From Deltaproteobacteria bacterium (lineage in GTDB: Bacteria; BMS3Abin14), in contig JAADHJ010000009.1 of NCBI GenBank assembly GCA_013151915.1, forward strand, positions 1 through 64,000: a stretch of DNA of 64,000 nt, in the 5' to 3' direction. Shown here piece after piece: positions 1 through 64,000 of the stretch. The position numbers and the translations under genes were made by a program. Each line of letters starts with the position of its first letter. Positions within the stretch are counted from its first letter, which is position 1. The notes below the pieces were generated by a model. It saw nothing but the letters and a program-made list of their open reading frames with translations, ran no database searches and was not told where the DNA came from.

Positions 1-2
1 CT

Positions 3-176
3 AGGTCCGCGGAGATCTTCGACCCGGTTACTCACACCTCCCAGGCGGTCCCATGGAAAATGAGGGTGGCTCGGAGCGGTCATACCGCCACACTGCTTTC
101 CGACGGGAGGGTTCTCATTATCGGGGGAAATCCCGGTGATGCGTCCATGGAGATTTTTAATCCGCCGGCCCAGTAG
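3..176 (+). CDS. Kelch-repeat protein, C-terminal end (partial)
   Basis: The reading frame is open from the window edge to a TAG at 174-176, giving 57 residues of a longer protein. It contains AEIFDPVT, then a tryptophan, then MRVARSGHTATLLSDGR and VLIIGG, then MEIFNP. This is the classical Kelch-like propeller blade pattern (EIFDP..W, R.GHTAT.L.DG.VL..GG), repeated into a second partial blade. Such proteins are usually secreted or envelope beta-propellers, often with many blades; the rest lies upstream of the window. There is no ATG-led ORF here, so the gene is easily missed. Confidence 0.7.
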   Translation, partial: RSAEIFDPVTHTSQAVPWKMRVARSGHTATLLSDGRVLIIGGNPGDASMEIFNPPAQ

Positions 177-422
177 GCATTATTACCCCGATGAAAGCAT
201 TGAAGTGGTGTTTTTTGGATTCTGTGAAATTTCTGAAGGTAGATCATCCGGGAAATGGGTACCTTGTTGTGGAGTGGATCATACCCCACCATTAGTCATC
301 GCGAACCGTATCCCGCCATCTGTCATCGCGAGCTGTAACCCATGCGACCTGTCCGCCATAGCCCGTAGGGCGACGGCGGAAGCGATCCCATAGCGGCCGG
401 AGGGCGCCGTGACGAGCTGCTT

Positions 423-481
423 TTCAGCTCCGCCCGGGATTGCCGCGTCACTCTCGTCTCCCTCGATGTTCCTCGCAATGA
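423..481. repeat. GC-rich dispersed repeat, copy 1
   Basis: This 59-nt stretch matches 43509-43567 in the same orientation, with only two differences seen by eye. It reads TTCAGCTCCGCCCGGGATTG and ends in CTCGCAATGA; on the other strand it begins TCATTGCGAGG. The flanking sequence (about 290-420) has further pieces of the same style (CATCGCGA, GCGATCCCATAG). It is non-coding and sits in the 360-nt gap between the Kelch gene and uvrD, in which I see no gene. Confidence 0.7.
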
Positions 482-539
482 CAGCAAAATAATAAAAGTA
501 CGTATTATCGGATAAACCAAAGAGGTCTTGACGGGATTT

Positions 540-2789
540 TCAGATAACCTGGAGGTTGGCGAATTTTGCTATGAGGCGCTTCTTCCCCCCCCTGGGAAAA
601 TAGACGGTAATCCTGGCGTCGCCGCCGGTTCCTTCCACAGACATCACCTGTCCCATTCCAAACATGGGGTGACGGACCTCGGTTCCCGGCACGAGGGTAT
701 CTTCACCCTCCACAACCTCAGGCTCGTAGTGAAAGTCGCTTATGGAGATGGTCCGTCCCGCAGCGGTTTTTTTCAAGCTGCTGTTTCGTGAAAGCCCCGG
801 GATTGGGAAAGGGGCATTATCGTGAAGTTCCACGTTCTCCCCGGGTAGTTCGGTGAAAAAACGTGAGGGATGGGTGTCGTCATAGTGCCCGAACAGCCTG
901 CGCCTTCGGGCCATGGTGAGAAAGAGACGCTCTTTGGCGCGGGTCATACCCACGTAACACAGACGTCTTTCTTCCTCCAGTTCCGCCGGTTCATCCTGGG
1001 ACCTGTAATGGGGAAGCAGGTCCTCTTCCATTCCAGAGAGAAAGACCACCGGAAATTCGAGACCCTTGGCGGTGTGGAGGGTCATCAGGGTAACGGTGGA
1101 TGTTTCGTCCTCCCAGGAATCAATGTCGGAAACCAGCGACACCTGGTCGAGGAAAGCAGACAATGCCTCCCTTCCAGCGCTCGGATCGGTGGCCATGCGG
1201 CTCTTTAGAAAATCGTCCACCACAGTGAGAAATTCCTGAAGGTTTTCAATCCTGGCCCTCGCTTCCTCGGTGTTCTTTTCCTCCAGGGCGCCCAGGTACC
1301 CTGTGTCACTGAGCACGCTGACGACGAACTCGTCAAAGTTCATCAGGTCCATTTTTCCCCTGAGGTCCCCTATGACGCCGAAAAGAGTCTTCAGGGATCC
1401 GGAGGCTTTGCGTGTAATAATACCCCTCGACGCTGCTCCGGCGAAGGCTTCCTCCGGACTGGTTTTCATGCCCGTCTCAGACCGTATTCTGTCAAAGGTT
1501 ACCTTTCCGATCCCACGGGAAGGGGAGTTGACAATCCTGGTAAAACTTGTCCAGTCCGAGGGGTTGATTATGAGCTTCAGGTAGGCGAGGGTATCCCGGA
1601 TTTCGGCCCGGTCATAGAAACGGACGCCCCCGACAATGGTGTAGGGAATATTCTGCCGTCTCAGGGAGTCTTCGATGGAACGGGACTGCGCGTTGATCCG
1701 GTAGAAGACAGAAAAATCGCCATGGGCAAAACCATCATGGCGCATAAGATCAAGGACCCTGGATGTGATAAAATCGGCCTCGTCCTTCTCGTCGGAAGCC
1801 GCATAGGCTTCGACCTTTGTGCCTTCCGGCCGAACGGCTATGAGATCCTTCTCTTTCCGGCCCTTGTTGTTGTTTATCAGAGCGGCCGCCGCACCCAGGA
1901 TATGCCCCGTGGAACGGTAATTTTCCATCAGGGTTACGACCTTCGCCTCGGGGAAATCCTCCTCGAAGGAAAGAATGTTGGTGATGTCAGCCCCCCGCCA
2001 CCTGTAGATGCTCTGATCATCGTCCCCCACCACGCACAGGTTCCTCCGGCGTGTGGAAAGCTGACGGATTATCTCATATTGTGCGTGGTTGGTGTCCTGG
2101 TACTCGTCCACCAGGACGTAATGGAGCAGATCCTCGTATCCTGCCCGAACGTCCGGGTGCTCATCGAAAAGCCGGTAGGTAAAGAGGAGCAAATCGTCGA
2201 AATCAAGGGCGTTTGATGCCCTGAGCCTATCCTCGTAAAGCTGATATGCCTGAACGATACGATCCAGCAGGTGGTTCTTCCGAAGCCCCACGGTCTCGGC
2301 CATCCTGTCCGGGCCGGCAAGGGCGTTCTTTGCGCGGCCGATGAGATAGGCGACACGCCGGGGGGGGAGTGCCTTCTCGTCAAGATTCATATCTTTCAAA
2401 ATATCCTTGATCAGCCTGAGGGAATCGGTGTCGTCGGCGATGGTGAAGTACCTGCTGACCCCGAGCCTTTCGATATGCTGTCTCAGGATCCTGACGCACG
2501 CTGAATGGAAGGTGGATATCCAGACGGATCTGCCTTTTTTCCCCACCAGTGAGATCACCCGGTCCTTCATCTCACCGGCGGCTTTGTTTGTAAATGTTAC
2601 CGCGAAAATTGCGTAGGCGGGCACCTTTTTTTCCAGCAGAAGGTAGGCGATACGGTAGGTAATGGCTCTTGTTTTGCCGCTTCCCGCCCCCGCTAGAATG
2701 AGCAGAGGGCCTTCTGTGCTGGTGACGGCGTCTTTTTGGCTTGGATTGAGGTCCTTGAGGGAGAAGGTGGGATCAAGAGCTTGTTTCAT
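540..2789 (-). CDS. uvrD: ATP-dependent DNA helicase UvrD/PcrA, superfamily 1
   Basis: A 3'-5' SF1A helicase that unwinds DNA in nucleotide-excision and mismatch repair and removes RecA or stalled complexes. Motifs are all present: Walker A AGAGSGKT (about residues 33-40), Walker B VDEYQDT (about 227-233), motif III GDDDQSIYRWRG (about 255-266), motif V/VI around TLHTAKGLEFPVVF and YVGMTRAKERL. The C-terminus ends in the Tudor-like domain (HPMFGMGQV ... NLQVI) typical of PcrA/UvrD. At 749 residues the length is normal. The next gene downstream (ClC) overlaps the 5' part: the ClC stop lies 17 nt inside this gene, so the minus-strand order glmU-glmS-clc-uvrD is probably one transcript with translational coupling. 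Confidence 0.95.
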   Translation of the reverse strand: MKQALDPTFSLKDLNPSQKDAVTSTEGPLLILAGAGSGKTRAITYRIAYLLLEKKVPAYAIFAVTFTNKAAGEMKDRVISLVGKKGRSVWISTFHSACVRILRQHIERLGVSRYFTIADDTDSLRLIKDILKDMNLDEKALPPRRVAYLIGRAKNALAGPDRMAETVGLRKNHLLDRIVQAYQLYEDRLRASNALDFDDLLLFTYRLFDEHPDVRAGYEDLLHYVLVDEYQDTNHAQYEIIRQLSTRRRNLCVVGDDDQSIYRWRGADITNILSFEEDFPEAKVVTLMENYRSTGHILGAAAALINNNKGRKEKDLIAVRPEGTKVEAYAASDEKDEADFITSRVLDLMRHDGFAHGDFSVFYRINAQSRSIEDSLRRQNIPYTIVGGVRFYDRAEIRDTLAYLKLIINPSDWTSFTRIVNSPSRGIGKVTFDRIRSETGMKTSPEEAFAGAASRGIITRKASGSLKTLFGVIGDLRGKMDLMNFDEFVVSVLSDTGYLGALEEKNTEEARARIENLQEFLTVVDDFLKSRMATDPSAGREALSAFLDQVSLVSDIDSWEDETSTVTLMTLHTAKGLEFPVVFLSGMEEDLLPHYRSQDEPAELEEERRLCYVGMTRAKERLFLTMARRRRLFGHYDDTHPSRFFTELPGENVELHDNAPFPIPGLSRNSSLKKTAAGRTISISDFHYEPEVVEGEDTLVPGTEVRHPMFGMGQVMSVEGTGGDARITVYFPRGGKKRLIAKFANLQVI

Positions 2790-4569
2790 ATCGGAAAATC
2801 GCCTTATTGTACGTGGTGATGATGTCTCTTCTGGTAAGTATCCCCAGGAGTTTTTTGGGGTTCATGGCGTCAACCACCGGGAGTTGCTCAACATTCCGGT
2901 AGGACAGTTTGGCCAGGGCATCCTTCAGGCTGTCGGAGGGAATGACCGTGGTGACGTGGAGTGTGGCAATGTCCTTGGCAACGACAACTTTCTCCAGGTC
3001 AGGTTCGAAGACATGCTTTCGCAGATCCTGAAAGGAGAGGATGCCGGTTAATTCCTTGTTCCTGTTTACAATCGGAAAATTGGAGTAGGTACTTCGGGTC
3101 ATGTGCATGAGGATCTTGTCGAACGGCATATCCTCTGCGATAATTTCCATCTCCGTGGACATTGCGTCCCTAACCTTCAAGGATTGAAGGACGTTAACCT
3201 CCTTGCCCGCCTCGATGGTGATGCCCCGCTGATGCAGGCGTATGGTGTATATGGAGTGCGGGGAGAAATGCTTGATGACCAGGGTGCTTACAATGCAGGA
3301 AGCCATGATGGGAAGGATGATTTGATAGTTGCCGGTGATCTCGAAGAGGATCAGGATGTTGGTCATTGGAGCGTGGGCCGCGGCCGCGAAGGTGGCCCCC
3401 ATCCCTACCAGGGCGTAGGCTCCTTTGGTTGCCGTTAACGTGGGAAACAGGTAGTGGACGAGGGTGCCGAAAGAGCCTCCCAGCATGGCGCCGATGTAAA
3501 GGGATGGCGCGAATAGACCTCCGGAGCTGCCTGAACCCAGTGTAAGTGAGGTTGCCAGGATCTTCAGAAACAGGAGGACTACCATGAGGCCCAGAGCCAT
3601 GTTGCCCATGAGTGCCTGTCCCATGGGATTATAGCCGTTTCCGAAAAGCTGTGGGAAAAACAAGCAGATGAGGCCCAGAAGAAGACCGCCGATAGCCGGT
3701 TTAGTCCAGTTGGGAACCTTGACCCTGTTCTCAAAGGTTTCCTTGAAAAAGTTCAGAGACTGAATGAATAACAGGGCGGTCAGCCCGGCCAACAGGCCCA
3801 GGATGATGTAGAATATAATCTCGACAGGATTGACCAGTTCGTAAATGGGAACATTGAAGGCCGGGATGTTGCCTTCGATATATCGTTCGGTGGCCGTGGC
3901 GATTACAGAGGCCATGATCACCGGGCTGAAGGTGGCAATATTCCATTCGCCCAGGACGATCTCAAGGGCGAAAAGCACCCCCGCTATTGGGGCGTTGAAG
4001 GTGGCTGCTATACCGCCTGCGGCCCCGCATCCCAGAAGGGTTCGGACGTTATTTGCGGACATTCTGAAAAGCTGTCCGAAAGATGATCCAATGGCGCTCC
4101 CGATCTGGGCGATCGGGCCTTCCCTGCCCGCGGAACCGCCCGATCCCAGGCAAATGGCCGAGGCGAACGCCCTGATAAAGACGGTACGGAGTTTGAGGAC
4201 CCCTCCCTTGAGGACTACCGCTTCCAGGACTTCCGGCACCCCGTCTCCCTCCGCCTCGGCGGGGAATAGAACGGAAATAGGGCCGACCAGAAGTCCGCCG
4301 ATAAAGGGTGCCAGCGGCACAAGAAGGGTTGTGATGTCTCCCGGCACGTATCCGGAATAGCCGCCCCAATGTGCCCAGAATCCGGTTTTAACCAGGCGGA
4401 TGAGCATCTTGAATCCGACCGAACCCAAGCCGCTGAGGAAACCGATAACAACCGCAAGAATCATCAGGAATGTGCCTTCGTAGTTTCCCAGGGCAGCAAG
4501 GGACCGCTGCCTGATCCTGGACCGAAGGCGTTCTTTTTTCTCGGATATTTTTTCTTTTATTTCTTTCAT
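2773..4569 (-). CDS. ClC-family chloride channel/transporter with CBS domains
   Basis: An inner-membrane anion channel or Cl-/H+ exchanger of about ten helices followed by a cytosolic CBS pair (roughly residues 460-590: VRDAMSTEME ... LTGILSFQDLRK ... LLGILTRRDII). Signature motifs: GDGVPEV (about 108-114, where ClC-ec1 has GSGIP), GSGGSAGREGP (142-152, gating Glu at 150), GSSGGLFAPSL, and a terminal SIYTIRL with the pore tyrosine. In the helix corresponding to ClC-ec1 E202-E203, the sequence is FALEIVLGEW, so the inner proton glutamate position appears to be Ile. The N-terminus is strongly basic. It lies 15 nt after glmS. Confidence 0.9.
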   Translation of the reverse strand: MKEIKEKISEKKERLRSRIRQRSLAALGNYEGTFLMILAVVIGFLSGLGSVGFKMLIRLVKTGFWAHWGGYSGYVPGDITTLLVPLAPFIGGLLVGPISVLFPAEAEGDGVPEVLEAVVLKGGVLKLRTVFIRAFASAICLGSGGSAGREGPIAQIGSAIGSSFGQLFRMSANNVRTLLGCGAAGGIAATFNAPIAGVLFALEIVLGEWNIATFSPVIMASVIATATERYIEGNIPAFNVPIYELVNPVEIIFYIILGLLAGLTALLFIQSLNFFKETFENRVKVPNWTKPAIGGLLLGLICLFFPQLFGNGYNPMGQALMGNMALGLMVVLLFLKILATSLTLGSGSSGGLFAPSLYIGAMLGGSFGTLVHYLFPTLTATKGAYALVGMGATFAAAAHAPMTNILILFEITGNYQIILPIMASCIVSTLVIKHFSPHSIYTIRLHQRGITIEAGKEVNVLQSLKVRDAMSTEMEIIAEDMPFDKILMHMTRSTYSNFPIVNRNKELTGILSFQDLRKHVFEPDLEKVVVAKDIATLHVTTVIPSDSLKDALAKLSYRNVEQLPVVDAMNPKKLLGILTRRDIITTYNKAIFRYETSS

Positions 4570-4584
4570 GAGGAAAAATCGGCG

Positions 4585-6414
4585 TTATTCTACGGTTACG
4601 CTCTTGGCGAGGTTCCTTGGCTGGTCGACGTCTGTTCCCCTCAGGACGGCGACATGGTAGGCAAAAAGCTGCAGGGGTATGGTTGACAGGATCGGGGTTA
4701 GGATGGGATCGGTGTGGGGGAGGGTAATGAGATGATCCGCCGTGTCCAGAAGGGCCTTGTCGTTATGATCGGCAACCGCTATAACGATTCCACCCCGCGC
4801 CTTGACCTCCTCGAGGTTGCCAAGGATCTTCTCGTAGACGCTGTCCCGGGGAGCCAGGAAAACCACGGGCATGTTCTCGTCGATGAGAGCAATGGGGCCG
4901 TGCTTCATCTCTCCTGCGGGGTATCCCTCGGCGTGAATGTAGCTGATCTCCTTGAGTTTCAGAGCCCCTTCCAGGGCTATGGGGTAGTGAACACCCCTTC
5001 CCAGGAAGAGGAAATTTGAATACCTGTAAAATTTCTCCGCGATGTCCTCGACGATTTTTACCTGGTCAAGGACCTGTTCCACCTGTCCGGGAATGGCCAT
5101 GAGTTGATCCATGATCAACTGTGCATGTTCCCGCTCCATTACCCCCCTGCGCCTGCCAAGGTACATGGCGAGCAGGACGAGACAGGCCAGTTGGGTGGTG
5201 AAGGCCTTTGTGGAGGCCACCCCGATCTCGGGCCCGGCGTGGGTGTAGATAACCCCGTCGGTTTCCCTTGTGATCATGCTTCCCACCACGTTGCAGATGG
5301 AGAGGGTCGTAGCGCCCTTGTCACGGCACTCGCGAATGGCGGCCAGGGTGTCGGCCGTCTCCCCCGACTGTGTTATAGCTATGGCCAGTGTGTTTTTCCC
5401 GACGATGGGATCACGGTAGCGGAACTCGGAGCCGTAATCCACCCTGGTAGGAATTCCGGCCAGTTTCTCGATTATGAACTGGCCCACCAGACCGGCGTGC
5501 CATGATGTTCCACAGGCCAGTATTACGCACCTGTCGATCCCCTTGATGAAAGTTTCAGAGAGGTCTAGATCGTCCAGTCGGGTTTCATTTCCTTCGTCGA
5601 AAAATCGTCCTATGATGGTATCGGAAAGAGCCTGGGGCTGTTCGTTGATCTCCTTTAGCATGAAGTGCCTGTACCCGCCTTTTTCGGCCATGATGGGGTC
5701 CCAGGTTATGGTGACGGGATCGGGGTTCACTTGCCTGCCCTGCCCGGTGTACAGATCAAGGGATGTAGAGGTCAATGTTCCAATATCGCCGTCGTTCAGA
5801 AATACGAATCGGCGTGTATGATGCAGAACGGCCGGGATGTCCGACGCCACGAACATCTCATCTGAACCGTAACCTATCACCAGGGGCGGGCCGTGGCGGG
5901 CGATGACAAGCCGGTCCGGTTCATCGGCGTAAAGAACCACCAGGGCGTAGACACCTTTGATCTGTTCGAGCGAGCGGCGGACTGCTTCCTGGAGGTCTCC
6001 GTCGTAGTTCTCCTCGATCAGGTGGGCGATAATCTCGGTGTCCGTTTCGGAGACCACCACGTGCCCTCGATCGAGCAGCCCCTCCCGGAGGGTACGGAAA
6101 TTCTCAATGATCCCGTTATGGACCACCACGAGTTTACCGGAGCAGTCCCGGTGTGGATGGGCGTTTTCCTCGCTCGGTTTGCCGTGGGTCGCCCAACGTG
6201 TATGACCCACCCCTATGGATCCCTTCATCGGATTCCCGTCCAAAATCCTTTCCAGTTCCCCGATTTTGCCCACACTGCGGCGAAGGTCCAGAACGCCCTC
6301 ATCCAAGACCGCGATCCCGGAGGAGTCGTAGCCCCGGTATTCAAGGCGCATAAGGCCGTCCAGAAGGATCTCGGCGGCGTCTCCGGGGCCGACGTAACCG
6401 ACGATGCCGCACAT
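4585..6414 (-). CDS. glmS: Glutamine-fructose-6-phosphate aminotransferase (isomerizing)
   Basis: Makes glucosamine-6-phosphate from fructose-6-phosphate and glutamine, the first step to UDP-GlcNAc for peptidoglycan and LPS. The protein begins MCGIVGYVG with the N-terminal nucleophile Cys2, followed by the Ntn glutaminase domain (to about 220; RWATHGKPSEENAHPH) and two SIS sugar-isomerase domains (CGTSWHAG; GRGVHYPIALEGALKLKEIS). It ends with the conserved NLAKSVTVE. The 609-residue length is normal. The ATG overlaps the glmU stop by one base (TGATG), so the two are translationally coupled and no glmS ribozyme can sit between them. Confidence 0.97.
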   Translation of the reverse strand: MCGIVGYVGPGDAAEILLDGLMRLEYRGYDSSGIAVLDEGVLDLRRSVGKIGELERILDGNPMKGSIGVGHTRWATHGKPSEENAHPHRDCSGKLVVVHNGIIENFRTLREGLLDRGHVVVSETDTEIIAHLIEENYDGDLQEAVRRSLEQIKGVYALVVLYADEPDRLVIARHGPPLVIGYGSDEMFVASDIPAVLHHTRRFVFLNDGDIGTLTSTSLDLYTGQGRQVNPDPVTITWDPIMAEKGGYRHFMLKEINEQPQALSDTIIGRFFDEGNETRLDDLDLSETFIKGIDRCVILACGTSWHAGLVGQFIIEKLAGIPTRVDYGSEFRYRDPIVGKNTLAIAITQSGETADTLAAIRECRDKGATTLSICNVVGSMITRETDGVIYTHAGPEIGVASTKAFTTQLACLVLLAMYLGRRRGVMEREHAQLIMDQLMAIPGQVEQVLDQVKIVEDIAEKFYRYSNFLFLGRGVHYPIALEGALKLKEISYIHAEGYPAGEMKHGPIALIDENMPVVFLAPRDSVYEKILGNLEEVKARGGIVIAVADHNDKALLDTADHLITLPHTDPILTPILSTIPLQLFAYHVAVLRGTDVDQPRNLAKSVTVE

Positions 6415-7847
6415 CAGGATTTCTCCTTTTTAACGGCTTTGTTTTGGGCGGCTTTCCGGCGCCAGGCAATGGTCCACCCTTCCTTGTTTTCCTGGCGTGC
6501 CCTGCCCAGCGCGAGGGCTTCGGCGGGGACGTCCATCGTAATCGTTGAGCCCGCCGCGACCATAGAGTTTTTACCAAGGGTCACGGGAGCCACCATCATG
6601 GTCCCGCTGCCAACAAAAACCCCGTCCTCGATAACGGTGGGATGCTTGCTGAAACCATCGTAGTTGCACGTAACGGAACCCGCTCCAATATTGACATCGT
6701 TGCCAAGGGTCGAATCCCCGATGTAGGTCAAGTGGGACACCTTGCTTCCCTCGCCGATACGGGATTTTTTTACCTCCACGAAATTTCCTATTTTCGCGCT
6801 TCTCCCGATCAGAGCTTCCGGCCGGAGGCGGGCGAAGGGACCGACGGTTGCGCCATCCTCGATTACCGACCCGCTTATAACCGAGTGCGGGTGGATCTCC
6901 ACGTTCTTCCCGATCCTCGAATCGGTGATTACCGCCCCGGGATGGATAACCGTACCGGCCCCGACCGAAGTGGCGCCGTAGATACAGACCATCGGATGAA
7001 GGGTTACGTCACCCTCCATCGTCACCGTGTCATCCACGTATGTTGTGGATGGGGCAATCATCCTGACCCCGGATTCCATGAGCTTTTGCAGAGTGTTTTG
7101 ACGCATGACCGCCTCCATTTCCGCCAGCTCCGAATGGGTGTTGATCCCCAGAGCCTCCAGCGGGTCTTCAAGTGAGAAAACGCCGATAGGCTTGTCTGCC
7201 CTGTACGCCGCCTCCACCAGGTCCGTGAGGTAATACTCTCCCTGTGCGTTGTCATTGGAAAGGAGGGGAAGCTCACGGGTGAGAAAAGCGGCATTGAAAA
7301 CATAGATACCGGTGTTGATCTCCCGGATTTTTTCCTCTCCCGGAAGCAGATCCTTCTGTTCCCTGATGGCAGTGGGAAAACCGGCGTGGTCCCGGATAAT
7401 TCTTCCATATCCCACAGGATCAGGAGGATACGACGTGAGAATGGACAATGCCGCCTCCGTTTCGAAATTGGTGTAGAGGAGTTTCTCAAGGGTATTCGGG
7501 GTCAGCATGGGAACGTCGCCGGAGAGAACAAGAACGTCACCCTGAAATCCTTCAAGTCTGCCAAGGCATTGCGTCACCGCGTGCCCGGTGCCCAGTTGGG
7601 GCTCCTGCAAAACATACTCGATGTCCGGGTCAAACATGTTGAGAAGGGAACGTACCTTTTTGGCTTGGTGACCCAGGACCACGATAATCCCGGTGGAGGA
7701 TACGGAACGGGCTTGGTCAATGGTATGACGGATGAGGGGTTTTTCCCTTAAACAGTGGAGCACCTTGGGGAGGGATGAACTCATCCTTGTCCCCTTGCCC
7801 GCGGCAAGCACTATCGTCATCAAGGGCCGACTGTTATTCAAAGGCAT
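6414..7847 (-). CDS. glmU: Bifunctional UDP-GlcNAc pyrophosphorylase / glucosamine-1-phosphate acetyltransferase
   Basis: Acetylates GlcN-1-P and then uridylylates it to UDP-GlcNAc. The N-terminal half is a nucleotidyltransferase (LAAGKGTRMSSSLPKVLH; LSGDVPML; GEYYLTDLV), the C-terminal half a left-handed beta-helix of hexapeptide repeats (IGNFVEVKKS, VNIGAGSVTCNYDG, VFVGSGTMMVAPV). I chose the ATG at 7847 because GGAGGGG precedes it, although about 12 nt away. An in-frame ATG at 7883 adds 12 residues but has no ribosome site, and a third ATG nine codons further in begins MTIVLAAGKG. It overlaps glmS by 1 nt. Confidence 0.93.
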   Translation of the reverse strand: MPLNNSRPLMTIVLAAGKGTRMSSSLPKVLHCLREKPLIRHTIDQARSVSSTGIIVVLGHQAKKVRSLLNMFDPDIEYVLQEPQLGTGHAVTQCLGRLEGFQGDVLVLSGDVPMLTPNTLEKLLYTNFETEAALSILTSYPPDPVGYGRIIRDHAGFPTAIREQKDLLPGEEKIREINTGIYVFNAAFLTRELPLLSNDNAQGEYYLTDLVEAAYRADKPIGVFSLEDPLEALGINTHSELAEMEAVMRQNTLQKLMESGVRMIAPSTTYVDDTVTMEGDVTLHPMVCIYGATSVGAGTVIHPGAVITDSRIGKNVEIHPHSVISGSVIEDGATVGPFARLRPEALIGRSAKIGNFVEVKKSRIGEGSKVSHLTYIGDSTLGNDVNIGAGSVTCNYDGFSKHPTVIEDGVFVGSGTMMVAPVTLGKNSMVAAGSTITMDVPAEALALGRARQENKEGWTIAWRRKAAQNKAVKKEKS

Positions 7848-8052
7848 AGGATTTGGAATCCCCTCCGGTGGATATTCCGCCATGAATAGTTACAGACAAT
7901 TTATAAACAGAAAACTATCCCAGTATAGGGATTTTCTGTCAAGGAAAACCGGGGTAAAACCCCAGGACCCTGAACCCCGAACGCCTGATTCCAGACCATC
8001 ACTGTCTGGGAACGGTGTTAAGGACAGGGAAAGGCCAGGGCTAAAAAAACAG

Positions 8053-8081
8053 TTGACACGGATAAATAATTGGGCTAAAAA
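8053..8081 (+). promoter_or_regulatory. Candidate sigma-70 promoter for metYXW
   Basis: TTGACA at 8053-8058, a 17-nt spacer, then TAAAAA at 8076-8081 (4 of 6 to TATAAT). It would give a leader of about 280 nt before metY. There is no competing ORF I trust in 7884-8369. Confidence 0.45.
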
Positions 8082-8181
8082 ACTCGGTACTTAATTCCCA
8101 TAGTCAAGTTTCACTTGGACCGGGTTTGGTGTCGATAAAAATGAATCTGAAATCGAATACATATTATTCCCCATCCCACTT

Positions 8182-8262
8182 CATGCTGCAGGTAGGAACC
8201 CCCTTATGCGGCATGCCTGGGCTCTGAGCTCTGTTCAGGGGCGTCAGGGCATTCCTGTTTTT
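8182..8262 (+). promoter_or_regulatory. Structured leader of metY (possible attenuator)
   Basis: CATGCTGC (8182-8189) pairs with GCGGCATG (8208-8215) with one wobble, enclosing an 18-nt loop with AGGAACCCCC. Downstream, CCTG (8216-8219) can pair with CAGG (8236-8239), and CAGG (8245-8248) with CCTG (8254-8257), followed directly by five Ts. The CAGG/CCTG segments are interchangeable, so alternative folds are possible. It does not match the SAM-I consensus, which is present elsewhere in this window. Function unknown; could be chance. Confidence 0.3.
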
Positions 8263-8369
8263 CATCTTTCTTAACGTCAGCAATTAATAAAACACGTTCC
8301 GGGAAAACCATTTTTCCCGGCTATTCCCGCATTGCATCCTTCGAGCGGTAACGGAAAGGAACAGTTATA

Positions 8370-9647
8370 ATGTCCGAAAAACAGTACCATACCGACACAA
8401 TTGCGCTTCACGGCGGCCAGGAGCCTGATGGAACAACCCTGGCCAGAGCCGTTCCCATTTACCAGACCACCTCCTATGTCTTCCGCGATTCCAAGCATGC
8501 GGCGGACCTTTTTGCGTTAAAGGAACTCGGCAATATCTACACCAGGATTATGAACCCCACCTCCGATGTTTTCGAAAAGCGGATAGCCCTTCTCGATGGA
8601 GGAGTCGGAGCTCTGGCGGTGTCCTCCGGGCAGTCAGCCACCACCCTGGCTATTTTAAACATCGCTCGAAGTGGGGACGAGATCGTCTCGGCCACCAGCC
8701 TGTACGGGGGAACGTATAACCTCTTCAGGTACACCCTCGAAAAGCTGGGAATAAAGGTTCATTTCGTGGATTCGTCCGATCCCGAGAACTTCCGGACCGC
8801 GATCAACGAGAAGACGAGGGCGGTCTACCTGGAAAGCGTGGGAAACCCGAAACTGGACGTTCCTGATTTTGAAGCTATCGCTGAGGTGGCCCACGGGGCC
8901 GGGGTCCCGGTGATCATGGACAATACGATTTCCCCCATCCTTTTCCGTCCCTTTGACCACGGAACCGACATCATCGTCTATTCGGCAACCAAATTCATCG
9001 GCGGACATGGCACATCCATTGGGGGTGTGGTAGTGGATTCCGGCAGGTTCGACTGGACCTCTGGAAGGTTCCCTGAATTTACAACGCCCGACCCCAGCTA
9101 TCACGGCCTGGTATACAGCGAGGCCCTTGGAGAACTGGCATTCATCATCAAACTCAGGGTTCAGCTCTTAAGGGATCTCGGCCCGGCCTTGAGTCCGTTT
9201 AACTCCTTCCTTTTTTTACAGGGACTCGAAACCCTCCCCTTGAGGATGGAGCGCCACAGCCGGAACGCACAGAAGGTAGCCGAGCATCTGAGCGAACACC
9301 CCAAGGTCTCCTGGGTTAACTATCCCGGGCTTCCCGGGCATCCCTCCTACGACCTGGCCAGGAAATACCTGCCCGACGGCTGCGGCGCTATCATCGGTTT
9401 CGGCATCAAGGGCGGCCTTGATGCCGGTGTTCGCTTCATCGACAATGTCAGCCTTCTTTCCCACCTGGCCAATATCGGGGATGCCAAGTCCCTTGTCATC
9501 CATCCGGCGTCCACTACCCACCAGCAGCTTTCCTCCGAGGAGCGGCTTGCCACCGGCGTTACGGACGACTTCATAAGGCTTTCTGTCGGGCTGGAGGACG
9601 TCAGGGACATCATCTATGATATCGATAGTGCGCTGGAGAAGGTCTGA
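8370..9647 (+). CDS. metY: O-acetylhomoserine sulfhydrylase
   Basis: A PLP enzyme that makes homocysteine from O-acetylhomoserine and sulfide (direct sulfhydrylation), or takes methanethiol. It belongs to the Cys/Met-metabolism fold-type I family. Visible motifs are the phosphate-binding [11 protein letters not shown] (about 85-95), the catalytic Asp in PVIMDNT (about 180-186), and the PLP lysine in [13 protein letters not shown] (Lys208). At 425 residues it has the long form typical of MetY rather than MetB/MetC. GGAAAGGAA precedes the ATG. It leads a metY-metX-metW operon (20-nt gap to metX). Confidence 0.95.
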
Positions 9648-9667
9648 GGTTATAGAGGTTTGAGCCT

Positions 9668-10858
9668 ATGAAAATATCACAGGGTAAAAGGGACCCGCCC
9701 TTCGGGGCGGTCCCGCCTGCGGACTCCGCAGGCCTGGTCAAACAACAGAGTGTTACTTTCGACGAACCCGATCACGTTCTTCGGCTGGAGTCCGGGGACA
9801 CGTTGTCCCCCATAACAGTAGCCTACGAGACCTATGGTACACTTTCCCCAAAAAGGGATAATGCCGTCATGGTCTGCCACGCCCTGTCGGGCGATGCCCA
9901 CGCGGCCGGCTACCATGGGACAGGTGAGAGTGAAAAGCCCGGCTGGTGGGACATTCTCATCGGACCAGGTAAACCGTTGGACACAGAGCGGTACTTTGTC
10001 ATCAGCAGTAACTTTCTCGGAAGCTGCTACGGTACCACCGGACCAACCAGCATCAATCCTGATACATCCCAAAGCTATGGACTCAGCTTTCCCTTCTTTA
10101 CCATCACGGACATGGTGGAGGTGCAGAGGTGGCTTCTGGACCACTTGGGTGTTGATCGTCTGTTGGCGGTCCTTGGCGGCTCGATGGGCGGCATGCAGGC
10201 GCTCCAATGGGCCATCAGTTATCCGGATCGGGTTGCGGGAACCATACCCATAGCCACGACGGCCAGGATGTCGGCCCAGGGAATCGCGTTTAACGATGTG
10301 GGAAGGCAGGCCATTCTCAGTGATTCCAAGTTCCTGGCCGGGAAATATCGGGATGACGATCCCCCATCCACCGGCCTGGCGCTGGCAAGAATGATAGGAC
10401 ACATAACCTATCTGTCCGAGGATTCCATGAACCGTAAGTTCGGCCGCAGGTTCGTCAACGGCAACAGGAAGAGTTTCTCGTTTTCCAAGGATTTTCAGGT
10501 TGAGAGCTACCTCCACTACCAGGGGGACAAGTTCGTCCAGCGTTTTGACGCAAACACCTACCTTTATATCAGCCGGGCCATGGATTATTTTGATCTTGTG
10601 GCGGACCATGGGTCATTGGAGAATGCTTTCTCCGGTTGCCGTTCCTCCTTCCTGGTGATCTCCTTCACCACTGACTGGCTCTTTCCTCCATCCCAGTCCC
10701 GGGAGATCGTCCGGGCTCTCAGGAGGGTCGGCAAGGATGTGTCCTACTGCAACATGGAAAGCGACCAGGGACACGATTCCTTCCTTCTCCCAGGGCATCG
10801 CATGGGCGATCTTGTGGCCGGATTTTTAAGGCGGCTTTCGGAAGAGAATAGATCATGA
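9668..10858 (+). CDS. metX: Homoserine O-acyltransferase (MetX)
   Basis: An alpha/beta-hydrolase that acylates homoserine, usually with acetyl-CoA, for methionine synthesis. The nucleophile elbow is GGSMGGMQALQW (Ser172). The acid and base are Asp336 (TTDWLFPP) and His369 (DQGHDSF). CHALSGDAHAAG and GSCYGTTGP are family signatures. Its partner MetY uses the acyl-homoserine product, which favours acetyl as the acyl group; the succinyl-specific variant cannot be excluded by eye. The first about 28 residues are not conserved in style. The last base-pairs overlap metW (ATGA). Confidence 0.95.
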   Translation: MKISQGKRDPPFGAVPPADSAGLVKQQSVTFDEPDHVLRLESGDTLSPITVAYETYGTLSPKRDNAVMVCHALSGDAHAAGYHGTGESEKPGWWDILIGPGKPLDTERYFVISSNFLGSCYGTTGPTSINPDTSQSYGLSFPFFTITDMVEVQRWLLDHLGVDRLLAVLGGSMGGMQALQWAISYPDRVAGTIPIATTARMSAQGIAFNDVGRQAILSDSKFLAGKYRDDDPPSTGLALARMIGHITYLSEDSMNRKFGRRFVNGNRKSFSFSKDFQVESYLHYQGDKFVQRFDANTYLYISRAMDYFDLVADHGSLENAFSGCRSSFLVISFTTDWLFPPSQSREIVRALRRVGKDVSYCNMESDQGHDSFLLPGHRMGDLVAGFLRRLSEENRS

Positions 10859-11517
10859 CCAATTCAACACCGCCTGATTCCGGCATTAACTGGAGTTTAA
10901 CCCATGTTCGGGATAGAGCTCTTGACCCGTTTATTCTTGCCTCTGTCAAGGAGGGCGACAGGGTCCTGGATCTCGGCTGCGGCGTGGGGGATCTTCTCCT
11001 TCGCATCAAGGAGGAAAAAACCGCGGTTGAAAAGGGGGTGGAGATAGAAGGTTCCCTGGCGGCCGAGGCTATCTCGAAGGGGCTTTCGGTGATACAGGGA
11101 GACATCCAGGAAAACATCCTGGACCTGGGAGATGATTCCTTCGATCTGGTAATTTTAAATCAGGTAATCCCGGTTGTTCGTGAGCCTGTCGGCGTTCTGT
11201 TGGAATCCCTCAGGGTTGGCCGGAGGGTGGTGGTCACCTTTCCGAATTTCGCATACTGGAGAACCCGGTCATACCTTTACTGGCACGGGCGTCTGCCGGT
11301 TACGCCCTCTCTCCCGTATCAGTGGTACGACACTCCGAACATCAGGCTGGTGACTATCAAGGATTTTCGGGCGTTATGTTCAGACCGGAACATAACGGTG
11401 CTCAAAGAAGGCTACATAACCCTGACAGGGGATAGATCCGCCCGTCCGATCCGGATGTGGCCCAATTTCAGGGCCTCGTCGGCCATGTTCCTCCTGGCCG
11501 CGCCCGGCCGGTCATGA
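10855..11517 (+). CDS. metW: MetW, methionine biosynthesis methyltransferase-like protein
   Basis: A class I SAM-methyltransferase-fold protein that accompanies MetX in many proteobacteria and is needed for, or stabilises, its activity. The glycine loop RVLDLGCGVGDLL is at about 36-48. The family signature TFPNFAYWRTRSYLYWHGR and the following SLPYQWYDTPNIRL are intact. The start overlaps the metX stop by 4 nt (ATGA), so translation is coupled. The next gene is convergent, 13 nt away, with no clear terminator. Confidence 0.93.
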   Translation: MTNSTPPDSGINWSLTHVRDRALDPFILASVKEGDRVLDLGCGVGDLLLRIKEEKTAVEKGVEIEGSLAAEAISKGLSVIQGDIQENILDLGDDSFDLVILNQVIPVVREPVGVLLESLRVGRRVVVTFPNFAYWRTRSYLYWHGRLPVTPSLPYQWYDTPNIRLVTIKDFRALCSDRNITVLKEGYITLTGDRSARPIRMWPNFRASSAMFLLAAPGRS

Positions 11518-11530
11518 GAGTTCCCCATGA

Positions 11531-12535
11531 TCAGGCGTCTTTCTCCGGGGGCTCGATCTCCCGTATGATTCCGATAAAACGGGTTTCGGCGCCCCGTTGG
11601 AAACTGCCGGCCGCCAGTTCAACCTCCACAACGCTCCCGTCCTTTCGGAGATAACGGGTTCTTTCCACGATCCATCCTGGGCTGCTCAGTAACTTGTCGA
11701 TGCGGTTTCCCGAATCTGAGCTTATCTCCCTGGTGTTGAGGGTGAGAAGCTCGTCCAGTGTATATCCAAGAATCTTGAGTGCGGCAGGATTGGCGTCAAG
11801 GTACCCGCCCTTACTGTCCACGAGGAAGATACCCAATGGGGCATGGCTGAAAATATCGCGGTATTTCTCTTCCGAGCCTATGAGCCTTTTTGCCAGGATA
11901 TCGCTTTCGGTGATATCTTCCAAAAAGAAGAGGGCCTCCACGACCCGGTCCTTCTTCATGACCGGCACCCCCTTGATGCTCAGGATATGTTTTTCTGAAC
12001 TCTCTCCTATCTGAACCAGTGTCTCTTCGATGGTGATGCATTCACCTTCGAAAACCGGTCTCAGCCAGGAACCCAGTCCCGACTGGTCGATAATATCGTC
12101 TATAGGATCACTTTCTTTTCCGGCTTCGGACGAGTACATGGCTTTTGCGGCGGGGTTCCGGTAGGTTATCCTTGCGTCAGGAGACAGGGTGATCACTGCC
12201 ACTGGAATGCCCCTGAGGATCGCCCTGGCTCGCTCCTCCCTTGTAAGATCAGGTCCGGCGGAAGCTTCCCCGGTGTTTTGTGTCGAACCCTGGTAGAAAG
12301 ACCTGCCCATGAAAACACTCAGGGCGGCAATGAGGCCGATGGCTAAAGGAAGGAGCAGATGAAGCGCCATGGACGGTGCTCCGATGGGAAAGTCCCTCAA
12401 TGCCTGCAGAATCTCCTTCCAGGTGGGAAGATCTGAAAGCGCGGCGGTGACGGAAGCGACGATGATAAAGACGGGAAAAGGACCTGTAAGGAGTAAGAAA
12501 CACCGGACAAGGAATGATCGCTCAGGGACTGCCAT
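11531..12535 (-). CDS. Membrane-anchored tandem PAS-domain protein without output domain
   Basis: Two hydrophobic helices (about 10-32 and 55-75) anchor two PAS/PAC modules (about 105-215: PVAVITLSPDARITYRNPAA; about 220-330: APLGIFLVDSKGGYLDANPA ... RYLRKDGSVVEVE). It then stops: there is no kinase, GGDEF, HTH or other output domain. It starts directly after the stop of the upstream Cache/DHp gene (TGA then ATG), so the two form a translationally linked pair. By inference the PAS protein and the kinase-like protein work together at the inner membrane, perhaps with an ATPase partner encoded elsewhere. Confidence 0.75.
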   Translation of the reverse strand: MAVPERSFLVRCFLLLTGPFPVFIIVASVTAALSDLPTWKEILQALRDFPIGAPSMALHLLLPLAIGLIAALSVFMGRSFYQGSTQNTGEASAGPDLTREERARAILRGIPVAVITLSPDARITYRNPAAKAMYSSEAGKESDPIDDIIDQSGLGSWLRPVFEGECITIEETLVQIGESSEKHILSIKGVPVMKKDRVVEALFFLEDITESDILAKRLIGSEEKYRDIFSHAPLGIFLVDSKGGYLDANPAALKILGYTLDELLTLNTREISSDSGNRIDKLLSSPGWIVERTRYLRKDGSVVEVELAAGSFQRGAETRFIGIIREIEPPEKDA

Positions 12536-13870
12536 TCAATCACTTTTTCCCTTGGAAAAAATGGCTATCCGGTTTTTCCCGACATACTCCTCTGTTTTGT
12601 ATTCTATGACCTCTTTCATTCCATCCACGATTTCTGTGATGATCTCGGCTTCCTTCTGGATATGGGAAAGTTTTTTCAGGACCTGCTCTTCCAGATCCGG
12701 GGGGTTCTTTTGGAGGATAATTCGGATCAGGGCTAAATTGCCATATATGGCGGTCAGGGGCTGAAATATCCTGTGGGCCGCTCCGGCCGCTGTCTCACGA
12801 ACCGTTTGCAGTTGAGCATTGTAAAGCCTCCCCTCATCGGCGGCCCGGTGCACGTATGTGAGGACAATCGCCCACCCAATAATCAGAAGTACGGCAAAAA
12901 AAGTGGCAGCGAAAAGAAAAACCTCTGTTTTCGTCAGCTTGGCATCTTTCAGGAAAACATTCTCATCCTGAAAGACGCCGACGGAGATCAGGAAATCAGA
13001 CCCGGTCAGGGATGTAGATATGTTCGCGTATTTCTCCCCTGGTGGAATCACCACCGGCGCGTAGGCCATGATGTAGGACATGTTGTTGTGCCTGAACTTC
13101 CCCCTGCCGGAACGCCCGGACATGAGTTCCCATCCAACCTCCTTGATGCTTTCGGGAACACCGGCGTCGGAAATCTGAAAACATCTCTTTTTCCAGTTCA
13201 GATCCCAGCCGTGAAAGTGAAGCTGTCCGGTGTTGTTTGCGATGACATAGGCCGGGGAGCTGCTCAGATAGCTCAGGTGCATCGGTTCGGAGGGAAAAAA
13301 GACAGTGACATATTCATCCCGGCCTTTTTTTCGAGAATCGTTTAAAGATGAACCCTGAATGGACCGGGAGATAGCGAGCATGACCTTCCCCTTTGCCATC
13401 TCTACAAATCCTATTCCCCTGCTGATTTCACCCTGTGCTGCCATTTGAAAGAGCCGTTGTCGAAAGAGATCCGGCACAGAATCGGCCAGGGTGTTGGGAA
13501 ATGCGAATAGTATTGCCCCCCTTTTGTCGGTGATGAGTCCCCCCGCGAGGGATTCTCCCTGCTTCATCTCCCTTTTCATGTGTTCGGCGAGAATGGACGA
13601 GACGGCCTTTTCGTCCTTGGCCGCGAGAGCGATTTCCATTGCCAGATTCTCGATCTCATCGTTTTCCCGTAAGATATGCTCCTCAATAATATCCCTTGCC
13701 GCTGTCGCCTGGAAAAGCAGGGCATCCTCCATTTTTCCTGTAAATCTTTTTTCCATTCTGGTGAAAACTGTGGAGATGAAAAAAAAGGTGGCGATGCCGA
13801 TGAGGATGGAGGTGAGAAGCAAGGCCGGTATTATGTTCCTTTTCACCCAAGCGAACCTTACGGAACCCAT
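12536..13870 (-). CDS. Cache-type sensor with histidine-kinase DHp helix pair but no ATPase domain
   Basis: Two transmembrane helices (about 15-33 and 320-345) flank an extracytoplasmic region of about 280 residues that reads like a Cache/PDC ligand sensor (AYVIANNTGQLHFHGW; YIMAYAPVVIPPGEKYANI). The cytoplasmic part is a DHp-like coiled coil with an H-box AAGAAHRIFQPLTAIYG (His366), but only 78 residues follow and no N/G1/G2 boxes of HATPase_c are present. The residue after the His is Arg instead of the usual Glu. It is either a naturally split or degenerate kinase, or a phosphoacceptor partner. The next gene is the PAS protein. Confidence 0.7.
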   Translation of the reverse strand: MGSVRFAWVKRNIIPALLLTSILIGIATFFFISTVFTRMEKRFTGKMEDALLFQATAARDIIEEHILRENDEIENLAMEIALAAKDEKAVSSILAEHMKREMKQGESLAGGLITDKRGAILFAFPNTLADSVPDLFRQRLFQMAAQGEISRGIGFVEMAKGKVMLAISRSIQGSSLNDSRKKGRDEYVTVFFPSEPMHLSYLSSSPAYVIANNTGQLHFHGWDLNWKKRCFQISDAGVPESIKEVGWELMSGRSGRGKFRHNNMSYIMAYAPVVIPPGEKYANISTSLTGSDFLISVGVFQDENVFLKDAKLTKTEVFLFAATFFAVLLIIGWAIVLTYVHRAADEGRLYNAQLQTVRETAAGAAHRIFQPLTAIYGNLALIRIILQKNPPDLEEQVLKKLSHIQKEAEIITEIVDGMKEVIEYKTEEYVGKNRIAIFSKGKSD

Positions 13871-13897
13871 TTAGGCGGCCTTTCCCGCATTCAATAT

Positions 13898-14052
13898 TGA
13901 TAGGGTCGTAAAAAGTCCATTAATGGCTTTTTACTCCACGGAAAGCGAAAAGTGTCATTTTCACTTTCCTTGCAAATCAACAACTTGCGATGCAAGTCAT
14001 TGATTTGGGCGCCCCAAGTGGGCGCCTTGATGACTTTTTGTGAAGTCATCAA
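13898..14052 (-). mobile_element. MITE-like element, full-length copy A
   Basis: A non-coding element of 155 bp, in inverse orientation to copy B at 17416-17572. Its ends are TTGATAGGGTCGTAAAAAGT and the complement of TTGATGACTTTTTGTGA-type sequence, that is imperfect terminal inverted repeats. Inside are three hairpins: GTAAAAAG/CTTTTTAC, GAAAGCGAAAA/TTTTCACTTTC and ATCAACAACTTGC/GCAAGTCATTGAT. TA flanks both ends (CAATA then TTGAT; ATCAA then TATTG). It lies between the sensor gene and the feo operon; the remaining 14053-14221 holds no gene I can see. Confidence 0.75.
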
Positions 14053-14221
14053 TATTGGATTAACGATGGAATTAATGATGATTAAAATAACACAGAGCGT
14101 TCAACCTTGTCCAGTTGACCGGAATCCCCTGCCTAACGGGAATGGTTGTATACAGGTAAGTGGAATACCGTCGCGCTGTTGACAGTTGCCTGGAATAATG
14201 CTACCAAGCCTATTCAATCGT

Positions 14222-14229
14222 TCATATGA
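14222..14229. promoter_or_regulatory. Possible ArsR/SmtB operator core
   Basis: TCATATGA is a perfect 8-bp palindrome inside TCGTTCATATGAGC. SmtB/ArsR sites typically contain such ATATGA half-sites. It coincides with an in-frame ATG (14226) that I do not think is the real start. Upstream, TTGACA at 14179-14184 lacks a good -10. Weak evidence. Confidence 0.25.
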
Positions 14230-14261
14230 GCAAATTTTCAAGTGTTTATGGAGACTGGGTC

Positions 14262-14606
14262 ATGAAAGAAAAACCGGGAGGGAAAAAAGGGGATCTAATG
14301 AGGGAAATAAGCTCCAGGGAGGACATCGAGTCGGTTCTTTACAATCTTTCGGAGGTATTCCGGGTTCTGGGGGATTTGACGAGGGTTCGCATTCTCATGG
14401 CGCTGACGAAGTCGGAGCTATGCGTTGGAGATTTAGCCGATGGGCTGGACCTTTCTGATTCTGCGGTGTCCCATCAACTAAGAATCCTTCGCAACAGCCG
14501 CCTGGTGAAATTCCGCAAGGATGGCAAGAACGTGGTCTATTCCATAAGCGATGATCATGTGGAGACTATCTTCAGGGAGGGGATCGAACATGTGGAGAGA
14601 ATGTAG
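14262..14606 (+). CDS. ArsR/SmtB-family metal-responsive repressor
   Basis: A winged-helix dimer (114 residues): FRVLGDLTRVRILMAL, then the recognition region LADGLDLSDSAVSHQLRILR and the wing VKFRKDGKNVVYSI. The last helix, SDDHVETIFREGIEHVERM, closely mirrors the SmtB alpha-5 zinc site (D-x-H ... H-x-x-E), with Asp, His and His in register and the final Glu one residue early. The alpha-3 motif is ELCVGDLA, with Gly where CadC/SmtB often have Cys. The ATG at 14262 has GGAG 8 nt upstream; ATGs at 14226 and 14298 are alternatives. It overlaps feoB by 1 nt and probably regulates it. Confidence 0.85.
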   Translation: MKEKPGGKKGDLMREISSREDIESVLYNLSEVFRVLGDLTRVRILMALTKSELCVGDLADGLDLSDSAVSHQLRILRNSRLVKFRKDGKNVVYSISDDHVETIFREGIEHVERM

Positions 14607-16657
14607 TGCCTGGAAATAACAAGCACACCATCTTTGGTGGATGCTTTCGAAGGCGTCATAGGGGCGGGGGGTGCCACGGTGATACGGGGGAAGAACCGGG
14701 AGGTGAGACCGGTGGCGGTAAGGATCCACGCATTCTCATGGTCGGCAACCCCAATGTCGGAAAGAGCGCACTTTTTAATCGCCTGACGGGCAGTTATGCG
14801 GTGGTGTCAAACTATCCCGGGACCACGGTGGCCATCACCACAGGACGGATGAAGATCGCCGGGAAGGACTATTCCGTTGTGGATACACCCGGCATGTATT
14901 CCCTCTACCCCATTACGGATGAAGAGAGGGTGGGACGGCGGATGCTCCTCGATGGAGGATATGAGGTTGTACTGCATGTCGTCGATGCCAAGAACCTCAC
15001 GAGGATGATCCACCTTACCATGCAGCTCAAGGAAGCTGGTATCCCCGTCATCCTCGTCCTTAATATCATGGATGAGGCGGAGGAAACGGGGCTGGTAATA
15101 GATATCGAAACCCTGGAGAAGAGGCTTGGAATCCCGGTTGTTCCCACTGTGGGAATAGCCGGAAAAGGCGTCCGCCGCCTGAAAGAGGTCATCGAGAATT
15201 ATAGACCCGACAGCAGGAACTTCCACGTGGATTTCAGCCTTGCCGTGGAGAAGGCCTCCAGGGAAATAGCCCCCCTTCTTCCGCCGACTTCCCTTTCCAG
15301 CCGGGCTCTTTCTCTTCTGGCCCTCCAGGAGGATCGGGACGTCCTGGAACTGATCTCCCGTCTTCCCAGGGATCGGGCAGACCGTATCATCGGGGTAATC
15401 GACGCCCTGAAACGGGAACTGGACCACCCGGTTAATTACGACATCACCATGGGGCTTGGGCGCCGTGCCGGCCAGGTCCTGGAAGGCATAATCGCAAAGA
15501 GGGAAAGAAAAACCAGGTTTACCCGGGATTTCCTGGATCGTATTTTGATCTCTCCCTGGACGGGTGTTCCCATCCTGCTGCTGGTACTCTATTTCGGGTT
15601 CTATAAATTCGTCGGAGGGTTCGGCGCAGGGGTTGTCGTCGATTTTCTGGAGGGGCATATCTTCGGAAAATACCTGATCCCCTTTATAAACCACTGGACG
15701 GAACAGCTGATACCATGGCCTATCCTCCAGAACCTCATTGCCGAAGATTACGGCGTCCTGACCCTGGGCGTTAGGTATGCCGTCGCCATTATCCTGCCTA
15801 TCGTAGGCACATTTTTTATCGTCTTCTCGGTGGTCGAGGACAGCGGCTATCTTCCAAGGCTTTCACTTCTCATCGACAGGGTATTCAAATGGGTCGGCCT
15901 TTCCGGCCGGGCGGTCATACCCATGACCCTCGGTTTCGGGTGCGGCACCATGGCTACCGTGGTTACCAGAACACTGGAGTCCACCCGGGAGAGAGTTATC
16001 GCGACCATTCTGCTGGCGCTGGCCATCCCATGTTCGGCCCAGCTGGGTGTAATCTTTGCCCTGGCGGCGAACAGCCCGGGGGTCCTGGTGACGTGGATCG
16101 GTACCGTTTCGGCGGTTTTCCTCTTCATCGGATACCTCACCGCCAGAATCATACCGGGCCGGCAGCCGGATTTCTTCATGGAGCTGCCCCCCTTGCGGAT
16201 GCCGAGGCTGGCAAATGTCTGGCTGAAAACCTCTTCCCGAATGCGGTGGTACTTCGTGGAGATCCTGCCCCTTTTTCTCCTGGCGTCGGTTCTTATCTGG
16301 GCCGGTAACGTAACCGGGATTTTCCCCATCCTGCTCAAGCTGCTGGCTGTTCCAACCAGGGCTATCGGCCTGCCCAACGAAGCGGCCCAGGCCTTTCTGT
16401 TCGGTTTTTTTCGCCGTGATTATGGAGTGGCAGGACTTTATGACATCCAGCAGAGGGGGCTGCTCACCGGTAATCAACTGGCCGTCGCGACCATTACCTT
16501 GACCCTTTTTCTGCCATGCATCGCCCAGTTTCTTGTTATGATGAAGGAGAGGGGTCTGAAGATGGCCCTGGGGGTCGCGGTGTTCGTGTTTCCCTTCGCC
16601 TTCCTTGTCGGTGGATCGGTTAATTTCATGCTGAAGGTATTGGGACTGACTCTTTAG
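14606..16657 (+). CDS. feoB: Ferrous iron transporter FeoB
   Basis: An inner-membrane Fe(II) permease with a cytosolic GTPase. The G domain is GNPNVGKSALFN (47-58), the G3 motif VDTPGMYSL and the G4 motif NIMD; the C-terminal half has about eight helices with the gate motifs IPCSAQLGVI and LPCIAQFLVM. The GTG start shares one base with the regulator stop (TAGTG) and has GGAGAG upstream. The extra N-terminal stretch GGCFRRRHRGGGCHGD is Cys/His-rich and could bind metal. Length (683) is slightly short of E. coli FeoB, as usual for this branch. FeoA is not separate: it is fused to the next gene. Confidence 0.93.
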   Translation: MPGNNKHTIFGGCFRRRHRGGGCHGDTGEEPGGETGGGKDPRILMVGNPNVGKSALFNRLTGSYAVVSNYPGTTVAITTGRMKIAGKDYSVVDTPGMYSLYPITDEERVGRRMLLDGGYEVVLHVVDAKNLTRMIHLTMQLKEAGIPVILVLNIMDEAEETGLVIDIETLEKRLGIPVVPTVGIAGKGVRRLKEVIENYRPDSRNFHVDFSLAVEKASREIAPLLPPTSLSSRALSLLALQEDRDVLELISRLPRDRADRIIGVIDALKRELDHPVNYDITMGLGRRAGQVLEGIIAKRERKTRFTRDFLDRILISPWTGVPILLLVLYFGFYKFVGGFGAGVVVDFLEGHIFGKYLIPFINHWTEQLIPWPILQNLIAEDYGVLTLGVRYAVAIILPIVGTFFIVFSVVEDSGYLPRLSLLIDRVFKWVGLSGRAVIPMTLGFGCGTMATVVTRTLESTRERVIATILLALAIPCSAQLGVIFALAANSPGVLVTWIGTVSAVFLFIGYLTARIIPGRQPDFFMELPPLRMPRLANVWLKTSSRMRWYFVEILPLFLLASVLIWAGNVTGIFPILLKLLAVPTRAIGLPNEAAQAFLFGFFRRDYGVAGLYDIQQRGLLTGNQLAVATITLTLFLPCIAQFLVMMKERGLKMALGVAVFVFPFAFLVGGSVNFMLKVLGLTL

Positions 16658-16703
16658 AGAACCAGGGGACACAGGGGAATAAATCATAAAAAAGGAGTTC
16701 ATT

Positions 16704-17405
16704 GTGGAACTGCGCGAGCGTGACCAGGAACTGAAGGATGAGGTATTGGAGATCCTCTGGACGAAATTGGTGGAGGGCGGACTGGACTCCATCGGCAGCG
16801 AAGAGATCATCCTCGGGGAACAAGGCCCGGCAAACGGGCGGATTCTCAAGGATCTGGCCGAAGAGGGAATGATCAGTCTGGAGGAAGACAGGGTCAATCT
16901 TACCGATTCCGGTTTTGAGGAGGCCCGAATGACCATCCGGAGACACCGGCTCAGCGAGAGGCTCTTTAACGACGTTTTCGAGGTCTACCATGAGGAGTTC
17001 GAAAGCCCTGCCTGCCGATTCGAGCACATGTTGATCAGGCCAAAATTGGAGAAGAAGATCTGCGAGTTGCTCGGACATCCCAAAACCTGCCCTCACAATC
17101 GGCCTATTCCGGTGGGCGAGTGCTGCCACCGTGCCGAGATGAGAACCGATAAAGCGGTCGTTCCCATGAGCAAACTCCGACAGGGGGAATCAGGCGTCAT
17201 CGCATATGTCCATACGGGGGACTCGGACAAGCTGAAGAAACTCATGGCCATGGGTATCCTTCCCGGTGAAGATGTGTCGCTGGAAAGAAGGTTTCCATCC
17301 TTCGTATTTCGGGTCGGATACAGCCGTTTCGCGGTTGACGAGGGCATGGCTGCAGCCATTTTCGTCAGAAGGCCGGCAGAAAACCCGACAGAAGAGACTC
17401 TCTAG
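16704..17405 (+). CDS. DtxR-family iron/manganese regulator fused to a FeoA (SH3-like) domain
   Basis: Residues 1-75 form a winged helix, 76-140 the DtxR dimerisation and metal-binding domain with IRRHRLSERLF (His81) and SPACRFEHML (Cys104, Glu107, His108, as in DtxR), and about 152-225 a FeoA-like domain (LRQGESGVIAYVHTGDSD ... LMAMGILPGEDVSLERR). The segment between has CPHNRPIPVGECC, usual before FeoA. GTG start, with AAAGGAG upstream. It sits 46 nt after feoB. By inference it senses Fe(II) and represses the feo operon, while the FeoA part may touch FeoB. Confidence 0.9.
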   Translation: MELRERDQELKDEVLEILWTKLVEGGLDSIGSEEIILGEQGPANGRILKDLAEEGMISLEEDRVNLTDSGFEEARMTIRRHRLSERLFNDVFEVYHEEFESPACRFEHMLIRPKLEKKICELLGHPKTCPHNRPIPVGECCHRAEMRTDKAVVPMSKLRQGESGVIAYVHTGDSDKLKKLMAMGILPGEDVSLERRFPSFVFRVGYSRFAVDEGMAAAIFVRRPAENPTEETL

Positions 17406-17415
17406 GCATGAAAGG

Positions 17416-17572
17416 TTGATGACTTCGTAAAAAGTCATCAACGCGTCCATTGAAGGGCGCCCAAATCAATGACTTGCAGCGCAAGTTGTTGATTTGGGAG
17501 GAAAGTGAAAATGACACTTTTCGCTTTCCGTGGAGTAAAAAGCCATGGATGGACTTTTTACGACCCTATCAA
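17416..17572 (+). mobile_element. MITE-like element, full-length copy B (reference)
   Basis: The best-preserved copy. It begins TTGATGACTTCGTAAAAAGT and ends, read from the other strand, TTGATAGGGTCGTAAAAAGT; these two ends match at 17 of 20 positions. Inside are the hairpins CCCAAATCAATGACTTGC/GCAAGTTGTTGATTTGGG and GAAAGTGAAAA/TTTTCGCTTTC, then GTAAAAAG/CTTTTTAC. AAAGGTTGAT occurs exactly at both borders (17411-17420 and 17571-17580), overlapping the termini and suggesting target duplication. It carries no ORF and lies between the feo operon and the ARMT1-like gene. Confidence 0.8.
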
Positions 17573-17601
17573 AGGTTGATAGACTTCGGAGGGAGAGGTA
17601 A

Positions 17602-18462
17602 TTGAAGATCCATTCCGATTGCAGGCCATGCCTGATCCGCCAGGTGCACCGTACCGCCAGGGCCGCGGGGGCCGATGACAGCATGGTCCGTTCCATCGGG
17701 GAGGCCGCAATTCAAATCCTCGAATCGTCCTGGAATAGCGACGAATCCCCTCCCGCTATCAGCACAGTGCTCTACCGCCTGGTGGAGCGAATGTCCGGCT
17801 GCGACGATCCCTACCTGCCGCAAAAAATCGCCTATACCCGAGAGGCCCTGAAACTTCTGCCTGTAATTGAAGCCATGTTGGAAAATTCGAAGGACGTTTT
17901 TGATTCCGCGGTCAGGATCTCCATCGCCGGCAATGTTATTGATTTCGGTACAGGGGCACAGAACAGGAAGATCAAGCTGATGGATACACTGGAGGAGTAC
18001 CTGCGAAAACCGATCTTCCACGATGACACCGCCGAACTGAGGGAAAGGGCCTTCGGGGCCGGGAGGATTCTGTTTATCGGGGACAATGCCGGGGAGACGG
18101 TCTTTGACCGCCCCTTTCTCTCCATCCTTCCGGAGGGCAAGGTTACCTATGCGGCCAAGGGAGGGGCCATCATAAACGATGCCACGGTAAAGGATGCCCG
18201 TCTTGCGGGTGTACATCTGCACACCGATCTTATCGGCACGGGCGCGAGAACACCGGGCACGATACTCAAAATGTGCAGCCGGGACTTCCAGAAACTTTTT
18301 ATGGAGTCCGACCTGATCATTGCCAAGGGACAGGGTAACTTCGAAACCCTGACGGAGGAACCGCGCGGTGGTAGGATATTCATGCTTTTTATCGTAAAGT
18401 GCGACGTGGCCGCGGAGTCCATTGGCGCCTCTGTGGGAGATATGGTAGCAATGAAGTGGTGA
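17602..18462 (+). CDS. ARMT1/DUF89-family damage-control phosphatase
   Basis: A metal-dependent phosphatase fold thought to hydrolyse damaged phosphometabolites. The N-terminus has CRPCLIRQ (7-14), typical of the bacterial/archaeal subfamily. The metal site is IGDNAGETVFDRP (Asp161, Asn162) with a later NDATVKDARLAGV and KGQGNFETLTE. The start is TTG, chosen because GGAGGGAGAGG precedes it. At 286 residues it is complete. The upstream border is MITE copy B, so its promoter must lie within or beyond that element. The physiological substrate cannot be told from sequence. Confidence 0.85.
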   Translation: MKIHSDCRPCLIRQVHRTARAAGADDSMVRSIGEAAIQILESSWNSDESPPAISTVLYRLVERMSGCDDPYLPQKIAYTREALKLLPVIEAMLENSKDVFDSAVRISIAGNVIDFGTGAQNRKIKLMDTLEEYLRKPIFHDDTAELRERAFGAGRILFIGDNAGETVFDRPFLSILPEGKVTYAAKGGAIINDATVKDARLAGVHLHTDLIGTGARTPGTILKMCSRDFQKLFMESDLIIAKGQGNFETLTEEPRGGRIFMLFIVKCDVAAESIGASVGDMVAMKW

Positions 18463-18544
18463 TATCCTCACCTTCGGTGACCGATACCGGTTCCGGGCGG
18501 AAGCCGGGGGCGGCGGTTCAGACATATTAAAGGACAACAATTCC

Positions 18545-19192
18545 ATGACCGACATGGACATCCTGCAACAGTACATGCTGCCGGGGAGGAAACAACGCAT
18601 TGAGGATATCCTCAGCCGCAGGACATACGCTATGAGGGTCGTAATAGAAAATCTCCACAAGGAACACAATGTGGACGCGGTGCTCAGGACATGTGATGCA
18701 TTCGGAGTCCAGCATGTCCATATCGTACCGCAGCCGGGGGATGGGGGCGTTCTGAAAACTATCACGAGAGGGTGCGATCGCTGGTTGACCATCCACCAGC
18801 ACCTGACCCTGGGGGAATGTTTCAGGGAACTGAGGGAGCTTGGTTTCCGCATCCTTGCCGGAGCCTTCGGGGCCGGCGCACGGCCGGTGGACGAAATGGA
18901 TTGGGATGGGAAAGTGGCCCTCGTGTTTTCCAACGAACGGGAGGGCGCGTGCCCAGAGGTTCTGGAAAACGCCGACGGCCTGTTTGTTATTCCCCTTCAC
19001 GGATTTTCCCAGAGTCTGAACGTGTCGGTGGCAGCGGGGATAATAATCCATCACGTCCACTCCCTTAAGGAAAAAGCCGGTACCCTCGAAGGTCTCCCTG
19101 CTCCGGAGAGAGATGCCCTGCTGGACGACTGGAGCAGAAAATCGGTTAAAAATTCCGAGGGCATTCTCGATGAACTCAGGAGTAGAAAATGA
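18545..19192 (+). CDS. trmH: tRNA (guanosine(18)-2'-O)-methyltransferase
   Basis: A SPOUT-class (SpoU/TrmH) enzyme that methylates the ribose of G18 in the tRNA D-loop. Motif 1 NVDAVLRTCDAFGV (about 40-53, Asn and Arg conserved), motif 2 VALVFSNEREG (FGNE is usual; here SNE) and motif 3 IPLHGFSQSLNVSVAAG form the trefoil knot that binds SAM. The C-terminal extension after the knot fits TrmH rather than RlmB. It overlaps the next zinc-ribbon gene by 4 nt (ATGA). Confidence 0.9.
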   Translation: MTDMDILQQYMLPGRKQRIEDILSRRTYAMRVVIENLHKEHNVDAVLRTCDAFGVQHVHIVPQPGDGGVLKTITRGCDRWLTIHQHLTLGECFRELRELGFRILAGAFGAGARPVDEMDWDGKVALVFSNEREGACPEVLENADGLFVIPLHGFSQSLNVSVAAGIIIHHVHSLKEKAGTLEGLPAPERDALLDDWSRKSVKNSEGILDELRSRK

Positions 19193-19488
19193 TTCTGAAC
19201 TGCCGCAGGTGCGGAAATGCGGTCACCTTTGAGATGAAAGTCGGCTTCAGGGATCTGTGCCCCAACTGCAGTGCATATCTTCACTCGTGTGTCCACTGCC
19301 GGTTCCGGGATGATGGCGCATCCCGGTGCATGGAACCCATGGCGGAAAAAGTACGTGACCGGGAAGCCGGCAATTTCTGCGATTACTTCTCCCCGGTGTC
19401 CTTGGATGATATCGACGGCAGCGCCCCGGGCGGGGGAGGCAGGAGTAACGCGGAGGATCTGTGGAAGAAGCTGACGGGAAAATCCTGA
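19189..19488 (+). CDS. Small Cys-rich zinc-ribbon protein, function unknown
   Basis: A 99-residue soluble protein whose first two thirds hold paired cysteines: CRRCG (5-9), CPNCS (about 24-28), CVHCRF (about 34-39), then single Cys residues near 47 and 64 (SRCMEP; NFCDYFSP). This should bind one or two zinc ions. The C-terminal tail is Gly/Ser-rich and ends DLWKKLTGKS. It is coupled to trmH (ATGA overlap) and lies 4 nt before panE. I do not recognise a named family; a nucleic-acid-binding adaptor is possible but not shown. Confidence 0.75.
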   Translation: MILNCRRCGNAVTFEMKVGFRDLCPNCSAYLHSCVHCRFRDDGASRCMEPMAEKVRDREAGNFCDYFSPVSLDDIDGSAPGGGGRSNAEDLWKKLTGKS

Positions 19489-19492
19489 GACC

Positions 19493-20437
19493 ATGAACAG
19501 GTACCTGATACTGGGCGCGGGAGCCATAGGAAGCGTCTTCGGCGGTATGCTGGCGGAGGGCGGAAACGAGGTCATTCTTGTTGGCCGTCCGGCCCACATG
19601 GACGCCGTGAATCAGGACGGGCTGCGAATCGAGGGGCTGTTTGGAACCCACCATGTGCGGAATGTCCATGGGGCAGTCTCTCTCACGGAGGTTGGCGAGG
19701 TTCCAGCTCCGGACGCTGTACTGTTAACGGTGAAGTCATGCGACACGGCTGAGGCTGTCGACCGGCTGGCGGACTCGGGTCTCGTGGGCGCCGATACCAT
19801 CGTCGTGTCATTGCAAAACGGACTGGGAAACGTGGAGGCTTTGGCTGAGGCCTTCGACTGGAAGAGAGTTCTTGGCGGCAGGGTGATTTTCGGTGCGGAG
19901 ATAGTCAGGCCGGGGAGCGTGAAGGTCACGGTCTGGGCGGATAAAGTCCTGCTGGGTGGACACGACGTTTCGAAGGCATCCCGACTTGCCGCGGAATTTT
20001 CGCGGTGCGGCATTGAGACGGAAACGGCGGAGGATATTTCAGCTGCCCTGTGGGCAAAGGTCCTCTATAATGTGGGGCTCAACGCACTCTCGGCCATCCT
20101 CGAGGTTCCCTACGGTGAACTGGTGGAGGAGAAAAACGTCCGCATTTTGCTGGAGAAGGTGATACGGGAGGCCTACGCCGTGGCGTCGCATGAGACCGGA
20201 CTTCCCTGGAAGTCAGAGGATGAGTACCTGAATTATTTTCGCGAACGTCTTCTCCCCCCCACGGCATCCCATCACAGTTCCATGCTGCAGGATATCAGGA
20301 AGGGGAGAAAGACAGAGATCGAATCCATCAACGGGGAGGTCCTTCGTCGGGGGGAGCACCTGGGTATTGATACGCCCGTAAACCGGGTGATTTACGCCCT
20401 GGTAAAATCGAAAGTAGCCCTTCACCAAGGGACGTAG
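19493..20437 (+). CDS. panE: 2-dehydropantoate 2-reductase
   Basis: Reduces ketopantoate to pantoate with NADPH (pantothenate/CoA synthesis). The Rossmann loop is LGAGAIGSVFG (7-17). VLLTVKSCDTAEAV and SLQNGLGN are family signatures, and the catalytic Lys lies in ALWAKVLYNVGLNALSAI. The C-terminal domain has REAYAVA and GRKTEIESINGEV, with the conserved Glu and Asn. At 314 residues it is complete. The last three codons and the TAG stop are inside the left arm of a 26-bp inverted repeat. Confidence 0.92.
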   Translation: MNRYLILGAGAIGSVFGGMLAEGGNEVILVGRPAHMDAVNQDGLRIEGLFGTHHVRNVHGAVSLTEVGEVPAPDAVLLTVKSCDTAEAVDRLADSGLVGADTIVVSLQNGLGNVEALAEAFDWKRVLGGRVIFGAEIVRPGSVKVTVWADKVLLGGHDVSKASRLAAEFSRCGIETETAEDISAALWAKVLYNVGLNALSAILEVPYGELVEEKNVRILLEKVIREAYAVASHETGLPWKSEDEYLNYFRERLLPPTASHHSSMLQDIRKGRKTEIESINGEVLRRGEHLGIDTPVNRVIYALVKSKVALHQGT

Positions 20438-20518
20438 TTAAGTTGTTAAGTTGTATGTTGTTTTTGTCGTTTAAGGCCGGGCGGCCCGTTCAACAACTTA
20501 ACAACTTAACTACGTCCC
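20429..20518. repeat. 26-bp perfect inverted repeat between panE and the cyclophilin gene
   Basis: The left arm (20429-20454) starts GGGACGTAGTTAAGTTGTTA and is the exact complement of the right arm 20493-20518, with a 38-nt loop that contains GGCCGGGCGGCC, itself nearly palindromic. The arm has an inner direct repeat (GTTAAGTT twice). It encodes the panE stop, and the next ribosome site (AGGAGG at 20521) follows immediately. There is no T-run after the right arm, so it is not a standard terminator. It could be a hairpin element or a processing/attenuation signal. Confidence 0.8.
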
Positions 20519-20536
20519 TCAGGAGGTTAAGAAACA

Positions 20537-21139
20537 ATGACTATGAAAAACATTCTGCTTGCGGTGATAGCTGGTATCCTGCTGGCCGCCCCGCTCAACG
20601 TATCCGCCGATAAGGGAGGAAAAATGACCAAAGTGGCTATTGAGACATCCAAGGGGACCATCGTTGTGGAACTCGACTCCGTAAAGGCGCCGGTCACGGT
20701 GAAAAATTTCGTGGATTACGCGGCGCGCGGCTTTTATGATGGAACCATTTTCCATCGGGTGATTAACGGATTCATGATCCAGGGGGGCGGATTCACGGCG
20801 GAAATGCATCAGAAAGAGACCAATGTCCCCGTAAAGAACGAGGCCGGTAATGGGCTGAAAAACAACAGGGGAACCCTCGCCATGGCCAGGACTTCGGTGG
20901 TCGACAGCGCGACTTCGCAGTTTTTCATCAACCTTGCGGACAACGGTTTTCTCGATCACAGGAATGATTCATCCGAGGGGTACGGATACGCTGTTTTCGG
21001 GAAGGTGGTCGATGGCATGGATGTGGTGGACGCTATCGGAAAGGTTAAAACCGGGACGGTCAGGGGGTTCGGAGATGTGCCCCTCGATTCCGTCGTCATC
21101 GAGAAGGTTACGGTCCTGTCCGGGGGGGATTCCAGATAG
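20537..21139 (+). CDS. Periplasmic cyclophilin-type peptidyl-prolyl isomerase
   Basis: Catalyses proline cis-trans isomerisation during protein folding. Residues 1-24 form a signal peptide ([20 protein letters not shown]), so it is exported (PpiA-like). The cyclophilin core follows: [12 protein letters not shown], then [14 protein letters not shown] with the catalytic Arg, and [17 protein letters not shown]. It lacks the Trp that gives high cyclosporin affinity in the eukaryotic forms. AGGAGG precedes the ATG. The rlpA-like gene follows so closely that its start may overlap this stop. Confidence 0.9.
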
Positions 21140-21180
21140 CGGCGCCCGCTTTCAACGCTCGAGCGGCAGGGCTTCTGCTG

Positions 21181-21879
21181 GTGCTCCTTATCGTTTCCGG
21201 GTGCGCGGGAAGCAGACCAGCTCCACCCTCACCGTCCATGAAGTCCTACGAGGTGGGGGGCAGACGTTATCGGGTCCTGGGCTCATCCGGCGGCTTTGTA
21301 CAGAGGGGGACTGCCTCCTGGTACGGCCCCGGGTTTCACGGCCGCCTGACGGCCAGTGGGGAGGTCTACGATATGGAGGCCTATACGGCCGCCCACAGGA
21401 CCCTGCCCCTTGGGACCTATGTCCGGGTCCGGAGGGTTGATGGCGGTGGACAGGTCGTTGTCCGCATCAATGACCGGGGCCCCTTCGTGAAGGGGAGGAT
21501 CATTGACCTGTCTCGCGCCGGCGCCCGCCGGCTTCACATGCTTGATGAGGGTGTGGCCGAGGTTGTCGTCGAAGCTATGGGGAAAAAAGAGAAAGGTGGC
21601 AGGAACGGCGAGGTTCTGTTGCGGGCCCGCCCCGATTACAGGAAGGGGGTCTTCTCGGTTCAGGTTGGGGCTTTCACGGTGAAGGAAAACGCCGTCCGTT
21701 TGGCACGCAGCCTTAAACGCAGGTTCGGCAATTCTTCCATCAGCCTGTACGACCGGGGCGACCATGTCTTTTACCGCGTTATGGTAGGGCGGTTTTCCGA
21801 CGAAGATATGGCTGACGCCCTGAAGAATAGGCTGATGGGCAGCGGTGAATTCCAGGAGGCATTTGTCGTCGCCCGCTGA
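21181..21879 (+). CDS. rlpA: RlpA-like septal-ring lipoprotein (DPBB plus SPOR domain)
   Basis: A double-psi beta-barrel (GTASWYGPGFHGRLTASGE ... AAHRTLPLGT ... RINDRGPFVKGRIIDLS) with the lytic-transglycosylase-type Asp and a C-terminal SPOR domain (FSVQVGAFTVKENAVRLA) that binds denuded peptidoglycan at the division site. The lipobox is IVSGCAGS. The GTG given here leaves only seven residues before the Cys, too few for a signal peptide. The frame upstream encodes ARAAGLLLVLLIVSGC but has no ATG/GTG/TTG; an ATA at 21136 overlaps the ppi stop. The real start is therefore probably upstream and non-standard. Confidence 0.85.
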   Translation: MLLIVSGCAGSRPAPPSPSMKSYEVGGRRYRVLGSSGGFVQRGTASWYGPGFHGRLTASGEVYDMEAYTAAHRTLPLGTYVRVRRVDGGGQVVVRINDRGPFVKGRIIDLSRAGARRLHMLDEGVAEVVVEAMGKKEKGGRNGEVLLRARPDYRKGVFSVQVGAFTVKENAVRLARSLKRRFGNSSISLYDRGDHVFYRVMVGRFSDEDMADALKNRLMGSGEFQEAFVVAR

Positions 21880-21898
21880 AAATTACGCTATTTCCACC

Positions 21899-22822
21899 CT
21901 ATTCAAACATCGGCGTTGAGAGGTACCTTTCACCGCCATCGGGAAGGATGGTCACGATGACTTTGCCCCTGTTTTCAGGACGTTTGCCCACCTGGACGGC
22001 AACGTAGACCGCGGCGCCGGAGGATATGCCGACAAGCAAACCTTCTTCCCTGGCAAGCTTCCTGGAAGTAGCGAAAGCGTCTTCCGATGTCACCGTGATG
22101 ATCTCGTCGATGATCTTCGTGTCGAGCACCTTTGGGATAAAGCCCGCCCCGATTCCCTGGATCTTGTGTGGGCCGGGGGGCCGCCCTGAGAGAACGGGGC
22201 TTTCCGCCGGTTCAACGGCTATGATCTTGACATCGGGGTTTTTCTTTTTCAGGAATTCCCCAATACCGGTCAGGCTTCCGCCGGTACCCACACCCGAGAT
22301 GAGGATATCCACATGCCCGTCGGTGTCCTCCCAGATCTCAACGCCCGTTGTCTTCCGATGGATCTCAGGGTTGGCGGGGTTCTCGAACTGTTGGGGAACA
22401 AAGGCTGAGGGAAGTTCATCGGCGATCTCGCCGGCCCTGTTGATGGCCCCTTTCATCCCTTCCGATCCCGGGGTCAGGACCAGCTCGGCGCCTAAAGCAT
22501 TTAAGAGTTTCCGCCGTTCGATGCTCATGGTGTCCGGCATGGTGAGTATCAGCCGGTAGCCACGGCTGGCGGCAACGAATGCTAAAGCTATTCCCGTGTT
22601 GCCGGAGGTCGGCTCCACGATCACCGTGTCAGGACCGAGGTGGCCGTCCCGCTCGGCCGCCTCGATCATGCTGAGCCCGATACGGTCCTTGACGCTGGAA
22701 AGAGGATTGAATGATTCCAGTTTGCCCAGGATACTGACGTCAGCCCCCTCCGCGATCTTGCTGAGCCGGACGAGCGGCGTTCCGCCGATAAGTTCCGTAA
22801 TATCATTGTAGATTTTACCCAT
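21899..22822 (-). CDS. cysK: Cysteine synthase (O-acetylserine sulfhydrylase)
   Basis: A PLP fold-type II enzyme making cysteine from O-acetylserine and sulfide. The PLP lysine is Lys45 in [11 protein letters not shown]; the phosphate loop is VGTGGSLTG and the substrate loop [11 protein letters not shown]. At 307 residues it is CysK-like rather than the shorter CysM. AAAGGAG lies before the ATG. Its upstream region (22823-22974) is AT-rich, with TTGACT on the minus strand near 22905 but no clear -10. It ends 19 nt from rlpA, which converges on it. Confidence 0.95.
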
Positions 22823-22974
22823 AGTAGCGCTCCTTTTTTTTATTGTTGATTGCCCTTATCTTTGGGGCCTTTTCAGAGTTGAACAAAACTCATCAACAAA
22901 GTCAAGAAAAAATTTTATCAACACTATCTTTTAACAACAAAACAATCAAGAATGATGGACTCGCAAGAAATCCA

Positions 22975-23583
22975 TCAAGATTTAACCCCCTGTATTTTAC
23001 CACGAAGCAGCTCCAGGTCCTCGGGCGTATTGATATTTGCGAAGGGGTCTCGGCCGGCTGTACTTTTGTGCCCGATCATCGGGGAGGCAACCTTCATCCC
23101 GTCAAGAGCATCCATGACCTTCAGGCTCTTTTGTTCAAGCCGCTTGAGAAAAGGGTCCAGACACGAACGGGAATATACGGCAAAAAGAGGTTCCGGGCCT
23201 TTGGGGCCGCGGGGGACAACAGCGTCATTCCCTTTGCGGAGGGATGCTGTCTTGATGATGAGGTCCGGATCGAGAAAGGGCATGTCGCCGGCAACGGCGA
23301 AAATGAATGGAGTCTTTGACAGGCTCAGTCCGGTGTAGATTCCCCCGAGAACCCCGCTGTCCGGGATGATGTCCGGGTGGACCGTGATCTGCAACGCATC
23401 GAACTCAGGCCGGTGGTGGCCGATTACAAGTACCTCGGGGAAGATGGAGGACATCCGGCGGTGGATGTGGGCGATCAGGGGGGATCCTTCAAAGGGAAGC
23501 AGGATCTTGTCGCATCCCATTCGCAGGCTCATCCCGCCCGCCAGGACAACTCCCGTGGTATCGTCCGGAGAGCGGTTTGTCAT
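22975..23583 (-). CDS. mobA: Molybdenum cofactor guanylyltransferase
   Basis: Transfers GMP from GTP to molybdopterin to give the guanine-dinucleotide cofactor used by DMSO-reductase-family enzymes. The nucleotidyltransferase signature is VVLAGGMSLRMGCDKILLP (about 11-29), with AGDMPFLDPDLI and the C-terminal FANINTPEDLELL typical of MobA. The start is the ATG overlapping the globin-PsiE stop (ATGA); a longer frame reaching 23799 is only read-through in the shadow of that gene. Its presence implies molybdo- or tungsto-enzymes in the organism. 202 residues. Confidence 0.9.
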   Translation of the reverse strand: MTNRSPDDTTGVVLAGGMSLRMGCDKILLPFEGSPLIAHIHRRMSSIFPEVLVIGHHRPEFDALQITVHPDIIPDSGVLGGIYTGLSLSKTPFIFAVAGDMPFLDPDLIIKTASLRKGNDAVVPRGPKGPEPLFAVYSRSCLDPFLKRLEQKSLKVMDALDGMKVASPMIGHKSTAGRDPFANINTPEDLELLRGKIQGVKS

Positions 23584-24467
23584 TCCCTTTCTGCCCGGAC
23601 GACCAGCCAGTAAACGATTCCGAGGACCAACAGCGTGCCGACCTTGCTGACGAAGCTGAGCAGTTCCTCGTGCTGGAAACCGGCGATGAGAACCTTTCTG
23701 AGAAATGCGACCATGATGACCCCGACGAAGACCTTGATCTGAAGTTTTCTCCCCTTGAGGTGGGAGATCTCCGTATCGAGAAGTTCTATCATCAGCCATA
23801 TGATCAGCAGTGAACCTAGGGCGGCGATGATACTATCCGGATCGGCCTTCCGGAAGATCCCGATGACGTCCTGCGCGAACAGGGCCACAATCGCCACTGA
23901 GACCACTCCCAGCGCAAGGGCCAGGATGAGATTAAGCCCGTAGGTAAAGCGCTCTATCCAGTTTACCAGGGTTTTTTCCACCCGGAAAGAAAGGAAGTAT
24001 TTTCTCAATTCCTCCTGTCTGTAGGAACTGGTCAGGATGTCCAGGTTGATATCCAGGATTTTGCTGACGGCGATAACACCCTCTTCTCTCTTGTCCTGGG
24101 GGACGTGGGACTCGATGATCTCTGAGAGGAAGCGCCGCATCCGTGCCATGGAGGTGTTCACGAAATGGCCGTCGAGTTTGATGTTTACGTGGACCTTCCC
24201 CACGTGCCTGAGATTGCGGATGTACGAGTCGTCGTACTTGCCCCCGAATAGATCCATGAACCAGCGGGCGATGAGCTTCCTGTGCCGGTCAAGCTTCTCC
24301 TCGGTCGGGAAAAACTCGGCGGTTTCCTTATGGGACATGATGTACCCGTAAAAATCCTCGGTGAACTCCTCCTTGTGTTCCTCCATAAGAGGAGCAAGTT
24401 CCTTGAGAAGCTGTTCTTCCTCGGAGGTAAGTTCGTAGTGGGATTTGAAATCCTTCGCTGAAAGCAT
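23580..24467 (-). CDS. Protoglobin-PsiE fusion membrane protein
   Basis: Residues 1-165 form a sensor-globin/protoglobin domain: LMEEHKEEFTEDFYGYI, FFPTEEKLDRHRKLIARWF, and the proximal-histidine helix LRHVGKVHVNIKLDGHFV (His93 the likely haem ligand). Residues 175-295 contain four transmembrane helices like PsiE, ending in a cytosolic tail. By inference it is a haem-based gas (O2, NO or CO) sensor coupled to a membrane module of unknown output. It lies between a 99-aa unknown protein (3-nt gap, ribosome site inside that gene) and mobA (4-nt overlap), so the three form an operon. Confidence 0.82.
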   Translation of the reverse strand: MLSAKDFKSHYELTSEEEQLLKELAPLMEEHKEEFTEDFYGYIMSHKETAEFFPTEEKLDRHRKLIARWFMDLFGGKYDDSYIRNLRHVGKVHVNIKLDGHFVNTSMARMRRFLSEIIESHVPQDKREEGVIAVSKILDINLDILTSSYRQEELRKYFLSFRVEKTLVNWIERFTYGLNLILALALGVVSVAIVALFAQDVIGIFRKADPDSIIAALGSLLIIWLMIELLDTEISHLKGRKLQIKVFVGVIMVAFLRKVLIAGFQHEELLSFVSKVGTLLVLGIVYWLVVRAERE

Positions 24468-24470
24468 GTC

Positions 24471-24770
24471 CTATCCTTTCCCAAAAGGTGCCCGCCGGAA
24501 CCAGTGTTCCCCGATCTCCCCGACGATGAAGACCCCACGGTCATCCGTGGGGTAACCCAGCGCCTCCAGATCCTCGATGCAAGCGATGCGCAGGAGCTCT
24601 CCCATGACAGCCTTCTCATCGGAGGTCATATGGTAGAGGTGAATTTCAAGGAGGATAAAGTCCGTCTCGACCCCCACCCCCTTCTTGATGAAGAACGGAT
24701 AGCCATAGGTTTCCACCTCGTTTCCGGGGCAGTATGCAATGGGTATCTGCGAACCTGACGTGGGGGTCAA
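24471..24770 (-). CDS. Hypothetical protein, first gene of the globin-PsiE/mobA operon
   Basis: 99 residues, no signal peptide or membrane helix. Visible pieces are IAYCPGNEVETYGYPFFIKKG, read from residue 11 on in two parts, LLEIHLYHMTSDEKAVMGELL and the acidic C-terminal stretch LEALGYPTDDRGVFIVGEIG. Only two Cys are present, so no zinc site. The start is TTG with GGGAGAGG ideally placed. I do not recognise the family. It is divergent from the SAM-riboswitch gene and is followed after 3 nt by the globin-PsiE gene, so a redox or gas-sensing context is likely. Confidence 0.6.
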   Translation of the reverse strand: MTPTSGSQIPIAYCPGNEVETYGYPFFIKKGVGVETDFILLEIHLYHMTSDEKAVMGELLRIACIEDLEALGYPTDDRGVFIVGEIGEHWFRRAPFGKG

Positions 24771-24865
24771 TATCCTCTCCCTTCAGGTATTTTATCTACC
24801 ATACCGTGACGGTCATTGAAAAGCTCGGAATTATTTTCTTGACGCGCCGGTTTGGGATGTGCAAA

Positions 24866-24984
24866 CCTGACGGCTCCTTATCCAGAGTGGCGGAGGGACG
24901 GGCCCTGCGAAACCACAGCAACCGGCCATGCGTTCAGCGTGGCGACCGGTGCTAATTCCCGCAAGTTTCTTTGGGAGATGAGGC
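24866..24984 (+). promoter_or_regulatory. SAM-I (S-box) riboswitch
   Basis: The core matches the S-box consensus closely: CCTTATC, AGAG, GG, GAGGGA, GGGCCC, GAA-CC, GCAACC, and finally GGTGCTAATTCC (24948 region). The closing stem P1 is CCTTATC (24876-24882) with GATGAGG (24977-24983). GCAGGG just downstream (24985-24990) can pair with CCCTGC (25004-25009) as an antiterminator. With SAM bound, P1 forms and the terminator at 25001-25034 should be released, switching off the gene at 25082. Established for the class; here inferred from sequence. Confidence 0.93.
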
Positions 24985-25000
24985 GCAGGGTAATTCACCC

Positions 25001-25034
25001 GCCCCCTGCCTTACCCGAGGAGGGGGCTTTTTTT
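25001..25034 (+). terminator. Intrinsic terminator of the SAM riboswitch
   Basis: GCCCCCT (25001-25007) pairs with AGGGGGC (25021-25027), followed by seven Ts. Its 5' arm overlaps the segment complementary to GCAGGG upstream, giving the expected mutually exclusive antiterminator. Confidence 0.9.
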
Positions 25035-25081
25035 CTACATTTTCCCGGGAGCCGACAGATCCCTTGAACCCTGGAGAAAAA

Positions 25082-25537
25082 ATGAAAAATATCGAGATAA
25101 AAGACGCTACGAAAGAGCTGGTTATCCTGAGGGCGCTGGATCGCTACAGGCCGCCTTTCGAGGTCGTCGGGACCTACCGCCTTATTGACGACGGGGTGCG
25201 TCCCGAGGCCACGGTCATGCTGAAAGCGGGCGACCAGGAAATGCATGAGGCCGATGAGGGGGCCGGCCCTGTGGATGCGCTGGCCAAGGTCCTGAAAAAG
25301 TCCCTGGGGAGACTTTTCCCGGAGTTAAAGAAGGTCCGGCTCCTGGATTTCGCATCCAGGGTGATCCAGGGAGCTACCGGCACTTCAGCCTATGTACAGG
25401 TGGACATAGTGTTTACCGACGGCGACCTGGTCTGGAAGGTAGCCTCCTCTTCCGACAATATCAACCTGGCTTCCTTCCGGGCATTGCTGGACGGCTACGA
25501 GTACGCCATACATCTTAAGGAAGGTCCAACGGGATAA
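25082..25537 (+). CDS. Stand-alone LeuA-type regulatory (dimerisation) domain protein
   Basis: 151 residues resembling only the C-terminal allosteric domain of 2-isopropylmalate/citramalate synthases: FEVVGTYRLIDDGVRPEATV, EADEGAGPVDALAKVLKKSL, LLDFASRVIQGATGTSAYVQV (shown in part), and NINLASFRALLDGYEYAI. The catalytic TIM barrel (GVGERAGN/HxH) is absent. In LeuA this domain binds leucine for feedback inhibition. The start has GGAGA upstream; a longer frame starting inside the riboswitch is not credible. SAM-riboswitch control suggests a role near methionine, SAM or acetyl-CoA-derived amino-acid synthesis, but its partner enzyme is not in this window. Confidence 0.85.
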   Translation: MKNIEIKDATKELVILRALDRYRPPFEVVGTYRLIDDGVRPEATVMLKAGDQEMHEADEGAGPVDALAKVLKKSLGRLFPELKKVRLLDFASRVIQGATGTSAYVQVDIVFTDGDLVWKVASSSDNINLASFRALLDGYEYAIHLKEGPTG

Positions 25538-25547
25538 GGACCGGACC

Positions 25548-25675
25548 GTTCAAGGTTCAACGTTCAAGGTGATAAAGAACGTCCAACGTCCAACGTCAAA
25601 GTTCAAACGTCAAGGGTAAAAAATCCAATGTCCAATGTCCAACGTCAAGCTTCAAACATCAAACTTCAAGGATCC
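25548..25675. repeat. Short-period GTTCAAC/GTCCAAC repeat tract
   Basis: An irregular array of 6-8 bp units such as GTTCAACGTTCAAGG, GTCCAACGTCCAACGTC, GTTCAAACGTCAAGG, CCAATGTCCAATGTCCAAC and CTTCAAACATCAAACTTCAA. The same style recurs at 27719-27740, 43472-43500 and 61940-61983. It runs into the predicted N-terminus of the DHH protein. Confidence 0.75.
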
Positions 25676-26668
25676 AACGGGGTAAAGCAGCCCTGTACCC
25701 GGATTGTAACCCACGAGGACCTTGACGGCGTAGTCAGTGCCGCCATTGTCTCCCTGGCCACGGAGATAAAGCAATTCTGGTTTACAGGTCCGATGTCCAT
25801 CCAGAACGGGGAAACTCCGACCACCGAGACGGACATCGTCTGCGACCTCCCTTGCCCCATCCGATTTGGAATGTGGTTCGATCACCATGTCGGGAATCTG
25901 GCTGACGTTGAACTGAGGGGCCTGGACCCTGAAAAGATTCCGGGGAAGTTCTCCCCGGATCCTTCCTGTTCGAGGGTAGTGCTGGAATATTATCGAGGGC
26001 GTGTCGATTTTCCGCCGTTCATCGAAAAGACGGTTGCCAGGACCGACAGGGTGGACTCTTTCGACTATCAAACCATGGAAGAATGGCGGGAACCGCTTCC
26101 CGAAAAGCTTCTGGCCGATTCCATCCGTGCGGCGTTTCGAGCCCCGCGGGCGATGCACGGTTATCTCGAAAAGGTCGTGCTTTTGCTGCGTCAAGATTCC
26201 ATGGAGAAAGCATTGTCGGACCCCGAGGTTTCCAATCTCGTGAAAACCTTTGGCGACATGGAGCGGCGAAGCCTCGAGCTTGTGGAACAGGACGCCTTTT
26301 TTCATCCCGACGACGCAAGCCGGGAGGTTGTCATCGTGGATCTGACCCGCCACAATCGCAAACCGGATTTTATCCGGAACACGGCCTTTATCCGTTATCC
26401 TGACGCGTTGGCTGTTCTACTGGTCCAGAACCGGTTTTTAAGGGGGAGGAAGACCAACGATCTGACCTTTTCCATGTCACTGTCCTTCCTGATGAACGTC
26501 CGTGAGCACCGCAGGGACATCGGGGAGATCATGAGGTCGCTGAACATGGGGGATGGACACCCGGGCGCTGGGGGAGGCATGTTGTCCTGCGGAAGCAAGG
26601 ATGAGATGATAAAGGTAAAGGCGGCCACCCTGAACTCCATTATCAGGATGTGGCAGGAGATGGCGTAA
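25628..26668 (+). CDS. DHH-family phosphoesterase
   Basis: A manganese-dependent phosphohydrolase of the DHH superfamily (nanoRNase, pApA or cyclic-dinucleotide phosphodiesterase type). Motif I is VTHEDLDGVV (about 28-36), motif III MWFDHHVGN (Asp85-His86-His87), and the DHHA1-like C-terminal glycine motif NMGDGHPGAGGGML. An Asp-containing DRVDSFDY lies between. The first about 20 residues (MSNVQRQASNIKLQGSNG) are translated from the short-period repeat tract, so they are probably not ancestral; no in-frame start with a better ribosome site exists before motif I. The gyrI-like gene follows 23 nt downstream. Confidence 0.85.
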   Translation: MSNVQRQASNIKLQGSNGVKQPCTRIVTHEDLDGVVSAAIVSLATEIKQFWFTGPMSIQNGETPTTETDIVCDLPCPIRFGMWFDHHVGNLADVELRGLDPEKIPGKFSPDPSCSRVVLEYYRGRVDFPPFIEKTVARTDRVDSFDYQTMEEWREPLPEKLLADSIRAAFRAPRAMHGYLEKVVLLLRQDSMEKALSDPEVSNLVKTFGDMERRSLELVEQDAFFHPDDASREVVIVDLTRHNRKPDFIRNTAFIRYPDALAVLLVQNRFLRGRKTNDLTFSMSLSFLMNVREHRRDIGEIMRSLNMGDGHPGAGGGMLSCGSKDEMIKVKAATLNSIIRMWQEMA

Positions 26669-26691
26669 CTGTTTTTTGAAAGGAATCTGAC

Positions 26692-27162
26692 ATGAAGATC
26701 GAGATCAAGGATGTCGGGCCGCTGAAGGTGGCGGCGGTGGAGAGCGATGGAACCTACCAGGAGATAGGGGAGGTCCTGATGGATCTTTTCCGGTGGGTCC
26801 TGGAAAGGGGCGAAAAGGTGGTGTCCTATCCTATGGCCTTCTTCCCTGTGGGTCCTGAAGATGGACCCGTGGGAGGTGTACGCTTCGAGGCCTGCATCCC
26901 CGTAAATCCTGAAGCCGAATTGAAAGGCGGCGGCGGCGTAAAAATCAAGAAGCTTCCAGCCGCCACGGTGGCCTTTGCCAAACACCGGGGACCCCTGGAC
27001 GAGGTGGGAAAAACCTACGACCGGATATTCTCCTGGGCCGAGGATAACGGCTATGTGCCGGAGAAATCAACCAGGGAGCTTTACCTTACCAACCCCACGC
27101 AGTTCCATGAAAAGGATCTTCTCACGGAGATCCAGGTGCCCGTCAAGGCGGTCCGGCATTAA
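26692..27162 (+). CDS. GyrI-like small-molecule-binding domain protein
   Basis: A single effector-binding domain of the GyrI/AraC-effector family (156 residues): VAAVESDGTYQEIGEVLMDL, YPMAFFPVGPED, VRFEACIPVNPEAEL, LPAATVAFAKHRGPLDEVGK, ELYLTNPTQF. These barrels bind hydrophobic or cationic ligands; some modulate gyrase or act as transcription-factor sensors. There is no HTH here, so it is a free-standing binder or hydrolase-like protein. Likely co-transcribed with the DHH gene. AAGGA precedes the ATG. Confidence 0.8.
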   Translation: MKIEIKDVGPLKVAAVESDGTYQEIGEVLMDLFRWVLERGEKVVSYPMAFFPVGPEDGPVGGVRFEACIPVNPEAELKGGGGVKIKKLPAATVAFAKHRGPLDEVGKTYDRIFSWAEDNGYVPEKSTRELYLTNPTQFHEKDLLTEIQVPVKAVRH

Positions 27163-27192
27163 AAACCCGGAATCCCTTCCAAGGGGATTCCG
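27161..27192 (-). terminator. Intrinsic terminator for the minus-strand basic protein gene
   Basis: CGGAATCCC (27168-27176) and GGGATTCCG (27184-27192) form a perfect 9-bp stem. On the minus strand it is followed by GG and five Ts (27165-27161), the layout of a Rho-independent terminator. It may also slow plus-strand transcripts leaving the gyrI-like gene. Confidence 0.75.
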
Positions 27193-27228
27193 AGCCCTGT
27201 TCCTTAGTCTTTGAAAACTTTCCGACCT

Positions 27229-27618
27229 TTACCTTCTACCCCGGCCCCGTCCTTTACCTGCCTTTTCGGCGAACCGTTCCATCCGCTCACCGCGGTGCTC
27301 CATGTGGTAGCCCATTCTCTCCAACCGATCAGCCCTGTGGTCGAGGCGAAAACCGCGCATGAAAAATCGCTTTCCTGCATCCGGATGGCCGTTTCTGTAG
27401 AGTTTAACCCCTTGTCTTTCGAGACGGTCGGCCCGGCGGTCCATCTTTAAAGCCTTTCGCTGAACTAAATCGCTCCTGTGCTGGAGAACCTCGCCCCGTC
27501 TCTCTATCCTTTTTCCCACGATGTGTCTGTTGGGATGGGCCTGGACCTGGGTTGCGCCCAGGGCCGGCAGGGCGAGAATCATGGCGCCGATGAGAATGGA
27601 TCTGGTTTTCGTCCTCAT
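27229..27618 (-). CDS. Exported, very basic repeat protein, function unknown
   Basis: 129 residues. A signal peptide (RSILIGAMILALPALGATQVQA) is followed by a mature part rich in Arg/His with a degenerate repeat around RADRLERQG and RADRLERMG, spaced about 33 residues apart, separated by KRFFMRGFRLDH, and a Gly/Arg tail (GKGRGRGRR). It probably forms alpha-helices with heptad spacing. AGGAGG lies 5 nt from the chosen ATG; an upstream in-frame start lacks any signal for translation. Could bind nucleic acid, heparin-like polymers or acidic outer-membrane components; I have no family name. Confidence 0.65.
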   Translation of the reverse strand: MRTKTRSILIGAMILALPALGATQVQAHPNRHIVGKRIERRGEVLQHRSDLVQRKALKMDRRADRLERQGVKLYRNGHPDAGKRFFMRGFRLDHRADRLERMGYHMEHRGERMERFAEKAGKGRGRGRR

Positions 27619-27711
27619 TTTTTCCTCCTGTCGCTGAATTACTGTGTGCCGCCTTTGGGAATATTGACCCGGGAGGAACAAAAAGGTTTAAGGGAACATT
27701 CAATGGGATAA

Positions 27712-27772
27712 AGAGCGTTCAACGTTCAAAGTTCAATGTTCAACGGAGTAAATCAGTCCAGAGTCCATCCGC
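27712..27772. repeat. Mixed short-period repeat tract
   Basis: GCGTTCAACGTTCAAAGTTCAATGTTCAACGG (written here as GTTCAACGTTCAAAG and GTTCAATGTTCAACG units) followed by CAGTCCAGAGTCCATCC. Thus both short-period families, GTTCAAC and GTCCAGA, meet here. The gap continues to the MITE at 27961 without any gene I can support. Confidence 0.65.
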
Positions 27773-27960
27773 CTTCGCCCTTCAGGCTTTGTCGCGACAT
27801 GGAGTCCAGGGAAAAGAAAAAACGGACACGGGTAGGATAAGCACAAGGCCTGTCATCGTGCCTGTCTCGCCATAGCTCGAAGAGCGAAGGTGGAAAGCTG
27901 CGGATGCGGTTCAGTTGACAGGTCTGGTGGTTCGTGTTAGGTATTTTTTCTCTTTTATTA

Positions 27961-28062
27961 TGATGACTTCGCAAGAAGTTATCCACGAGGAAAGTGGAAA
28001 TGACACTTTTCGCTTTCCGTAGAGTAAAAAGCCATGGATGGACTTTTTACGACTCTATCAAT
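27961..28062 (+). mobile_element. MITE-like element, copy C (internally deleted)
   Basis: Starts TGATGACTTCGCAAGAAGTT and ends GACTTTTTACGACTCTATCA in the same orientation as copy B. The GAAAGTGGAAA/TTTTCGCTTTC and GTAAAAAG/CTTTTTAC hairpins are kept, but the large central hairpin is missing. It ends 9 nt before tRNA-His. ATTA flanks both ends. Confidence 0.75.
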
Positions 28063-28071
28063 TAGAAACAT

Positions 28072-28149
28072 GGTGGGCGTAGTTCAATTGGTTAGAGCGC
28101 TGGACTGTGGCTCCAGAGGTTGAGGGTTCAAGTCCCTCCGTCCACCCCA
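28072..28149 (+). tRNA. tRNA-His (anticodon GTG)
   Basis: Full cloverleaf: acceptor GTGGGCG with CGTCCAC, D-arm AGTTCAATTGGTTAGAGC, anticodon arm CTGGACTGTGGCTCCAG (loop CTGTGGC) and T-arm GAGGGTTCAAGTCCCTC. The extra G-1 (28072) opposite C73 and the encoded CCA are diagnostic of histidine. First of three tRNAs. Confidence 0.95.
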
Positions 28150-28196
28150 TAATTTCCCCGGGCAGGCTCGTCTTGCCCGGTTGCTTTCTGGAATGT

Positions 28197-28273
28197 GCGC
28201 CCGTAGCTCAGATGGATAGAGCGTCGGCCTTCGAAGCCGCAGGTCGCAGGTTCGAATCCTGCCGGGCGTGCCA
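28197..28273 (+). tRNA. tRNA-Arg (anticodon TCG)
   Basis: Acceptor GCGCCCG with CGGGCGT, D-arm GCTCAGATGGATAGAGC, anticodon loop CTTCGAA (anticodon TCG, reading CGA-type codons), T-arm GCAGGTTCGAATCCTGC, encoded CCA. The top pair of the anticodon stem (T-C) is mismatched. Confidence 0.93.
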
Positions 28274-28319
28274 TGCAAAAAATCAAGTCCCCTCAATAGG
28301 GAGGACTTGATTTTTTGCA
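28274..28319. terminator. Strong hairpin terminator after tRNA-Arg
   Basis: GCAAAAAATCAAGTCC (28275-28290) pairs perfectly with GGACTTGATTTTTTGC (28303-28318): 16 bp with a 12-nt loop. The T6 in the 3' arm makes it Rho-independent-like; its symmetry means it would also act on the other strand. Confidence 0.85.
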
Positions 28320-28496
28320 CCGCCCATCGTAGGGATTCGAACCTCTAGCCGTAAGTCCAATAGTGCCTGCCAGCCGTAGCCTTGGCGGAGGTTGGAGCCT
28401 GCCCTGAGCGTAGCGAAGGGAATCCTGCCGGGAACAATCCTGCTGTTGGCGTAGACTCTTTACAATTTGGACGGGCGCTGATACTTAATAACGCAC
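28320..28496. other. Gap with tRNA-like fragments
   Basis: On the minus strand, GAGGTTCGAATCCCTACG (28325-28345) has an exact T-arm B-box, but no complete cloverleaf surrounds it. GAATCCTGCCGGG at 28420-28432 repeats 13 nt of the tRNA-Arg 3' part (28254-28266). GCCCTGAGCGTAGCGAAGGG at 28401 is a hairpin-like dispersed motif. No gene seen. Confidence 0.4.
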
Positions 28497-28572
28497 GGGC
28501 CGCTAGCTCAATTGGCAGAGCAACGGACTCTTAATCCGTAGGTTGAAGGTTCGATTCCTTCGCGGCTCACCA
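28497..28572 (+). tRNA. tRNA-Lys (anticodon CTT)
   Basis: Acceptor GGGCCGC with GCGGCTC (one G-T), D-arm GCTCAATTGGCAGAGC, anticodon stem ACGGA/TCCGT around loop CTCTTAA (anticodon CTT), T-arm GAAGGTTCGATTCCTTC, encoded CCA. Last of the tRNA cluster; the AT-rich island starts about 300 nt downstream. Confidence 0.95.
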
Positions 28573-28616
28573 CACAAACATGACGCCTTCCACCCGGGAG
28601 GCGTCTTTGTTTGTGT
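28572..28616. terminator. Hairpin terminator after tRNA-Lys
   Basis: ACACAAACA and GACGCCT (28572-28588) pair with AGGCGTC and TGTTTGTGT (28599-28616) across a 10-nt loop, with a small asymmetric bulge. It begins at the final A of tRNA-Lys. The T-run is interrupted, so efficiency is uncertain. Confidence 0.75.
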
Positions 28617-29079
28617 CAGCTATGACCGCAGATCCTGAGCAAGCGAAACTTCCAACCTCCAAAGAGTGAAGTGCGTCGAATGGGTCGCGACTGAACACCG
28701 CTGATTTTGAAAGGTAGAGTCCGGGTTGAGCCTGGAGAACCTCTCCTTGATGTTGGAGAACCCGAGACGCCGGTCGAGGATGACACTTCCATTCTCGTAT
28801 CCCTTGTACACAATGCGTTGACACACGGGATACGAAAAATCCGATAAAGTTCGATTAAAGGTGTTCACGTTCATGTTTCCTTCATGTTGGTGATCTACAG
28901 TGCTGAAAAAGACAATAGAAAGGTTTCGATTGTCTTATCGATATTGGTTCCGGAATAACCCGACAGCAGAAGGTAGAGTCATGAAAAGGACATCGATTTT
29001 GCCAGAAGAAATAAGCAACTGTTCTCAGGGCATTCCCAACCAGTAAAATAATGTTTTTAAGGGAGGGATAAAGGAGATT
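28617..29079. other. Transition region into the AT-rich island
   Basis: No gene I can name. A minus-strand 84-codon frame (28620-28874) reads YKGYENGSVILDRRLGFSN and IKERFSRLNPDSTF, which looks protein-like but matches no family I know. TTGACA at 28818 with GATAAA 19 nt on is a weak promoter. Base composition falls from the GC-rich norm to AT-rich within this stretch. GGAG (GGGAGGGATAAAGGAG) precedes the first island gene. Confidence 0.4.
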
Positions 29080-29820
29080 ATGCCGACCCCAGCGATCGAA
29101 ATTAAAGACCTGACAAAAAAATACGGTGATTTTATTGTAGTGAACAAAATTTCGTTTCGAATAATACAGGGAGATATATTTGGTTTCCTGGGCCATAACG
29201 GAGCAGGAAAAACAACCACTGTCAATATGCTTACTACACTGTTAAAACCCACAGAAGGCCATGCCATGATTGATGGATTCGACATAATTAAAGAACCAAT
29301 GGAAGTGCAGAAACGTATCGGCTATGTCCCTGAAAACGTACAACTATATGAAACTTTAACTGCATATGAGAACCTGGATTTTTTTGCGCGTCTCTCGGGG
29401 TTGAAAAAACCGGGGAAAATTATTTATGACACGCTGCATTTTCTGGGTGCAGTGCCGTATGCCCATAATAAAATAAAAAAACTGTCAAAGGGGATGCGTC
29501 AAAGAATCGGTCTTGCCCAAGCCATATTACATAAACCGAAAGTTCTTTTTTTAGACGAGCCGAGTTCGGGGCTTGATCCCATGGGAATCAAACAATTAAG
29601 AGATATTTGCATTCGTTTAAACAAAGAAACAAACATGACAATTTTTATGAACACTCACCTGCTTTCGGAGGTTACCAAAACATGTAAAACCATTGGAGTG
29701 CTCAATCATGGGAACCTTATATATATGGACAGCCTGGAGAGCACATTAAACCGATTTAAAGATGAAAATTCTTTAGAGCAAATATATTTATCCATGGAAA
29801 CGGATAATCAATATGACTAA
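29080..29820 (+). CDS. ABC-2 exporter ATP-binding protein
   Basis: An ABC ATPase of the ABC-2 export type (NatA/NosF/CcmA style). Walker A GHNGAGKTTTVNML (about 38-51), Q-loop region YVPENVQLYETLT, signature LSKGMRQRIGLAQ, Walker B KVLFLDEPSSGLDP, switch histidine NTHLLSE. It overlaps the first permease by 8 nt. Codon use and base composition are distinctly AT-rich relative to neighbours outside the island. Confidence 0.92.
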   Translation: MPTPAIEIKDLTKKYGDFIVVNKISFRIIQGDIFGFLGHNGAGKTTTVNMLTTLLKPTEGHAMIDGFDIIKEPMEVQKRIGYVPENVQLYETLTAYENLDFFARLSGLKKPGKIIYDTLHFLGAVPYAHNKIKKLSKGMRQRIGLAQAILHKPKVLFLDEPSSGLDPMGIKQLRDICIRLNKETNMTIFMNTHLLSEVTKTCKTIGVLNHGNLIYMDSLESTLNRFKDENSLEQIYLSMETDNQYD

Positions 29821-30751
29821 AGTAACATGCATGGTAAAAAAAGACCTTAAATTACTGCTAAGAGAAAATACCGTAATTATCTTACTGTCAATATTCGTGG
29901 TCATGACGCTGGCTTCAACAGGTATTGAATGGTCCGCACAACATACAATAAAACAGGTCTATAATGTCGCTTCCCAGGAATTGGTAAAAGCCGGCAATCC
30001 GGTTCCGACTCTGCCTCTTCCATCAATGAGTTCCCTTTCGTTGATGAAAAATATGATTATCTATATCGTCCTCATAGGCGCGTTGCTTGCCATAACGATG
30101 GGGCATGTCGCGTCAATTAATGACAGGCAAGCCGGCGTAATAAGGATTCTGTTTTCAAAACCGTTTTCAAGAACAGACTTCTTCCTGGCGAAAGTACTTT
30201 CTTCATCAATAATAATATTTGTTTCTCTTTTCATAGCTATGATTGTCAGTATCATTTCAATATATTCAATGCGCGGCATGAGCTCAAATCAAGTCCTGAA
30301 TGTCTGTGTTTTCTATTTAGTTTCATTTGTTTATCTTGCCGGTTTTGCCTATATCGGTCTTTTTTTCGGAATGAACAGCGATAATAGTACAAATGCAATT
30401 CTTTTTCCGCTTTTGCTCTGGATTGTCATTACTTTTGCGTTGCCTGAATTCGCGTCGGCCCTATATCCTACAGGTTCCTTGAATCCTGTTCTACCTTCAA
30501 CAAACATGCTTGACTCCCCGATACTGAAGGTAATGCATTCCAGCATATATCCTTTTTCGATATCAGAACAGTACAAGGCACTTTCAGCACACATATTCGG
30601 GTTATCATCTGACACGGTTTTAAATAAACGCTCCCATTATTCTCCGTGGGCCAACCTGATAATACTATCGGCCTGGTCAACCCTTACCTTAATATTATCG
30701 TATTTATCGGCTAAAAGGTTAAACACCGCCGAAGGTGACACTTATGAATAG
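29813..30751 (+). CDS. ABC-2 type permease, first subunit
   Basis: About six membrane helices, with an N-terminal cytosolic start (MVKKDLKLLLRENTVIILLS), an extracytoplasmic loop after helix 1, then GQ-rich SINDRQAGVIRILFSKPFSR, the elbow motif typical of ABC-2 permeases, and four further helices. It has a periplasmic segment near 215-280 (ALYPTGSLNPVLPSTNML). It should pair with the next gene as a heterodimer around the ATPase. Confidence 0.85.
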   Translation: MTKVTCMVKKDLKLLLRENTVIILLSIFVVMTLASTGIEWSAQHTIKQVYNVASQELVKAGNPVPTLPLPSMSSLSLMKNMIIYIVLIGALLAITMGHVASINDRQAGVIRILFSKPFSRTDFFLAKVLSSSIIIFVSLFIAMIVSIISIYSMRGMSSNQVLNVCVFYLVSFVYLAGFAYIGLFFGMNSDNSTNAILFPLLLWIVITFALPEFASALYPTGSLNPVLPSTNMLDSPILKVMHSSIYPFSISEQYKALSAHIFGLSSDTVLNKRSHYSPWANLIILSAWSTLTLILSYLSAKRLNTAEGDTYE

Positions 30752-31715
30752 TATAATAATTATTGCCGAAAAAGAATGGGAAGATATCCTTCATAACAAA
30801 GTTTTCACATTTATTGTCGTTATGTTGGCAATCCTGACTGTAACGTCCTTGATTGTTTCATTTTTGGTTTTTAACAATCAATCGGGTGAATATCGGCAAG
30901 CATTGGATATGCTGAAACAGTTAGGTAAAAGGCCTGCTATACCGCCGCCGAAATTATATCCGCTTAATCTATTAAGAGGAGTGGTTGATTATATTGAAAT
31001 CGTGGGAGCGATTCTGGGAATGCTTCTGGGTTATATAAGCATATCAAAGGAAAGAAACACCAGGGCGCTGGATTTAATTCTGACAAGACCTGTTAAAAAA
31101 AGAGATATTGTCTTCGGAAAAATCTTGGGCAACATCATATATGTTGTAGTTTTGATGTCTATCGTATGTGTTATTACCGTTTTGAGTATTTACCTGATTG
31201 GAGGTGTGACACTCAATCGGTTGGCGTTATTTAAAATTCTTTTGTTTGGTCTGATTTCTACTATATATATTCTGTTGTTTTTCCTGTTGTCAATTTTCTT
31301 TTCATTGAGTTCAAAAACCATGTCTCACGCATTAATCTTCTCCTTTATAACCTGGCTGGTCATCGTTTTGATTCTTCCGCAGGTCGGCGATACCATGGAT
31401 CCCGACAACCAGGTACCGGGGGGCTTTTTTAAAAGCATGAGCCTGAATAAGGCACAGGAAAAACAGGTGCTGGCTAAATTCAGCGGGTATGAGGCAAGAA
31501 GAGGATTCATTGAACAGTTATCGATAACAAAACATTATGAACGTTTTTCCTTTGCAATTTTTGGAATTAAAAAAATATATAATGACAAATCACTGTCTAC
31601 GATACTGCATGATAAAGCTGGGGACATATTATGGATAATTTTATCAACCATAACTGTTTTTCTGGCTGACTGTCTTTTAATGGTGAAAAGACCATATTGT
31701 TTGGAAGGAGATTGA
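30744..31715 (+). CDS. ABC-2 type permease, second subunit
   Basis: Paralogue of the previous gene: helix 1 FTFIVVMLAILTVTSLIVSF, a periplasmic loop with LGKRPAIPPPKLYPLNLL, the elbow SKERNTRALDLILTRPVKKRD, then four or more helices and a terminal helix near 305-320. The ATG at 30744 is preferred over the GTG at 30735 because GAAGGTGA lies before it. It overlaps the preceding permease by 8 nt; the secreted protein follows one base after its stop. Confidence 0.85.
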   Translation: MNSIIIIAEKEWEDILHNKVFTFIVVMLAILTVTSLIVSFLVFNNQSGEYRQALDMLKQLGKRPAIPPPKLYPLNLLRGVVDYIEIVGAILGMLLGYISISKERNTRALDLILTRPVKKRDIVFGKILGNIIYVVVLMSIVCVITVLSIYLIGGVTLNRLALFKILLFGLISTIYILLFFLLSIFFSLSSKTMSHALIFSFITWLVIVLILPQVGDTMDPDNQVPGGFFKSMSLNKAQEKQVLAKFSGYEARRGFIEQLSITKHYERFSFAIFGIKKIYNDKSLSTILHDKAGDILWIILSTITVFLADCLLMVKRPYCLEGD

Positions 31716-31716
31716 A

Positions 31717-32337
31717 ATGAAAGAGTTTTTTGCAATGGTAATCCTTGGAACTTTATTGTTCGCAGCCCATAACATGTTCGCCGGGACGCTCGTTGACAGC
31801 GATAAGGACGGTATCCCTGATAAAGTAGAGAAGGTTCTTGGTACCGACCCTTTGAATCCTGATACCGATGGCGATGGCATCAATGATAAAGACGATAAGA
31901 ATCCTGTAAACATTGACATCAGTATCGGTGAATCGGTAGGAATCCATGACTTTTCCATAAAACGAATGATTGTTGAAAACAATTATGATCCCTCTGCCCG
32001 GAGAGATGCTCCGGATCATCTGGAGATTCTGCTGAAAAATATGGGCAAGGATAGCATTAATAAATTCGAAATAATTTATAGGATAATCGATTTAAAAACC
32101 ACCCAAGAACAATCATACTTGTTGAAGCTAACCGGATTTACACTCGCAAAAGGTGAAGAAAAACCGATTCATATCGATATCGGAGGGAAAAAAGATCATT
32201 ACAGGGCAAATCCAAACAGTTTGTATTATTTTTCTACCGATGAATTAAAAATAAGTGTCATTGTAAATGCTCCTGGTCACCAGGCTCAAAGAAAAGAAAT
32301 AAAAAAAGATGCTGGCGGTGCAGAGGTGGCTGACTGA
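31717..32337 (+). CDS. Secreted thrombospondin-type-3 repeat protein of the ABC island
   Basis: A signal peptide (MVILGTLLFAAHNMFA) precedes two calcium-binding TSP3 motifs: DSDKDGIPDKVEKVLGTDP and DTDGDGINDKDDKNP (about 25-66). The remaining about 140 residues look like a beta-sandwich (SIGESVGIHDFSIKRM; HLEILLKNMGKDSINKFEI; LKISVIVNAPGHQ). It is the last gene of the ABC operon, so it may be the exporter's cargo or a periplasmic/surface partner. The Ca-binding motif suggests a cell-surface or extracellular location. I know no specific family for the C-terminal part. Confidence 0.75.
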   Translation: MKEFFAMVILGTLLFAAHNMFAGTLVDSDKDGIPDKVEKVLGTDPLNPDTDGDGINDKDDKNPVNIDISIGESVGIHDFSIKRMIVENNYDPSARRDAPDHLEILLKNMGKDSINKFEIIYRIIDLKTTQEQSYLLKLTGFTLAKGEEKPIHIDIGGKKDHYRANPNSLYYFSTDELKISVIVNAPGHQAQRKEIKKDAGGAEVAD

Positions 32338-32340
32338 AGA

Positions 32341-32356
32341 ACGGGAGGCCTCCCGT
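32341..32356. terminator. Short palindrome after the ABC island operon
   Basis: ACGGGAGGCCTCCCGT is a perfect 16-bp palindrome directly after the TSP3 gene. It lacks a T-run, so it is at best a weak terminator or processing hairpin. It also lies downstream of the converging Doc gene. Confidence 0.4.
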
Positions 32357-32426
32357 GGAATAGATAGCGGAAAGAACGAAGGGCAAGGAGGGAAAAATAT
32401 CTGAGGCAGCCAGGACATGGAAACAC

Positions 32427-32852
32427 TTAATTACGGTTCAAATTCGTCAATCCACTTCGGATGAAACTTTTGATTTCCTTTATAACGCTTTCCCTGTATT
32501 TCGGATTGCTCTCTGCCACCTCAATGGATGTTTGATAGAAAGATTCACCTTGAACATCTAACCACTTGTTGTTCATCACAAGAAATACTACGAGAGTTGT
32601 CAGAGCAATTCTTTTGTTACCGTTAAGAAATGGATGGTTTTTTACCATAAGGTAGAAAAGCATCGATGCCTTATCGATAAGGGTCGGATAAAGGTCTTTG
32701 CCGCCAAAAGTTTGAAATACAGTTCCCAGACAACTTTCCAATATACCAGGGTACCGGGTCTCAAAGTCCGGTATCGGCTCATCCCACTCAAGATGTTTTC
32801 GGGCGAGATTGTGAGCAATATGCTCGACCTCGCTTATCTTGATCGGCCTCAT
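32427..32852 (-). CDS. Doc-type (Fic-fold) toxin
   Basis: A death-on-curing family protein; Phage P1 Doc phosphorylates and inactivates elongation factor Tu. The catalytic Fic motif is NHPFLNGNKRIALTTL (His73 to Arg81; Doc-like HPFxxGNKR, not the HPFxxGNGR of AMPylating Fic proteins). The LEWDEPIPDFETRYPGILES region precedes it as in Doc. 141 residues, complete. It overlaps the upstream HTH antitoxin by 4 nt, the classic toxin-antitoxin arrangement. Confidence 0.9.
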   Translation of the reverse strand: MRPIKISEVEHIAHNLARKHLEWDEPIPDFETRYPGILESCLGTVFQTFGGKDLYPTLIDKASMLFYLMVKNHPFLNGNKRIALTTLVVFLVMNNKWLDVQGESFYQTSIEVAESNPKYRESVIKEIKSFIRSGLTNLNRN

Positions 32853-33100
32853 TCTTTTCCAAGCCGCTTAAGAACATCTCCGTATTCCTGGACGGTTCTG
32901 TTAACAGCCTTGTCGATTTTAATTTTGGCTGCAGGAGTAATGTCCTGGTAGATATCTCCAAGATCGCGGCGATCAATGACGTAGTTGCGACCAACCTTGG
33001 ACGCCACTATTTCTCCTTTTTTTATTTTCTTAAAAACGGCCACCCTGCTTATACCCATAATTTTGGCAGCCTCCGAAGTACCTATAAGTCTTTTCACCAT
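32849..33100 (-). CDS. HTH antitoxin of the Doc module (MerR/excisionase-like)
   Basis: 83 residues. The N-terminal half is a winged-helix DNA-binding domain of the excisionase/MerR sort (GTSEAAKIMGISRVAVFKKI ... VGRNYVIDRRDLGDI). The C-terminal half (AAKIKIDKAVNRTVQEYGDV) is amphipathic and probably neutralises Doc. This differs from the AbrB/Phd antitoxin of phage P1. AAGGAG precedes the ATG. It should autorepress through the palindromes at 33136-33267. Confidence 0.8.
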   Translation of the reverse strand: MVKRLIGTSEAAKIMGISRVAVFKKIKKGEIVASKVGRNYVIDRRDLGDIYQDITPAAKIKIDKAVNRTVQEYGDVLKRLGKE

Positions 33101-33115
33101 TGCGGCAACTCCTTA

Positions 33116-33144
33116 ACTATAAGGACTGTTGAAACTTCCATAAA
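33116..33144 (-). promoter_or_regulatory. Candidate promoter of the Doc toxin-antitoxin operon
   Basis: On the minus strand TATAGT (33121-33116, 5 of 6) lies 17 nt after TTTATG (33144-33139, a poor -35). The operators lie immediately upstream, a degenerate one overlapping the -35. Confidence 0.45.
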
Positions 33145-33164
33145 CTTTAATCAACTATCTCCAG

Positions 33165-33267
33165 GTTAACATAGGTTAACTACTATGTTAAAGGTTAACA
33201 AGTGCTAATCAAGACTCATTTGCTTAACATATGTTAACCATCTAGTGCAAGGTTAACACGTGTTAAC
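33165..33267. repeat. Four 16-bp palindromes at exact 29-bp spacing (operator or iteron array)
   Basis: Boxes start at 33165, 33194, 33223 and 33252: GTTAACATAGGTTAAC, GTTAACAAGTGCTAAT, CTTAACATATGTTAAC and GTTAACACGTGTTAAC. The last is a perfect palindrome and the third nearly so. Start-to-start distance is 29 bp each time, and a degenerate fifth box fits at 33136. The spacers are unrelated, so the phasing is under selection rather than a simple tandem repeat. Most likely bound by the HTH antitoxin. The remaining 33268-33501 holds no gene I can see. Confidence 0.8.
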
Positions 33268-33501
33268 TGTTTTGTAAATACGTTGGCTGGGTTTCAATTC
33301 CCGGTTGTAACGTCGCGCGTCTTACTATTTAATAGTCCCATAGTGTTGAGTGAAAAGATGGAATCCTCCATTGCGAAGGCGACCTACGTAAAATCAAGTG
33401 ATAACTGACAAATGTCCTGGAAACAGGCTGATCTGAGAAATGGCACGGTTACGGGCCATGCCCTGTCGTTCGAACCCTGGATGAGTTTCCGGAATTGGTA
33501 A

Positions 33502-34389
33502 ATGAACCACGTTGAGCAATTACTCAAACACGTGCGGGTCCTGAGCCAGGACATCGGCAGCCGCAGTGTCTACGAGCCCGACAAGCTGGAGGCTGCCGCC
33601 CTTTACATCGAGGGCGAGCTCGATTTCGCCGGGCTTCACGTTCTCAGGCAGAAGTACGAAGTTCACGGGACGAAAACGGCCAATCTGGTCGCCCGGTCGC
33701 CGAATTGGACTGGAGAGGGTCCGGTCCTGGTTCTTGGAGCCCACTACGACACGGTGAGAGGCACGCCGGGTGCCGACGACAACGCCAGCGCGGTGGCGGT
33801 CCTCATCGAGACGGCCAGAAAGGTAGTAGAAGAAGCACCGGGAAGGAGTGGCAATCTGCTTTTCGTCGCCTTTTCCACGGAGGAGCCACCCTGTTTTAAC
33901 ACCAGGCTGATGGGCAGCCGGATCTTTGCCGAGCGTATTAAAGGGTCCGAAATTGAGCTTCGTGGCGCTTTGGTTCTGGAGATGGTGGGTTATTTCAGCA
34001 ATCAACCCGGCAGCCAGGACATTCCCGAGGGCCTGGAGTTCCTGGGTTTCCCGGACGTTGGCAACTTCATCGCCCTTGCGGGTGACCGGCAGTCGGCTGA
34101 TCTGGCCGAGTGGACCCACTCGAGTTTCGAGGAATCAGATGCCGGCATTCCTGCCCTCAAGTTAGTCGAGCCGGAGGAGCAGACAGTACTGAGCGGCCTC
34201 ATCCGCCTTTCCGACAACGTCTCCTTCTGGGATGTTGGTATCCCGGCTCTCATGGTCACCGACACGGCCTTCCTGCGTAACCACAACTACCACAAAGAGA
34301 CCGATACGGCCGAGACGCTGGATTACGAAGCCATGGGAAAGCTGGTTAAGGCGCTTGCTTATACGTTAGTCCGGAAATATCCTGTTTAA
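33502..34389 (+). CDS. M28-family zinc aminopeptidase
   Basis: A co-catalytic two-zinc peptidase domain. Ligands visible: LGAHYDTVRGTPGADDNAS (His81, the neighbouring Asp83, bridging Asp92), FSTEEPP (Glu127 base and Glu128), LEMVGYF, and a late HNYHKETDTAETLDYEAMG with the final His. No signal peptide, so cytosolic. At 295 residues it is a bare catalytic domain without PA or TfR modules. No clear operon partners: it is flanked by the Doc module and the GHKL gene. Confidence 0.88.
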   Translation: MNHVEQLLKHVRVLSQDIGSRSVYEPDKLEAAALYIEGELDFAGLHVLRQKYEVHGTKTANLVARSPNWTGEGPVLVLGAHYDTVRGTPGADDNASAVAVLIETARKVVEEAPGRSGNLLFVAFSTEEPPCFNTRLMGSRIFAERIKGSEIELRGALVLEMVGYFSNQPGSQDIPEGLEFLGFPDVGNFIALAGDRQSADLAEWTHSSFEESDAGIPALKLVEPEEQTVLSGLIRLSDNVSFWDVGIPALMVTDTAFLRNHNYHKETDTAETLDYEAMGKLVKALAYTLVRKYPV

Positions 34390-34615
34390 GGAGATCGCTT
34401 GTTGGTGATTTTCCGGTATTGAGGACCAGTGCCAGACCCCTGCAGGGAAGGCAATGCTAAACCAGACCACCGGAAAGTAAATTCAACAGATTCCAGGATA
34501 AATGTTCATGTCGAGGCCATGTTCTTGGTCGTCTGTCAGGTTATCCGTTCCGGGATAATATCAGGTGACCGCCGGCATTGAAACCGATGTTATGTACGCG
34601 GTTTGATGGAACCCG

Positions 34616-36139
34616 CTATCCAGGAAGACCCGAGTTGCTCCTGCCGTCCGGGTTTTCACTGTCCTTCAGGAAGGCGTCCTTGAGAAGGCGGCTCTGGAGA
34701 TCGTAGGCGCGCCTGGGGTCTGCGGGCTGCCCAATGATGGCGATCTCCTGGGTCAGCAGCCGGGCGATGTGCATGACGTGGGTGTCCCTTTTTCGCATCT
34801 CCCGGTGGTACAGCGGATGGTCCTGGTTGATGTAGACCACGTTGTTCTCCGTGAAGCACTCGGGGCCATCAGCGCCGAAGTGGTCCAGGCAGCAGGTGAT
34901 CCCCATCTGTCCGAGCTTAATCCTCTGGATAACGGCCCTGGGGGTCAGACGCCGGACCGTGGGCTTCTTTTCCCCGGGCTCTTTTTCCTTCCCCTCGATC
35001 TCTTGCCCGCCGCCCGTTACCTCCTCGACGGAAGGCTCCCCTGTCTCCATTACCTCTTTTTCTGTGACGGCCGCCTCTCCGGTTCCATCACGCTCTTCCC
35101 CGAAAGGAATCGGCCCGAAAGGGGAGATCTCCGGATTCCGCGCCAGGGCCTCCTGGATCCTGATGAGGGCTTCCTTCAGGGCCCTCCTGTAACGGCTCTT
35201 CTCCCTCCGGCTGCTCAGGGTCCTGAGTGCCCGCCGGACCTCCTCCATGACCCCGAGGGCCGTCTCCCTGAAGACGGCATACTCCGGCGAGTCGACGATG
35301 AAGCCGCCCCTGTCGCTGGTGATGGTAAGGAAATCGGCGTTGATCTCCCCCCTGACGCGCGCAGCGTCGCCTCCCCAGGTCTCCATGCCGAACATCTCCC
35401 GCCTCACGAGGACCCCCTTGACCCTCACCTGAATCCCCATTTCCCGGGCGGAACTCCGCGATTCCGGCAGAATGTAGATCTCTCCATGGATGAGGCCGAA
35501 GTCCGTCCCCTCCATAAAGGGAATCCGGTGGCCCGAAAACTCCCGGGGACGGACTTCCTTCCCATTCAGGACCACCTTAAAATGAGGGGCGCGGATGGGG
35601 ACGCTTTCGGTGACCAGCCTTTCCAGGTCTTCCGCGGTGAAAGTCTTTTTCAGCTTGGAGATAGTGACAGTGGTTCCGTCCCCCCGGGAGGGGTCGGACT
35701 CGTGAACGCTGATGGGCAGGGTCCACTTGCCGGGTTTCGCTTCCCAGGACTTTTTGTCGAAGATCACCGATGCGGCGAAATCGCCCTTCTGGGTGGAGAC
35801 CTCGAACCGTTCACCGGTGGTGAGAGCCGCGAACTTGCCGATGCCGAACTGGCCGATGAGTTCCCTGTCGAAACGTGGAGAGTGCTTCCTGATCCGTTTT
35901 TCAGGCGAGCCGATGTTGAAATATTGAATGAGCCCGTCGAGGTCCATCCCGTTGCCGTTGTCCCAGACGACGATCTGGTCCTTGTCCACCGATACCCGAA
36001 CCTCCGTGGCATCCGCGTCGTAGGAGTTGTTGATGAACTCCCTGATGAGTTCGATGCTTCTGGAATAGAGCTGCTCCCCAATGGCGATAAGGTGGCTCTT
36101 GTCCACCGTCACAGGGATGGTCTTGCGCCTTGCGCTCAT
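34616..36139 (-). CDS. GHKL-family (HSP90/MutL-like) ATPase, stand-alone
   Basis: The N-terminal Bergerat fold has all ATP-binding motifs: IREFINNSYDADATEV (N-box with Glu/Asn/Asp), VVWDNGNGMD (G1), LIGQFGIGKFAAL (G2) and GDGTTVTI. It is followed by a transducer-like domain (KVVLNGKEVRPREFSG ... VKGVLVRREMFG), a Glu-rich linker and a C-terminal region with two Cys (GITCCLDHFG) and NNVVYINQDHPLYHREM. 507 residues from the ATG with GGGGGA upstream; the longer frame adds 30 unconvincing residues. It resembles neither HtpG nor MutL in full. Such orphan GHKL ATPases occur in defence or stress loci; function unproven. Confidence 0.75.
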   Translation of the reverse strand: MSARRKTIPVTVDKSHLIAIGEQLYSRSIELIREFINNSYDADATEVRVSVDKDQIVVWDNGNGMDLDGLIQYFNIGSPEKRIRKHSPRFDRELIGQFGIGKFAALTTGERFEVSTQKGDFAASVIFDKKSWEAKPGKWTLPISVHESDPSRGDGTTVTISKLKKTFTAEDLERLVTESVPIRAPHFKVVLNGKEVRPREFSGHRIPFMEGTDFGLIHGEIYILPESRSSAREMGIQVRVKGVLVRREMFGMETWGGDAARVRGEINADFLTITSDRGGFIVDSPEYAVFRETALGVMEEVRRALRTLSSRREKSRYRRALKEALIRIQEALARNPEISPFGPIPFGEERDGTGEAAVTEKEVMETGEPSVEEVTGGGQEIEGKEKEPGEKKPTVRRLTPRAVIQRIKLGQMGITCCLDHFGADGPECFTENNVVYINQDHPLYHREMRKRDTHVMHIARLLTQEIAIIGQPADPRRAYDLQSRLLKDAFLKDSENPDGRSNSGLPG

Positions 36140-36259
36140 GGAATCCCCCGTCAGTGTCACCGGCGAGTGGCGGTATGACGTCAGCCGGTGGTGAAGGTAG
36201 ATCCGTAAAATATCAGAAGCGCATGGCAACTGGCAAGAAGCAGGCGATTACCATTTTTG

Positions 36260-36484
36260 TCAGTCTCCATTTAAAAGTTCATTGGGTAACGTCTCCACAA
36301 ACGCCCGAATCTCATCCCGCACGCACCGGTAGTGTACGAGCGCCTCTTCTTCGGTCTTCACGTCCTGTGCTAGCTTGGGCGGGTCGTCGAAGCCGACGTG
36401 GACGACCTTCGCCTTGCCGGGAAAGTACGGACAGGTCTCGTGCGCTTGGCCGCAGACTGTAACCACGTAGTCGAAGTTCTTCAT
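36260..36484 (-). pseudogene. arsC: Arsenate reductase (thioredoxin-type), C-terminal fragment
   Basis: 74 residues matching only the second half of thioredoxin-dependent ArsC (LMW-phosphatase fold): DYVVTVCGQAHETCPYFPG with the second and third redox cysteines, then VHVGFDDPPKLAQ. The P-loop half (CxxNxxRSQ with the first Cys) is missing. Its ATG overlaps the end of an arsR fragment. A remnant of an ars operon. Confidence 0.8.
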
Positions 36485-36640
36485 CTCTCGCAGGTTGCCT
36501 TCTCAAGGCGCTTCGTGTCGGTTTTCACCGTCTTGTGATCCGCCGGGCAGTCTCGAAAGCATTCCTGGAGACACTGATCCAGGCGGTGTCTCGGTTCAAT
36601 GAGGTTGTAATACATCCAGGTTCCTTCGCGCCTGGCCTCT
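36481..36640 (-). pseudogene. ArsR-family repressor, C-terminal fragment
   Basis: The minus-strand frame without a start encodes EARREGTWMYYNLIEPRHRL and DQCLQECFRDCPADHK, ending CER-stop. The EARREGTW.YY wing is a hallmark of arsenic ArsR. The N-terminal DNA-binding half is gone, cut near 36640, right beside the promoter of the next plus-strand gene. It lies directly before the arsC fragment, the usual order. Confidence 0.7.
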
Positions 36641-36645
36641 TTTGT

Positions 36646-36673
36646 TTGACATTTCAAGAAGGCCTTATATACT
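36646..36673 (+). promoter_or_regulatory. Sigma-70-type promoter of the acetamidase gene
   Basis: TTGACA (36646-36651), 16-nt spacer, TATACT (36668-36673): full -35 and 5 of 6 at -10. It adjoins the break point of the arsR fragment, so it may have come with the acetamidase gene. Confidence 0.65.
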
Positions 36674-36736
36674 TGGCCGTGATAAGGCCCCTAAGGAGGG
36701 GGCAATTGCTGTTTATTTTAAGTAGGGAGGCGTGTC

Positions 36737-38038
36737 ATGAGCAAAACCGTTCCTTCGACCACAGGCCCGGCTCAGGCTTCCGGAAAGAAAAACCCCTCTT
36801 CACCGGCGCATTATCATTTGGCGGCGAACAAGGATACAGTGCATTGGGGTTATTGGAGCAGGGATCTTCCCCCGGCAGTGACCGTGCAGTCAGGTGACTT
36901 CATCACCGTGGAAACCATATCCCATCACGCGGGAGATGACTACGACCGAATGATCAAAGGGGATGCCGGCATCGAAAGTATTTTTCACTGGACCAAGCAT
37001 GAGAAAAACGTCGAGCGTCGTGGTTCGGGTTCTATGGATGCCCAGATCGGTCATGGTGAAGGACTGGGTGTCCACATCCTTACAGGTCCGATCGCGGTAT
37101 CCGGGGCCAGGCCGGGCGACATACTTGAAGTCCGTCTGCTGAAGCTGCGGCCGCGACCCGGCACAAACCCGAAGTACCCCGGGAAGACATACGGGTGCAA
37201 CGCGGCAGCCTGGTGGGGATATCTGTATAATAACCAGATAGAGTCGCCCAGGCCACGAGAGGTGATTACGATTTATGAAGTGGATACCAGCATGAATATC
37301 CCCACCGCCAGAGCCGTCTACAGCTATCGATGGACTCCATCAACCGATCCATTCGGGGTTGTGCATAAGACCATGGATTATCCGGGCGTAGTGAGGGATC
37401 CCAGCACGATTCAGGAAATCAAGCCTGTCCACGAGAATGTGCACGTGCCGTTGAAGATGCATCCCGGTACTTTGGGCGTAGCGCCGAATGAAGACGGTCT
37501 GGTCAATTCTATTCCGCCAAGTTACGTAGGTGGGAATATGGATCAGTGCAGACTTGTCGAGGGGACAAAGGTGTATCTTCCCGTGGCGGTGAAGGACGCA
37601 TTGTTGTCAATGGGCGACTCCCACGCTACGCAAGGGGACTCCGAATTGGCGGGCACTGCCATAGAAATGTCCATAACGGCTCTCATTCAAGTGATTCTGC
37701 ATCCCCAGGCTTCCATGCGGGGGACTACTCTCCAGCATCTGGATTATCCATTGATCGAAACCCCGGATGAATACATAGTCCAGGGTTTCACTTATCCCGA
37801 TTACCTTGCTGCTCTCGGAAAGGATGCTCAATCCGAGATATTCCAGAAATCCTCGCTGGACCTCGCGTTCAAAGACGCCGTGAACAAGATGCGTCAGTTC
37901 ATGATGAAGACGAAAGGGCTCACTGAAGATGAGTCGATAACGTTGATGTCCCTCGCTGCAGACTTTGGGGTTACCCAGGTGGTCAATGGAAATTGGGGCA
38001 TGCATGGTATTTTGAAGAAGGGAATCTTTGTCGATTAA
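36737..38038 (+). CDS. fmdA: Acetamidase/formamidase
   Basis: Hydrolyses formamide, acetamide or other short amides to the acid and ammonia. Family signatures: HYHLAANKDTVHWGYWS at the N-terminus, SGDFITVETISHH, TGPIAVSGARPGDILEVRLL, GDSHATQGDSELAGTAIEM and HLDYPLIETPDEYIV. At 433 residues the length is normal for FmdA. GGGAGG precedes the ATG. No regulatory FmdB-like partner is adjacent, though an FmdB zinc-ribbon gene is at 55159. Single-gene transcript by layout. Confidence 0.92.
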   Translation: MSKTVPSTTGPAQASGKKNPSSPAHYHLAANKDTVHWGYWSRDLPPAVTVQSGDFITVETISHHAGDDYDRMIKGDAGIESIFHWTKHEKNVERRGSGSMDAQIGHGEGLGVHILTGPIAVSGARPGDILEVRLLKLRPRPGTNPKYPGKTYGCNAAAWWGYLYNNQIESPRPREVITIYEVDTSMNIPTARAVYSYRWTPSTDPFGVVHKTMDYPGVVRDPSTIQEIKPVHENVHVPLKMHPGTLGVAPNEDGLVNSIPPSYVGGNMDQCRLVEGTKVYLPVAVKDALLSMGDSHATQGDSELAGTAIEMSITALIQVILHPQASMRGTTLQHLDYPLIETPDEYIVQGFTYPDYLAALGKDAQSEIFQKSSLDLAFKDAVNKMRQFMMKTKGLTEDESITLMSLAADFGVTQVVNGNWGMHGILKKGIFVD

Positions 38039-38094
38039 CAATCCTCTTGGCCGTCCTTATATAAGCATCGGTCGGGATAGACCGTAAGCTGTTC

Positions 38095-38344
38095 TTATCC
38101 GTCCCGGCCGCATAACCTGTCCTTTTCGTTGTCCCAAAGAGCGACAAGATGGTCGTCGCCCCTCAGGTGATTCCGGTAGATATACCTGACACAGGCCAGA
38201 TAATACTCGTCCGTGCCAAAGTGCTCCGGCACCGGTTTTGGTCAGGGCGACCTTTGCCTTAAACTCCGCTTTTCGTTCAGGAAACGGTAAGCTCTTAAAG
38301 AGTGCGACCAGCGATTCGCTCGAGGATGATGCGGGCACATTCAT
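38095..38344 (-). pseudogene. Frameshifted gene remnant
   Basis: Two adjoining minus-strand frames read as one protein: SLPFPERKAEFKAKVALTKT in one frame, then VPEHFGTDEYYLACVRYI and LRGDDHLVALWDNEKDRL in another, ending GRDG-stop at 38095. The switch is near 38225. It looks like real coding sequence with a frameshift and no clear start, but I do not recognise the family. Confidence 0.45.
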
Positions 38345-38372
38345 TCATATAGGACCGACACAAAATGCCGGC

Positions 38373-38401
38373 TTGACTCTTAGTCTGTCCTGTATTATTA
38401 T
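38373..38401 (+). promoter_or_regulatory. Strong sigma-70-type promoter of the inositol operon
   Basis: TTGACT (38373-38378), 17-nt spacer, TATTAT (38396-38401). It stands 75 nt before the HTH gene and directly abuts the 10-bp repeat array. Confidence 0.7.
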
Positions 38402-38405
38402 CATT

Positions 38406-38435
38406 TATTGGTATCTATTGTCATCTATTGGCATC
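38406..38435. repeat. Three tandem 10-bp repeats at the start of the inositol operon (candidate operator)
   Basis: TATTGGTATC, TATTGTCATC and TATTGGCATC lie head to tail with no spacer, that is one helical turn each, at about +1 to +30 of the expected transcript. Such phasing fits cooperative binding of a small HTH protein on one face of DNA; the operon's own first gene encodes one. Confidence 0.7.
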
Positions 38436-38475
38436 CCACAGCAGAGCGTTGCTTAATCGCAATTGGGAGGTGATC

Positions 38476-38673
38476 GTGGAGACTGACAAATGGCTCACTC
38501 TTGATGAGTTGACCGAGTACTTGAAACTTAGCCGGACCAAGCTCTATCGGATGGCCCAGGAAGGTAAGATTCCCGCCTCCAAAATTGGGGCTCAATGGCG
38601 TTTCAACCGAAAGGAGATCGACGACTGGGTGACAAGCCAAAGGCCGGGCGGCGCCGCCTCTCAAGGAAAGTAA
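38476..38673 (+). CDS. Small excisionase-family HTH protein, likely operon regulator
   Basis: 65 residues, almost entirely a winged-helix domain of the excisionase/MerR-like DNA-binding class: WLTLDELTEYLKLSRTKLYR, then GKIPASKIGAQWRFNRKEID and DWVTSQ. GTG start with GGGAGG 7 nt upstream; an ATG-led longer frame from 38428 would be translated out of the operator region and is not credible. It is the first gene behind the promoter and 10-bp repeats, 59 nt before the inositol-phosphate synthase. Probable autoregulator, by inference. Confidence 0.75.
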   Translation: METDKWLTLDELTEYLKLSRTKLYRMAQEGKIPASKIGAQWRFNRKEIDDWVTSQRPGGAASQGK

Positions 38674-38732
38674 AGGGATTTTCTCTAAAAAAACGCATTT
38701 ATCGAGGGAATATAGGGGAGACAAATAAAACT

Positions 38733-39833
38733 ATGGGAAATATAAAAATCGCTGTTGTTGGAGTTGGAAACTGCGCCAGTTCCCTGATACAGGGCATCCA
38801 CTACTATCGGGGAAAGTCCCCGCAAAATGCCGTTGGCCTGATGCATTGGGAAATTGGCGGATACAAACCCGGTGATATCGAGGTCGTTGCGGCCTTCGAT
38901 GTCGACAAGCGCAAAGTCGGCATTGATGTGCACGAGGCCATTTTTTCCGCGCCCAACTGTACGACGGTTTTCTGCCCCGACATCCCCAAATCCGGAGTTG
39001 CCGTTCAAATGGGGAAAGTCCTGGATGGGTTTGCGGAACATATGAATAATTACAATGAAAAGCGCACTTTTGTGCTGGCAGACGAGCTGGAGCCGGCCGA
39101 AGAGGAAATCGTCAGGATACTGAAAAACTCCGGCGCTGAAATTCTCTTGAACTACCTCCCGGTCGGTTCCGAGGAGGCGACCGGGTTTTATGCGGGCTGT
39201 GCGTTGAAGGCCGGCCTGGCCCTCGTCAACAATATTCCGGTTTTTATCGCCAGCGATTCTAAAGGACCCTGGGCGAGGCGTTTTGAAAAGGCGGGCCTTC
39301 CCATTATCGGTGACGACGTCAAGTCCCAGCTGGGTGCGACCATTACCCACCGTGTGCTGGCTGATCTGTTCGCAAAGCGTGGTGTCAAACTGGAGCGTAC
39401 CTACCAGCTCAATACCGGCGGCAACACCGACTTTCTCAACATGCTCGACCGCAACCGCCTGGCTTCCAAGAAAGTGTCCAAGACCGAGGCGGTGCAGGCA
39501 GTAGCCGCCCGACGTATGGAGGATGACAACATCCATGTCGGTCCCAGTGATTACGTGCCCTGGCAGAACGACAACAAGGTCTGTTTCATCCGCATGGAGG
39601 GCAAGCTGTTTGGTGATGTGCCCATGAATATCGAGCTGCGTTTGTCTGTGGAGGATTCACCCAACTCGGCCGGGGTGGCGATCGATTCCATCCGGTGCGC
39701 CAAACTGGCCTTGAGCCGTGGGCAGGGAGGCATACTGAAAGCGCCATCGGCCTATTTCTGCAAACATCCACTGCAGCAGTTCACCGACGATGAAGCGTTC
39801 CGGATGATAGAGCATTTTATCAATAACGACTGA
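38733..39833 (+). CDS. ino1: myo-Inositol-1-phosphate synthase
   Basis: Converts glucose-6-phosphate to L-myo-inositol-1-phosphate with bound NAD. The Rossmann loop is VGVGNCASSLIQG (8-20). Typical pieces are VAAFDVDKRKVG, LNYLPVGSEEAT, GDDVKSQLGATITHRVLADL (active-site lysines follow in the C-terminal half), YQLNTGGNTDFLNM and RLSVEDSPNSAGVAID. 366 residues, the short bacterial/archaeal form. The ATG has GGGGAG about 12 nt upstream; a frame opening at 38595 is read-through. Supplies the substrate of the next gene (2-nt gap). Confidence 0.93.
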   Translation: MGNIKIAVVGVGNCASSLIQGIHYYRGKSPQNAVGLMHWEIGGYKPGDIEVVAAFDVDKRKVGIDVHEAIFSAPNCTTVFCPDIPKSGVAVQMGKVLDGFAEHMNNYNEKRTFVLADELEPAEEEIVRILKNSGAEILLNYLPVGSEEATGFYAGCALKAGLALVNNIPVFIASDSKGPWARRFEKAGLPIIGDDVKSQLGATITHRVLADLFAKRGVKLERTYQLNTGGNTDFLNMLDRNRLASKKVSKTEAVQAVAARRMEDDNIHVGPSDYVPWQNDNKVCFIRMEGKLFGDVPMNIELRLSVEDSPNSAGVAIDSIRCAKLALSRGQGGILKAPSAYFCKHPLQQFTDDEAFRMIEHFINND

Positions 39834-39834
39834 T

Positions 39835-41166
39835 GTGATGGGGATAAAGTGTCTAATTATCGCGGCGGGCAATGGCAGCCGACTGAGGCAGAAAGGTGAC
39901 AGCAAGCCCCTTATCCCCATTCTGGGTATCCCCCTTATCGAACGTGTGATCCGCTCCGCCATGGAAGCCGGTGCGGACGAATTTTACGTTGTCATCGGCT
40001 GGCAGGGCGACCTGGTCCGTGATTTTCTGGAACGGTTGGCGAAACGTCTTGCAATCCGGATCACGCCCCTGGTGAATGAAGATTGGGAGAAAGAAAACGG
40101 ACTTTCAGTGCTCAAAGCACGGGACGTTCTGCAGGAGCCGTTTCTGCTGCTCATGGCGGATCATCTCTTTGATCCTGAGCTTGTCCGCGCCTTGACGACC
40201 CATTCCCTGCCCGGTGGAGAAATAGCGCTCGTAGTGGATAGCGATCTTCACAATCCCCTCATCGACATGGATGATGTGACTCGCGTTAGAGTAGAAAATG
40301 GGAAGATCTGTGATATCGGCAAAGGGATGACCGATTTCAACGGCTTCGATACCGGTATTTTTCTCTGCTCTTCCACCATCTTTGAGGCACTGGAGCAAAA
40401 TAGAAAAAAAGACGGCGATACGACACTGTCCGGGGCGATACGTATTCTGGCTAAAGACAGCCGCGCCAAAGCGATCTCTTCAAATGGTTTCTGGATTGAT
40501 GTGGACGACCCTGCGGCTTTCAAAAGGGCGGAGAGGGTCCTGCTGGACCGTCTTCGGGACAAGCCGACCGACGGGCCGGTATCACGCTACTTGAACCGCC
40601 CCCTTTCCGTGATGTTTTCCCGTCATTTGGTGAAATTTGATATTACGCCCAATCAGATTTCCCTGTTCTCGTTTCTGTGTTCCCTGGTGGCCGCAGGGTT
40701 GTTCGTGATGGGTGGATATATCTCCTTGCTCATCGGTGGTGTTCTGGCACAGTTCGCATCCATCATCGATGGTTGCGACGGCGAAGTGGCCAGACTTAAG
40801 TACCAAAGCAGCGACCTCGGCGGCTGGTTCGATGCAGTGCTGGACCGCTATGCCGACGCCTTCCTGCTGTTCGGCTTGACTTGGCACCTGCTGGCAAGGG
40901 AAGCGAACGGCTGGGTTCTCTTCACCGGTTTCATGGCCATTATCGGCTCGTTCATGCTGAGCTACACAGCCGATAAATACGACAACCTGATGCGCGAGCG
41001 CATCAAAACCGGGGGTGGAATCGGGTTGCGGATGGGGCGGGATGTACGTGTGTTTCTCATCTTTCTCGGGGCAGCGACGAATATGGTACTCCCGGTGCTT
41101 GTGGTTATTGCCGTTGTGATGAATGTTGAGACCATGCGCCGTGTCAGGGTTGCGTGTGTTGACTGA
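39835..41166 (+). CDS. Bifunctional IPCT/DIPPS (CTP:inositol-1-phosphate cytidylyltransferase / di-inositol phosphate phosphate synthase)
   Basis: Residues 1-235 are a sugar-nucleotidyltransferase (IIAAGNGSRLRQKGDSKPL; MADHLFDPELV; GFWIDVDDPAAFKRAE) that makes CDP-inositol. Residues 255-440 are a CDP-alcohol phosphotransferase with helices and the full DG..AR..G..D..D motif (DGEVARLKYQSSDLGGWFDA, then VLDRYAD, 315-341). This two-domain order is the one known for enzymes of di-myo-inositol phosphate synthesis in hyperthermophiles such as Archaeoglobus. It joins CDP-inositol to a second inositol-1-phosphate, giving phospho-DIP. GTG or the next ATG is the start. A phospholipid role is the alternative. 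Confidence 0.88.
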   Translation: MMGIKCLIIAAGNGSRLRQKGDSKPLIPILGIPLIERVIRSAMEAGADEFYVVIGWQGDLVRDFLERLAKRLAIRITPLVNEDWEKENGLSVLKARDVLQEPFLLLMADHLFDPELVRALTTHSLPGGEIALVVDSDLHNPLIDMDDVTRVRVENGKICDIGKGMTDFNGFDTGIFLCSSTIFEALEQNRKKDGDTTLSGAIRILAKDSRAKAISSNGFWIDVDDPAAFKRAERVLLDRLRDKPTDGPVSRYLNRPLSVMFSRHLVKFDITPNQISLFSFLCSLVAAGLFVMGGYISLLIGGVLAQFASIIDGCDGEVARLKYQSSDLGGWFDAVLDRYADAFLLFGLTWHLLAREANGWVLFTGFMAIIGSFMLSYTADKYDNLMRERIKTGGGIGLRMGRDVRVFLIFLGAATNMVLPVLVVIAVVMNVETMRRVRVACVD

Positions 41167-41716
41167 CATCGAATGTGCGAAACAGAAAATCCGACTGATC
41201 ATCGCAGCCTCACAGGTGCCTGAAGATCCGTGTCACGCCGAAAACACCTTGGAGTGGCTTTTGCGGCTGGAACCGGATGCCGGCGAAACCTTACAGCTGG
41301 CGGCACTGGCCCATGACATCGATCGGGCAATCGAGAGAATCAAGATAAAACGAACAGACTTCGACAATTACGACGCCTTCAAAGCAGCCCATGCCCGAAA
41401 CAGCGCTGAAATACTGCGCCCGATTCTGACCGCTTGCGGTGTGGAACGAAATATTGCGGAGGAGGCCTGTCGGCTGGTTGAGTTCCATGAGGTGGGTGGC
41501 GATTCTGGCTCCGATCTGCTCAAAGAGGCAGACAGCATTTCCTATTTCGATGTCAACCTGCCGCTTTATTTCCAGCGTGAAGGTTGGGACGAGACCAAGC
41601 GGAGATCACACTGGGGTTACCGCAGGCTTACTCCGAGAGCGCAGGAGATCGTCAGGCACATCGACCACGAGGACAAGGAACTGGCGCGTATGCTGCGAGA
41701 GGTGATTCATGCATAA
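41156..41716 (+). CDS. HD-domain phosphohydrolase, candidate phospho-di-inositol phosphatase
   Basis: About 186 residues. HD metal motif: PCHAENTLEWLLRL (first His), LAALAHDIDRAI (His-Asp), VEFHEVGGDSGSDLLKEADS (further His and Asp) and ISYFDVNLPLYF. It overlaps the DIPPS gene; GTG 41156 or TTG 41159 is likeliest, ATG 41123 also in frame. HD enzymes hydrolyse phosphomonoesters and diesters. In DIP synthesis the last step removes the extra phosphate from phospho-DIP, and the position at the end of ino1-IPCT/DIPPS makes this the obvious candidate. That assignment is inference only. Confidence 0.75.
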   Translation: MLTDIECAKQKIRLIIAASQVPEDPCHAENTLEWLLRLEPDAGETLQLAALAHDIDRAIERIKIKRTDFDNYDAFKAAHARNSAEILRPILTACGVERNIAEEACRLVEFHEVGGDSGSDLLKEADSISYFDVNLPLYFQREGWDETKRRSHWGYRRLTPRAQEIVRHIDHEDKELARMLREVIHA

Positions 41717-41746
41717 CAAGGCGTCTGAGAAAGAAACGGCTAAACC

Positions 41747-41806
41747 TGATGACTTCGCAAGAAGTCATCAACGCGCCCATTGAAGGACTTTTTACGATCC
41801 TATCAA
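41747..41806 (+). mobile_element. MITE-like element, copy D (both ends, centre deleted)
   Basis: TGATGACTTCGCAAGAAGTC at the left end and GGACTTTTTACGATCCTATC at the right, separated by only about 20 bp; all inner hairpins are gone. AAACCTGA occurs at both borders (41742-41749 and 41805-41812). It separates the HD gene from the mscS gene. Confidence 0.75.
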
Positions 41807-41856
41807 ACCTGACGTTAGCTATTTCTTTGAAAAGGACGACAGGAGGTTAGCAGACT

Positions 41857-42357
41857 GTGGAAAAGCTGGTACAATATTTACTTGACGAAGCGACTCTTTG
41901 GGCGCCGAGAGTTATCGGAGTTGTACTGATTTTCGTCGTTTTCTTTGTCCTTGCGAAAATAATAAAAAGAATAATCACCAATGCCGCTGAGCGATTGAAA
42001 TTTGATAAAAATCTCACTTCGCTACTTGCCCGTACAAGCAATATTACACTGACAATCTTTGGCTTTGTGACTGCGCTCGGAACGTTAGGTGTTAATGTAT
42101 CCGCACTAGTGGCCGGTCTGGGGTTGACGGGATTTGCACTCGGCTTCGCTCTGAAAGATACTATTTCCAATCTTCTCTCCGGCGTCCTCATATTGCTATA
42201 TCGACCATTCGAGAGAGGAAACCGTATAAAGATATCGGGTTACGAGGGCATTGTTATTTCTATCGACCTGCGATACACGGAGCTTGATTCCGATGGGAAT
42301 AAGGTACTCATCCCGAATTCAAAATTATTCACGGATCCAATCACTGTTTTTCAGTAA
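41857..42357 (+). CDS. Small MscS-family mechanosensitive channel
   Basis: A minimal MscS: one N-terminal helix (VIGVVLIFVVFFVLAKII), a second hydrophobic segment, the pore helix TM3 (ALVAGLGLTGFALGFALKDT) and the beta domain (RPFERGNRIKISGYEGIVIS ... NKVLIPNSKLFTDPI). It ends at 166 residues, before the C-terminal alpha-beta vestibule of E. coli MscS (286), so it is a core-only or truncated form. GTG start, with AGGAGG upstream. It opens on hypo-osmotic shock; lying after the DIP operon, it fits osmotic balance. Confidence 0.85.
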   Translation: MEKLVQYLLDEATLWAPRVIGVVLIFVVFFVLAKIIKRIITNAAERLKFDKNLTSLLARTSNITLTIFGFVTALGTLGVNVSALVAGLGLTGFALGFALKDTISNLLSGVLILLYRPFERGNRIKISGYEGIVISIDLRYTELDSDGNKVLIPNSKLFTDPITVFQ

Positions 42358-42389
42358 CGGGCAATCGATAATGCAGCCTGTCCTTTCGA

Positions 42390-43403
<1,014 letters not shown>

Positions 43404-43471
43404 GGTCACTCCCTTTTGTCATGCGTTGAACACTGCACCTGCCCGGGTTTCACCCGGAGCTTTACCTCCTC

Positions 43472-43567
43472 ACGTTCAACGTTCCAAGTTTAAGGTTCCA
43501 CGTTTCCTTTCAGCTCCGCCCGGGATTGCCGCGTCACTTTCGTCTCCCTCGATGCTCCTCGCAATGA
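43472..43567. repeat. GTTCAAC-type tract plus GC-rich dispersed repeat, copy 2
   Basis: 43472-43500 carries GTTCAACGTTCCAAGTTTAAG-type units; 43509-43567 is the second copy of the dispersed repeat at 423-481 (57 of 59 identical by eye), and CAAAGCGATCCCATC follows as in copy 1. Non-coding. Confidence 0.7.
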
Positions 43568-43642
43568 AACATTGGCGTCATCGCGTTTGTCCCGCAAAGC
43601 GATCCCATCTTTTTGTTCCCCGCGTCCGCTTTTTCCCTCTCT

Positions 43643-43700
43643 GGACACTGGACACTGGACACTGGACTCTGGACTCTGGACATTGGACTCTGGACTCTTA
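43643..43700. repeat. GGACACT/GGACTCT short-period tandem tract
   Basis: Eight near-identical 7-bp units: GGACACT three times, then GGACTCT, GGACTCT, GGACATT, GGACTCT, GGACTCT. The same unit occurs at 50891-50930 and on the other strand at 27756-27768. The YkgJ gene stop falls at its end. Confidence 0.85.
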
Positions 43701-44240
43701 GAATACCAGTGGTCTTTGCGAGATCTCGCAGTGAGGGTAGTTGGGACGAAACCGTTCGCAGGCCTCCGGCCGGTAACCGGAACCGCAGTGATAGATGGAG
43801 CAGAAAACGCTGGATTTCGATCCGTTGGAAAAAAACATGGGGCACATCCTGAGGCGGACACCCTCATAATACCATCCCTCGTAACGTTGATGGTTTCGCT
43901 GTTCATTTCCGGCCGGTTGAACGAAATAACGGGTCAGGGAGTCATACCTGGTCCAGAAGTTATATTCGTGGGCCTCAAAAGGACCGGGGTTAAGTTCCGC
44001 GCAGCAGGAACCGCACCTTCGACAGTTTGTCGGGCCGGGGAACCCAGCCAAAGAGGAAAGCCGTTTCAAGTCAACCTTGGAGTCGATGAAACGGTAGGCT
44101 TCGAAGAGAGCGAAAAGGGGTCCCATGGAGGAGGCGGAGTGACACTCAAGAATCCATGCCCATGGAATCCACCTGCTGCGGGCAACGCTCCCCATCCGCT
44201 TGGGAAGCACGGCCGCAAAAGCCCGGTTGCGCTCACCCAA
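43698..44240 (-). CDS. YkgJ-type cysteine-cluster (zinc/iron-chelating) protein
   Basis: 180 residues. The metal site is CRRCGSCC (about 73-80), with later CPMFF, SVFCSIYHC, EACERF and YPHC, the spaced-cysteine pattern of the YkgJ family, which probably holds zinc or an Fe-S cluster. The N-terminal 60 residues contain no recognised domain. TTG start, with AGGAG six bases upstream. The 3' end abuts the 7-bp tandem tract. Function unknown in general. Confidence 0.75.
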   Translation of the reverse strand: MGERNRAFAAVLPKRMGSVARSRWIPWAWILECHSASSMGPLFALFEAYRFIDSKVDLKRLSSLAGFPGPTNCRRCGSCCAELNPGPFEAHEYNFWTRYDSLTRYFVQPAGNEQRNHQRYEGWYYEGVRLRMCPMFFSNGSKSSVFCSIYHCGSGYRPEACERFRPNYPHCEISQRPLVF

Positions 44241-44361
44241 AACGTTCTCCTAATATTTAAGTGTAGCAGGAAAAAACAGGTTCGCAACCGGAGGAGCGCA
44301 TCCGTCGGATTTACCCGGTTATTTTACCTTCCACCGAATCCCTTGGGTGAAATAAATTTAC

Positions 44362-45516
44362 CTAGAAATCAATCACCAGTTCCAGGTTGACAGTCAAGGG
44401 CACACCGCCGTACTCGCTATTGAGCACCGACCCCTCCGGCGAATCACCGAACCCGTAATTTATTCCGGCAATGAACTGAGAGAAGTCCGACAGGGAGTAC
44501 AATCCGTACAGCCTCAGCAACATGCTCGGATCGGTCAGGTTGACGAATGCCACCGAATGACCGGTGAAAAGGGGCGTCAATTGGTATGATAAATCAAGAG
44601 CCGCGTTCCATTTTCCAACGGTCAGGTTCCGGCCGTCGACGAAGCGGTCCGAGATTCTCAGGGTCGAGTATGCCTCTGTGTCAGTGGAACCCCAGCCGTT
44701 ATAATGCAGTTCCCCGATGAAATGGATTGATGTTCCAAGCTGTCTCTCCGCCCCCGCGGTGGCCTGTCCGAATGCATTTTTCCCGTCTGAATCCGTATAG
44801 AGAACCTGTGCGTAGAGTTTTGTGCCCGAAATGTCAAAGGTGTATCCTCCCCCGGCCTCGAGGTCCCCGGCAATTGATCCCCCAACCAGGGTTAAGGTGC
44901 CGCTGCCGGCGGGGAAAAGAAGATAGCCGGCTCCGCTGCCGGATGCGTCGCCCCGGGGAACACCTACTATGGTCAACTCAGAGAAACTTCCCAGGGGAAG
45001 GGTCAAAAGGGCCGCGTCCATGCCGGGTTTGTGGAGCCTTGAAATGTCTGCGAGGGAAAAGGCTCCGAAGAGATCTTCGATGTTGAAGTAAAAGGCGTTT
45101 CCCCATGTTACTGCCTGGCGGCCCAGGGTGAGACGAAACTTTTGACGATCCAGGCTGACAAGCAGGCGGTCAACCTCGGCAAAGGCCATGGCATTGTTGC
45201 GAAGAGTGCCGCTGGTCTCCATGTCGAGTGAGCGGAACAGGGATGTTGACGAAGAAACGGGTCGCCCGCTCGAGTTTGACCATCCGGTCAGACCGGCAAG
45301 GGCATGGACCTCCATGAAGAGGTCACCGGCTGTTTCCTGGACCATGAGGCGTCCGGATACCTCCCACCGGGCGAAGCCGTCGGAACCCTCCGTGGGGAGA
45401 TATGCGGCTGTCGCCCAGTTCCCCGCCCCGTCCAGTTCAAACCCCGTCCAGGCCAAAGCCGGTGAGGCCAGACATGATATCAAGGCCATGGCCAGGTAGA
45501 AACTACGCCCCCTCAA
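44362..45516 (-). CDS. Outer-membrane beta-barrel protein of the LolCDE-like operon
   Basis: A signal peptide (MALISCLASPALAW) precedes a 360-residue mature chain of alternating beta strands (LTLGRQAVTWGNAFYFNIED; FVDGRNLTVGKWNAALDLSY), ending LELVIDF with a terminal Phe, the outer-membrane insertion signal. The RLTLGRQAVTWGN phrase is typical of DUF1302-like/alginate-export-type porins. It overlaps the ABC ATPase gene by 14 nt and is the last gene of the operon; probably the outer-membrane partner of that exporter. Confidence 0.75.
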   Translation of the reverse strand: MRGRSFYLAMALISCLASPALAWTGFELDGAGNWATAAYLPTEGSDGFARWEVSGRLMVQETAGDLFMEVHALAGLTGWSNSSGRPVSSSTSLFRSLDMETSGTLRNNAMAFAEVDRLLVSLDRQKFRLTLGRQAVTWGNAFYFNIEDLFGAFSLADISRLHKPGMDAALLTLPLGSFSELTIVGVPRGDASGSGAGYLLFPAGSGTLTLVGGSIAGDLEAGGGYTFDISGTKLYAQVLYTDSDGKNAFGQATAGAERQLGTSIHFIGELHYNGWGSTDTEAYSTLRISDRFVDGRNLTVGKWNAALDLSYQLTPLFTGHSVAFVNLTDPSMLLRLYGLYSLSDFSQFIAGINYGFGDSPEGSVLNSEYGGVPLTVNLELVIDF

Positions 45517-46192
45517 GGGTATCCTTCACCACCTCACCATCCTTCAAACCAATAAACCTGTGTGCCCGCATGATAACCTCGGGATCGTGGGATGAGAAAA
45601 GAAAAGTCGTTCCCAGCTCCTCATTGAGAGTCTCCATGATGTCCATGAGCCCTTGTTCCGTGTGGCTGTCGAGGTTGGCTGTGGGTTCATCAGCCAGGAC
45701 AAGATCAGGATCGGAGGCCAGTGCCCGCGCGATGGCGACCCTCTGCTGCTGTCCGCCGGACAGCTCGTGGGGTTTTCTCTTCTCGAGCCCCTCCAGACCC
45801 ACCTTCGACAGGAGCTCCATCACCTTTTCCCTTCGGAGTTTTTCGGGCACCCCCTGGAGGAGGAGGACGAATTCGGCGTTCTCGTAGGCTGTCAGGACAG
45901 GGATCAGGTTGTAGAACTGGAAGATGAATCCGATGTGGTCCCGTCTGAGTCTCGACCTCTCCGTTCTGGAAAGGCTGCTGTACTCCCGGCCGTCCAGCCA
46001 GATTTTTCCGGAGGTCGGCCGATCCAGGGCCCCGACGAGGTTTAGAAGAGTCGTCTTGCCCGATCCGGAGGGTCCGGCGATCACGGCGAATTCCCCCCTC
46101 CCGATGTCAAGGGTGACGTTCTTGATAGCGTGAACCTCGAGGCTTCCCTGTTGGTAGGTGCGGGTCAGGTTTTCCGTCTTTATGATGGACAT
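45503..46192 (-). CDS. LolD/MacB-type ABC transporter ATPase
   Basis: 229 residues: Walker A GPSGSGKTTLLNLVG (40-54), Q-loop IGFIFQFYNLIPVLTAYENAE (in two halves), signature LSGGQQQRVAIARA, Walker B LVLADEPTANLD. The ARTE..(R)LRRDHIGF region places it in the MacB/LolD family that works with FtsX-type permeases and couples ATP hydrolysis to mechanical movement across the periplasm rather than ordinary import. Confidence 0.92.
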   Translation of the reverse strand: MSIIKTENLTRTYQQGSLEVHAIKNVTLDIGRGEFAVIAGPSGSGKTTLLNLVGALDRPTSGKIWLDGREYSSLSRTERSRLRRDHIGFIFQFYNLIPVLTAYENAEFVLLLQGVPEKLRREKVMELLSKVGLEGLEKRKPHELSGGQQQRVAIARALASDPDLVLADEPTANLDSHTEQGLMDIMETLNEELGTTFLFSSHDPEVIMRAHRFIGLKDGEVVKDTLEGA

Positions 46193-46202
46193 CCGTGGCT
46201 CC

Positions 46203-47432
46203 TCATGGTTTTTCCATCGCCTCCACCGGCTCTATGCGTGAGGCCTTCCAGGCCGGGTATATCCCCATGGTCAATGTGAGGACGAGAACCGCCAGGCAGA
46301 GTTGGATCACCCGGTGCGGCCGGAGCTGGGAGTACATGATGGGATCCACAACTGTCCCGGCAAGGTTCCAGCTCTGTGAGGAAAAGGACCTGAGGTCAAG
46401 ACCGTGGACCGAGAAGTACCAGTTGACCCCAAGTCCGAGGACGAGTCCAGCCCCTATCCCGATCATGCTGAGAAAGGCCGTCTCCAGAAGAATCATCCGA
46501 AGGATCGCGCCACTCCGCATACCCAACGCCGCAAGGATTCCGATCTCCCCTTTTCGCTCCATTACGGACATGAGCACGGTGTTCAGCACCCCGATGGAGA
46601 CGATGAAAAGTACGATGCCATAGGTCAGGTAGCCGAACACGTTGTCGATCATGACAAAATCTCTCATCTGGGGTTGGAGCTTCTGCCATGGGAGGATGAC
46701 ATCAGGTCCGTCGGGGAGCATTCGATTCAACTCTCTTAACACGGTGTCCTGTTGATATGGGTTGAACAGGTAAATGGCCAGGGACGTTACCCCCTTGCCC
46801 ATGCCCATAGTGTCCTGGAGTATCCCCAGGGGGAGCAGGCAAATCGCCCCATCGATGGACGAGGACCCGGTCTGAAAGATACCCTTCACCCTCAGCAGGA
46901 CGCTGGTTATCTCGCCGCGGGAATCCTGGGTGGTGAGAACCGCCTTTTTCCCAACCTTCAGATTAAGGCGTTTGGCAAGCTTTTCCCCTATTACAAGGTT
47001 ACGTTGACCGGTGCCGTCGAGGAAGGAGCCTTCCTTCATGCTTCTTCTGAATATTCCTCCGTCTGCCTTCATGGCCGGATCTATCCCCTGGAACCGGATT
47101 CCCTCGGAGCCGGCGGCCGTGGCCAGGATTCCCTCCCCCCGGATTCTGGGAAAAATCCCCCTGACCCCCTGACTGGATCTCAGGACGGAGAGGATCGGGC
47201 CGGGGTTCCGAATAAAAAGAGAGGGGGAGGGAGATTGCAGGTAGCCTTTGGGCTGTACCGTCAGGTGCCCTTGTCCGATACGCACACCATTTTCGATCAT
47301 CTGATTGTGTCCGCCGTCGCCAAGGCCCATGGAAAAGAGTGAAAGCGCGGTTCCCAGCGCGATTCCCACCGTTGTAATCAGGGTTCTTCGAAGGTAGCGG
47401 CGAAGATTCCTTGTAGCCAGGCCGATAACCAT
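46203..47432 (-). CDS. FtsX-like ABC permease (second of two)
   Basis: A MacB/LolC-type permease: N-terminal helix (TLITTVGIALGTALSLFSMG), a large periplasmic domain (about 40-270), then three C-terminal helices (GIVLFIVSIGVLNTVLMSV; LVLGLGVNWYFS; LCLAVLVLTLTMGIYPAW). EGEIGILAALGMRSG is the cytoplasmic coupling motif. The frame can open at 47459, but those nine extra codons (MNGLFTALS) are MITE copy E sequence, so I start at the ATG at 47432. It lies between the ATPase and the first permease. Confidence 0.87.
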   Translation of the reverse strand: MVIGLATRNLRRYLRRTLITTVGIALGTALSLFSMGLGDGGHNQMIENGVRIGQGHLTVQPKGYLQSPSPSLFIRNPGPILSVLRSSQGVRGIFPRIRGEGILATAAGSEGIRFQGIDPAMKADGGIFRRSMKEGSFLDGTGQRNLVIGEKLAKRLNLKVGKKAVLTTQDSRGEITSVLLRVKGIFQTGSSSIDGAICLLPLGILQDTMGMGKGVTSLAIYLFNPYQQDTVLRELNRMLPDGPDVILPWQKLQPQMRDFVMIDNVFGYLTYGIVLFIVSIGVLNTVLMSVMERKGEIGILAALGMRSGAILRMILLETAFLSMIGIGAGLVLGLGVNWYFSVHGLDLRSFSSQSWNLAGTVVDPIMYSQLRPHRVIQLCLAVLVLTLTMGIYPAWKASRIEPVEAMEKP

Positions 47433-47568
47433 TGACAGGGCCGTAAAAAGTCCATTCATGGCTTTTTATTCCATGGAAAGCGAAAAGTGTCATTTTCACT
47501 TTCCTCACAAATCTTTGATTTGCGCGCCCCTAAGTGGACGCGTGGATGATTTCTTGCGAAGTCATCCA
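47432..47568 (-). mobile_element. MITE-like element, copy E, inside an operon
   Basis: Orientation as copy A: starts TTGACAGGGCCGTAAAAAGT and ends GCGAAGTCATCC. Contains GAAAGCGAAAA/TTTTCACTTTC and a shortened central hairpin. CCATT flanks both ends. It separates the two permease genes of one transcription unit and touches both: the second permease's 5' end lies on it and the first permease's stop is one base away. Confidence 0.75.
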
Positions 47569-48798
47569 TTAATGGCCCCTTCCAACAGCGCTGGCTGGGG
47601 TGATACGGGTTGCCTTGAATAGAGGAAACAGTGTTGCCAGCACGCAGACTACCAGCATTATCTCAATGGATTGAATAACCGCAGGGGGTGTTAGACTGGC
47701 ACGGAGATGGGGATCGAAAGTCACGCCCGCATAGGCGAAAGAGCCCCCCAGATTGCTGATATCCCAACCGTGGACTTCGAGGTACCAGGACCAGAGGGCG
47801 CCGCCGGCCCCACCAGCGATGGCGGAGATGAGGGCCATGAAAATGGTTTCCAGAAAGACGATGACCGCGACAGGTATCGGCCCCAGACCCAGAGCCCGCA
47901 TGACCCCGATCTCCCTTGTTCTTTCAAAGAGAGACATGAGCTGGGTGTTGACGATGCCCAGGGATGCCACGGCGAAGATGATGAAAAGTACAATTGTGGT
48001 ACTGGTGGAGCTCAATTTAAGAACTTCCGAAAGTTCCGGGAGAAGCTCCCGCCAGCTCTTTACCTCGAGGCCCATGGGCGCCATGAGTGTTTTGTAACGC
48101 GTCAACGCTTCGGTAAGTCTGTCGGGCCTGGTGAGGCGCACAGCCACCTCGTGTATCCTTCCGTGGAGAGCCATGAGTTCATCCATGTCGTCACTCTCCA
48201 TGAGAACTCCCGTGCGGTCGAAGGTTTCCCCGATGCTCTGAAGGACCCCGGAAATCCTGAAGACAGCGTTGCCGAGGGATCCGTCGGCGGCCTGGGCCAG
48301 AAGGACGACCTCGTCCCCCGGACCGACGGAGAGGGTTCTGGCAAGATTGTGACCCAGAACGACCTTTCCCTTTTCCCCTTCAGACAGAAAGGCCCCGCTT
48401 GCCAGGTGATGTTGAAAATCCGTTACCTGCCGTTCCCTTAACGGGTCGATCCCCCATATATAGCCTCCGGCGGACTGGGGGCCCGAACTGACAAGAGCGG
48501 TGGCATAGGTCCTGGGAGCCGCGTGTCCTTCGCCGGCGGCGTCCACAACCCTCAGGACCTTCGCGGGATCGTCGATGGTTTCGTAAAGGGAACGGTCATC
48601 GAGATACCCCGGTTTGTGAATCTGGATATGGCCCGTACCCAGAATGGTGGCGAACTGAACCATCTGGCCGTACATCCCATCCATGAGTGCATACGTGACA
48701 ATCATCATGGTCAGGCCGAATGACATGGAGAAGATAGTGATCCCCGTGCGCCGTGGATTTCTCCAGAGGTTCCGCCAGGCGATTCTCAGGATGGTCAT
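47569..48798 (-). CDS. FtsX-like ABC permease (first of two)
   Basis: 409 residues: N-terminal RIAWRNLWRNPRRTGITIFS then a helix, a periplasmic domain (about 45-275), and three helices at the C-terminus (TIVLFIIFAVASLGIVNTQL; VIVFLETIFMALISAIAGG; IMLVVCVLATLFPLF), with the coupling motif TREIGVMRALGLGP. This is the LolE/LolC partner. It overlaps the LolA-like gene by 4 nt (ATGA), and is parted from the second permease by MITE copy E. Confidence 0.88.
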   Translation of the reverse strand: MTILRIAWRNLWRNPRRTGITIFSMSFGLTMMIVTYALMDGMYGQMVQFATILGTGHIQIHKPGYLDDRSLYETIDDPAKVLRVVDAAGEGHAAPRTYATALVSSGPQSAGGYIWGIDPLRERQVTDFQHHLASGAFLSEGEKGKVVLGHNLARTLSVGPGDEVVLLAQAADGSLGNAVFRISGVLQSIGETFDRTGVLMESDDMDELMALHGRIHEVAVRLTRPDRLTEALTRYKTLMAPMGLEVKSWRELLPELSEVLKLSSTSTTIVLFIIFAVASLGIVNTQLMSLFERTREIGVMRALGLGPIPVAVIVFLETIFMALISAIAGGAGGALWSWYLEVHGWDISNLGGSFAYAGVTFDPHLRASLTPPAVIQSIEIMLVVCVLATLFPLFKATRITPASAVGRGH

Positions 48799-49574
48799 TG
48801 GGACAGGTCCCTGCGGGACAGGTTGCGGATAGAGAAGAAATTTTTCTTCAGTCCAAGTCCGAACTTCAGAACGCTGTAGTGGATAACCGTTCTCTCTCCC
48901 GGTTTGTCGGCGGGAGTCAGTGCCATGGTTGCCGGGAGATTCCTTCCCCCAAGCCGCATCACGTCGGAAAAGGTCATGGTCCGGGCCAGGTTTCCGTCCT
49001 CATCGTAATACAGCGATGTCACCGGGATCAGTTCATCCTGGCGAACGGTGACCAGGATCTTCCCCCATACTACAGGGGCGTCCGGTTTCGGGATCAGGGT
49101 GATTTCATAGACGGGCACCTCCTCCCGTTCCCCCTTGAAGGTGATTCTGGAGTCGTAATCATCGGACATCCTGCTCTCCTTGACGAGATCGTCGTTGGTA
49201 AAGTGACTCCCCATCCACCCGGCCATCATCATTGAGGTGGGCACCTTTATGACCCTGTTGACGCGGGGGAGGTAGTTCCAGATCTCCTTTCCAGCCCTCA
49301 GGGTGGCAATCCCCTTTTCCTTGGGCGGATATGTGATGGTTAGGAGGGAGTAGTCCTTGCCCAGGGACCATGCCTTGATTTTCAGCGATCTCTTCCAGTG
49401 GACGGTGACCACATTCATGGACATCTCAGCATAACTGGACTTGCCCCGCCACAGGTCGTCGACCCTCTCCAGGATATCCCTGGAGGTCACAGCGCTTGCC
49501 CGGGCCGGGATGATCGGAGGCAGGATCACAAGAAAAATTGCCAGGAAGACCCCTGCGACTTTTCCCATCTTCAT
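48795..49574 (-). CDS. LolA-like outer-membrane lipoprotein-sorting protein
   Basis: A signal peptide (VFLAIFLVILPPIIPARASA) precedes a LolA/LppX-type half-barrel: DILERVDDLWRGKSSYAEMS, LLTITYPPKEKGIATLRAGK, EIWNYLPRVNRVIKVP, MMMAGWMGSHFTNDDLVKES, and YYDEDGNLARTMTFSDV. Such proteins carry lipids or lipoproteins across the periplasm. As first gene of an operon with two FtsX permeases, a LolD-like ATPase and a barrel, it suggests export of a lipid, lipoprotein or hopanoid-like cargo. Cargo unknown. Confidence 0.82.
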   Translation of the reverse strand: MKMGKVAGVFLAIFLVILPPIIPARASAVTSRDILERVDDLWRGKSSYAEMSMNVVTVHWKRSLKIKAWSLGKDYSLLTITYPPKEKGIATLRAGKEIWNYLPRVNRVIKVPTSMMMAGWMGSHFTNDDLVKESRMSDDYDSRITFKGEREEVPVYEITLIPKPDAPVVWGKILVTVRQDELIPVTSLYYDEDGNLARTMTFSDVMRLGGRNLPATMALTPADKPGERTVIHYSVLKFGLGLKKNFFSIRNLSRRDLSQ

Positions 49575-50138
49575 TTTTTTGCCCTTTTGCGGTTTTGCGT
49601 GGAACCCCTCATCCGTATGCTCAACCTAATCCCTGCAAGCAATAATGACCGGTCGATGGCTCATTATCAACTTAAAATACAGGGTCGTTTTTAGAATCGG
49701 CATTTTTATCACACTTCCAGTAGGGCATGGAGAATCCGGACGGTCTACTGGTTGTGGATCGTCGGAGGTGGGGCGATTTTCCGTGCCGATAATGACGAAC
49801 GGAGCCTTTCAAGCGTCGGTGATGAACATATTTTTTCTTTGACAAAATAAAAACAATGTTTTAAAAATAACCAACCTCCACATTTCACAGTTTACATTTG
49901 AGTTGCTTGTGATCCCTCCTTTAAAGCCCAAAAGGCATGGATCGGGGTCTTTGTTAAGTAAACGCCGTTTTAGTTGGAAAATTTCGGGCGGGTGTTTTGT
50001 CGCCTTATTCATAAGAGTTAGGGTTCAGTCCACAATCCCATGGGAGAGGAGGTGGTTCCCGGAAATCTGGTATGAAAGTTTCCTGTTTCTGGAGGAAGTA
50101 ATACTTTATTGGACCACTATTTTCGAAAGGAGAAAGGA
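49575..50138 (+). promoter_or_regulatory. Intergenic region with the acetate-transporter promoter
   Basis: No gene seen in these 560 nt. TTGACA (49839-49844) is followed after 17 nt by TAAAAA (49862-49867), in a short AT-rich patch, giving a leader of about 265 nt to satP. GGGAGAGGAGG near 50042 is not followed by a start codon with a usable frame. Confidence 0.5.
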
Positions 50139-50711
50139 ATGACAAAGGGTAATCCTGCAGTTATCGGGTTAGGTGGATTCGGGTTGACCACCATGATCCT
50201 TCAGTTCCACAATCTGGGCTGGGTAGGCATCGGCCCTGTCCTCTGGATCGGCCTCCTGTATGGAGGGACCGCTCAGCTGGTCGCCGGGTTCCTGGAGTTT
50301 GGCACAGGCAACAACTTTGGATTCTGTGCCTTCTCGGGATACGGCGCATTCTGGATTGCGCTCTGCTTTTTCGTTATCTTTGGCACCAGTCCTGATATCA
50401 TTGCCAAATACCCGACGCTGAAGCTGGACGCAAGGGGTCTGGGCGTTTTCCTGGTGATGTTCACCATCTTCACCGGTATTCTATGGATAGCGTCAATCAA
50501 GCACCATCTCGTACTTAACCTGATCTTCCTGACCCTGTTCCTGGGCTTCGTCGGCCTGGACTTCAAAGAGCTGGCCGGAAACAAGACGTTAGGTACCCTC
50601 GCTGCTTGGGACCTGATTATTTGTGCATCTCTGGCCCTGTACCTGATGGCCCATATTGTCTATGCGGAAGCCGGCATTAATCTGCCCATCGGTGCACCGA
50701 AGTCTGAGTAA
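50139..50711 (+). CDS. satP: Acetate/succinate uptake transporter (GPR1/FUN34/YaaH family)
   Basis: A six-helix inner-membrane monocarboxylate-proton symporter. Family motif NPAVIGLGGFGLTT at residues 4-17, then LYGGTAQLVAGFLEFGTGNN, FSGYGAFWIALCFFVI and the C-terminal IICASLALYLMAHI. 190 residues, normal. The ATG has AAAGGA/GGAG just upstream; an earlier frame opening at 50109 adds poor sequence. A terminator follows. In an anaerobe it would move acetate in or out. Confidence 0.9.
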   Translation: MTKGNPAVIGLGGFGLTTMILQFHNLGWVGIGPVLWIGLLYGGTAQLVAGFLEFGTGNNFGFCAFSGYGAFWIALCFFVIFGTSPDIIAKYPTLKLDARGLGVFLVMFTIFTGILWIASIKHHLVLNLIFLTLFLGFVGLDFKELAGNKTLGTLAAWDLIICASLALYLMAHIVYAEAGINLPIGAPKSE

Positions 50712-50721
50712 TATTTAACGG

Positions 50722-50747
50722 CCGGGGTTCAATAACCCTGGGTTTTT
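50722..50747 (+). terminator. Intrinsic terminator after satP
   Basis: CCGGGGTT (50722-50729) pairs with AACCCTGG (50734-50741, one G-T), loop CAAT, then TTTTT at 50743-50747. Confidence 0.75.
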
Positions 50748-50890
50748 CTGTGGTCCGTGTATCTTTTGCGTCCCCTCCGGGGGTACAAGGGATGTTCGGG
50801 CCACTTTTTTTGTTCATTCGGTGGGGTACAACGCGAGAAAGAAAGTCCAGAGTCCATTTGCCCCCCCCGTCTCCGTGTCCGCTTTTCCCA

Positions 50891-50930
50891 CTGGACTTTC
50901 GACTCTGGACTCTGGACTCTGGACTCTGGA
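50891..50930. repeat. GGACTCT short-period tandem tract
   Basis: CTGGACTTTCGACTCTGGAC then further GACTCTG units, five near-perfect 7-bp repeats. Same family as 43643-43700. It separates the satP terminator from the end of the SsuC-like gene. Confidence 0.8.
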
Positions 50931-50949
50931 ACCCCCGTGGCTGAAAGCC

Positions 50950-51699
50950 CTATAACCTGGTCCACCTGCATAAGGAATTGTCCAGCATCTCAACCGCTGC
51001 ATACAGAATTACACCTAAAAGTCCCATCCCGACGATACCCGCATACATCTCCCGGTAATCCAGCCGGCTCCAGGCGTCAAGAATGAAGTAGCCAAGGCCG
51101 CTGTTGGTGGCGAAAGATTCCACGAAGAACAGGACGGCGATGGCGGTTCCGATACCAATTCTCAGGGATGTCAGGATCTTGGGCAGAACCGCGGGGAGTA
51201 CAAGGTGGACCGCCTTCTGCCGGCGGGTGGCGCCAAGGGAGCGCATGGAAAGGATGAATGCCTTGGGAATTTCCCTGGCCGCGTCCCTGGTGGTGACCAG
51301 AATCTGGAAGAAGAGGATTAGGGCGATAAGAAAAATCTTGGAGGTATTTCCCAGTCCAAGCAGGATAATGACAAGAGGCAGGAAAGCTATTTTGGGAACG
51401 GGGTAGGTCAGATAGACAATGGGAGAAAGAAGCGCATCCGCCCGACGGGAACGGCCCATATAAATTCCTAATGGAACGGCTGCGACCAGCGCAAAGATGA
51501 GGCTCAGAAGAACCCGCAGGGCCGAAACCAGAAAGTGGCCCATAAGCGCCCCATCCATTGCTTTGGCGAAAGCAATGAACACCGGCACCGGCCCTGGAAG
51601 GGCATCGGTCCTGAGGAACATTGCCCCGGCCTGCCAAAGGATGAGAAGCAGGAAGACTGAGATAATATAGGAGATGGCGGAAAACGGCTGTTTTTTCAC
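50950..51699 (-). CDS. ABC permease of the SsuC/TauC (nitrate/sulfonate/taurine) family
   Basis: Six membrane helices and the EAA-type loop IPKAFILSMRSLGATRRQKA preceding VHLVLPAVLPKIL, a family signature. GIGTAIAVLFFVESFATNSG is also typical. It overlaps the ATPase gene by 4 nt. No periplasmic substrate-binding protein is near, so the substrate (sulfonate, nitrate, thiamine precursor or other) cannot be assigned. Confidence 0.88.
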   Translation of the reverse strand: MKKQPFSAISYIISVFLLLILWQAGAMFLRTDALPGPVPVFIAFAKAMDGALMGHFLVSALRVLLSLIFALVAAVPLGIYMGRSRRADALLSPIVYLTYPVPKIAFLPLVIILLGLGNTSKIFLIALILFFQILVTTRDAAREIPKAFILSMRSLGATRRQKAVHLVLPAVLPKILTSLRIGIGTAIAVLFFVESFATNSGLGYFILDAWSRLDYREMYAGIVGMGLLGVILYAAVEMLDNSLCRWTRL

Positions 51700-52442
51700 A
51701 GGGCTTCCTCCACCATCCTACGAACCTGAAGACATTTGCGCCGGAACTCCCCGGACAGGCGGAACGATTTTCCGCCAACACCCGGGTTCTCCAGCGTGTG
51801 GGCCACACTGCCGGGCCGTGGGGACAGGACGACCACCTTCCTTCCGAGGAAAACAGCCTCCTCGATGCTGTGGGTTACAAGGATATAGGTGAAGAGCCGC
51901 TCGTTCCAGATCCTCAGCAGGAGATTCTGAAGGGATTCCCTGGTCATGGCGTCCAGAGACGAGAACGGCTCGTCCATGAGGAGCAGGTCCGGATCGGTTG
52001 TTACGGCCCTGGCAATGGCCACCCTCTGCTGCTGGCCCCCCGACAGTTGTCCCGGGAAGCTGTCCTTGACGTCCCAGATCCCCAGTTTTTCCATGAGTTT
52101 CCGAGCTCGATTGCGCTGTTGAATTTTTGGAACTCCCCTCATCGCCAGACCGATGGTAACGTTGGAAATGGCGTTTTTCCAGGGAAATAGTCCATGTTGC
52201 TGGAGGATGAGGCTCGTTTCTCTCCTCGGTTTTCTGACAAGCTCCCCATTAATGGAAGCCTGCCCCTGCGTGGGAACAACCAGACCCGCGAGAATATGCA
52301 GAAGAGATGTTTTGCCGCAGCCGGTGGGACCGATGATGACACACGACTGCCCACGCCGGACTGTGAGATCAATGCCGACCAGAGCCGGATGGGGGCCGGA
52401 TTCGGTCTGGTAGGTTAAGCTGATTCCAGACATCTCTACCAT
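51696..52442 (-). CDS. ABC ATPase of the SsuB/TauB family
   Basis: 248 residues: Walker A GPTGCGKTSLLHILAG (38-53), Q-loop LILQQHGLFPWKN, signature LSGGQQQRVAIARAV, Walker B LLLMDEPFSSLDAMT, H-loop VTHSIEEAV. The FPWKN after the Q-loop is characteristic of the sulfonate/nitrate/taurine subfamily. First gene of a two-gene unit with the permease. Confidence 0.9.
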   Translation of the reverse strand: MVEMSGISLTYQTESGPHPALVGIDLTVRRGQSCVIIGPTGCGKTSLLHILAGLVVPTQGQASINGELVRKPRRETSLILQQHGLFPWKNAISNVTIGLAMRGVPKIQQRNRARKLMEKLGIWDVKDSFPGQLSGGQQQRVAIARAVTTDPDLLLMDEPFSSLDAMTRESLQNLLLRIWNERLFTYILVTHSIEEAVFLGRKVVVLSPRPGSVAHTLENPGVGGKSFRLSGEFRRKCLQVRRMVEEAL

Positions 52443-52493
52443 CTGCTTATCGCCTCATAAATAATCCATGATGCACGCTCCGTGCACACCCTG

Positions 52494-52521
52494 CTTGATG
52501 GACTTTTTGCGAAGTCATCAG
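52494..52521 (-). mobile_element. MITE-like element, copy F (one end only)
   Basis: TTGATGGACTTTTTGCGAAG followed by TCATCAGC corresponds to one terminal hairpin of copy A. The rest is missing. It abuts the stop of the kinase gene. Confidence 0.55.
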
Positions 52522-52523
52522 CG

Positions 52524-54098
52524 TCAATTGGTCGCAAGATCCACATTCACGGTATTGGTCTTTCCCTCCCTCACCTCCACAGTGATCTCCCTGGTTATCC
52601 CCAGCTGACCGTTTTTCAACACAAAGCCCCTCTTTCCCACAGGCAGGTTCCCAAGGACGATCGGTGTGTATCCCTTGAGATGTCCCCTGAAGAATACCTG
52701 TGCCCACGGGATGGCCCCGATCCTGACTTCACCTGTGGGGAGGGGAGTTAAACGCAGGGTCCGGGTCTGATTGCCTTCCCCTCGGTCAAGGTTGAAAGTG
52801 GATTTTCGGTAGCCATAAAGGTCGGCCGAGATTATCAATGGTCCCCTGTTTTGATCCAGGGAAACCCTGACGGGAGAATTTCCGGCATCATCTCCATTTA
52901 CGATGATCCTGGCTCCCGGCGGTGAGGTTGCGATCGTGATGTAGTCGGGTTTTTGTTTCGAAAGAGAATCGGATGGGGTCGCGGCGTCCGCATCCGGGGG
53001 GCTTGATGCTGCGGGATATGTGTAGGGGGTGGATGCCGCCGGTTTTTTAATGCCCGCGGGTGAAAGGAAAAGCCATGTTGCTGCGATGGACAGGAGCGCC
53101 GCAATGGTGATTGGAACCCCGTAGCGTTTTGGCCTTGTGATGGTTGCCGCAGTCGGTGCAATTACCGGGATCTTCCTCGGGGTCCCTCTGTGGGATTGAA
53201 CCCTCTGTCCCAGAATTCTCTCTGATTGGGGGTCTTGCAGCGGTTCCAGTTCTCCGGCGACAGCTTCCGCGGAGGTCGGTCTGGATAACGGATTCACCGC
53301 AAGGCATGATTCAATGAGCCTCAGTATACCGGCTGGAATGTCGGCGGTAGAGGGAATGGGTGGATATTCGCCTTCCTGGATGGCCCTTAACGTAGCCCCG
53401 TCAGAGCCTCTCGTGAAAGGATGGCGTCCCGTAAGGACCTGGTAGACGATTATCCCCAGGGAGAAGATGTCGGATCGGTGGTTCAAGGGGTTGCCTTCCA
53501 CCTGCTCCGGTGACATGTAGGATACTTTCCCCTTGAAAGCGGTAGTCCACGTAACGTCCGACAGGACGGCCCTGGCAATACCGAAATCGGCTATCTTGAC
53601 CTCCCCCTCGGTTGAGATGAGGATATTGTGTGGACTCAGGTCCCGGTGAATAATACCGCCCGGGGATTCCGGCCCCCCCATGCCGTGGGCATACTCCAAT
53701 CCCCTGGATATCCTGTACAGAATGTGAACGGCCTCCCCCACGCTGAGCAGTTTTCCTTCCGGCATGGATTTGAGCAGTCTCCTTAGATCCATGCCCCGGA
53801 TATATTCCATAACGATAAAATCTGTTCCATCCAGAGTCCCGTAATCCTGGATGCCGATAATGTTGGGATGGTCAAGAAGGGAAGCCATGTGAGCCTCCCT
53901 GGAGAAAAGTTCCCTGAAAGAATCCTCCCGGGAGAGGTGGGGAAGTATCAGTTTTACGGCCACCTCGCGGGTGAAATGTTTTGGGTTTTCTCCCCGCGCG
54001 AAATATGGCTGACCCCTCATCCTGGCTCTGTATACTTCCGCCATTCCCCCTGACCCGATGAGCTCCAGAAGCATATATTGTCCGAACATTCGCTGCAT
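52524..54098 (-). CDS. Membrane Ser/Thr protein kinase with C-terminal PEGA domains
   Basis: Residues 1-275 are an active-looking Hanks kinase: GSGGMAEVYRARM (Gly loop), VAVKLILPHL (Lys), IIHRDLSPHNILIS (catalytic loop), IADFGIAR (DFG), MSPEQVEGNPLN. One transmembrane helix (PITIAALLSIAATWLFL, about 325-341) leads to an outside part with two PEGA-type repeats (TIATSPPGARIIVNGDDAG; RIGAIPWAQVFFRGHLKG). PEGA domains are thought to bind surface glycans or the envelope. Its target is unknown; no phosphatase is adjacent. Confidence 0.9.
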   Translation of the reverse strand: MQRMFGQYMLLELIGSGGMAEVYRARMRGQPYFARGENPKHFTREVAVKLILPHLSREDSFRELFSREAHMASLLDHPNIIGIQDYGTLDGTDFIVMEYIRGMDLRRLLKSMPEGKLLSVGEAVHILYRISRGLEYAHGMGGPESPGGIIHRDLSPHNILISTEGEVKIADFGIARAVLSDVTWTTAFKGKVSYMSPEQVEGNPLNHRSDIFSLGIIVYQVLTGRHPFTRGSDGATLRAIQEGEYPPIPSTADIPAGILRLIESCLAVNPLSRPTSAEAVAGELEPLQDPQSERILGQRVQSHRGTPRKIPVIAPTAATITRPKRYGVPITIAALLSIAATWLFLSPAGIKKPAASTPYTYPAASSPPDADAATPSDSLSKQKPDYITIATSPPGARIIVNGDDAGNSPVRVSLDQNRGPLIISADLYGYRKSTFNLDRGEGNQTRTLRLTPLPTGEVRIGAIPWAQVFFRGHLKGYTPIVLGNLPVGKRGFVLKNGQLGITREITVEVREGKTNTVNVDLATN

Positions 54099-54215
54099 GG
54101 TGGATAAAATAGCACAAAGCGGGTCAGGTTGTTTAGGGAATGATCGGGGGGAAGAATTTGACTTTCCTCGTTCCGAATTGTACGGTTAACCCCTTTGTGT
54201 CGAGGAGGCCTGGAA

Positions 54216-55070
54216 ATGATCGATCTGCACACACACAGTACCGCCTCGGACGGTACCTTGAAACCGGCCGAACTGGTCAGGTATGCGGTTAAACGCGGCA
54301 TCAAAGTCCTTGCGCTGACGGACCACGATACCCTGTCCGGCCTTAATGAGGCGGAAGATGAGGCCGGGTGTGTGGGACTCGATTTTATCCCGGGAATAGA
54401 GATAAGCGCCGCATTTGAACCCGGAACTCTACACATCCTCGGATACTACATGAATTCGGGTGATTCCACTCTGGAAAGGAACCTCGGTTTTCTGAGGGAG
54501 GGGAGGGATCATCGGAACCGGATTATCCTGGAGAAGCTGGTGTCCCTCGGGTACCCGCTTCAGTTAAAGGATGTTCTGAGGTTTGCAGGGGGGCAGAGCG
54601 TGGGGCGTCCCCACATCGCGGATGCCCTTGTCAGCAGAGGATACGTCGGTAACCGGAATGAGGCTTTTGATCGTTTACTGGCAAAAGGCGCTCCCGCATA
54701 CGCGGATAAGGAGCGAATGACTCCAAAGGATGCCATTGCGCTCATCCTCAGGGCCGGGGGGATACCCGTCCTGGCCCATCCCCAGTATCTGAACCTGGAC
54801 AATGACGCTCTTTCAGGGTTTGTGGGCGAGCTGAAGCATTCAGGCCTTGCAGGTCTCGAGGCCTATTATTACAGCCACTCCGCCCAGGATGTCGCCTTCT
54901 ACCGATCCCTTGCCGAAAAGTATGGTCTGCTCCTGACGGGAGGCACCGATTACCATGGTCCCGGAGGGTTGAAGCACACCGATATCGGTGTTGGAAACGG
55001 CGACATGCGTGTGCCGGAGGATGTGGCTGAGGGTTTGAAGAAAGCACACCGTTCTGGATTACGGCGTTGA
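54216..55070 (+). CDS. PHP-domain phosphoesterase (RNase AM / nucleoside-bisphosphate phosphatase type)
   Basis: A trinuclear-metal PHP hydrolase of the YciV/TrpH family. Metal ligands: DLHTHSTASDG (His5, His7, Asp12 region), LALTDHDTLSG, FIPGIEIS, VLAHPQ and the C-terminal GGTDYHG. E. coli RNase AM acts on 3',5'-nucleoside bisphosphates and short RNA 5' ends. GAGGAGG lies 7 nt from the ATG; a frame opening 21 nt earlier is less likely. 284 residues. Confidence 0.9.
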   Translation: MIDLHTHSTASDGTLKPAELVRYAVKRGIKVLALTDHDTLSGLNEAEDEAGCVGLDFIPGIEISAAFEPGTLHILGYYMNSGDSTLERNLGFLREGRDHRNRIILEKLVSLGYPLQLKDVLRFAGGQSVGRPHIADALVSRGYVGNRNEAFDRLLAKGAPAYADKERMTPKDAIALILRAGGIPVLAHPQYLNLDNDALSGFVGELKHSGLAGLEAYYYSHSAQDVAFYRSLAEKYGLLLTGGTDYHGPGGLKHTDIGVGNGDMRVPEDVAEGLKKAHRSGLRR

Positions 55071-55158
55071 CAGATGGCTGAATCGGGCATAGATTTCATA
55101 CGGAAGTCGTTAATAACATGCAAATCGTAACAACGAAAAGGAAAGAGGAGTAGAATAA

Positions 55159-55425
55159 ATGCCCACTTACGAGTACCATTGCGACAGTTGCGAGCGAGAG
55201 TTCGAAATTGACCAGAGGATTACCGATGATCCTTTAAGTGCATGTCCGGAATGCGGGGGCAAGGCCCACCGTCTTATCAGCGCTTCAAATTTTATCCTGA
55301 AGGGCAGTGGGTGGTATAAAACCGATTACGGCTCATCGCCCGGCCCATCCCCCAGCCAACCCACGAGCTGCGGTCTGGAAAAACCCGACCCGAAATGTAA
55401 GGCCTGTCCTGCCCAAACGAAGTAA
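55159..55425 (+). CDS. FmdB-family zinc-ribbon protein
   Basis: 88 residues. PTYEYHCDSCEREFE (Cys8, Cys11) and ACPECGGKAHRLISAS (CxxC) make one zinc ribbon; GSGWYKTDY is the FmdB signature. The tail adds KPDPKCKACPA, a further Cys pair. Named after a regulator of formamidase in Methylophilus but widespread with unknown role. GAGGAG precedes the ATG. The potassium-channel gene follows within 20 nt. Confidence 0.88.
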   Translation: MPTYEYHCDSCEREFEIDQRITDDPLSACPECGGKAHRLISASNFILKGSGWYKTDYGSSPGPSPSQPTSCGLEKPDPKCKACPAQTK

Positions 55426-55441
55426 ACCTGCCGAAGGCCGC

Positions 55442-56509
55442 GTGAGAACAAGGGAGCGTAAGGTTAAAGCGAGAGCGGGTCTCCCATCAGGTAGAATATC
55501 CTCGAGGGATCTCAAGGGGAACCTGAAAATTGCTGCGGCTTTTATCGTTCTGATAGTGAGCGGCGGCGTGTTTGGCTTCATGAAAATTGAGGGGTGGGGC
55601 TTCCTCGACTCCCTGTACATGACTGTCCTGACCCTGTCCACCGTGGGTTTCAGAGAGGTCTATCCTCTCTCCTCAGGTGGCAAGATCTTCGCGATGATTC
55701 TGATTGCCACAGGTGTCGGCGTCGTCGCGTTTACGGTCAGGACCGCCGGTCGGGTAATGCTGGAGAACAGGTTCAGTATCGTATTCAGGAGGAAAATGGT
55801 GAAAACGATCGGAAAGCTCCGGGGCCACTACATTATATGCGGTTTCGGCAGAATGGGCCGTGTTATCTGTCAGGAACTGAACGAAAAGGGTTATCCTTTC
55901 GTCGTGGTGGATAACGTTGAGGATTCAGCAGATGATCTGGAACGCCTCGGCTATCTGTTTATCCGGGGAGATGCGACCGTGGACGACGTTCTTTTGGACG
56001 CCGGTATCGAAAAGGCGAAAGGTATTGTTACCGTTGTCACCAACGATGCGGAAAATGTCTTTATAACCCTTACTGCCCGCGGGTTAAATCCCAAACTCAA
56101 CATCGTCAGCCGTGCGGCAAGTGATGAATCGGTGCAAAAACTCATCCGGGCGGGGGCGAATAAAGTGGTTGCTCCTTATGACCTGGGTGGGTTCAGAATC
56201 GCCCAGGCCGTTCTTAGGCCAACGGTGCTCGATTTTCTGGAGAGTATTGTGGATAATCAGGAGATGGGGGGGCTTCGCCTGGATGAAATCCACGTTCCCC
56301 CCGGTTCCAGGCTGGACGGAGTCAACGTGGTGGATGCGGGCCTGAGGAAGGACATGAACCTGATTGTGGTGGCAATAAAAAGCGGCACCGGGAGCATGAC
56401 GTTCAATCCTTCCTCTGGAACCGAAATCAAGGCCGGAGACACACTGGTCCTCCTGGGATATGGACCTGAACTGGAGAGGTTGGAGGCGATCTCTCAAAAG
56501 ATGCGATGA
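55442..56509 (+). CDS. Two-helix potassium channel with RCK (TrkA-N/TrkA-C) domains
   Basis: Two membrane helices (LKIAAAFIVLIVSGGVFGFM; FAMILIATGVGVVAFTV) flank a pore with filter LTLSTVGFREV (TVGF instead of TVGYGD). The cytosolic part is an RCK: Rossmann loop ICGFGRMGRVICQEL, VVDNVEDSADDL, TNDAENVFITLTARGLNP, then a TrkA-C-like domain (LDGVNVVDAGLRKDMNL). MthK-like assembly is likely, gated by Ca2+ or nucleotides. GTG 55442 is the best start after the fmdB stop; the frame opening at 55307 overlaps fmdB. Confidence 0.85.
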   Translation: MRTRERKVKARAGLPSGRISSRDLKGNLKIAAAFIVLIVSGGVFGFMKIEGWGFLDSLYMTVLTLSTVGFREVYPLSSGGKIFAMILIATGVGVVAFTVRTAGRVMLENRFSIVFRRKMVKTIGKLRGHYIICGFGRMGRVICQELNEKGYPFVVVDNVEDSADDLERLGYLFIRGDATVDDVLLDAGIEKAKGIVTVVTNDAENVFITLTARGLNPKLNIVSRAASDESVQKLIRAGANKVVAPYDLGGFRIAQAVLRPTVLDFLESIVDNQEMGGLRLDEIHVPPGSRLDGVNVVDAGLRKDMNLIVVAIKSGTGSMTFNPSSGTEIKAGDTLVLLGYGPELERLEAISQKMR

Positions 56510-56533
56510 GCCCATTGGGCGGACGGTGTTATC

Positions 56534-57298
56534 GTGCATAGCCCATATTTTGCCCGGGCCTCTCTCCTTAACATCGAAAGTGACCTCGCCTTTCTCGATG
56601 AACATGGCCTTCTGCCTGAGGTTTACCTGCCGGCGGATAGACTTGAAAGCCTTGCGGGGGAGGACCTGGATCACCTCATAAAATGGAGGGAACGGGGCCT
56701 CGATGTCTCTTTTCACGCTCCCTTCATGGACCTTTCACCTGCCGGTCTCGACCCGCGGGTCCTGGAAGTGACCCGATTGCGTTTTAATCAGGTTCGCGAT
56801 CTTGCCGAAATCGTCCGGCCGCGGCATATAGTCTTCCACCCGGGTTACGATAAATGGCGATACGGTCGGAAGCCCGGGGTCTGGCTTGAAAGAAGCCTGG
56901 CGACATGGTCCGGTGTCCTGGATTGGGGCGCCCGTATCGGTACGAGGATCGTTCTGGAAAACGTTTTCGATGTGGACCCCGGTCCTATGCTGCAGCTCCG
57001 GGTCCATTTTGAAGGTTCCCTGGGGCTCTGCTTTGATTCGGGGCATTTCCTGCTTTTTTCCGCGATTCCTCTTCAGGAATGGTTGACTGCCCTGGGAGAT
57101 TCTCTATGGGAGCTCCACCTCCACGATAATCATGGAGATGAGGACACCCATCTGCCTGTGGGAGAGGGGATCTTCGACTTCTCCGCTCTTTTTACCGACC
57201 TTTCAAAGAGAGGGACGGAGCCCCTGACGGTCCTGGAGAACCACAGTCGCGACGAGACCGTACGGTCCCTTGAAAGGATGAAAGGATATTCGGGATAG
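56534..57298 (+). CDS. Sugar-phosphate isomerase/AP-endonuclease-family TIM-barrel protein
   Basis: 254 residues, xylose-isomerase-like barrel: VSFHAPFMDLSP, HIVFHPGYDKWRYG, IVLENVFDVDP (metal-binding Glu), LGLCFDSGHFLLFS (Asp/His) and LHLHDNHGDEDTHLPVGEG (His-x-His, Asp). These ligands fit a divalent-metal isomerase, epimerase or endonuclease-IV-like enzyme; the substrate is unknown. GTG start. It lies 24 nt after the channel gene and 7 nt before the radical-SAM gene. Confidence 0.8.
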   Translation: MHSPYFARASLLNIESDLAFLDEHGLLPEVYLPADRLESLAGEDLDHLIKWRERGLDVSFHAPFMDLSPAGLDPRVLEVTRLRFNQVRDLAEIVRPRHIVFHPGYDKWRYGRKPGVWLERSLATWSGVLDWGARIGTRIVLENVFDVDPGPMLQLRVHFEGSLGLCFDSGHFLLFSAIPLQEWLTALGDSLWELHLHDNHGDEDTHLPVGEGIFDFSALFTDLSKRGTEPLTVLENHSRDETVRSLERMKGYSG

Positions 57299-57305
57299 TG
57301 GAATT

Positions 57306-59876
57306 ATGACTACTGTCATGATCGATGATCTCCTCCCGCACGTTGAAAAGCCGCCACGTTACCTCGGTCAGGAGATCAATAGCGTTCACAAGTCGAAGGA
57401 AGAGGTATGGTTAAGAGCTGTTCTGGCTTTTCCTGATCTTTACGAGGTGGGGATGTCCCATCTGGGTACCCAGATCCTCTACGGTCTCGGCAACACGGTG
57501 GAAGGTGTGCAGGTAGAGAGGGTCTTCCTTCCCCAGCTTGACATGCTGGCTATCCTGAAGGAGCGGGGAATTCCCCTTTTCTCTCTGGAGAGCCGTACCC
57601 CCCTTTCCGAGTGCCACGTCATCGGCATCACTCTTCAGTCCGAGCTGACCTACACCAATATTCTTGCCATCCTGGAGGCGGGCCACATCCCCATCAGGGC
57701 TTCGCAAAGATCCGGGAGCGATCCGCTGATTATCGGGGGAGGGCCGTGCGCCTTCAATCCTGAGCCCATTGCTGAGTTCTTCGATCTCTTCCTTTTGGGG
57801 GATGGTGAAGAGGTCTGGCCGCTTGTGCTTCAAAACCTCAGGGAAATTGCAGAGCAGGGAGGTTCCCGGAAACAGATGATCGCGGTGGTGAAAGAGCATC
57901 CGGGGATTTACGATCCATCCGATTTTGGCGTTAACTATGCGGATAATGGAAAAATCGACAGGATTATCCCACGGGGGAGTACTCGGAAAGTCATCAGGGC
58001 GATGTGTCCGAACCTGGATATTGTTATACCTCCCCACTCTTTCCCTGTACCGTACGTGCAGCCGGTCCACGATCGTTTGAACATCGAGGTCAGCAGGGGA
58101 TGCACGCGGGGATGCCGTTTCTGTCACGCAGGCATGGTCTATCGCCCGGTGAGGGAACGATCCCGTCGAACAGTCCTGGAAATGGCCGCAAGGGGACTGG
58201 AATCCACCGGGTACGAGGAACTGGCTCTGACGTCCCTGAGCATTGGCGATTATGGTCCTCTGGACCCGCTGTTAAAAGACCTCATGGATACCTACGGGGA
58301 GGATCGTATATCCATCTCTCTTCCGTCTATGAGGATCGGGGGTCTGACGCCTGAGGTGGCAAGGCAGATTCAGAGGGTCAGGAGGACCGGTTTTACCATC
58401 GCGCCCGAGGCTGGGACCCGGCGGCTCAGGAAAGTCGTAAACAAGGATTTTTCTGACGCTGAGATCCTCAGAACGGCGAAGTGGGTGTTCGAACGGGGTT
58501 GGGATTCCGTGAAACTCTATTTCATGATCGGGCTTCCCACCGAGTGTGCCGAGGACCTCGACGGTATCGTAAACCTGGCAAAGGCGATAGGAGCCATGAG
58601 GCCGGGAAGGGGGCAGGTAACGGTGAACCTCTCCCCCTTCGTTCCCAAACCCCACACCCCGTTCCAGTGGGCCGCCCAGGACCCTGAGCACGTCCTGAAG
58701 GAGAAGCTCGATCATCTTCGAAAAAACCTTAAGGGCGGGAAGATTCGGGTTCGTTGGGGAAGGACCGATCAGGCACTCCTCGAAGCCGTATTGGCACGGG
58801 GTGACCGGCGCCTGTCCCGGGTGGTGGAGAGCGCCTGGCGGAAGGGAGCTCTTCTCGATGGGTGGGATGAGCACTTTTCCTGGAATACCTGGATGGCGGC
58901 TTTTGAGGAGGTGGGTCCAGACCCCCGCTGGTACGCGGAAAGAGAGCGTGCCGAGGATGAACCCTTCCCGTGGGATCACCTGTTCTCCGGAGTATCAAGA
59001 CAGTACCTGTTGAAAGAGTATCATCTGGGACTTGCGGGTGAGGTTTCGGATGACTGCAGAGGGGCAGGATGCATGGCATGCGGGGTCTGCACACCGGAAC
59101 AGAAGAAAAATATCCCGGCCTTGAGAAATTCAAGTAAGGTGGATGGGTCTCCGCAGCCGGATGTGTATGTCATGGAACCGGAGAGACCCCATCGGAGAGT
59201 CAGGTTTATCTTCCAAAAGGTTGGAGATATGCGCTTTCTCGGGCACCTGGAGACGATGCATGTATTCGAGCGAACCGCCAGACGGGCGAATGTTCCACTG
59301 GCCTTTTCGGGTGGATATCACCCGAAGCCCAAAATAACCTTTGCCCTCGCCCTGCCGGTGGGGGTGGAGGGAGAAAGAGAATGGGCGGATTTCGAACTTC
59401 AGGAGAGCTGGGACCCGCAGCGACTCCGGGATGCCATGAATCGGTTTTTGCCGACAGGACTGAAGATTCTACTGGCATGGAAAACCCCTCTGGATGGACA
59501 ACCCCTGACGGGCCGGGTTTCATCCATGGGATATCGAGCCGAGTTCCCTGAGCCGGTTGATGATCTGTACAACCGCATTGAGGCACTCTCGAAAAGCGGC
59601 GATGTTCCGGTGGTGCGCGAGGGCAGGGAAAAGATTAAAACCCTGAACCTGAAAAATTACCTCCAGGCCATGGAGGCATCGGGAGATGATACCGTCTGTT
59701 TTACCCTTGCCATGCAGAAAACCAGCGGCAGTATTCGACCCGGCGAGGTTCTCCGCGCACTGATGGGAAAAAACGTCCTGATTGACGGTGTCCGGATTTT
59801 CAGGACCTGGCTGCGCCTTTTGGTGGTGGAAGACAAGTCTGGGGGGAGGCCGGGGCTTGCTCGAATCTGGGACTAA
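57306..59876 (+). CDS. TIGR03960-type radical SAM protein fused to a DUF2344 domain
   Basis: 856 residues. The N-terminal part has a B12-binding-like region, then the radical SAM cluster SRGCTRGCRFCHAGMVYRP (three Cys for the 4Fe-4S cluster, about residue 265) and the TIM barrel (ISISLPSMRIGGL; KLYFMIGLPTECAEDL). A Cys-rich stretch follows (CRGAGCMACGVCTPEQ), and the C-terminal about 220 residues match the DUF2344/TIGR03936 domain (RVRFIFQKVGDMRFLGHLE; SGGYHPKPKITFALALPVGV in two parts). This fusion usually lies beside rng, as here, hinting at tRNA/rRNA modification. Reaction unknown. Confidence 0.88.
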   Translation: MTTVMIDDLLPHVEKPPRYLGQEINSVHKSKEEVWLRAVLAFPDLYEVGMSHLGTQILYGLGNTVEGVQVERVFLPQLDMLAILKERGIPLFSLESRTPLSECHVIGITLQSELTYTNILAILEAGHIPIRASQRSGSDPLIIGGGPCAFNPEPIAEFFDLFLLGDGEEVWPLVLQNLREIAEQGGSRKQMIAVVKEHPGIYDPSDFGVNYADNGKIDRIIPRGSTRKVIRAMCPNLDIVIPPHSFPVPYVQPVHDRLNIEVSRGCTRGCRFCHAGMVYRPVRERSRRTVLEMAARGLESTGYEELALTSLSIGDYGPLDPLLKDLMDTYGEDRISISLPSMRIGGLTPEVARQIQRVRRTGFTIAPEAGTRRLRKVVNKDFSDAEILRTAKWVFERGWDSVKLYFMIGLPTECAEDLDGIVNLAKAIGAMRPGRGQVTVNLSPFVPKPHTPFQWAAQDPEHVLKEKLDHLRKNLKGGKIRVRWGRTDQALLEAVLARGDRRLSRVVESAWRKGALLDGWDEHFSWNTWMAAFEEVGPDPRWYAERERAEDEPFPWDHLFSGVSRQYLLKEYHLGLAGEVSDDCRGAGCMACGVCTPEQKKNIPALRNSSKVDGSPQPDVYVMEPERPHRRVRFIFQKVGDMRFLGHLETMHVFERTARRANVPLAFSGGYHPKPKITFALALPVGVEGEREWADFELQESWDPQRLRDAMNRFLPTGLKILLAWKTPLDGQPLTGRVSSMGYRAEFPEPVDDLYNRIEALSKSGDVPVVREGREKIKTLNLKNYLQAMEASGDDTVCFTLAMQKTSGSIRPGEVLRALMGKNVLIDGVRIFRTWLRLLVVEDKSGGRPGLARIWD

Positions 59877-60410
59877 GCCATTATGGGTTCGGCGGCAACA
59901 GCCGGATTTTTCAGTTTTCCTTGGACGTATCACATTTTAACTGTTAATCTTTAAAATGGTGTTTGAGTAACGATCATTTTTTAAAGAAATGCGCGCGTGC
60001 GCATATTAAAGATATGGAATCTGTCTGGCATGGGGGTCTTTTGCTGAGACAGGCGAGAGTTTGTAGCAGGATGTTTGGTTTTTTTGGGGTTAGGGGTTAA
60101 TAGTGGCATATTCGCAAAAAGCAGTTTCCGCAGTTTTTTTGGAGCCGGAATCCGTTGTCGTTTTTCCGGCGTCGGTTGGACACCCCCGTCATTTCCGTCG
60201 CCGAATCAAAACCGGTTTCACCCCCATTACGGTTCAAGCACTTCGTGCCTGAACCGCCTGATGGACTTGGCCAGGTCCATCAGGAACCTCTTGCCGGGTT
60301 TGCCCGGCTGCACCCTCTCCCGTCCACAGTAAAATCCCGCATGCCATAGAAAACCCGTTGTTTCCGATCAGACATGATTTGGAAGGATCAGGGGACCGAG
60401 GGCTTCGTCA
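59877..60410 (+). promoter_or_regulatory. Long leader of rng with three tandem hairpins
   Basis: No gene in these 530 nt. Three stems follow one another: GGTTCA-A-GCAC/GTGC-C-TGAACC (60231-60255), CCTGATGGAC/GTCCATCAGG (60257-60284, perfect 10 bp) and GCCGGG/CCCGGC (60293-60308). Further upstream is the near-palindrome ATGCGCGCGTGCGCAT (59989-60004). E. coli rne has a hairpin-rich leader through which RNase E controls its own mRNA; a similar role here is inference. Confidence 0.55.
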
Positions 60411-61916
60411 ATGGGATTAGAAATCGTTATCAACTCCAACGAGTTTGAGACAAGGGTCGCCATCCTGGAGAATCGGCATGTCCAGGAGATCTTTTTGGAC
60501 AGAGCCAAAGACAGGGGTATCAGCGGCAACATCTACAAGGGAAAGGTGATCCGTGTCTTGCCTGGAATGCAGGCGGCCTTTGTTGAAATCGGCCATGAGC
60601 GGGCGGCCTTCCTGCATGCTTCCGATATTGTCCTCGACATGAGCGAATATTCCGAAATGGTAGGGGAAGAGGATCTTGATGGTCCCGATGGTGTCCGGGT
60701 GATTACCGCCTCCGGGCACGCCATTGAGGACCTTCTCAAGGAGGGGCAGGGTATCCTTGTCCAGGTGACCAAGGAACCTATCGGAACCAAGGGCGCCCGC
60801 GTTACCGCCTATATCACATTACCCGGCCGGCTTCTGGTTCTGATGCCGACCTTGTCCAAGATAGGTGTATCACGACGCATACGGGATCCCGAGGAGCGCA
60901 CCCGTCTTCGCGAGATTGTCACAATCCTTCAGCCCAAGGGGGTGGGGTTTATCGTCCGAACCGCCGCAGAGGGCGCATCCGAGGTTGAAATCAAGAAGGA
61001 TATGGATTTCCTCGTCCGCCTTTGGGACACCATCAGGAAAAAGAAGGGAAGGTCAAGAGCGCCCAGCCTGCTTTACGCCGACCTGGATCTTTCATTCCGG
61101 GTCCTCCGTGATATCTATGGATTCGAGATCGCCGCCGTATATGTTGATTCCAAGGATGAATACAAAAAAATCCTGGATTTTACCAAGAAGTTCATGCCGA
61201 ATTTAAAATCGACCGTCCAGCTCTTCGAGGGGAATGAGCCCATTTTCGAGTACTTCGGCGTTGAAATGGAGATCAACAGGGCTCTTGGAAAGAAGATCTG
61301 GTTGAAATCCGGAGGGTATATCATCATTGATCAGACCGAGGCTCTGACCGCCATTGACGTGAACACCGGCCGCTTCGTGGGGAAGAGAAATCTCGAAGAG
61401 ACTATCGTCAAGACCAATATGGAGGCCCTTTATGAGATCGTATACCAGCTTCGGCTGCGCAACATAGGCGGTTTGATCATCATCGATTTCATCGATATGG
61501 AAAAGTACTTCAATCGCAAGAAAGTCTTCACGGCTATGGAGGAATCCCTGAAGAAGGACAGGAACAAGACCACCATCCTTCAGATCTCTGAACTGGGCCT
61601 GGTTGAGATGACCAGAAAAAGAACCAGGGATAATCTATCATCTATTTTGTCCGAGCCGTGTCCATACTGCGAGGGAAAAGGGACCGTTAAGTCCCTGCGA
61701 ACCATTGTATATGAGATTTTCCGCCAGGTTCACCGGGAGGCCGCAGTCCTCGAAGGTAAAAGGATCATCATCGTGGTTCATCCCAAAGTCGCGGACCTGC
61801 TGTATGGAGAGGAGGGAGAATTTCTCGAAGGACTGGAGAAGCAGATAAAGAAAAAGATCGTGGTCAAGACGGACTATAACGTGCACCAGGAACAGTATCA
61901 GATCATGGGACTGTAG
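60411..61916 (+). CDS. rng: Ribonuclease G
   Basis: Endoribonuclease of the RNase E/G family, processing 16S rRNA 5' ends and mRNA. S1 domain with GNIYKGKVIRVLPGMQAAFV (about 38-57), 5'-sensor/RNase H region, catalytic Asp residues in TAIDVNTGRFVG and IIIDFIDM, and the zinc-link CPYCEGKG. It ends YQIMGL without the long RNase E scaffold tail, so it is the 501-residue G type. ATG after a weak ribosome site (GAGGGCTTCGTC). First of the rng-rplU-rpmA-obgE-proB group. Confidence 0.95.
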   Translation: MGLEIVINSNEFETRVAILENRHVQEIFLDRAKDRGISGNIYKGKVIRVLPGMQAAFVEIGHERAAFLHASDIVLDMSEYSEMVGEEDLDGPDGVRVITASGHAIEDLLKEGQGILVQVTKEPIGTKGARVTAYITLPGRLLVLMPTLSKIGVSRRIRDPEERTRLREIVTILQPKGVGFIVRTAAEGASEVEIKKDMDFLVRLWDTIRKKKGRSRAPSLLYADLDLSFRVLRDIYGFEIAAVYVDSKDEYKKILDFTKKFMPNLKSTVQLFEGNEPIFEYFGVEMEINRALGKKIWLKSGGYIIIDQTEALTAIDVNTGRFVGKRNLEETIVKTNMEALYEIVYQLRLRNIGGLIIIDFIDMEKYFNRKKVFTAMEESLKKDRNKTTILQISELGLVEMTRKRTRDNLSSILSEPCPYCEGKGTVKSLRTIVYEIFRQVHREAAVLEGKRIIIVVHPKVADLLYGEEGEFLEGLEKQIKKKIVVKTDYNVHQEQYQIMGL

Positions 61917-61939
61917 CATGATCCGGCATTAGACGCGGA

Positions 61940-61983
61940 ATGTTGAACCGGCAGACCCGGAATCTGGAACGTGGAACCTGGAG
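61940..61983. repeat. Short-period GAACCGGCA/GGAACGTGGAAC tract
   Basis: GTTGAACCGGCAGACCCGGA then ATCTGGAACGTGGAACCTGG: loose units of the GTTCAAC/GGAAC family, in the rng-rplU gap (61917-62151). Between it and the MITE remnant TTGACA occurs at 62000, but no good -10. Confidence 0.45.
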
Positions 61984-62096
61984 TGGCCCTTCCGCTTGTT
62001 GACAAGAGAGGCCGGTTTTGATAACAAATCCTGTTCCTGCATCGTGTTTTACGTGCTGTCGTAATCCTGCGGGCGTAAGGCCGTAGTATTCAATTA

Positions 62097-62135
62097 AGTA
62101 AAAAGCCATGGGTGGATTTTTACGACCTTGTCAAA
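62097..62135 (+). mobile_element. MITE-like element, copy G (one end only)
   Basis: AAGTAAAAAGCCATGGGTGG then ATTTTTACGACCTTGTCAA corresponds to the right end of copy B. The rest is missing. It ends 17 nt before the rplU start. Confidence 0.65.
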
Positions 62136-62151
62136 GTGGAGGCTGGAAGTT

Positions 62152-62463
62152 ATGTATGCCGTTATCGAAACGGGCGGTAAACAGTATCGCGTCAACGAGG
62201 GTGATGTCGTCCGGATAGAGAAACTTGCCGCCGATGTCGGATCCGAGGTATCGTTTGACAGAATTCTTATGGTTGGTGAGGGAAGCGATCTTAAGGTTGG
62301 TACACCCCTCGTGGATGGAGCGAAGGTCAGGGCCAAAATTGTTGAGCAGGATCGCCACAGGAAGATCATCGTTTTTAAAATGAAGCGGCGCAAAAACTAT
62401 CGTCGTAAGCAGGGCCACAGACAGGATTACACCGGCGTCCGCATTGAGAAAATCGAAATTTGA
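62152..62463 (+). CDS. rplU: 50S ribosomal protein L21
   Basis: 103 residues beginning [20 protein letters not shown], with [20 protein letters not shown] and the terminal VRIEKIEI typical of L21. GGAGG lies upstream of the ATG. Its TGA stop is the first codon of MITE copy H. Confidence 0.96.
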
Positions 62464-62507
62464 TGACTTCGTAAAAAGTCACGAATGGACTTTTTATGGC
62501 CCTATCG
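62461..62507 (+). mobile_element. MITE-like element, copy H between rplU and rpmA
   Basis: Both termini with the centre deleted: TGATGACTTCGTAAAAAGTC at the left and GACTTTTTATGGCCCTATC at the right, 47 bp in all. The rplU stop codon is its first TGA. It can form GACTTCGTAAAAAGTC as a hairpin. It sits inside a ribosomal-protein operon. Confidence 0.7.
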
Positions 62508-62535
62508 AACGGGCAGTAGGAAAAGAGGTTAGGGT

Positions 62536-62793
62536 ATGGCTCACAAGAAAGCGGGTGGAAGTTCCAATAACGGAAGGGACAGCAGGTCCCAGCGCAGAGG
62601 TGTGAAACGCTTCGCCGGTGAAATGGTTCGTGCCGGCAACATCCTGGTCCGACAGTGTGGAACGAAATTCCATCCAGGCGTCAATGTGGGGCTCGGAAAA
62701 GACTACACCCTGTTTGCGAAGGTCGACGGTATAGTCAAGTTCGAGCGCAAGGACAAATCCCGCAAGCAGGTCAGCGTCTATACTGCTGAATAA
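62536..62793 (+). CDS. rpmA: 50S ribosomal protein L27
   Basis: 85 residues: [40 protein letters not shown] and [20 protein letters not shown], ending SVYTAE. No N-terminal cleavage extension of the Firmicutes type is present. GAGGTTAGG precedes the ATG. Normal partner of rplU. Confidence 0.97.
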
Positions 62794-62817
62794 TCCAGAA
62801 ATATCCTCCCCTGTGCG

Positions 62818-63825
62818 ATGAGATTCATCGATCGCGTAAAGATACGTGTGGAGTCCGGGGCTGGAGGAAACGGTTGCGTCAGCTTTAGACGGGAGAAGTA
62901 TGTTCCCCGCGGAGGTCCCAATGGTGGTGATGGGGGCCGAGGCGGGGATGTTGTTTTCCGCGTCGATTCTCACCTTTCAACCCTCATCGATTACCGTTAT
63001 AAAAGAGAATATAACGCCCCCAACGGGGGGCACGGTATGGGATCCCGGATGACGGGAAAGGATGGCAAGACTCTTGTCCTGGATCTCCCGCCGGGAACAC
63101 TGGTGACCGATGCCATAACCGGCCAAATGGTGGTGGACCTGACGGAAGGGGAGTATACTGTCGCCAGAGGCGGCAGGGGAGGCAGGGGAAACGCCCGGTT
63201 TGCCACACCGACGACGAGAGCCCCCAGGTTTGCGGAGGAGGGGAGGCCCGGTCAGGTCAGAGACCTCGTACTCGAGTTGAAGCTCATCGCTGATGTGGGG
63301 ATTGTCGGCCTTCCGAATGCGGGGAAATCCACCCTTATTTCCACAATTTCCGCGGCCAGACCCAAGGTCGCTGATTATCCATTCACCACACTTGTTCCGA
63401 ACCTTGGCGTTGTAAGGATGGAGGACCACAGGGGGTTCGTTGTGGCGGACGTCCCGGGTCTTATTGAGGGGGCTCATGAAGGCATCGGACTGGGGCACCG
63501 GTTTCTAAGACATGTGGAAAGGACATCGGTGCTTCTCCACCTGATAGGAATGGCCCACACCGATGGAGACCCGGTGGAGGCGTACCGGACTGTTCGACGG
63601 GAACTTGAGGCCTATGGGGAGGAATTGGGACGAAAAAGCTTTATTGTGGCATTCGCCAAGGTGGATCTCCTTGATGACATGTCCAGGCAGGAGACCGCCA
63701 GGAAATTTTCTGAGGAAACAGGTTTGAAAGTCCACATGGTGTCTGCCGCCACGGGGGAGGGGTTGAAACCGCTTCTGGGCGAGCTCGTGGAATTTGCAGA
63801 AAAGGCCAGGGAGAAGCAGGTTTAA
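62818..63825 (+). CDS. obgE: GTPase ObgE/CgtA, ribosome-assembly factor
   Basis: 335 residues. N-terminal glycine-rich Obg domain ([32 protein letters not shown]), then the GTPase: [12 protein letters not shown] (G1), [12 protein letters not shown] (G2), [14 protein letters not shown] (G3), AFAKVDLL (G4) and SAATGEGL (G5). It ends soon after the G domain, without the long C-terminal tail. It overlaps proB by one base (TAATG). Confidence 0.96.
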
Positions 63826-64000
63826 TGAACTCGCAGAGAGAAAATATTCTCCGGGATCGCCGAAGGATTGTTGTCAAGCTTGGCAGCATGGTTCTGGCCG
63901 GTCCCGGCGGTGGGGTGGATCAACGGCTCATCGGCTCTCTGGCCGATGAAATCACTGATCTGGCAGCAAAGAAGTATCGTTTTATCATCGTCAGTTCCGG
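63825..64000 (+). CDS. proB: Glutamate 5-kinase, N-terminal part (runs off the window)
   Basis: 58 residues are visible: [20 protein letters not shown], then SMVLAGPGGGVDQRLIGSLA and IIVSS. The RIVVKLGS motif is the amino-acid-kinase nucleotide loop of ProB, first enzyme of proline synthesis. The start overlaps the obgE stop (TAATG), and the obgE-proB order is common. Confidence 0.9.
   Translation, partial: MNSQRENILRDRRRIVVKLGSMVLAGPGGGVDQRLIGSLADEITDLAAKKYRFIIVSS

Follow-up and report, generated by a model that had tools for sequence, protein, structure and literature searches.

A short five-hairpin repeat family, very probably a non-autonomous MITE-type element, in intergenic regions of one bacterial phylum

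Copies of the element in the window

The window, the whole 64-kb stretch of DNA analysed here, carries several copies of a short structured repeat. Copies A, B, C, D, E, G, and H were recovered by an HMM built from full copies, and their coordinates, with the parts of copy B, are as follows:

13898..14051, minus strand: full-length copy A, with ATAT as its duplicated target
17412..17416: AAGGT, the target duplication on the left of copy B
17417..17571, plus strand: copy B, full-length 155 bp form with five hairpins
17417..17442, plus strand: hairpin 1 of copy B, the left terminal repeat, TGATGACTTCGTAAAAAGTCATCA
17535..17571, plus strand: hairpin 5 of copy B and the right terminal repeat, GTAAAAAGCCAT..ATGGACTTTTTACGACCCTATCA
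17572..17576: AAGGT, the target duplication on the right of copy B
27961..28060, plus strand: copy C, hairpins 2-3 deleted, target duplication ATTA
41747..41805, plus strand: copy D, a 59 bp form with both ends, duplicated target AACC
47433..47564, minus strand: copy E, of the 133 bp subfamily (hairpin 3 reduced), with ATGG as its probable target duplication
62091..62133, plus strand: copy G, 5'-truncated, right end alone kept
62461..62507, plus strand: copy H, 47 bp both-ended mini form, target duplication not clear

Copy B represents the full-length form of 155 bp, with boundaries 5'-TGATGACTTCG...CGACCCTATCA-3' and terminal inverted repeats TGATGACTTCGYAAAAAGTC and TGATAGGGTCGYAAAAAGTC. The repeats are imperfect across their first 7-8 bases, which differ between the ends, while the inner core TCGYAAAAAGTC is common to both. 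The full form folds into five hairpins in succession (fold z-score -9.6), where up to four internal hairpins had been proposed from the sequence. A short subfamily of 133 bp has a reduced hairpin 3 (CAAATCGAAGATTTG); copy E belongs to it and has lost the first bases of its left end. Both ends are retained in the internally deleted forms, which measure 100, 59, and about 45 bp. At 155 bp and 133 bp, the two longer forms are of MITE size (<500 bp) and carry no transposase gene, and we saw no ATG-initiated ORF in copy B, as had been claimed.

A sequence-only reading of this DNA had listed eight copies with shared, imperfectly inverted ends. The end motifs were found at the places given, with 6 + 6 matches (at most 3 mismatches) against 0 expected in shuffles, and seven of the eight places carry the repeat, G in truncated form. 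The both-ended forms without a centre recognised at D and H are also real, at 59 bp and 47 bp. The eighth place, F (52494), belongs to a second, related family: one end hairpin similar to that of the element is followed by TCCATCAAGCAGGGTGTGC... of the other family.

This second short repeat family, at 52443-52521 on the minus strand of the window, has similar end hairpins and another centre. Its ends are TGATGGACTCGYAAAAAGTCCATCA ... GAGACTTTTTACGAGGTTATCA, and further copies lie at C6:31782-31890 and C16:48518 of the same genome (G000). Other repeats were also observed. Arrays of 7 bp units (CTGGACA / CTGGACT, AACGTCC) occur near intergenic regions at window positions 43625-43708, 50875-50944, and 25578-25689, and TGGACTC or GTTCAAC runs resembling them adjoin several element copies. 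A 60 bp direct repeat, TTTCAGCTCCGCCCGGGATTGCCGCGTCACT..., is present at 422-481 and 43508-43567, 97% identical and 43 kb apart, and also adjoins an element copy in L179/L180.

Boundaries, distribution and empty sites

We compared the left and right flanks of 103 non-redundant copies position by position. The flanks agreed at k=1-4 (z = 3.3, 6.9, 7.8, and 4.4 against shuffled flanks), and agreement was absent at k=0 and k=5. The duplicated target is 4 bp long with the A/T-leaning consensus ANNT, and about ten copies have 5 bp. Because only four adjacent positions are duplicated, the limits of the element are TGATGAC to CTATCA, with tips 5'-TG...CA-3' and a 4 bp duplication. Longer registers also matched beyond chance, with 22 perfect 6-base registers against 1.7 in shuffles and 10 near-perfect 7-base registers against 1.1. 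We considered a 6-7 bp duplication with an AANNTT target and rejected it, since position-wise shuffling left the middle four bases alone duplicated. In some copies the duplication is imperfect or absent. Some both-ended 45-59 bp forms have target duplications of their own, a few of them perfect, as in the ATGTTT register at g0_C6_104627 and the AAACCT register at copy D. The direct repeats previously noticed at the borders in the window are therefore real, with their length corrected to 4-5 bp (A, ATAT; B, AAGGT; D, AACC; E, ATGG), and the duplication of copy C, ATTA, had been overlooked.

The source genome, G000 (2.27 Mb, 60 contigs), gave 58 BLAST matches from about 295 first-look candidates. 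The HMM made 69 hits in 455 kb of G000 stretches, 39 of them full length, and when this 20% sample is scaled up the genome would hold about 345 copies and fragments, including about 195 full-length ones. The element makes up about 1.7% of the sampled G000 sequence. Across the genome this amounts to about one per 6.6 kb, where one per 8 kb had been put forward for the window. The genome-wide search that had been suggested revealed hundreds of further copies, and their alignment showed recurrent limits and duplications well above shuffled flanks.

Among 12 genomes of the phylum, all of one family, the element is present in 11 (G000 and 10 of 11 others), at 73-95% identity. Copy numbers range from 2 candidates (G003) to about 300 (G000, G005), and the closed genome G002 of the same phylum has no element. 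Outside the phylum, 2 of 49 other genomes gave marginal matches only (E ~1e-4), and no copies were found in phages, plasmids, or viral contigs. Head-to-tail pairs recur, the first copy left-truncated and the second full length (G000 C33:6758-6956, C33:16287-16477, C6:140510-140691, and C16:90919-91146; L195, L204, and L210).

Up to 28.6 kb, the window shares synteny with contig C41 of the same-genus genome G001 (~84% identity), which has neither copy B nor copy C. Copy C lies about 12 bp upstream of tRNA-His, and the syntenic site is without a copy. Copy A lies within a stretch that is otherwise missing too in G001. The results of the wider comparison were similar: where the flanks of a G000 copy could be aligned within the G001 stretches, the G001 site was almost always empty. 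One older fragment common to both genomes is the clear exception, and one further G001 site, that at G000 C16:22006, was scored as empty but actually has a weak match below the cut-off. Several G000 insertions separate genes merely 0-25 bp apart in G001, and at one site three tandem copies stand between genes that abut in G001. Divergence of the intergenic flanks keeps the empty-site junctions from being placed to the exact base.

Fold and orientation of the copies

We assessed the five helices in 31 copies from many genomes. Paired states filled 98.2% of cells, compared with 96.0% in shuffled and 38-56% in slid controls, and double-change cells numbered 28 against 6.2 in shuffles. One control of this test keeps the relatedness of the copies, yet different pairs had changed in different genomes. 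In 65 copies, the non-Watson-Crick states of the five helices on one strand were then divided by frequency. Recurrent states (in at least 4 copies) comprised 11 G.U and 1 A.C, whereas rare states comprised 10 G.U and 22 A.C (Fisher p = 0.0005). The rare changes are mostly private mutations acquired after insertion, indicating that the constraint acts on propagating copies. This points to selection on the fold in the course of propagation rather than once a copy has inserted. G.T is better tolerated than A.C in DNA as well, and the G.U bias therefore fits RNA and single-stranded DNA alike. The one-stranded fold would matter while the element propagates, in either of these forms.

At the left edge, complementarity to the inner arm of hairpin 1 exceeds the chance level at bases k=3-5 (z = 3.1, 5.4, and 3.1). 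These are the first base of the element and two adjacent target bases, k=3-4 lying within the duplication. The folded strand, as RNA or single-stranded DNA, might take part in mobility, with the fold preserved solely in the line of copies that propagate and the inner arm helping to pick the target by pairing, a proposal that we regard as unlikely. Replication-dependent correction of quasi-palindromes after insertion is the likelier cause of the complementarity. We also observed copies whose left hairpin is lengthened by several base pairs into the flanking target (G000 C33:20153, C16:22019, L015:1367, and g1_C41:78972), giving the impression that the target had served as template for the inner arm or that the arm had been matched to it.

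The orientation of the copies was counted in the G000 stretches, where genes were called by a simple codon-score model. Of the clusters lying between genes of the same direction, 36 were sense and 6 antisense. The strand of a copy follows the strand of the genes and not that of the contig (22:2 between plus-strand pairs and 5:19 between minus-strand pairs, p = 1e-6). Sense-to-antisense counts were 30:12 in further loci, 17:6 in other genera, and 9:6 in G001 alone. Many copies begin only a few bases from the stop codon of the gene upstream. Either selection against antisense copies or an insertion bias could produce the sense excess. Sense placement in operons may reflect tolerance, in that a compact transcribed element between cistrons would do little harm.

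Mobilisation, alternative explanations and known analogues

Hundreds of further copies, recurrent boundaries, target duplications, deleted forms, and empty sites bear out the MITE reading first made from the window. The element is very probably a non-autonomous MITE-type DNA transposable element, moved in trans by a transposase or integrase whose staggered cut spans 4 (sometimes 5) bp. We looked for its mobiliser, and the search for a transposase with matching terminal repeats that had been suggested yielded none in the DNA sampled. Searches for widely spaced pairs of ends, covering about 0.95 Mb of G000 and G001, brought up neither an autonomous element nor a transposase bounded by them. In G000, the surroundings of all exact right ends were swept and no element enclosing a gene came to light, and an end-pattern search in G002, G003, G008, and G009 found no autonomous element. 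DDE_Tnp_1 had no match in G000, no IS with matching ends was found around DDE_Tnp_1 genes, and the few rve genes were not flanked by the ends of the element. A matching IS would be expected to bear TGATNNNNTCGYAAAAAGTC ends. An autonomous IS with the same ends is not essential to the MITE class, as parents are often lost. The combination of TG...CA tips and a 4-5 bp duplication would fit rve-type integrases such as relatives of IS3, IS481, or IS21. An IS-encoded enzyme, probably of the DDE/rve kind, would act on both ends, and its own element may have been lost or lie outside the sampled DNA.

The sequence-only reading had offered as its alternative a REP-like repeat moved by a RAYT, that is, a REP/REPIN-type palindrome mobilised by a Y1_Tnp tyrosine transposase. 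High copy number, palindromes, intergenic location, and some tandem arrays would all suit such a repeat, and G000 has two intact RAYT-like Y1_Tnp genes (L031:1382-2481 and L032:992-1955, on C37 and C44). Both genes, however, are flanked by inverted repeats of their own, GGGGACGTAGTTAAGTTG and TGGGGTCAAAGCTCAGAT, which are unrelated to the element. G002 has two Y1_Tnp genes and no element, whereas the element occurs without any Y1_Tnp match in G007, G008, G010, and G011. Moreover, the element makes a 4-5 bp target duplication, while single-strand Y1 transposition (IS200/IS605) makes none and REPs leave none. Since the presence of RAYT-type genes does not follow that of the element and REPs lack target duplications, this explanation is contradicted, and we give it next to no likelihood. 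An IS200/IS605-derived element was likewise rejected, terminal inverted repeats and a target duplication both being present here.

A retrotransposed, SINE-like structured RNA, whose sense transcript is reverse-transcribed at a nicked target, would account for the maintained one-strand fold and for the sense orientation. It would also suit the truncations, as copies with the right end intact and the left truncated exceed the reverse (41 vs 16 overall; 20 vs 10 in unbiased stretches). However, a duplication was found at 3 of 41 truncated edges (2.5 expected by shuffling) but at 41 of 92 full copies (10.6 expected), so truncation looks later than insertion. Target-primed reverse transcription, which the 5' truncation had prompted us to consider, was therefore unsupported. 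The duplication is also fixed at 4-5 bp and the mini forms retain both terminal repeats, and a SINE-like origin is very improbable. Conservation of the fold across genera and intercistronic sense placement could instead reflect a vertically inherited, non-mobile host RNA motif with a cis-regulatory or stabilising role. We think this hardly likely, as insertion sites are not common to two species of one genus, target duplications are present, and no Rfam match overlaps the copies. The rare private mutations, which show no G.U preference, further point to little constraint after insertion.

The MITE-type element is a new family of a known type, set apart from bcr1, BOX, and Chunjie by published descriptions rather than consensus sequences. 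In character, bcr1 and BOX appear closest, with ERIC and Chunjie also among the nearest analogues. ERIC is known from Enterobacteriaceae and Vibrionaceae and inserts at TA, unlike the 4-5 bp duplication here. REP/REPIN sequences with RAYT are likewise high-copy palindromic repeats, and the element differs from them in its target duplications, its five hairpins, and its lack of association with RAYT genes. ERIC is palindromic and intergenic, with an effect on transcripts that depends on orientation (PMC3049150, PMC10969869). The bcr1 element, one of the group A repeats of the Bacillus cereus group, measures 147-167 bp (PMC2267715 Table 3) and is MITE-like with a conserved fold, often lying within UTRs or intergenic regions of operons (PMC3446304). 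The two are alike in being multicopy and intergenic, in size and conserved fold, and in that no mobilising enzyme has been identified for either. Compared by description, they differ in that bcr1 mobility is tied to TTTAT motifs (PMC6542083), whereas an ANNT target and TG...CA tips are found here. BOX, RUP, and SPRITE of Streptococcus pneumoniae are small, non-autonomous, and highly structured, and are co-transcribed with operons (PMC3049150). BOX shares the extensive secondary structure but is built of modular A, B, and C boxes, with terminal repeats like those of ISSpn2, while no matching IS was found here. The Chunjie MITE of Geobacter uraniireducens is multicopy and varies in size, its terminal and direct repeats are conserved, and one insertion lies in an operon (PMC10969869). 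It is longer, at 178-235 bp against 155 bp.

The element is unusual chiefly in the fold kept on one strand and in its mostly sense placement within operons. These results indicate a well-supported MITE family over most of the genera examined in one bacterial phylum, many of its insertions being younger than the split of two species in one genus. The element accounts for the untranslated hairpin clusters that interrupt operons of this lineage. The contrast between recurrent G.U and rare A.C states separates selfish structure from host function, a question still open for bcr1, BOX, and ERIC.

Follow-up and report, generated by a model that had tools for sequence, protein, structure and literature searches.

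In this study we describe a window of 64,000 nucleotides in which a SAM-I (S-box) riboswitch stands directly before a gene for a barrel-less protein related to the regulatory domain of citramalate synthase (CimA), hereafter called the orphan. The pairing of S-box and free domain is real and, as judged from sequence comparison, is best read as the outcome of an operon deletion. Comparison within a phylum sample of 12 genomes (the window genome and 11 others) makes it very probable that the riboswitch once led a homocysteine operon, and that the loss of this operon placed it before the orphan.

The aptamer was located at positions 24875..24984 of the + strand. The initial annotation had reported an S-box with terminator and antiterminator, and the leader was confirmed as a genuine SAM-I riboswitch by its covariance-model match: Infernal aligned it with RF00162 over the full model (positions 1-108 of 108) at 72.3 bits (gathering score 44.4; E 5.7e-15). 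A genome-wide search found this single copy in the 2.27 Mb of the window genome. The intrinsic terminator (25001..25034, + strand) was likewise recovered, with a hairpin at 25001-25027 (GCCCCCT.GCCTTACCCGAGGAGGGGGC) of -18.7 kcal/mol followed by seven T at 25028-25034. This bulged hairpin was absent from the output of a simple terminator scanner; a homologous hairpin was found behind the aptamer in every relative, with energies from -14.8 to -22.8 kcal/mol. An antiterminator is plausible and modestly favoured in computed folding, in which, before the 3' arm of the terminator exists, a fold that breaks P1 was more stable than the P1 fold by 2.9 kcal/mol. The expression platform would then combine the terminator with this computed competing fold. 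Upstream, the sequence TTGACG (24839..24844, + strand) is a putative -35 element of the S-box promoter, CTTGAC being conserved in most of the corresponding leaders of the relatives, and the promoter scan gave it no score. The -10 sequence of the window, TGCAAA, looks weak; two relatives, G006 and G010, show an evident TATAAT 16 nt behind the -35-like site.

In the other 11 genomes SAM-I was found in seven, once in each, and always before the DUF39/HcyBio gene hcyA (PF01837). Behind hcyA all seven carried the UPF0280/COG2122 gene, which is cut by a contig end in G006 and has an in-frame stop in G010, and in five of the seven loci a NIL-ferredoxin gene came next; the copies of G003 and G009 are interrupted or partial. 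DUF39/COG1900, COG2122 and the NIL-ferredoxin form the L-aspartate semialdehyde sulfurtransferase system, which makes homocysteine from aspartate semialdehyde (PMC5764234, PMC12068725). Two relatives (G002 and G004) showed the order S-box, hcyA, UPF0280, NIL-ferredoxin (NILFer4), orphan and DHH-like gene. Two contigs of G005, one ending with the operon and the other with the orphan, have an exact overlap of 77 bp, so that operon and orphan are adjacent in this genome as well. In G003 the orphan and the S-box operon occupy separate, unlinked loci.

The leader of the window shares its origin with these leaders. Positions 24876-25032 were 79% identical to the hcyA leader of G002 over 162 bp (E 6e-33), and the window leader aligned with seven hcyA leaders in all, all eight of them lying beside the same small ORF and protoglobin gene. 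In the window these flanking genes are a small divergent ORF (24471..24770, - strand) and a protoglobin-PsiE protein recognized by Pfam (23580..24467, - strand); the homologous flank was present in the window genome, G001-G006, G009 and G010. We observed that the protoglobin is fused to a PsiE-like membrane domain and that in the relatives, too, it adjoins the S-box locus. On the other side of the orphan lies a DHH-like gene (25628..26668, + strand), named from its motifs (THEDLDG ... DHH) as no Pfam family passes; the DHH family reached just E 0.36, in one orthologue. It adjoined the orphan in all six genomes with an orphan and also occurred without it in G008.

What differs is the stretch in between. 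From the aptamer end to the orphan start there are 98 bp in the window versus 2.8 kb in G002, and the gene order of G002, G004 and G005 places the junction at 25035..25081 (+ strand), where about 2.7 kb holding hcyA, UPF0280 and NIL-ferredoxin is missing. PF01837 and UPF0280 were absent genome-wide from both the window genome and its congener G001. A search of the window and the congener's locus L057 revealed no NIL-ferredoxin-like sequence in the window, and the window held no remnant of any of the three genes, all of which are present in relatives. Given S-box-hcyA in seven genomes versus S-box-orphan in one, deletion is the simpler direction of change; once the roughly 2.7 kb that separated the terminator from the orphan start had gone, the next gene inherited the S-box. 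Since no pseudogene remnant is left, the deletion is deduced entirely from the relatives. The congener retained the orphan and lacked both SAM-I and the homocysteine genes, so more than one order of losses is conceivable. No S-box remnant was detected in the congener at E values up to 5; about 200 bp of unrelated sequence with no Rfam match (L057 7514-7720) replace the leader there.

According to this comparison, the ancestor would have carried a promoter, SAM-I, hcyA (DUF39), UPF0280/COG2122 and NIL-ferredoxin, followed by the orphan and the DHH-like gene, and the operon would have produced homocysteine from aspartate semialdehyde and sulfide. The window lineage appears to have lost the three homocysteine genes, so that promoter, aptamer and terminator now stand immediately in front of the orphan. 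Today, as the anatomy of the leader suggests, high SAM would stabilise the aptamer, the terminator would form and transcription of the orphan would presumably stop.

The orphan gene (25082..25537, + strand) starts with ATG at 25082, ends with the stop codon at 25537, is preceded by GGAG at 25073-25076 and encodes 151 amino acids. The product had been taken for a free regulatory domain of LeuA; the lack of a barrel held good, while the domain proved to be of the CimA type. Pfam revealed PF08502 (LeuA_dimer) alone, with 61 bits (cut-off 24.9; residues 8-142, model positions 4-130 of 131), and no catalytic barrel. The best full-length family was citramalate synthase TIGR00977, matched in its C-terminal part (positions 373-521 of 526) at 86.7 bits versus a cut-off of 450 and with no HMGL-like barrel, whereas the LeuA family match reached 27 bits or less. 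The AlphaFold model (pLDDT 88) showed the regulatory-domain fold, superposing on 3f6h_B with Z 14.1 and rmsd 2.4 over 120 residues. The isoleucine pocket of LiCMS, which we take to be formed by Y430, L451, Y454, I458, T464 and V468 (Zhang et al. 2009), fits the letters of the chain sequence. In the alignment its equivalents in the orphan were V64, L87, F90, V94, T101 and V105, and all six orphan species have the same or conservatively substituted residues there. Because these positions stay hydrophobic, we regard the orphan as a probable homodimer that binds an amino acid, and the match of the model to the isoleucine-bound CimA domain together with the conserved pocket makes a role as amino-acid sensor plausible. 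That it binds an aliphatic amino acid as a dimer and acts on a partner enzyme such as CimA is suggested with low confidence. It may modulate an isopropylmalate or citramalate synthase, as initially proposed. The CimA signature VGVSxNIIEASWQALVDSIEY is lost at the C-terminus of the orphan, which reads SSSDNINLASFRALLDGYEY, and for this reason its role may have changed.

The orphan was present in six species, the other five copies being 66-89% identical to that of the window. In the tree they formed a single clade (support 100/100), separate from the CimA sequences of their phylum. Between the window genome and its congener the dN/dS of the orphan was 0.064, the lowest of five neighbouring genes, which indicates a working gene. 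Across 386 genomes, a profile search revealed no clear stand-alone orphan outside the phylum, the listed matches being mostly full-length CimA frames; the short-frame matches in G090 and G060 both lie at contig ends, and a few others exist, such as one in G349. With respect to individual copies, the orphan of G002 has a Lys/Ala-rich C-terminal tail (L018 6442-6573) which the window copy lacks, and in G004 a similar Lys/Ala-rich stretch lies just behind the orphan (L058, 7677 on the - strand). Intergenic sequence around the orphan also contained short tandem-like repeats, at 25550-25680 of the window (CAACGTCCAACGTC) and at L058 8111-8417 (TACCTTGTACCTTG).

It must be considered what the riboswitch does in its present position. 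It could be a decaying relic that controls nothing of consequence: it scores below the hcyA leaders of the family, which reach 82-87 bits, its -10 sequence is weak, and the S-box has been wholly lost in the congener. However, the window retains the core aptamer positions common to all hcyA leaders as well as an intact terminator, with a G-T wobble as the difference in P1, and we consider this explanation rather unlikely.

The initial annotation implied a designed functional pairing of S-box and free domain. The comparison gave this no support, since the S-box descends from the homocysteine operon deleted here and stands directly before the orphan in only one of the six orphan species. The related explanation, in which selection has put the free domain under SAM control so that the orphan adjusts an enzyme of the branched-chain or aspartate-family routes (e.g. 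CimA) to methionine status, agrees with the preservation of aptamer core and terminator after the loss of the homocysteine genes and with the strong purifying selection on the orphan. In its favour as well, leuA, hom, lysC and cimA of the window genome lie in one gene cluster, which links the Met/Thr and Ile/Leu routes. Nevertheless, the congener has an orphan but no S-box, which means that control by SAM is not a conserved property of the orphan, and in G003 the two are unlinked. Moreover, the orphan lies about 270-310 bp behind the NIL-ferredoxin gene in G002 and G004, and over 270 bp behind the operon also in G005, with a promoter-like site (TGGAAA-16-TATAAT, 10/12) upstream of it in G004. 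In view of these gaps and this site, regulation of the orphan by SAM may be an innovation of the window lineage, and an adaptive pairing seems to us quite unlikely. We judge it equally improbable that the orphan is a free trans-acting allosteric subunit of CimA or another aspartate-family enzyme whose dose came under SAM control via the operon loss; if it were, capture of the riboswitch would have created a new methionine-to-isoleucine control link.

Two further explanations can be set aside. An assembly artefact joining the S-box to the wrong gene could be suspected in a draft genome of 60 contigs, but it is very improbable because the junction is internal to a contig of 65 kb, both flanks are syntenic in the congener and neither of the two assemblies holds the missing PF01837 and UPF0280 genes elsewhere. 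Although its sequence is that of a CimA C-terminal domain, the orphan is almost certainly not a truncated CimA or LeuA pseudogene, a candidate we rejected given the single barrel-less clade in six species, the low dN/dS, the full-length CimA and LeuA elsewhere in the genome, and the finding that no close relative has a barrel fused to its orphan, the case initially named as the sign of truncation.

Another route to homocysteine has been retained in the window, where metYXW occupies 8370-11517. These genes had been noted near 8.4 kb as having a leader of another kind, and indeed no Rfam family matched it. A strict swap of the homocysteine genes for metX was rejected, as it is not clean: G002 and G004 have both routes. 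Elsewhere in the window genome (contig C28, L092 3963-14335), leuA, leuC, leuB, homoserine dehydrogenase, aspartokinase and cimA form one cluster that joins the aspartate and branched-chain routes; the names come from reading the ORFs, apart from those of the two synthases, which have PF08502 matches.

If operon deletion is the correct reading, the window offers a natural example of a riboswitch that gains a new target through deletion of its own operon, and the intact, partly lost and fully lost states can all be seen in one small phylum. It also serves as a caution that the present neighbour of a riboswitch need not be its selected target. The orphans, in turn, make up a conserved family of barrel-less CimA-type domains, seen solely in this phylum among the 386 genomes, which could be free allosteric subunits. 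We found no literature on COG1900 genes with a riboswitch or on stand-alone LeuA_dimer proteins under SAM control.

With respect to known systems, the window switch agrees with SAM-I (RF00162) in its full-length model match, its P1 to P4 core and the terminator on its 3' side, but it reads into a gene for an orphan regulatory domain and not into a methionine gene. Its leader is homologous to that of the aspartate-semialdehyde sulfurtransferase system in seven relatives, while the window genome is without DUF39 and COG2122 and the window without a NIL-ferredoxin remnant. The closest full-length homologue of the orphan in its own genome is the CimA of contig C28 (G000:C28), 38% identical over the domain; this CimA has a catalytic barrel, whereas the orphan has none and belongs to a separate clade. 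In fold and in its aliphatic pocket positions the orphan agrees with the isoleucine-bound regulatory domain of the citramalate synthase from Leptospira interrogans (3f6g/3f6h), to which it is 22% identical. The construct solved in that case was likewise the regulatory domain alone, which in the orphan is a natural stand-alone gene.
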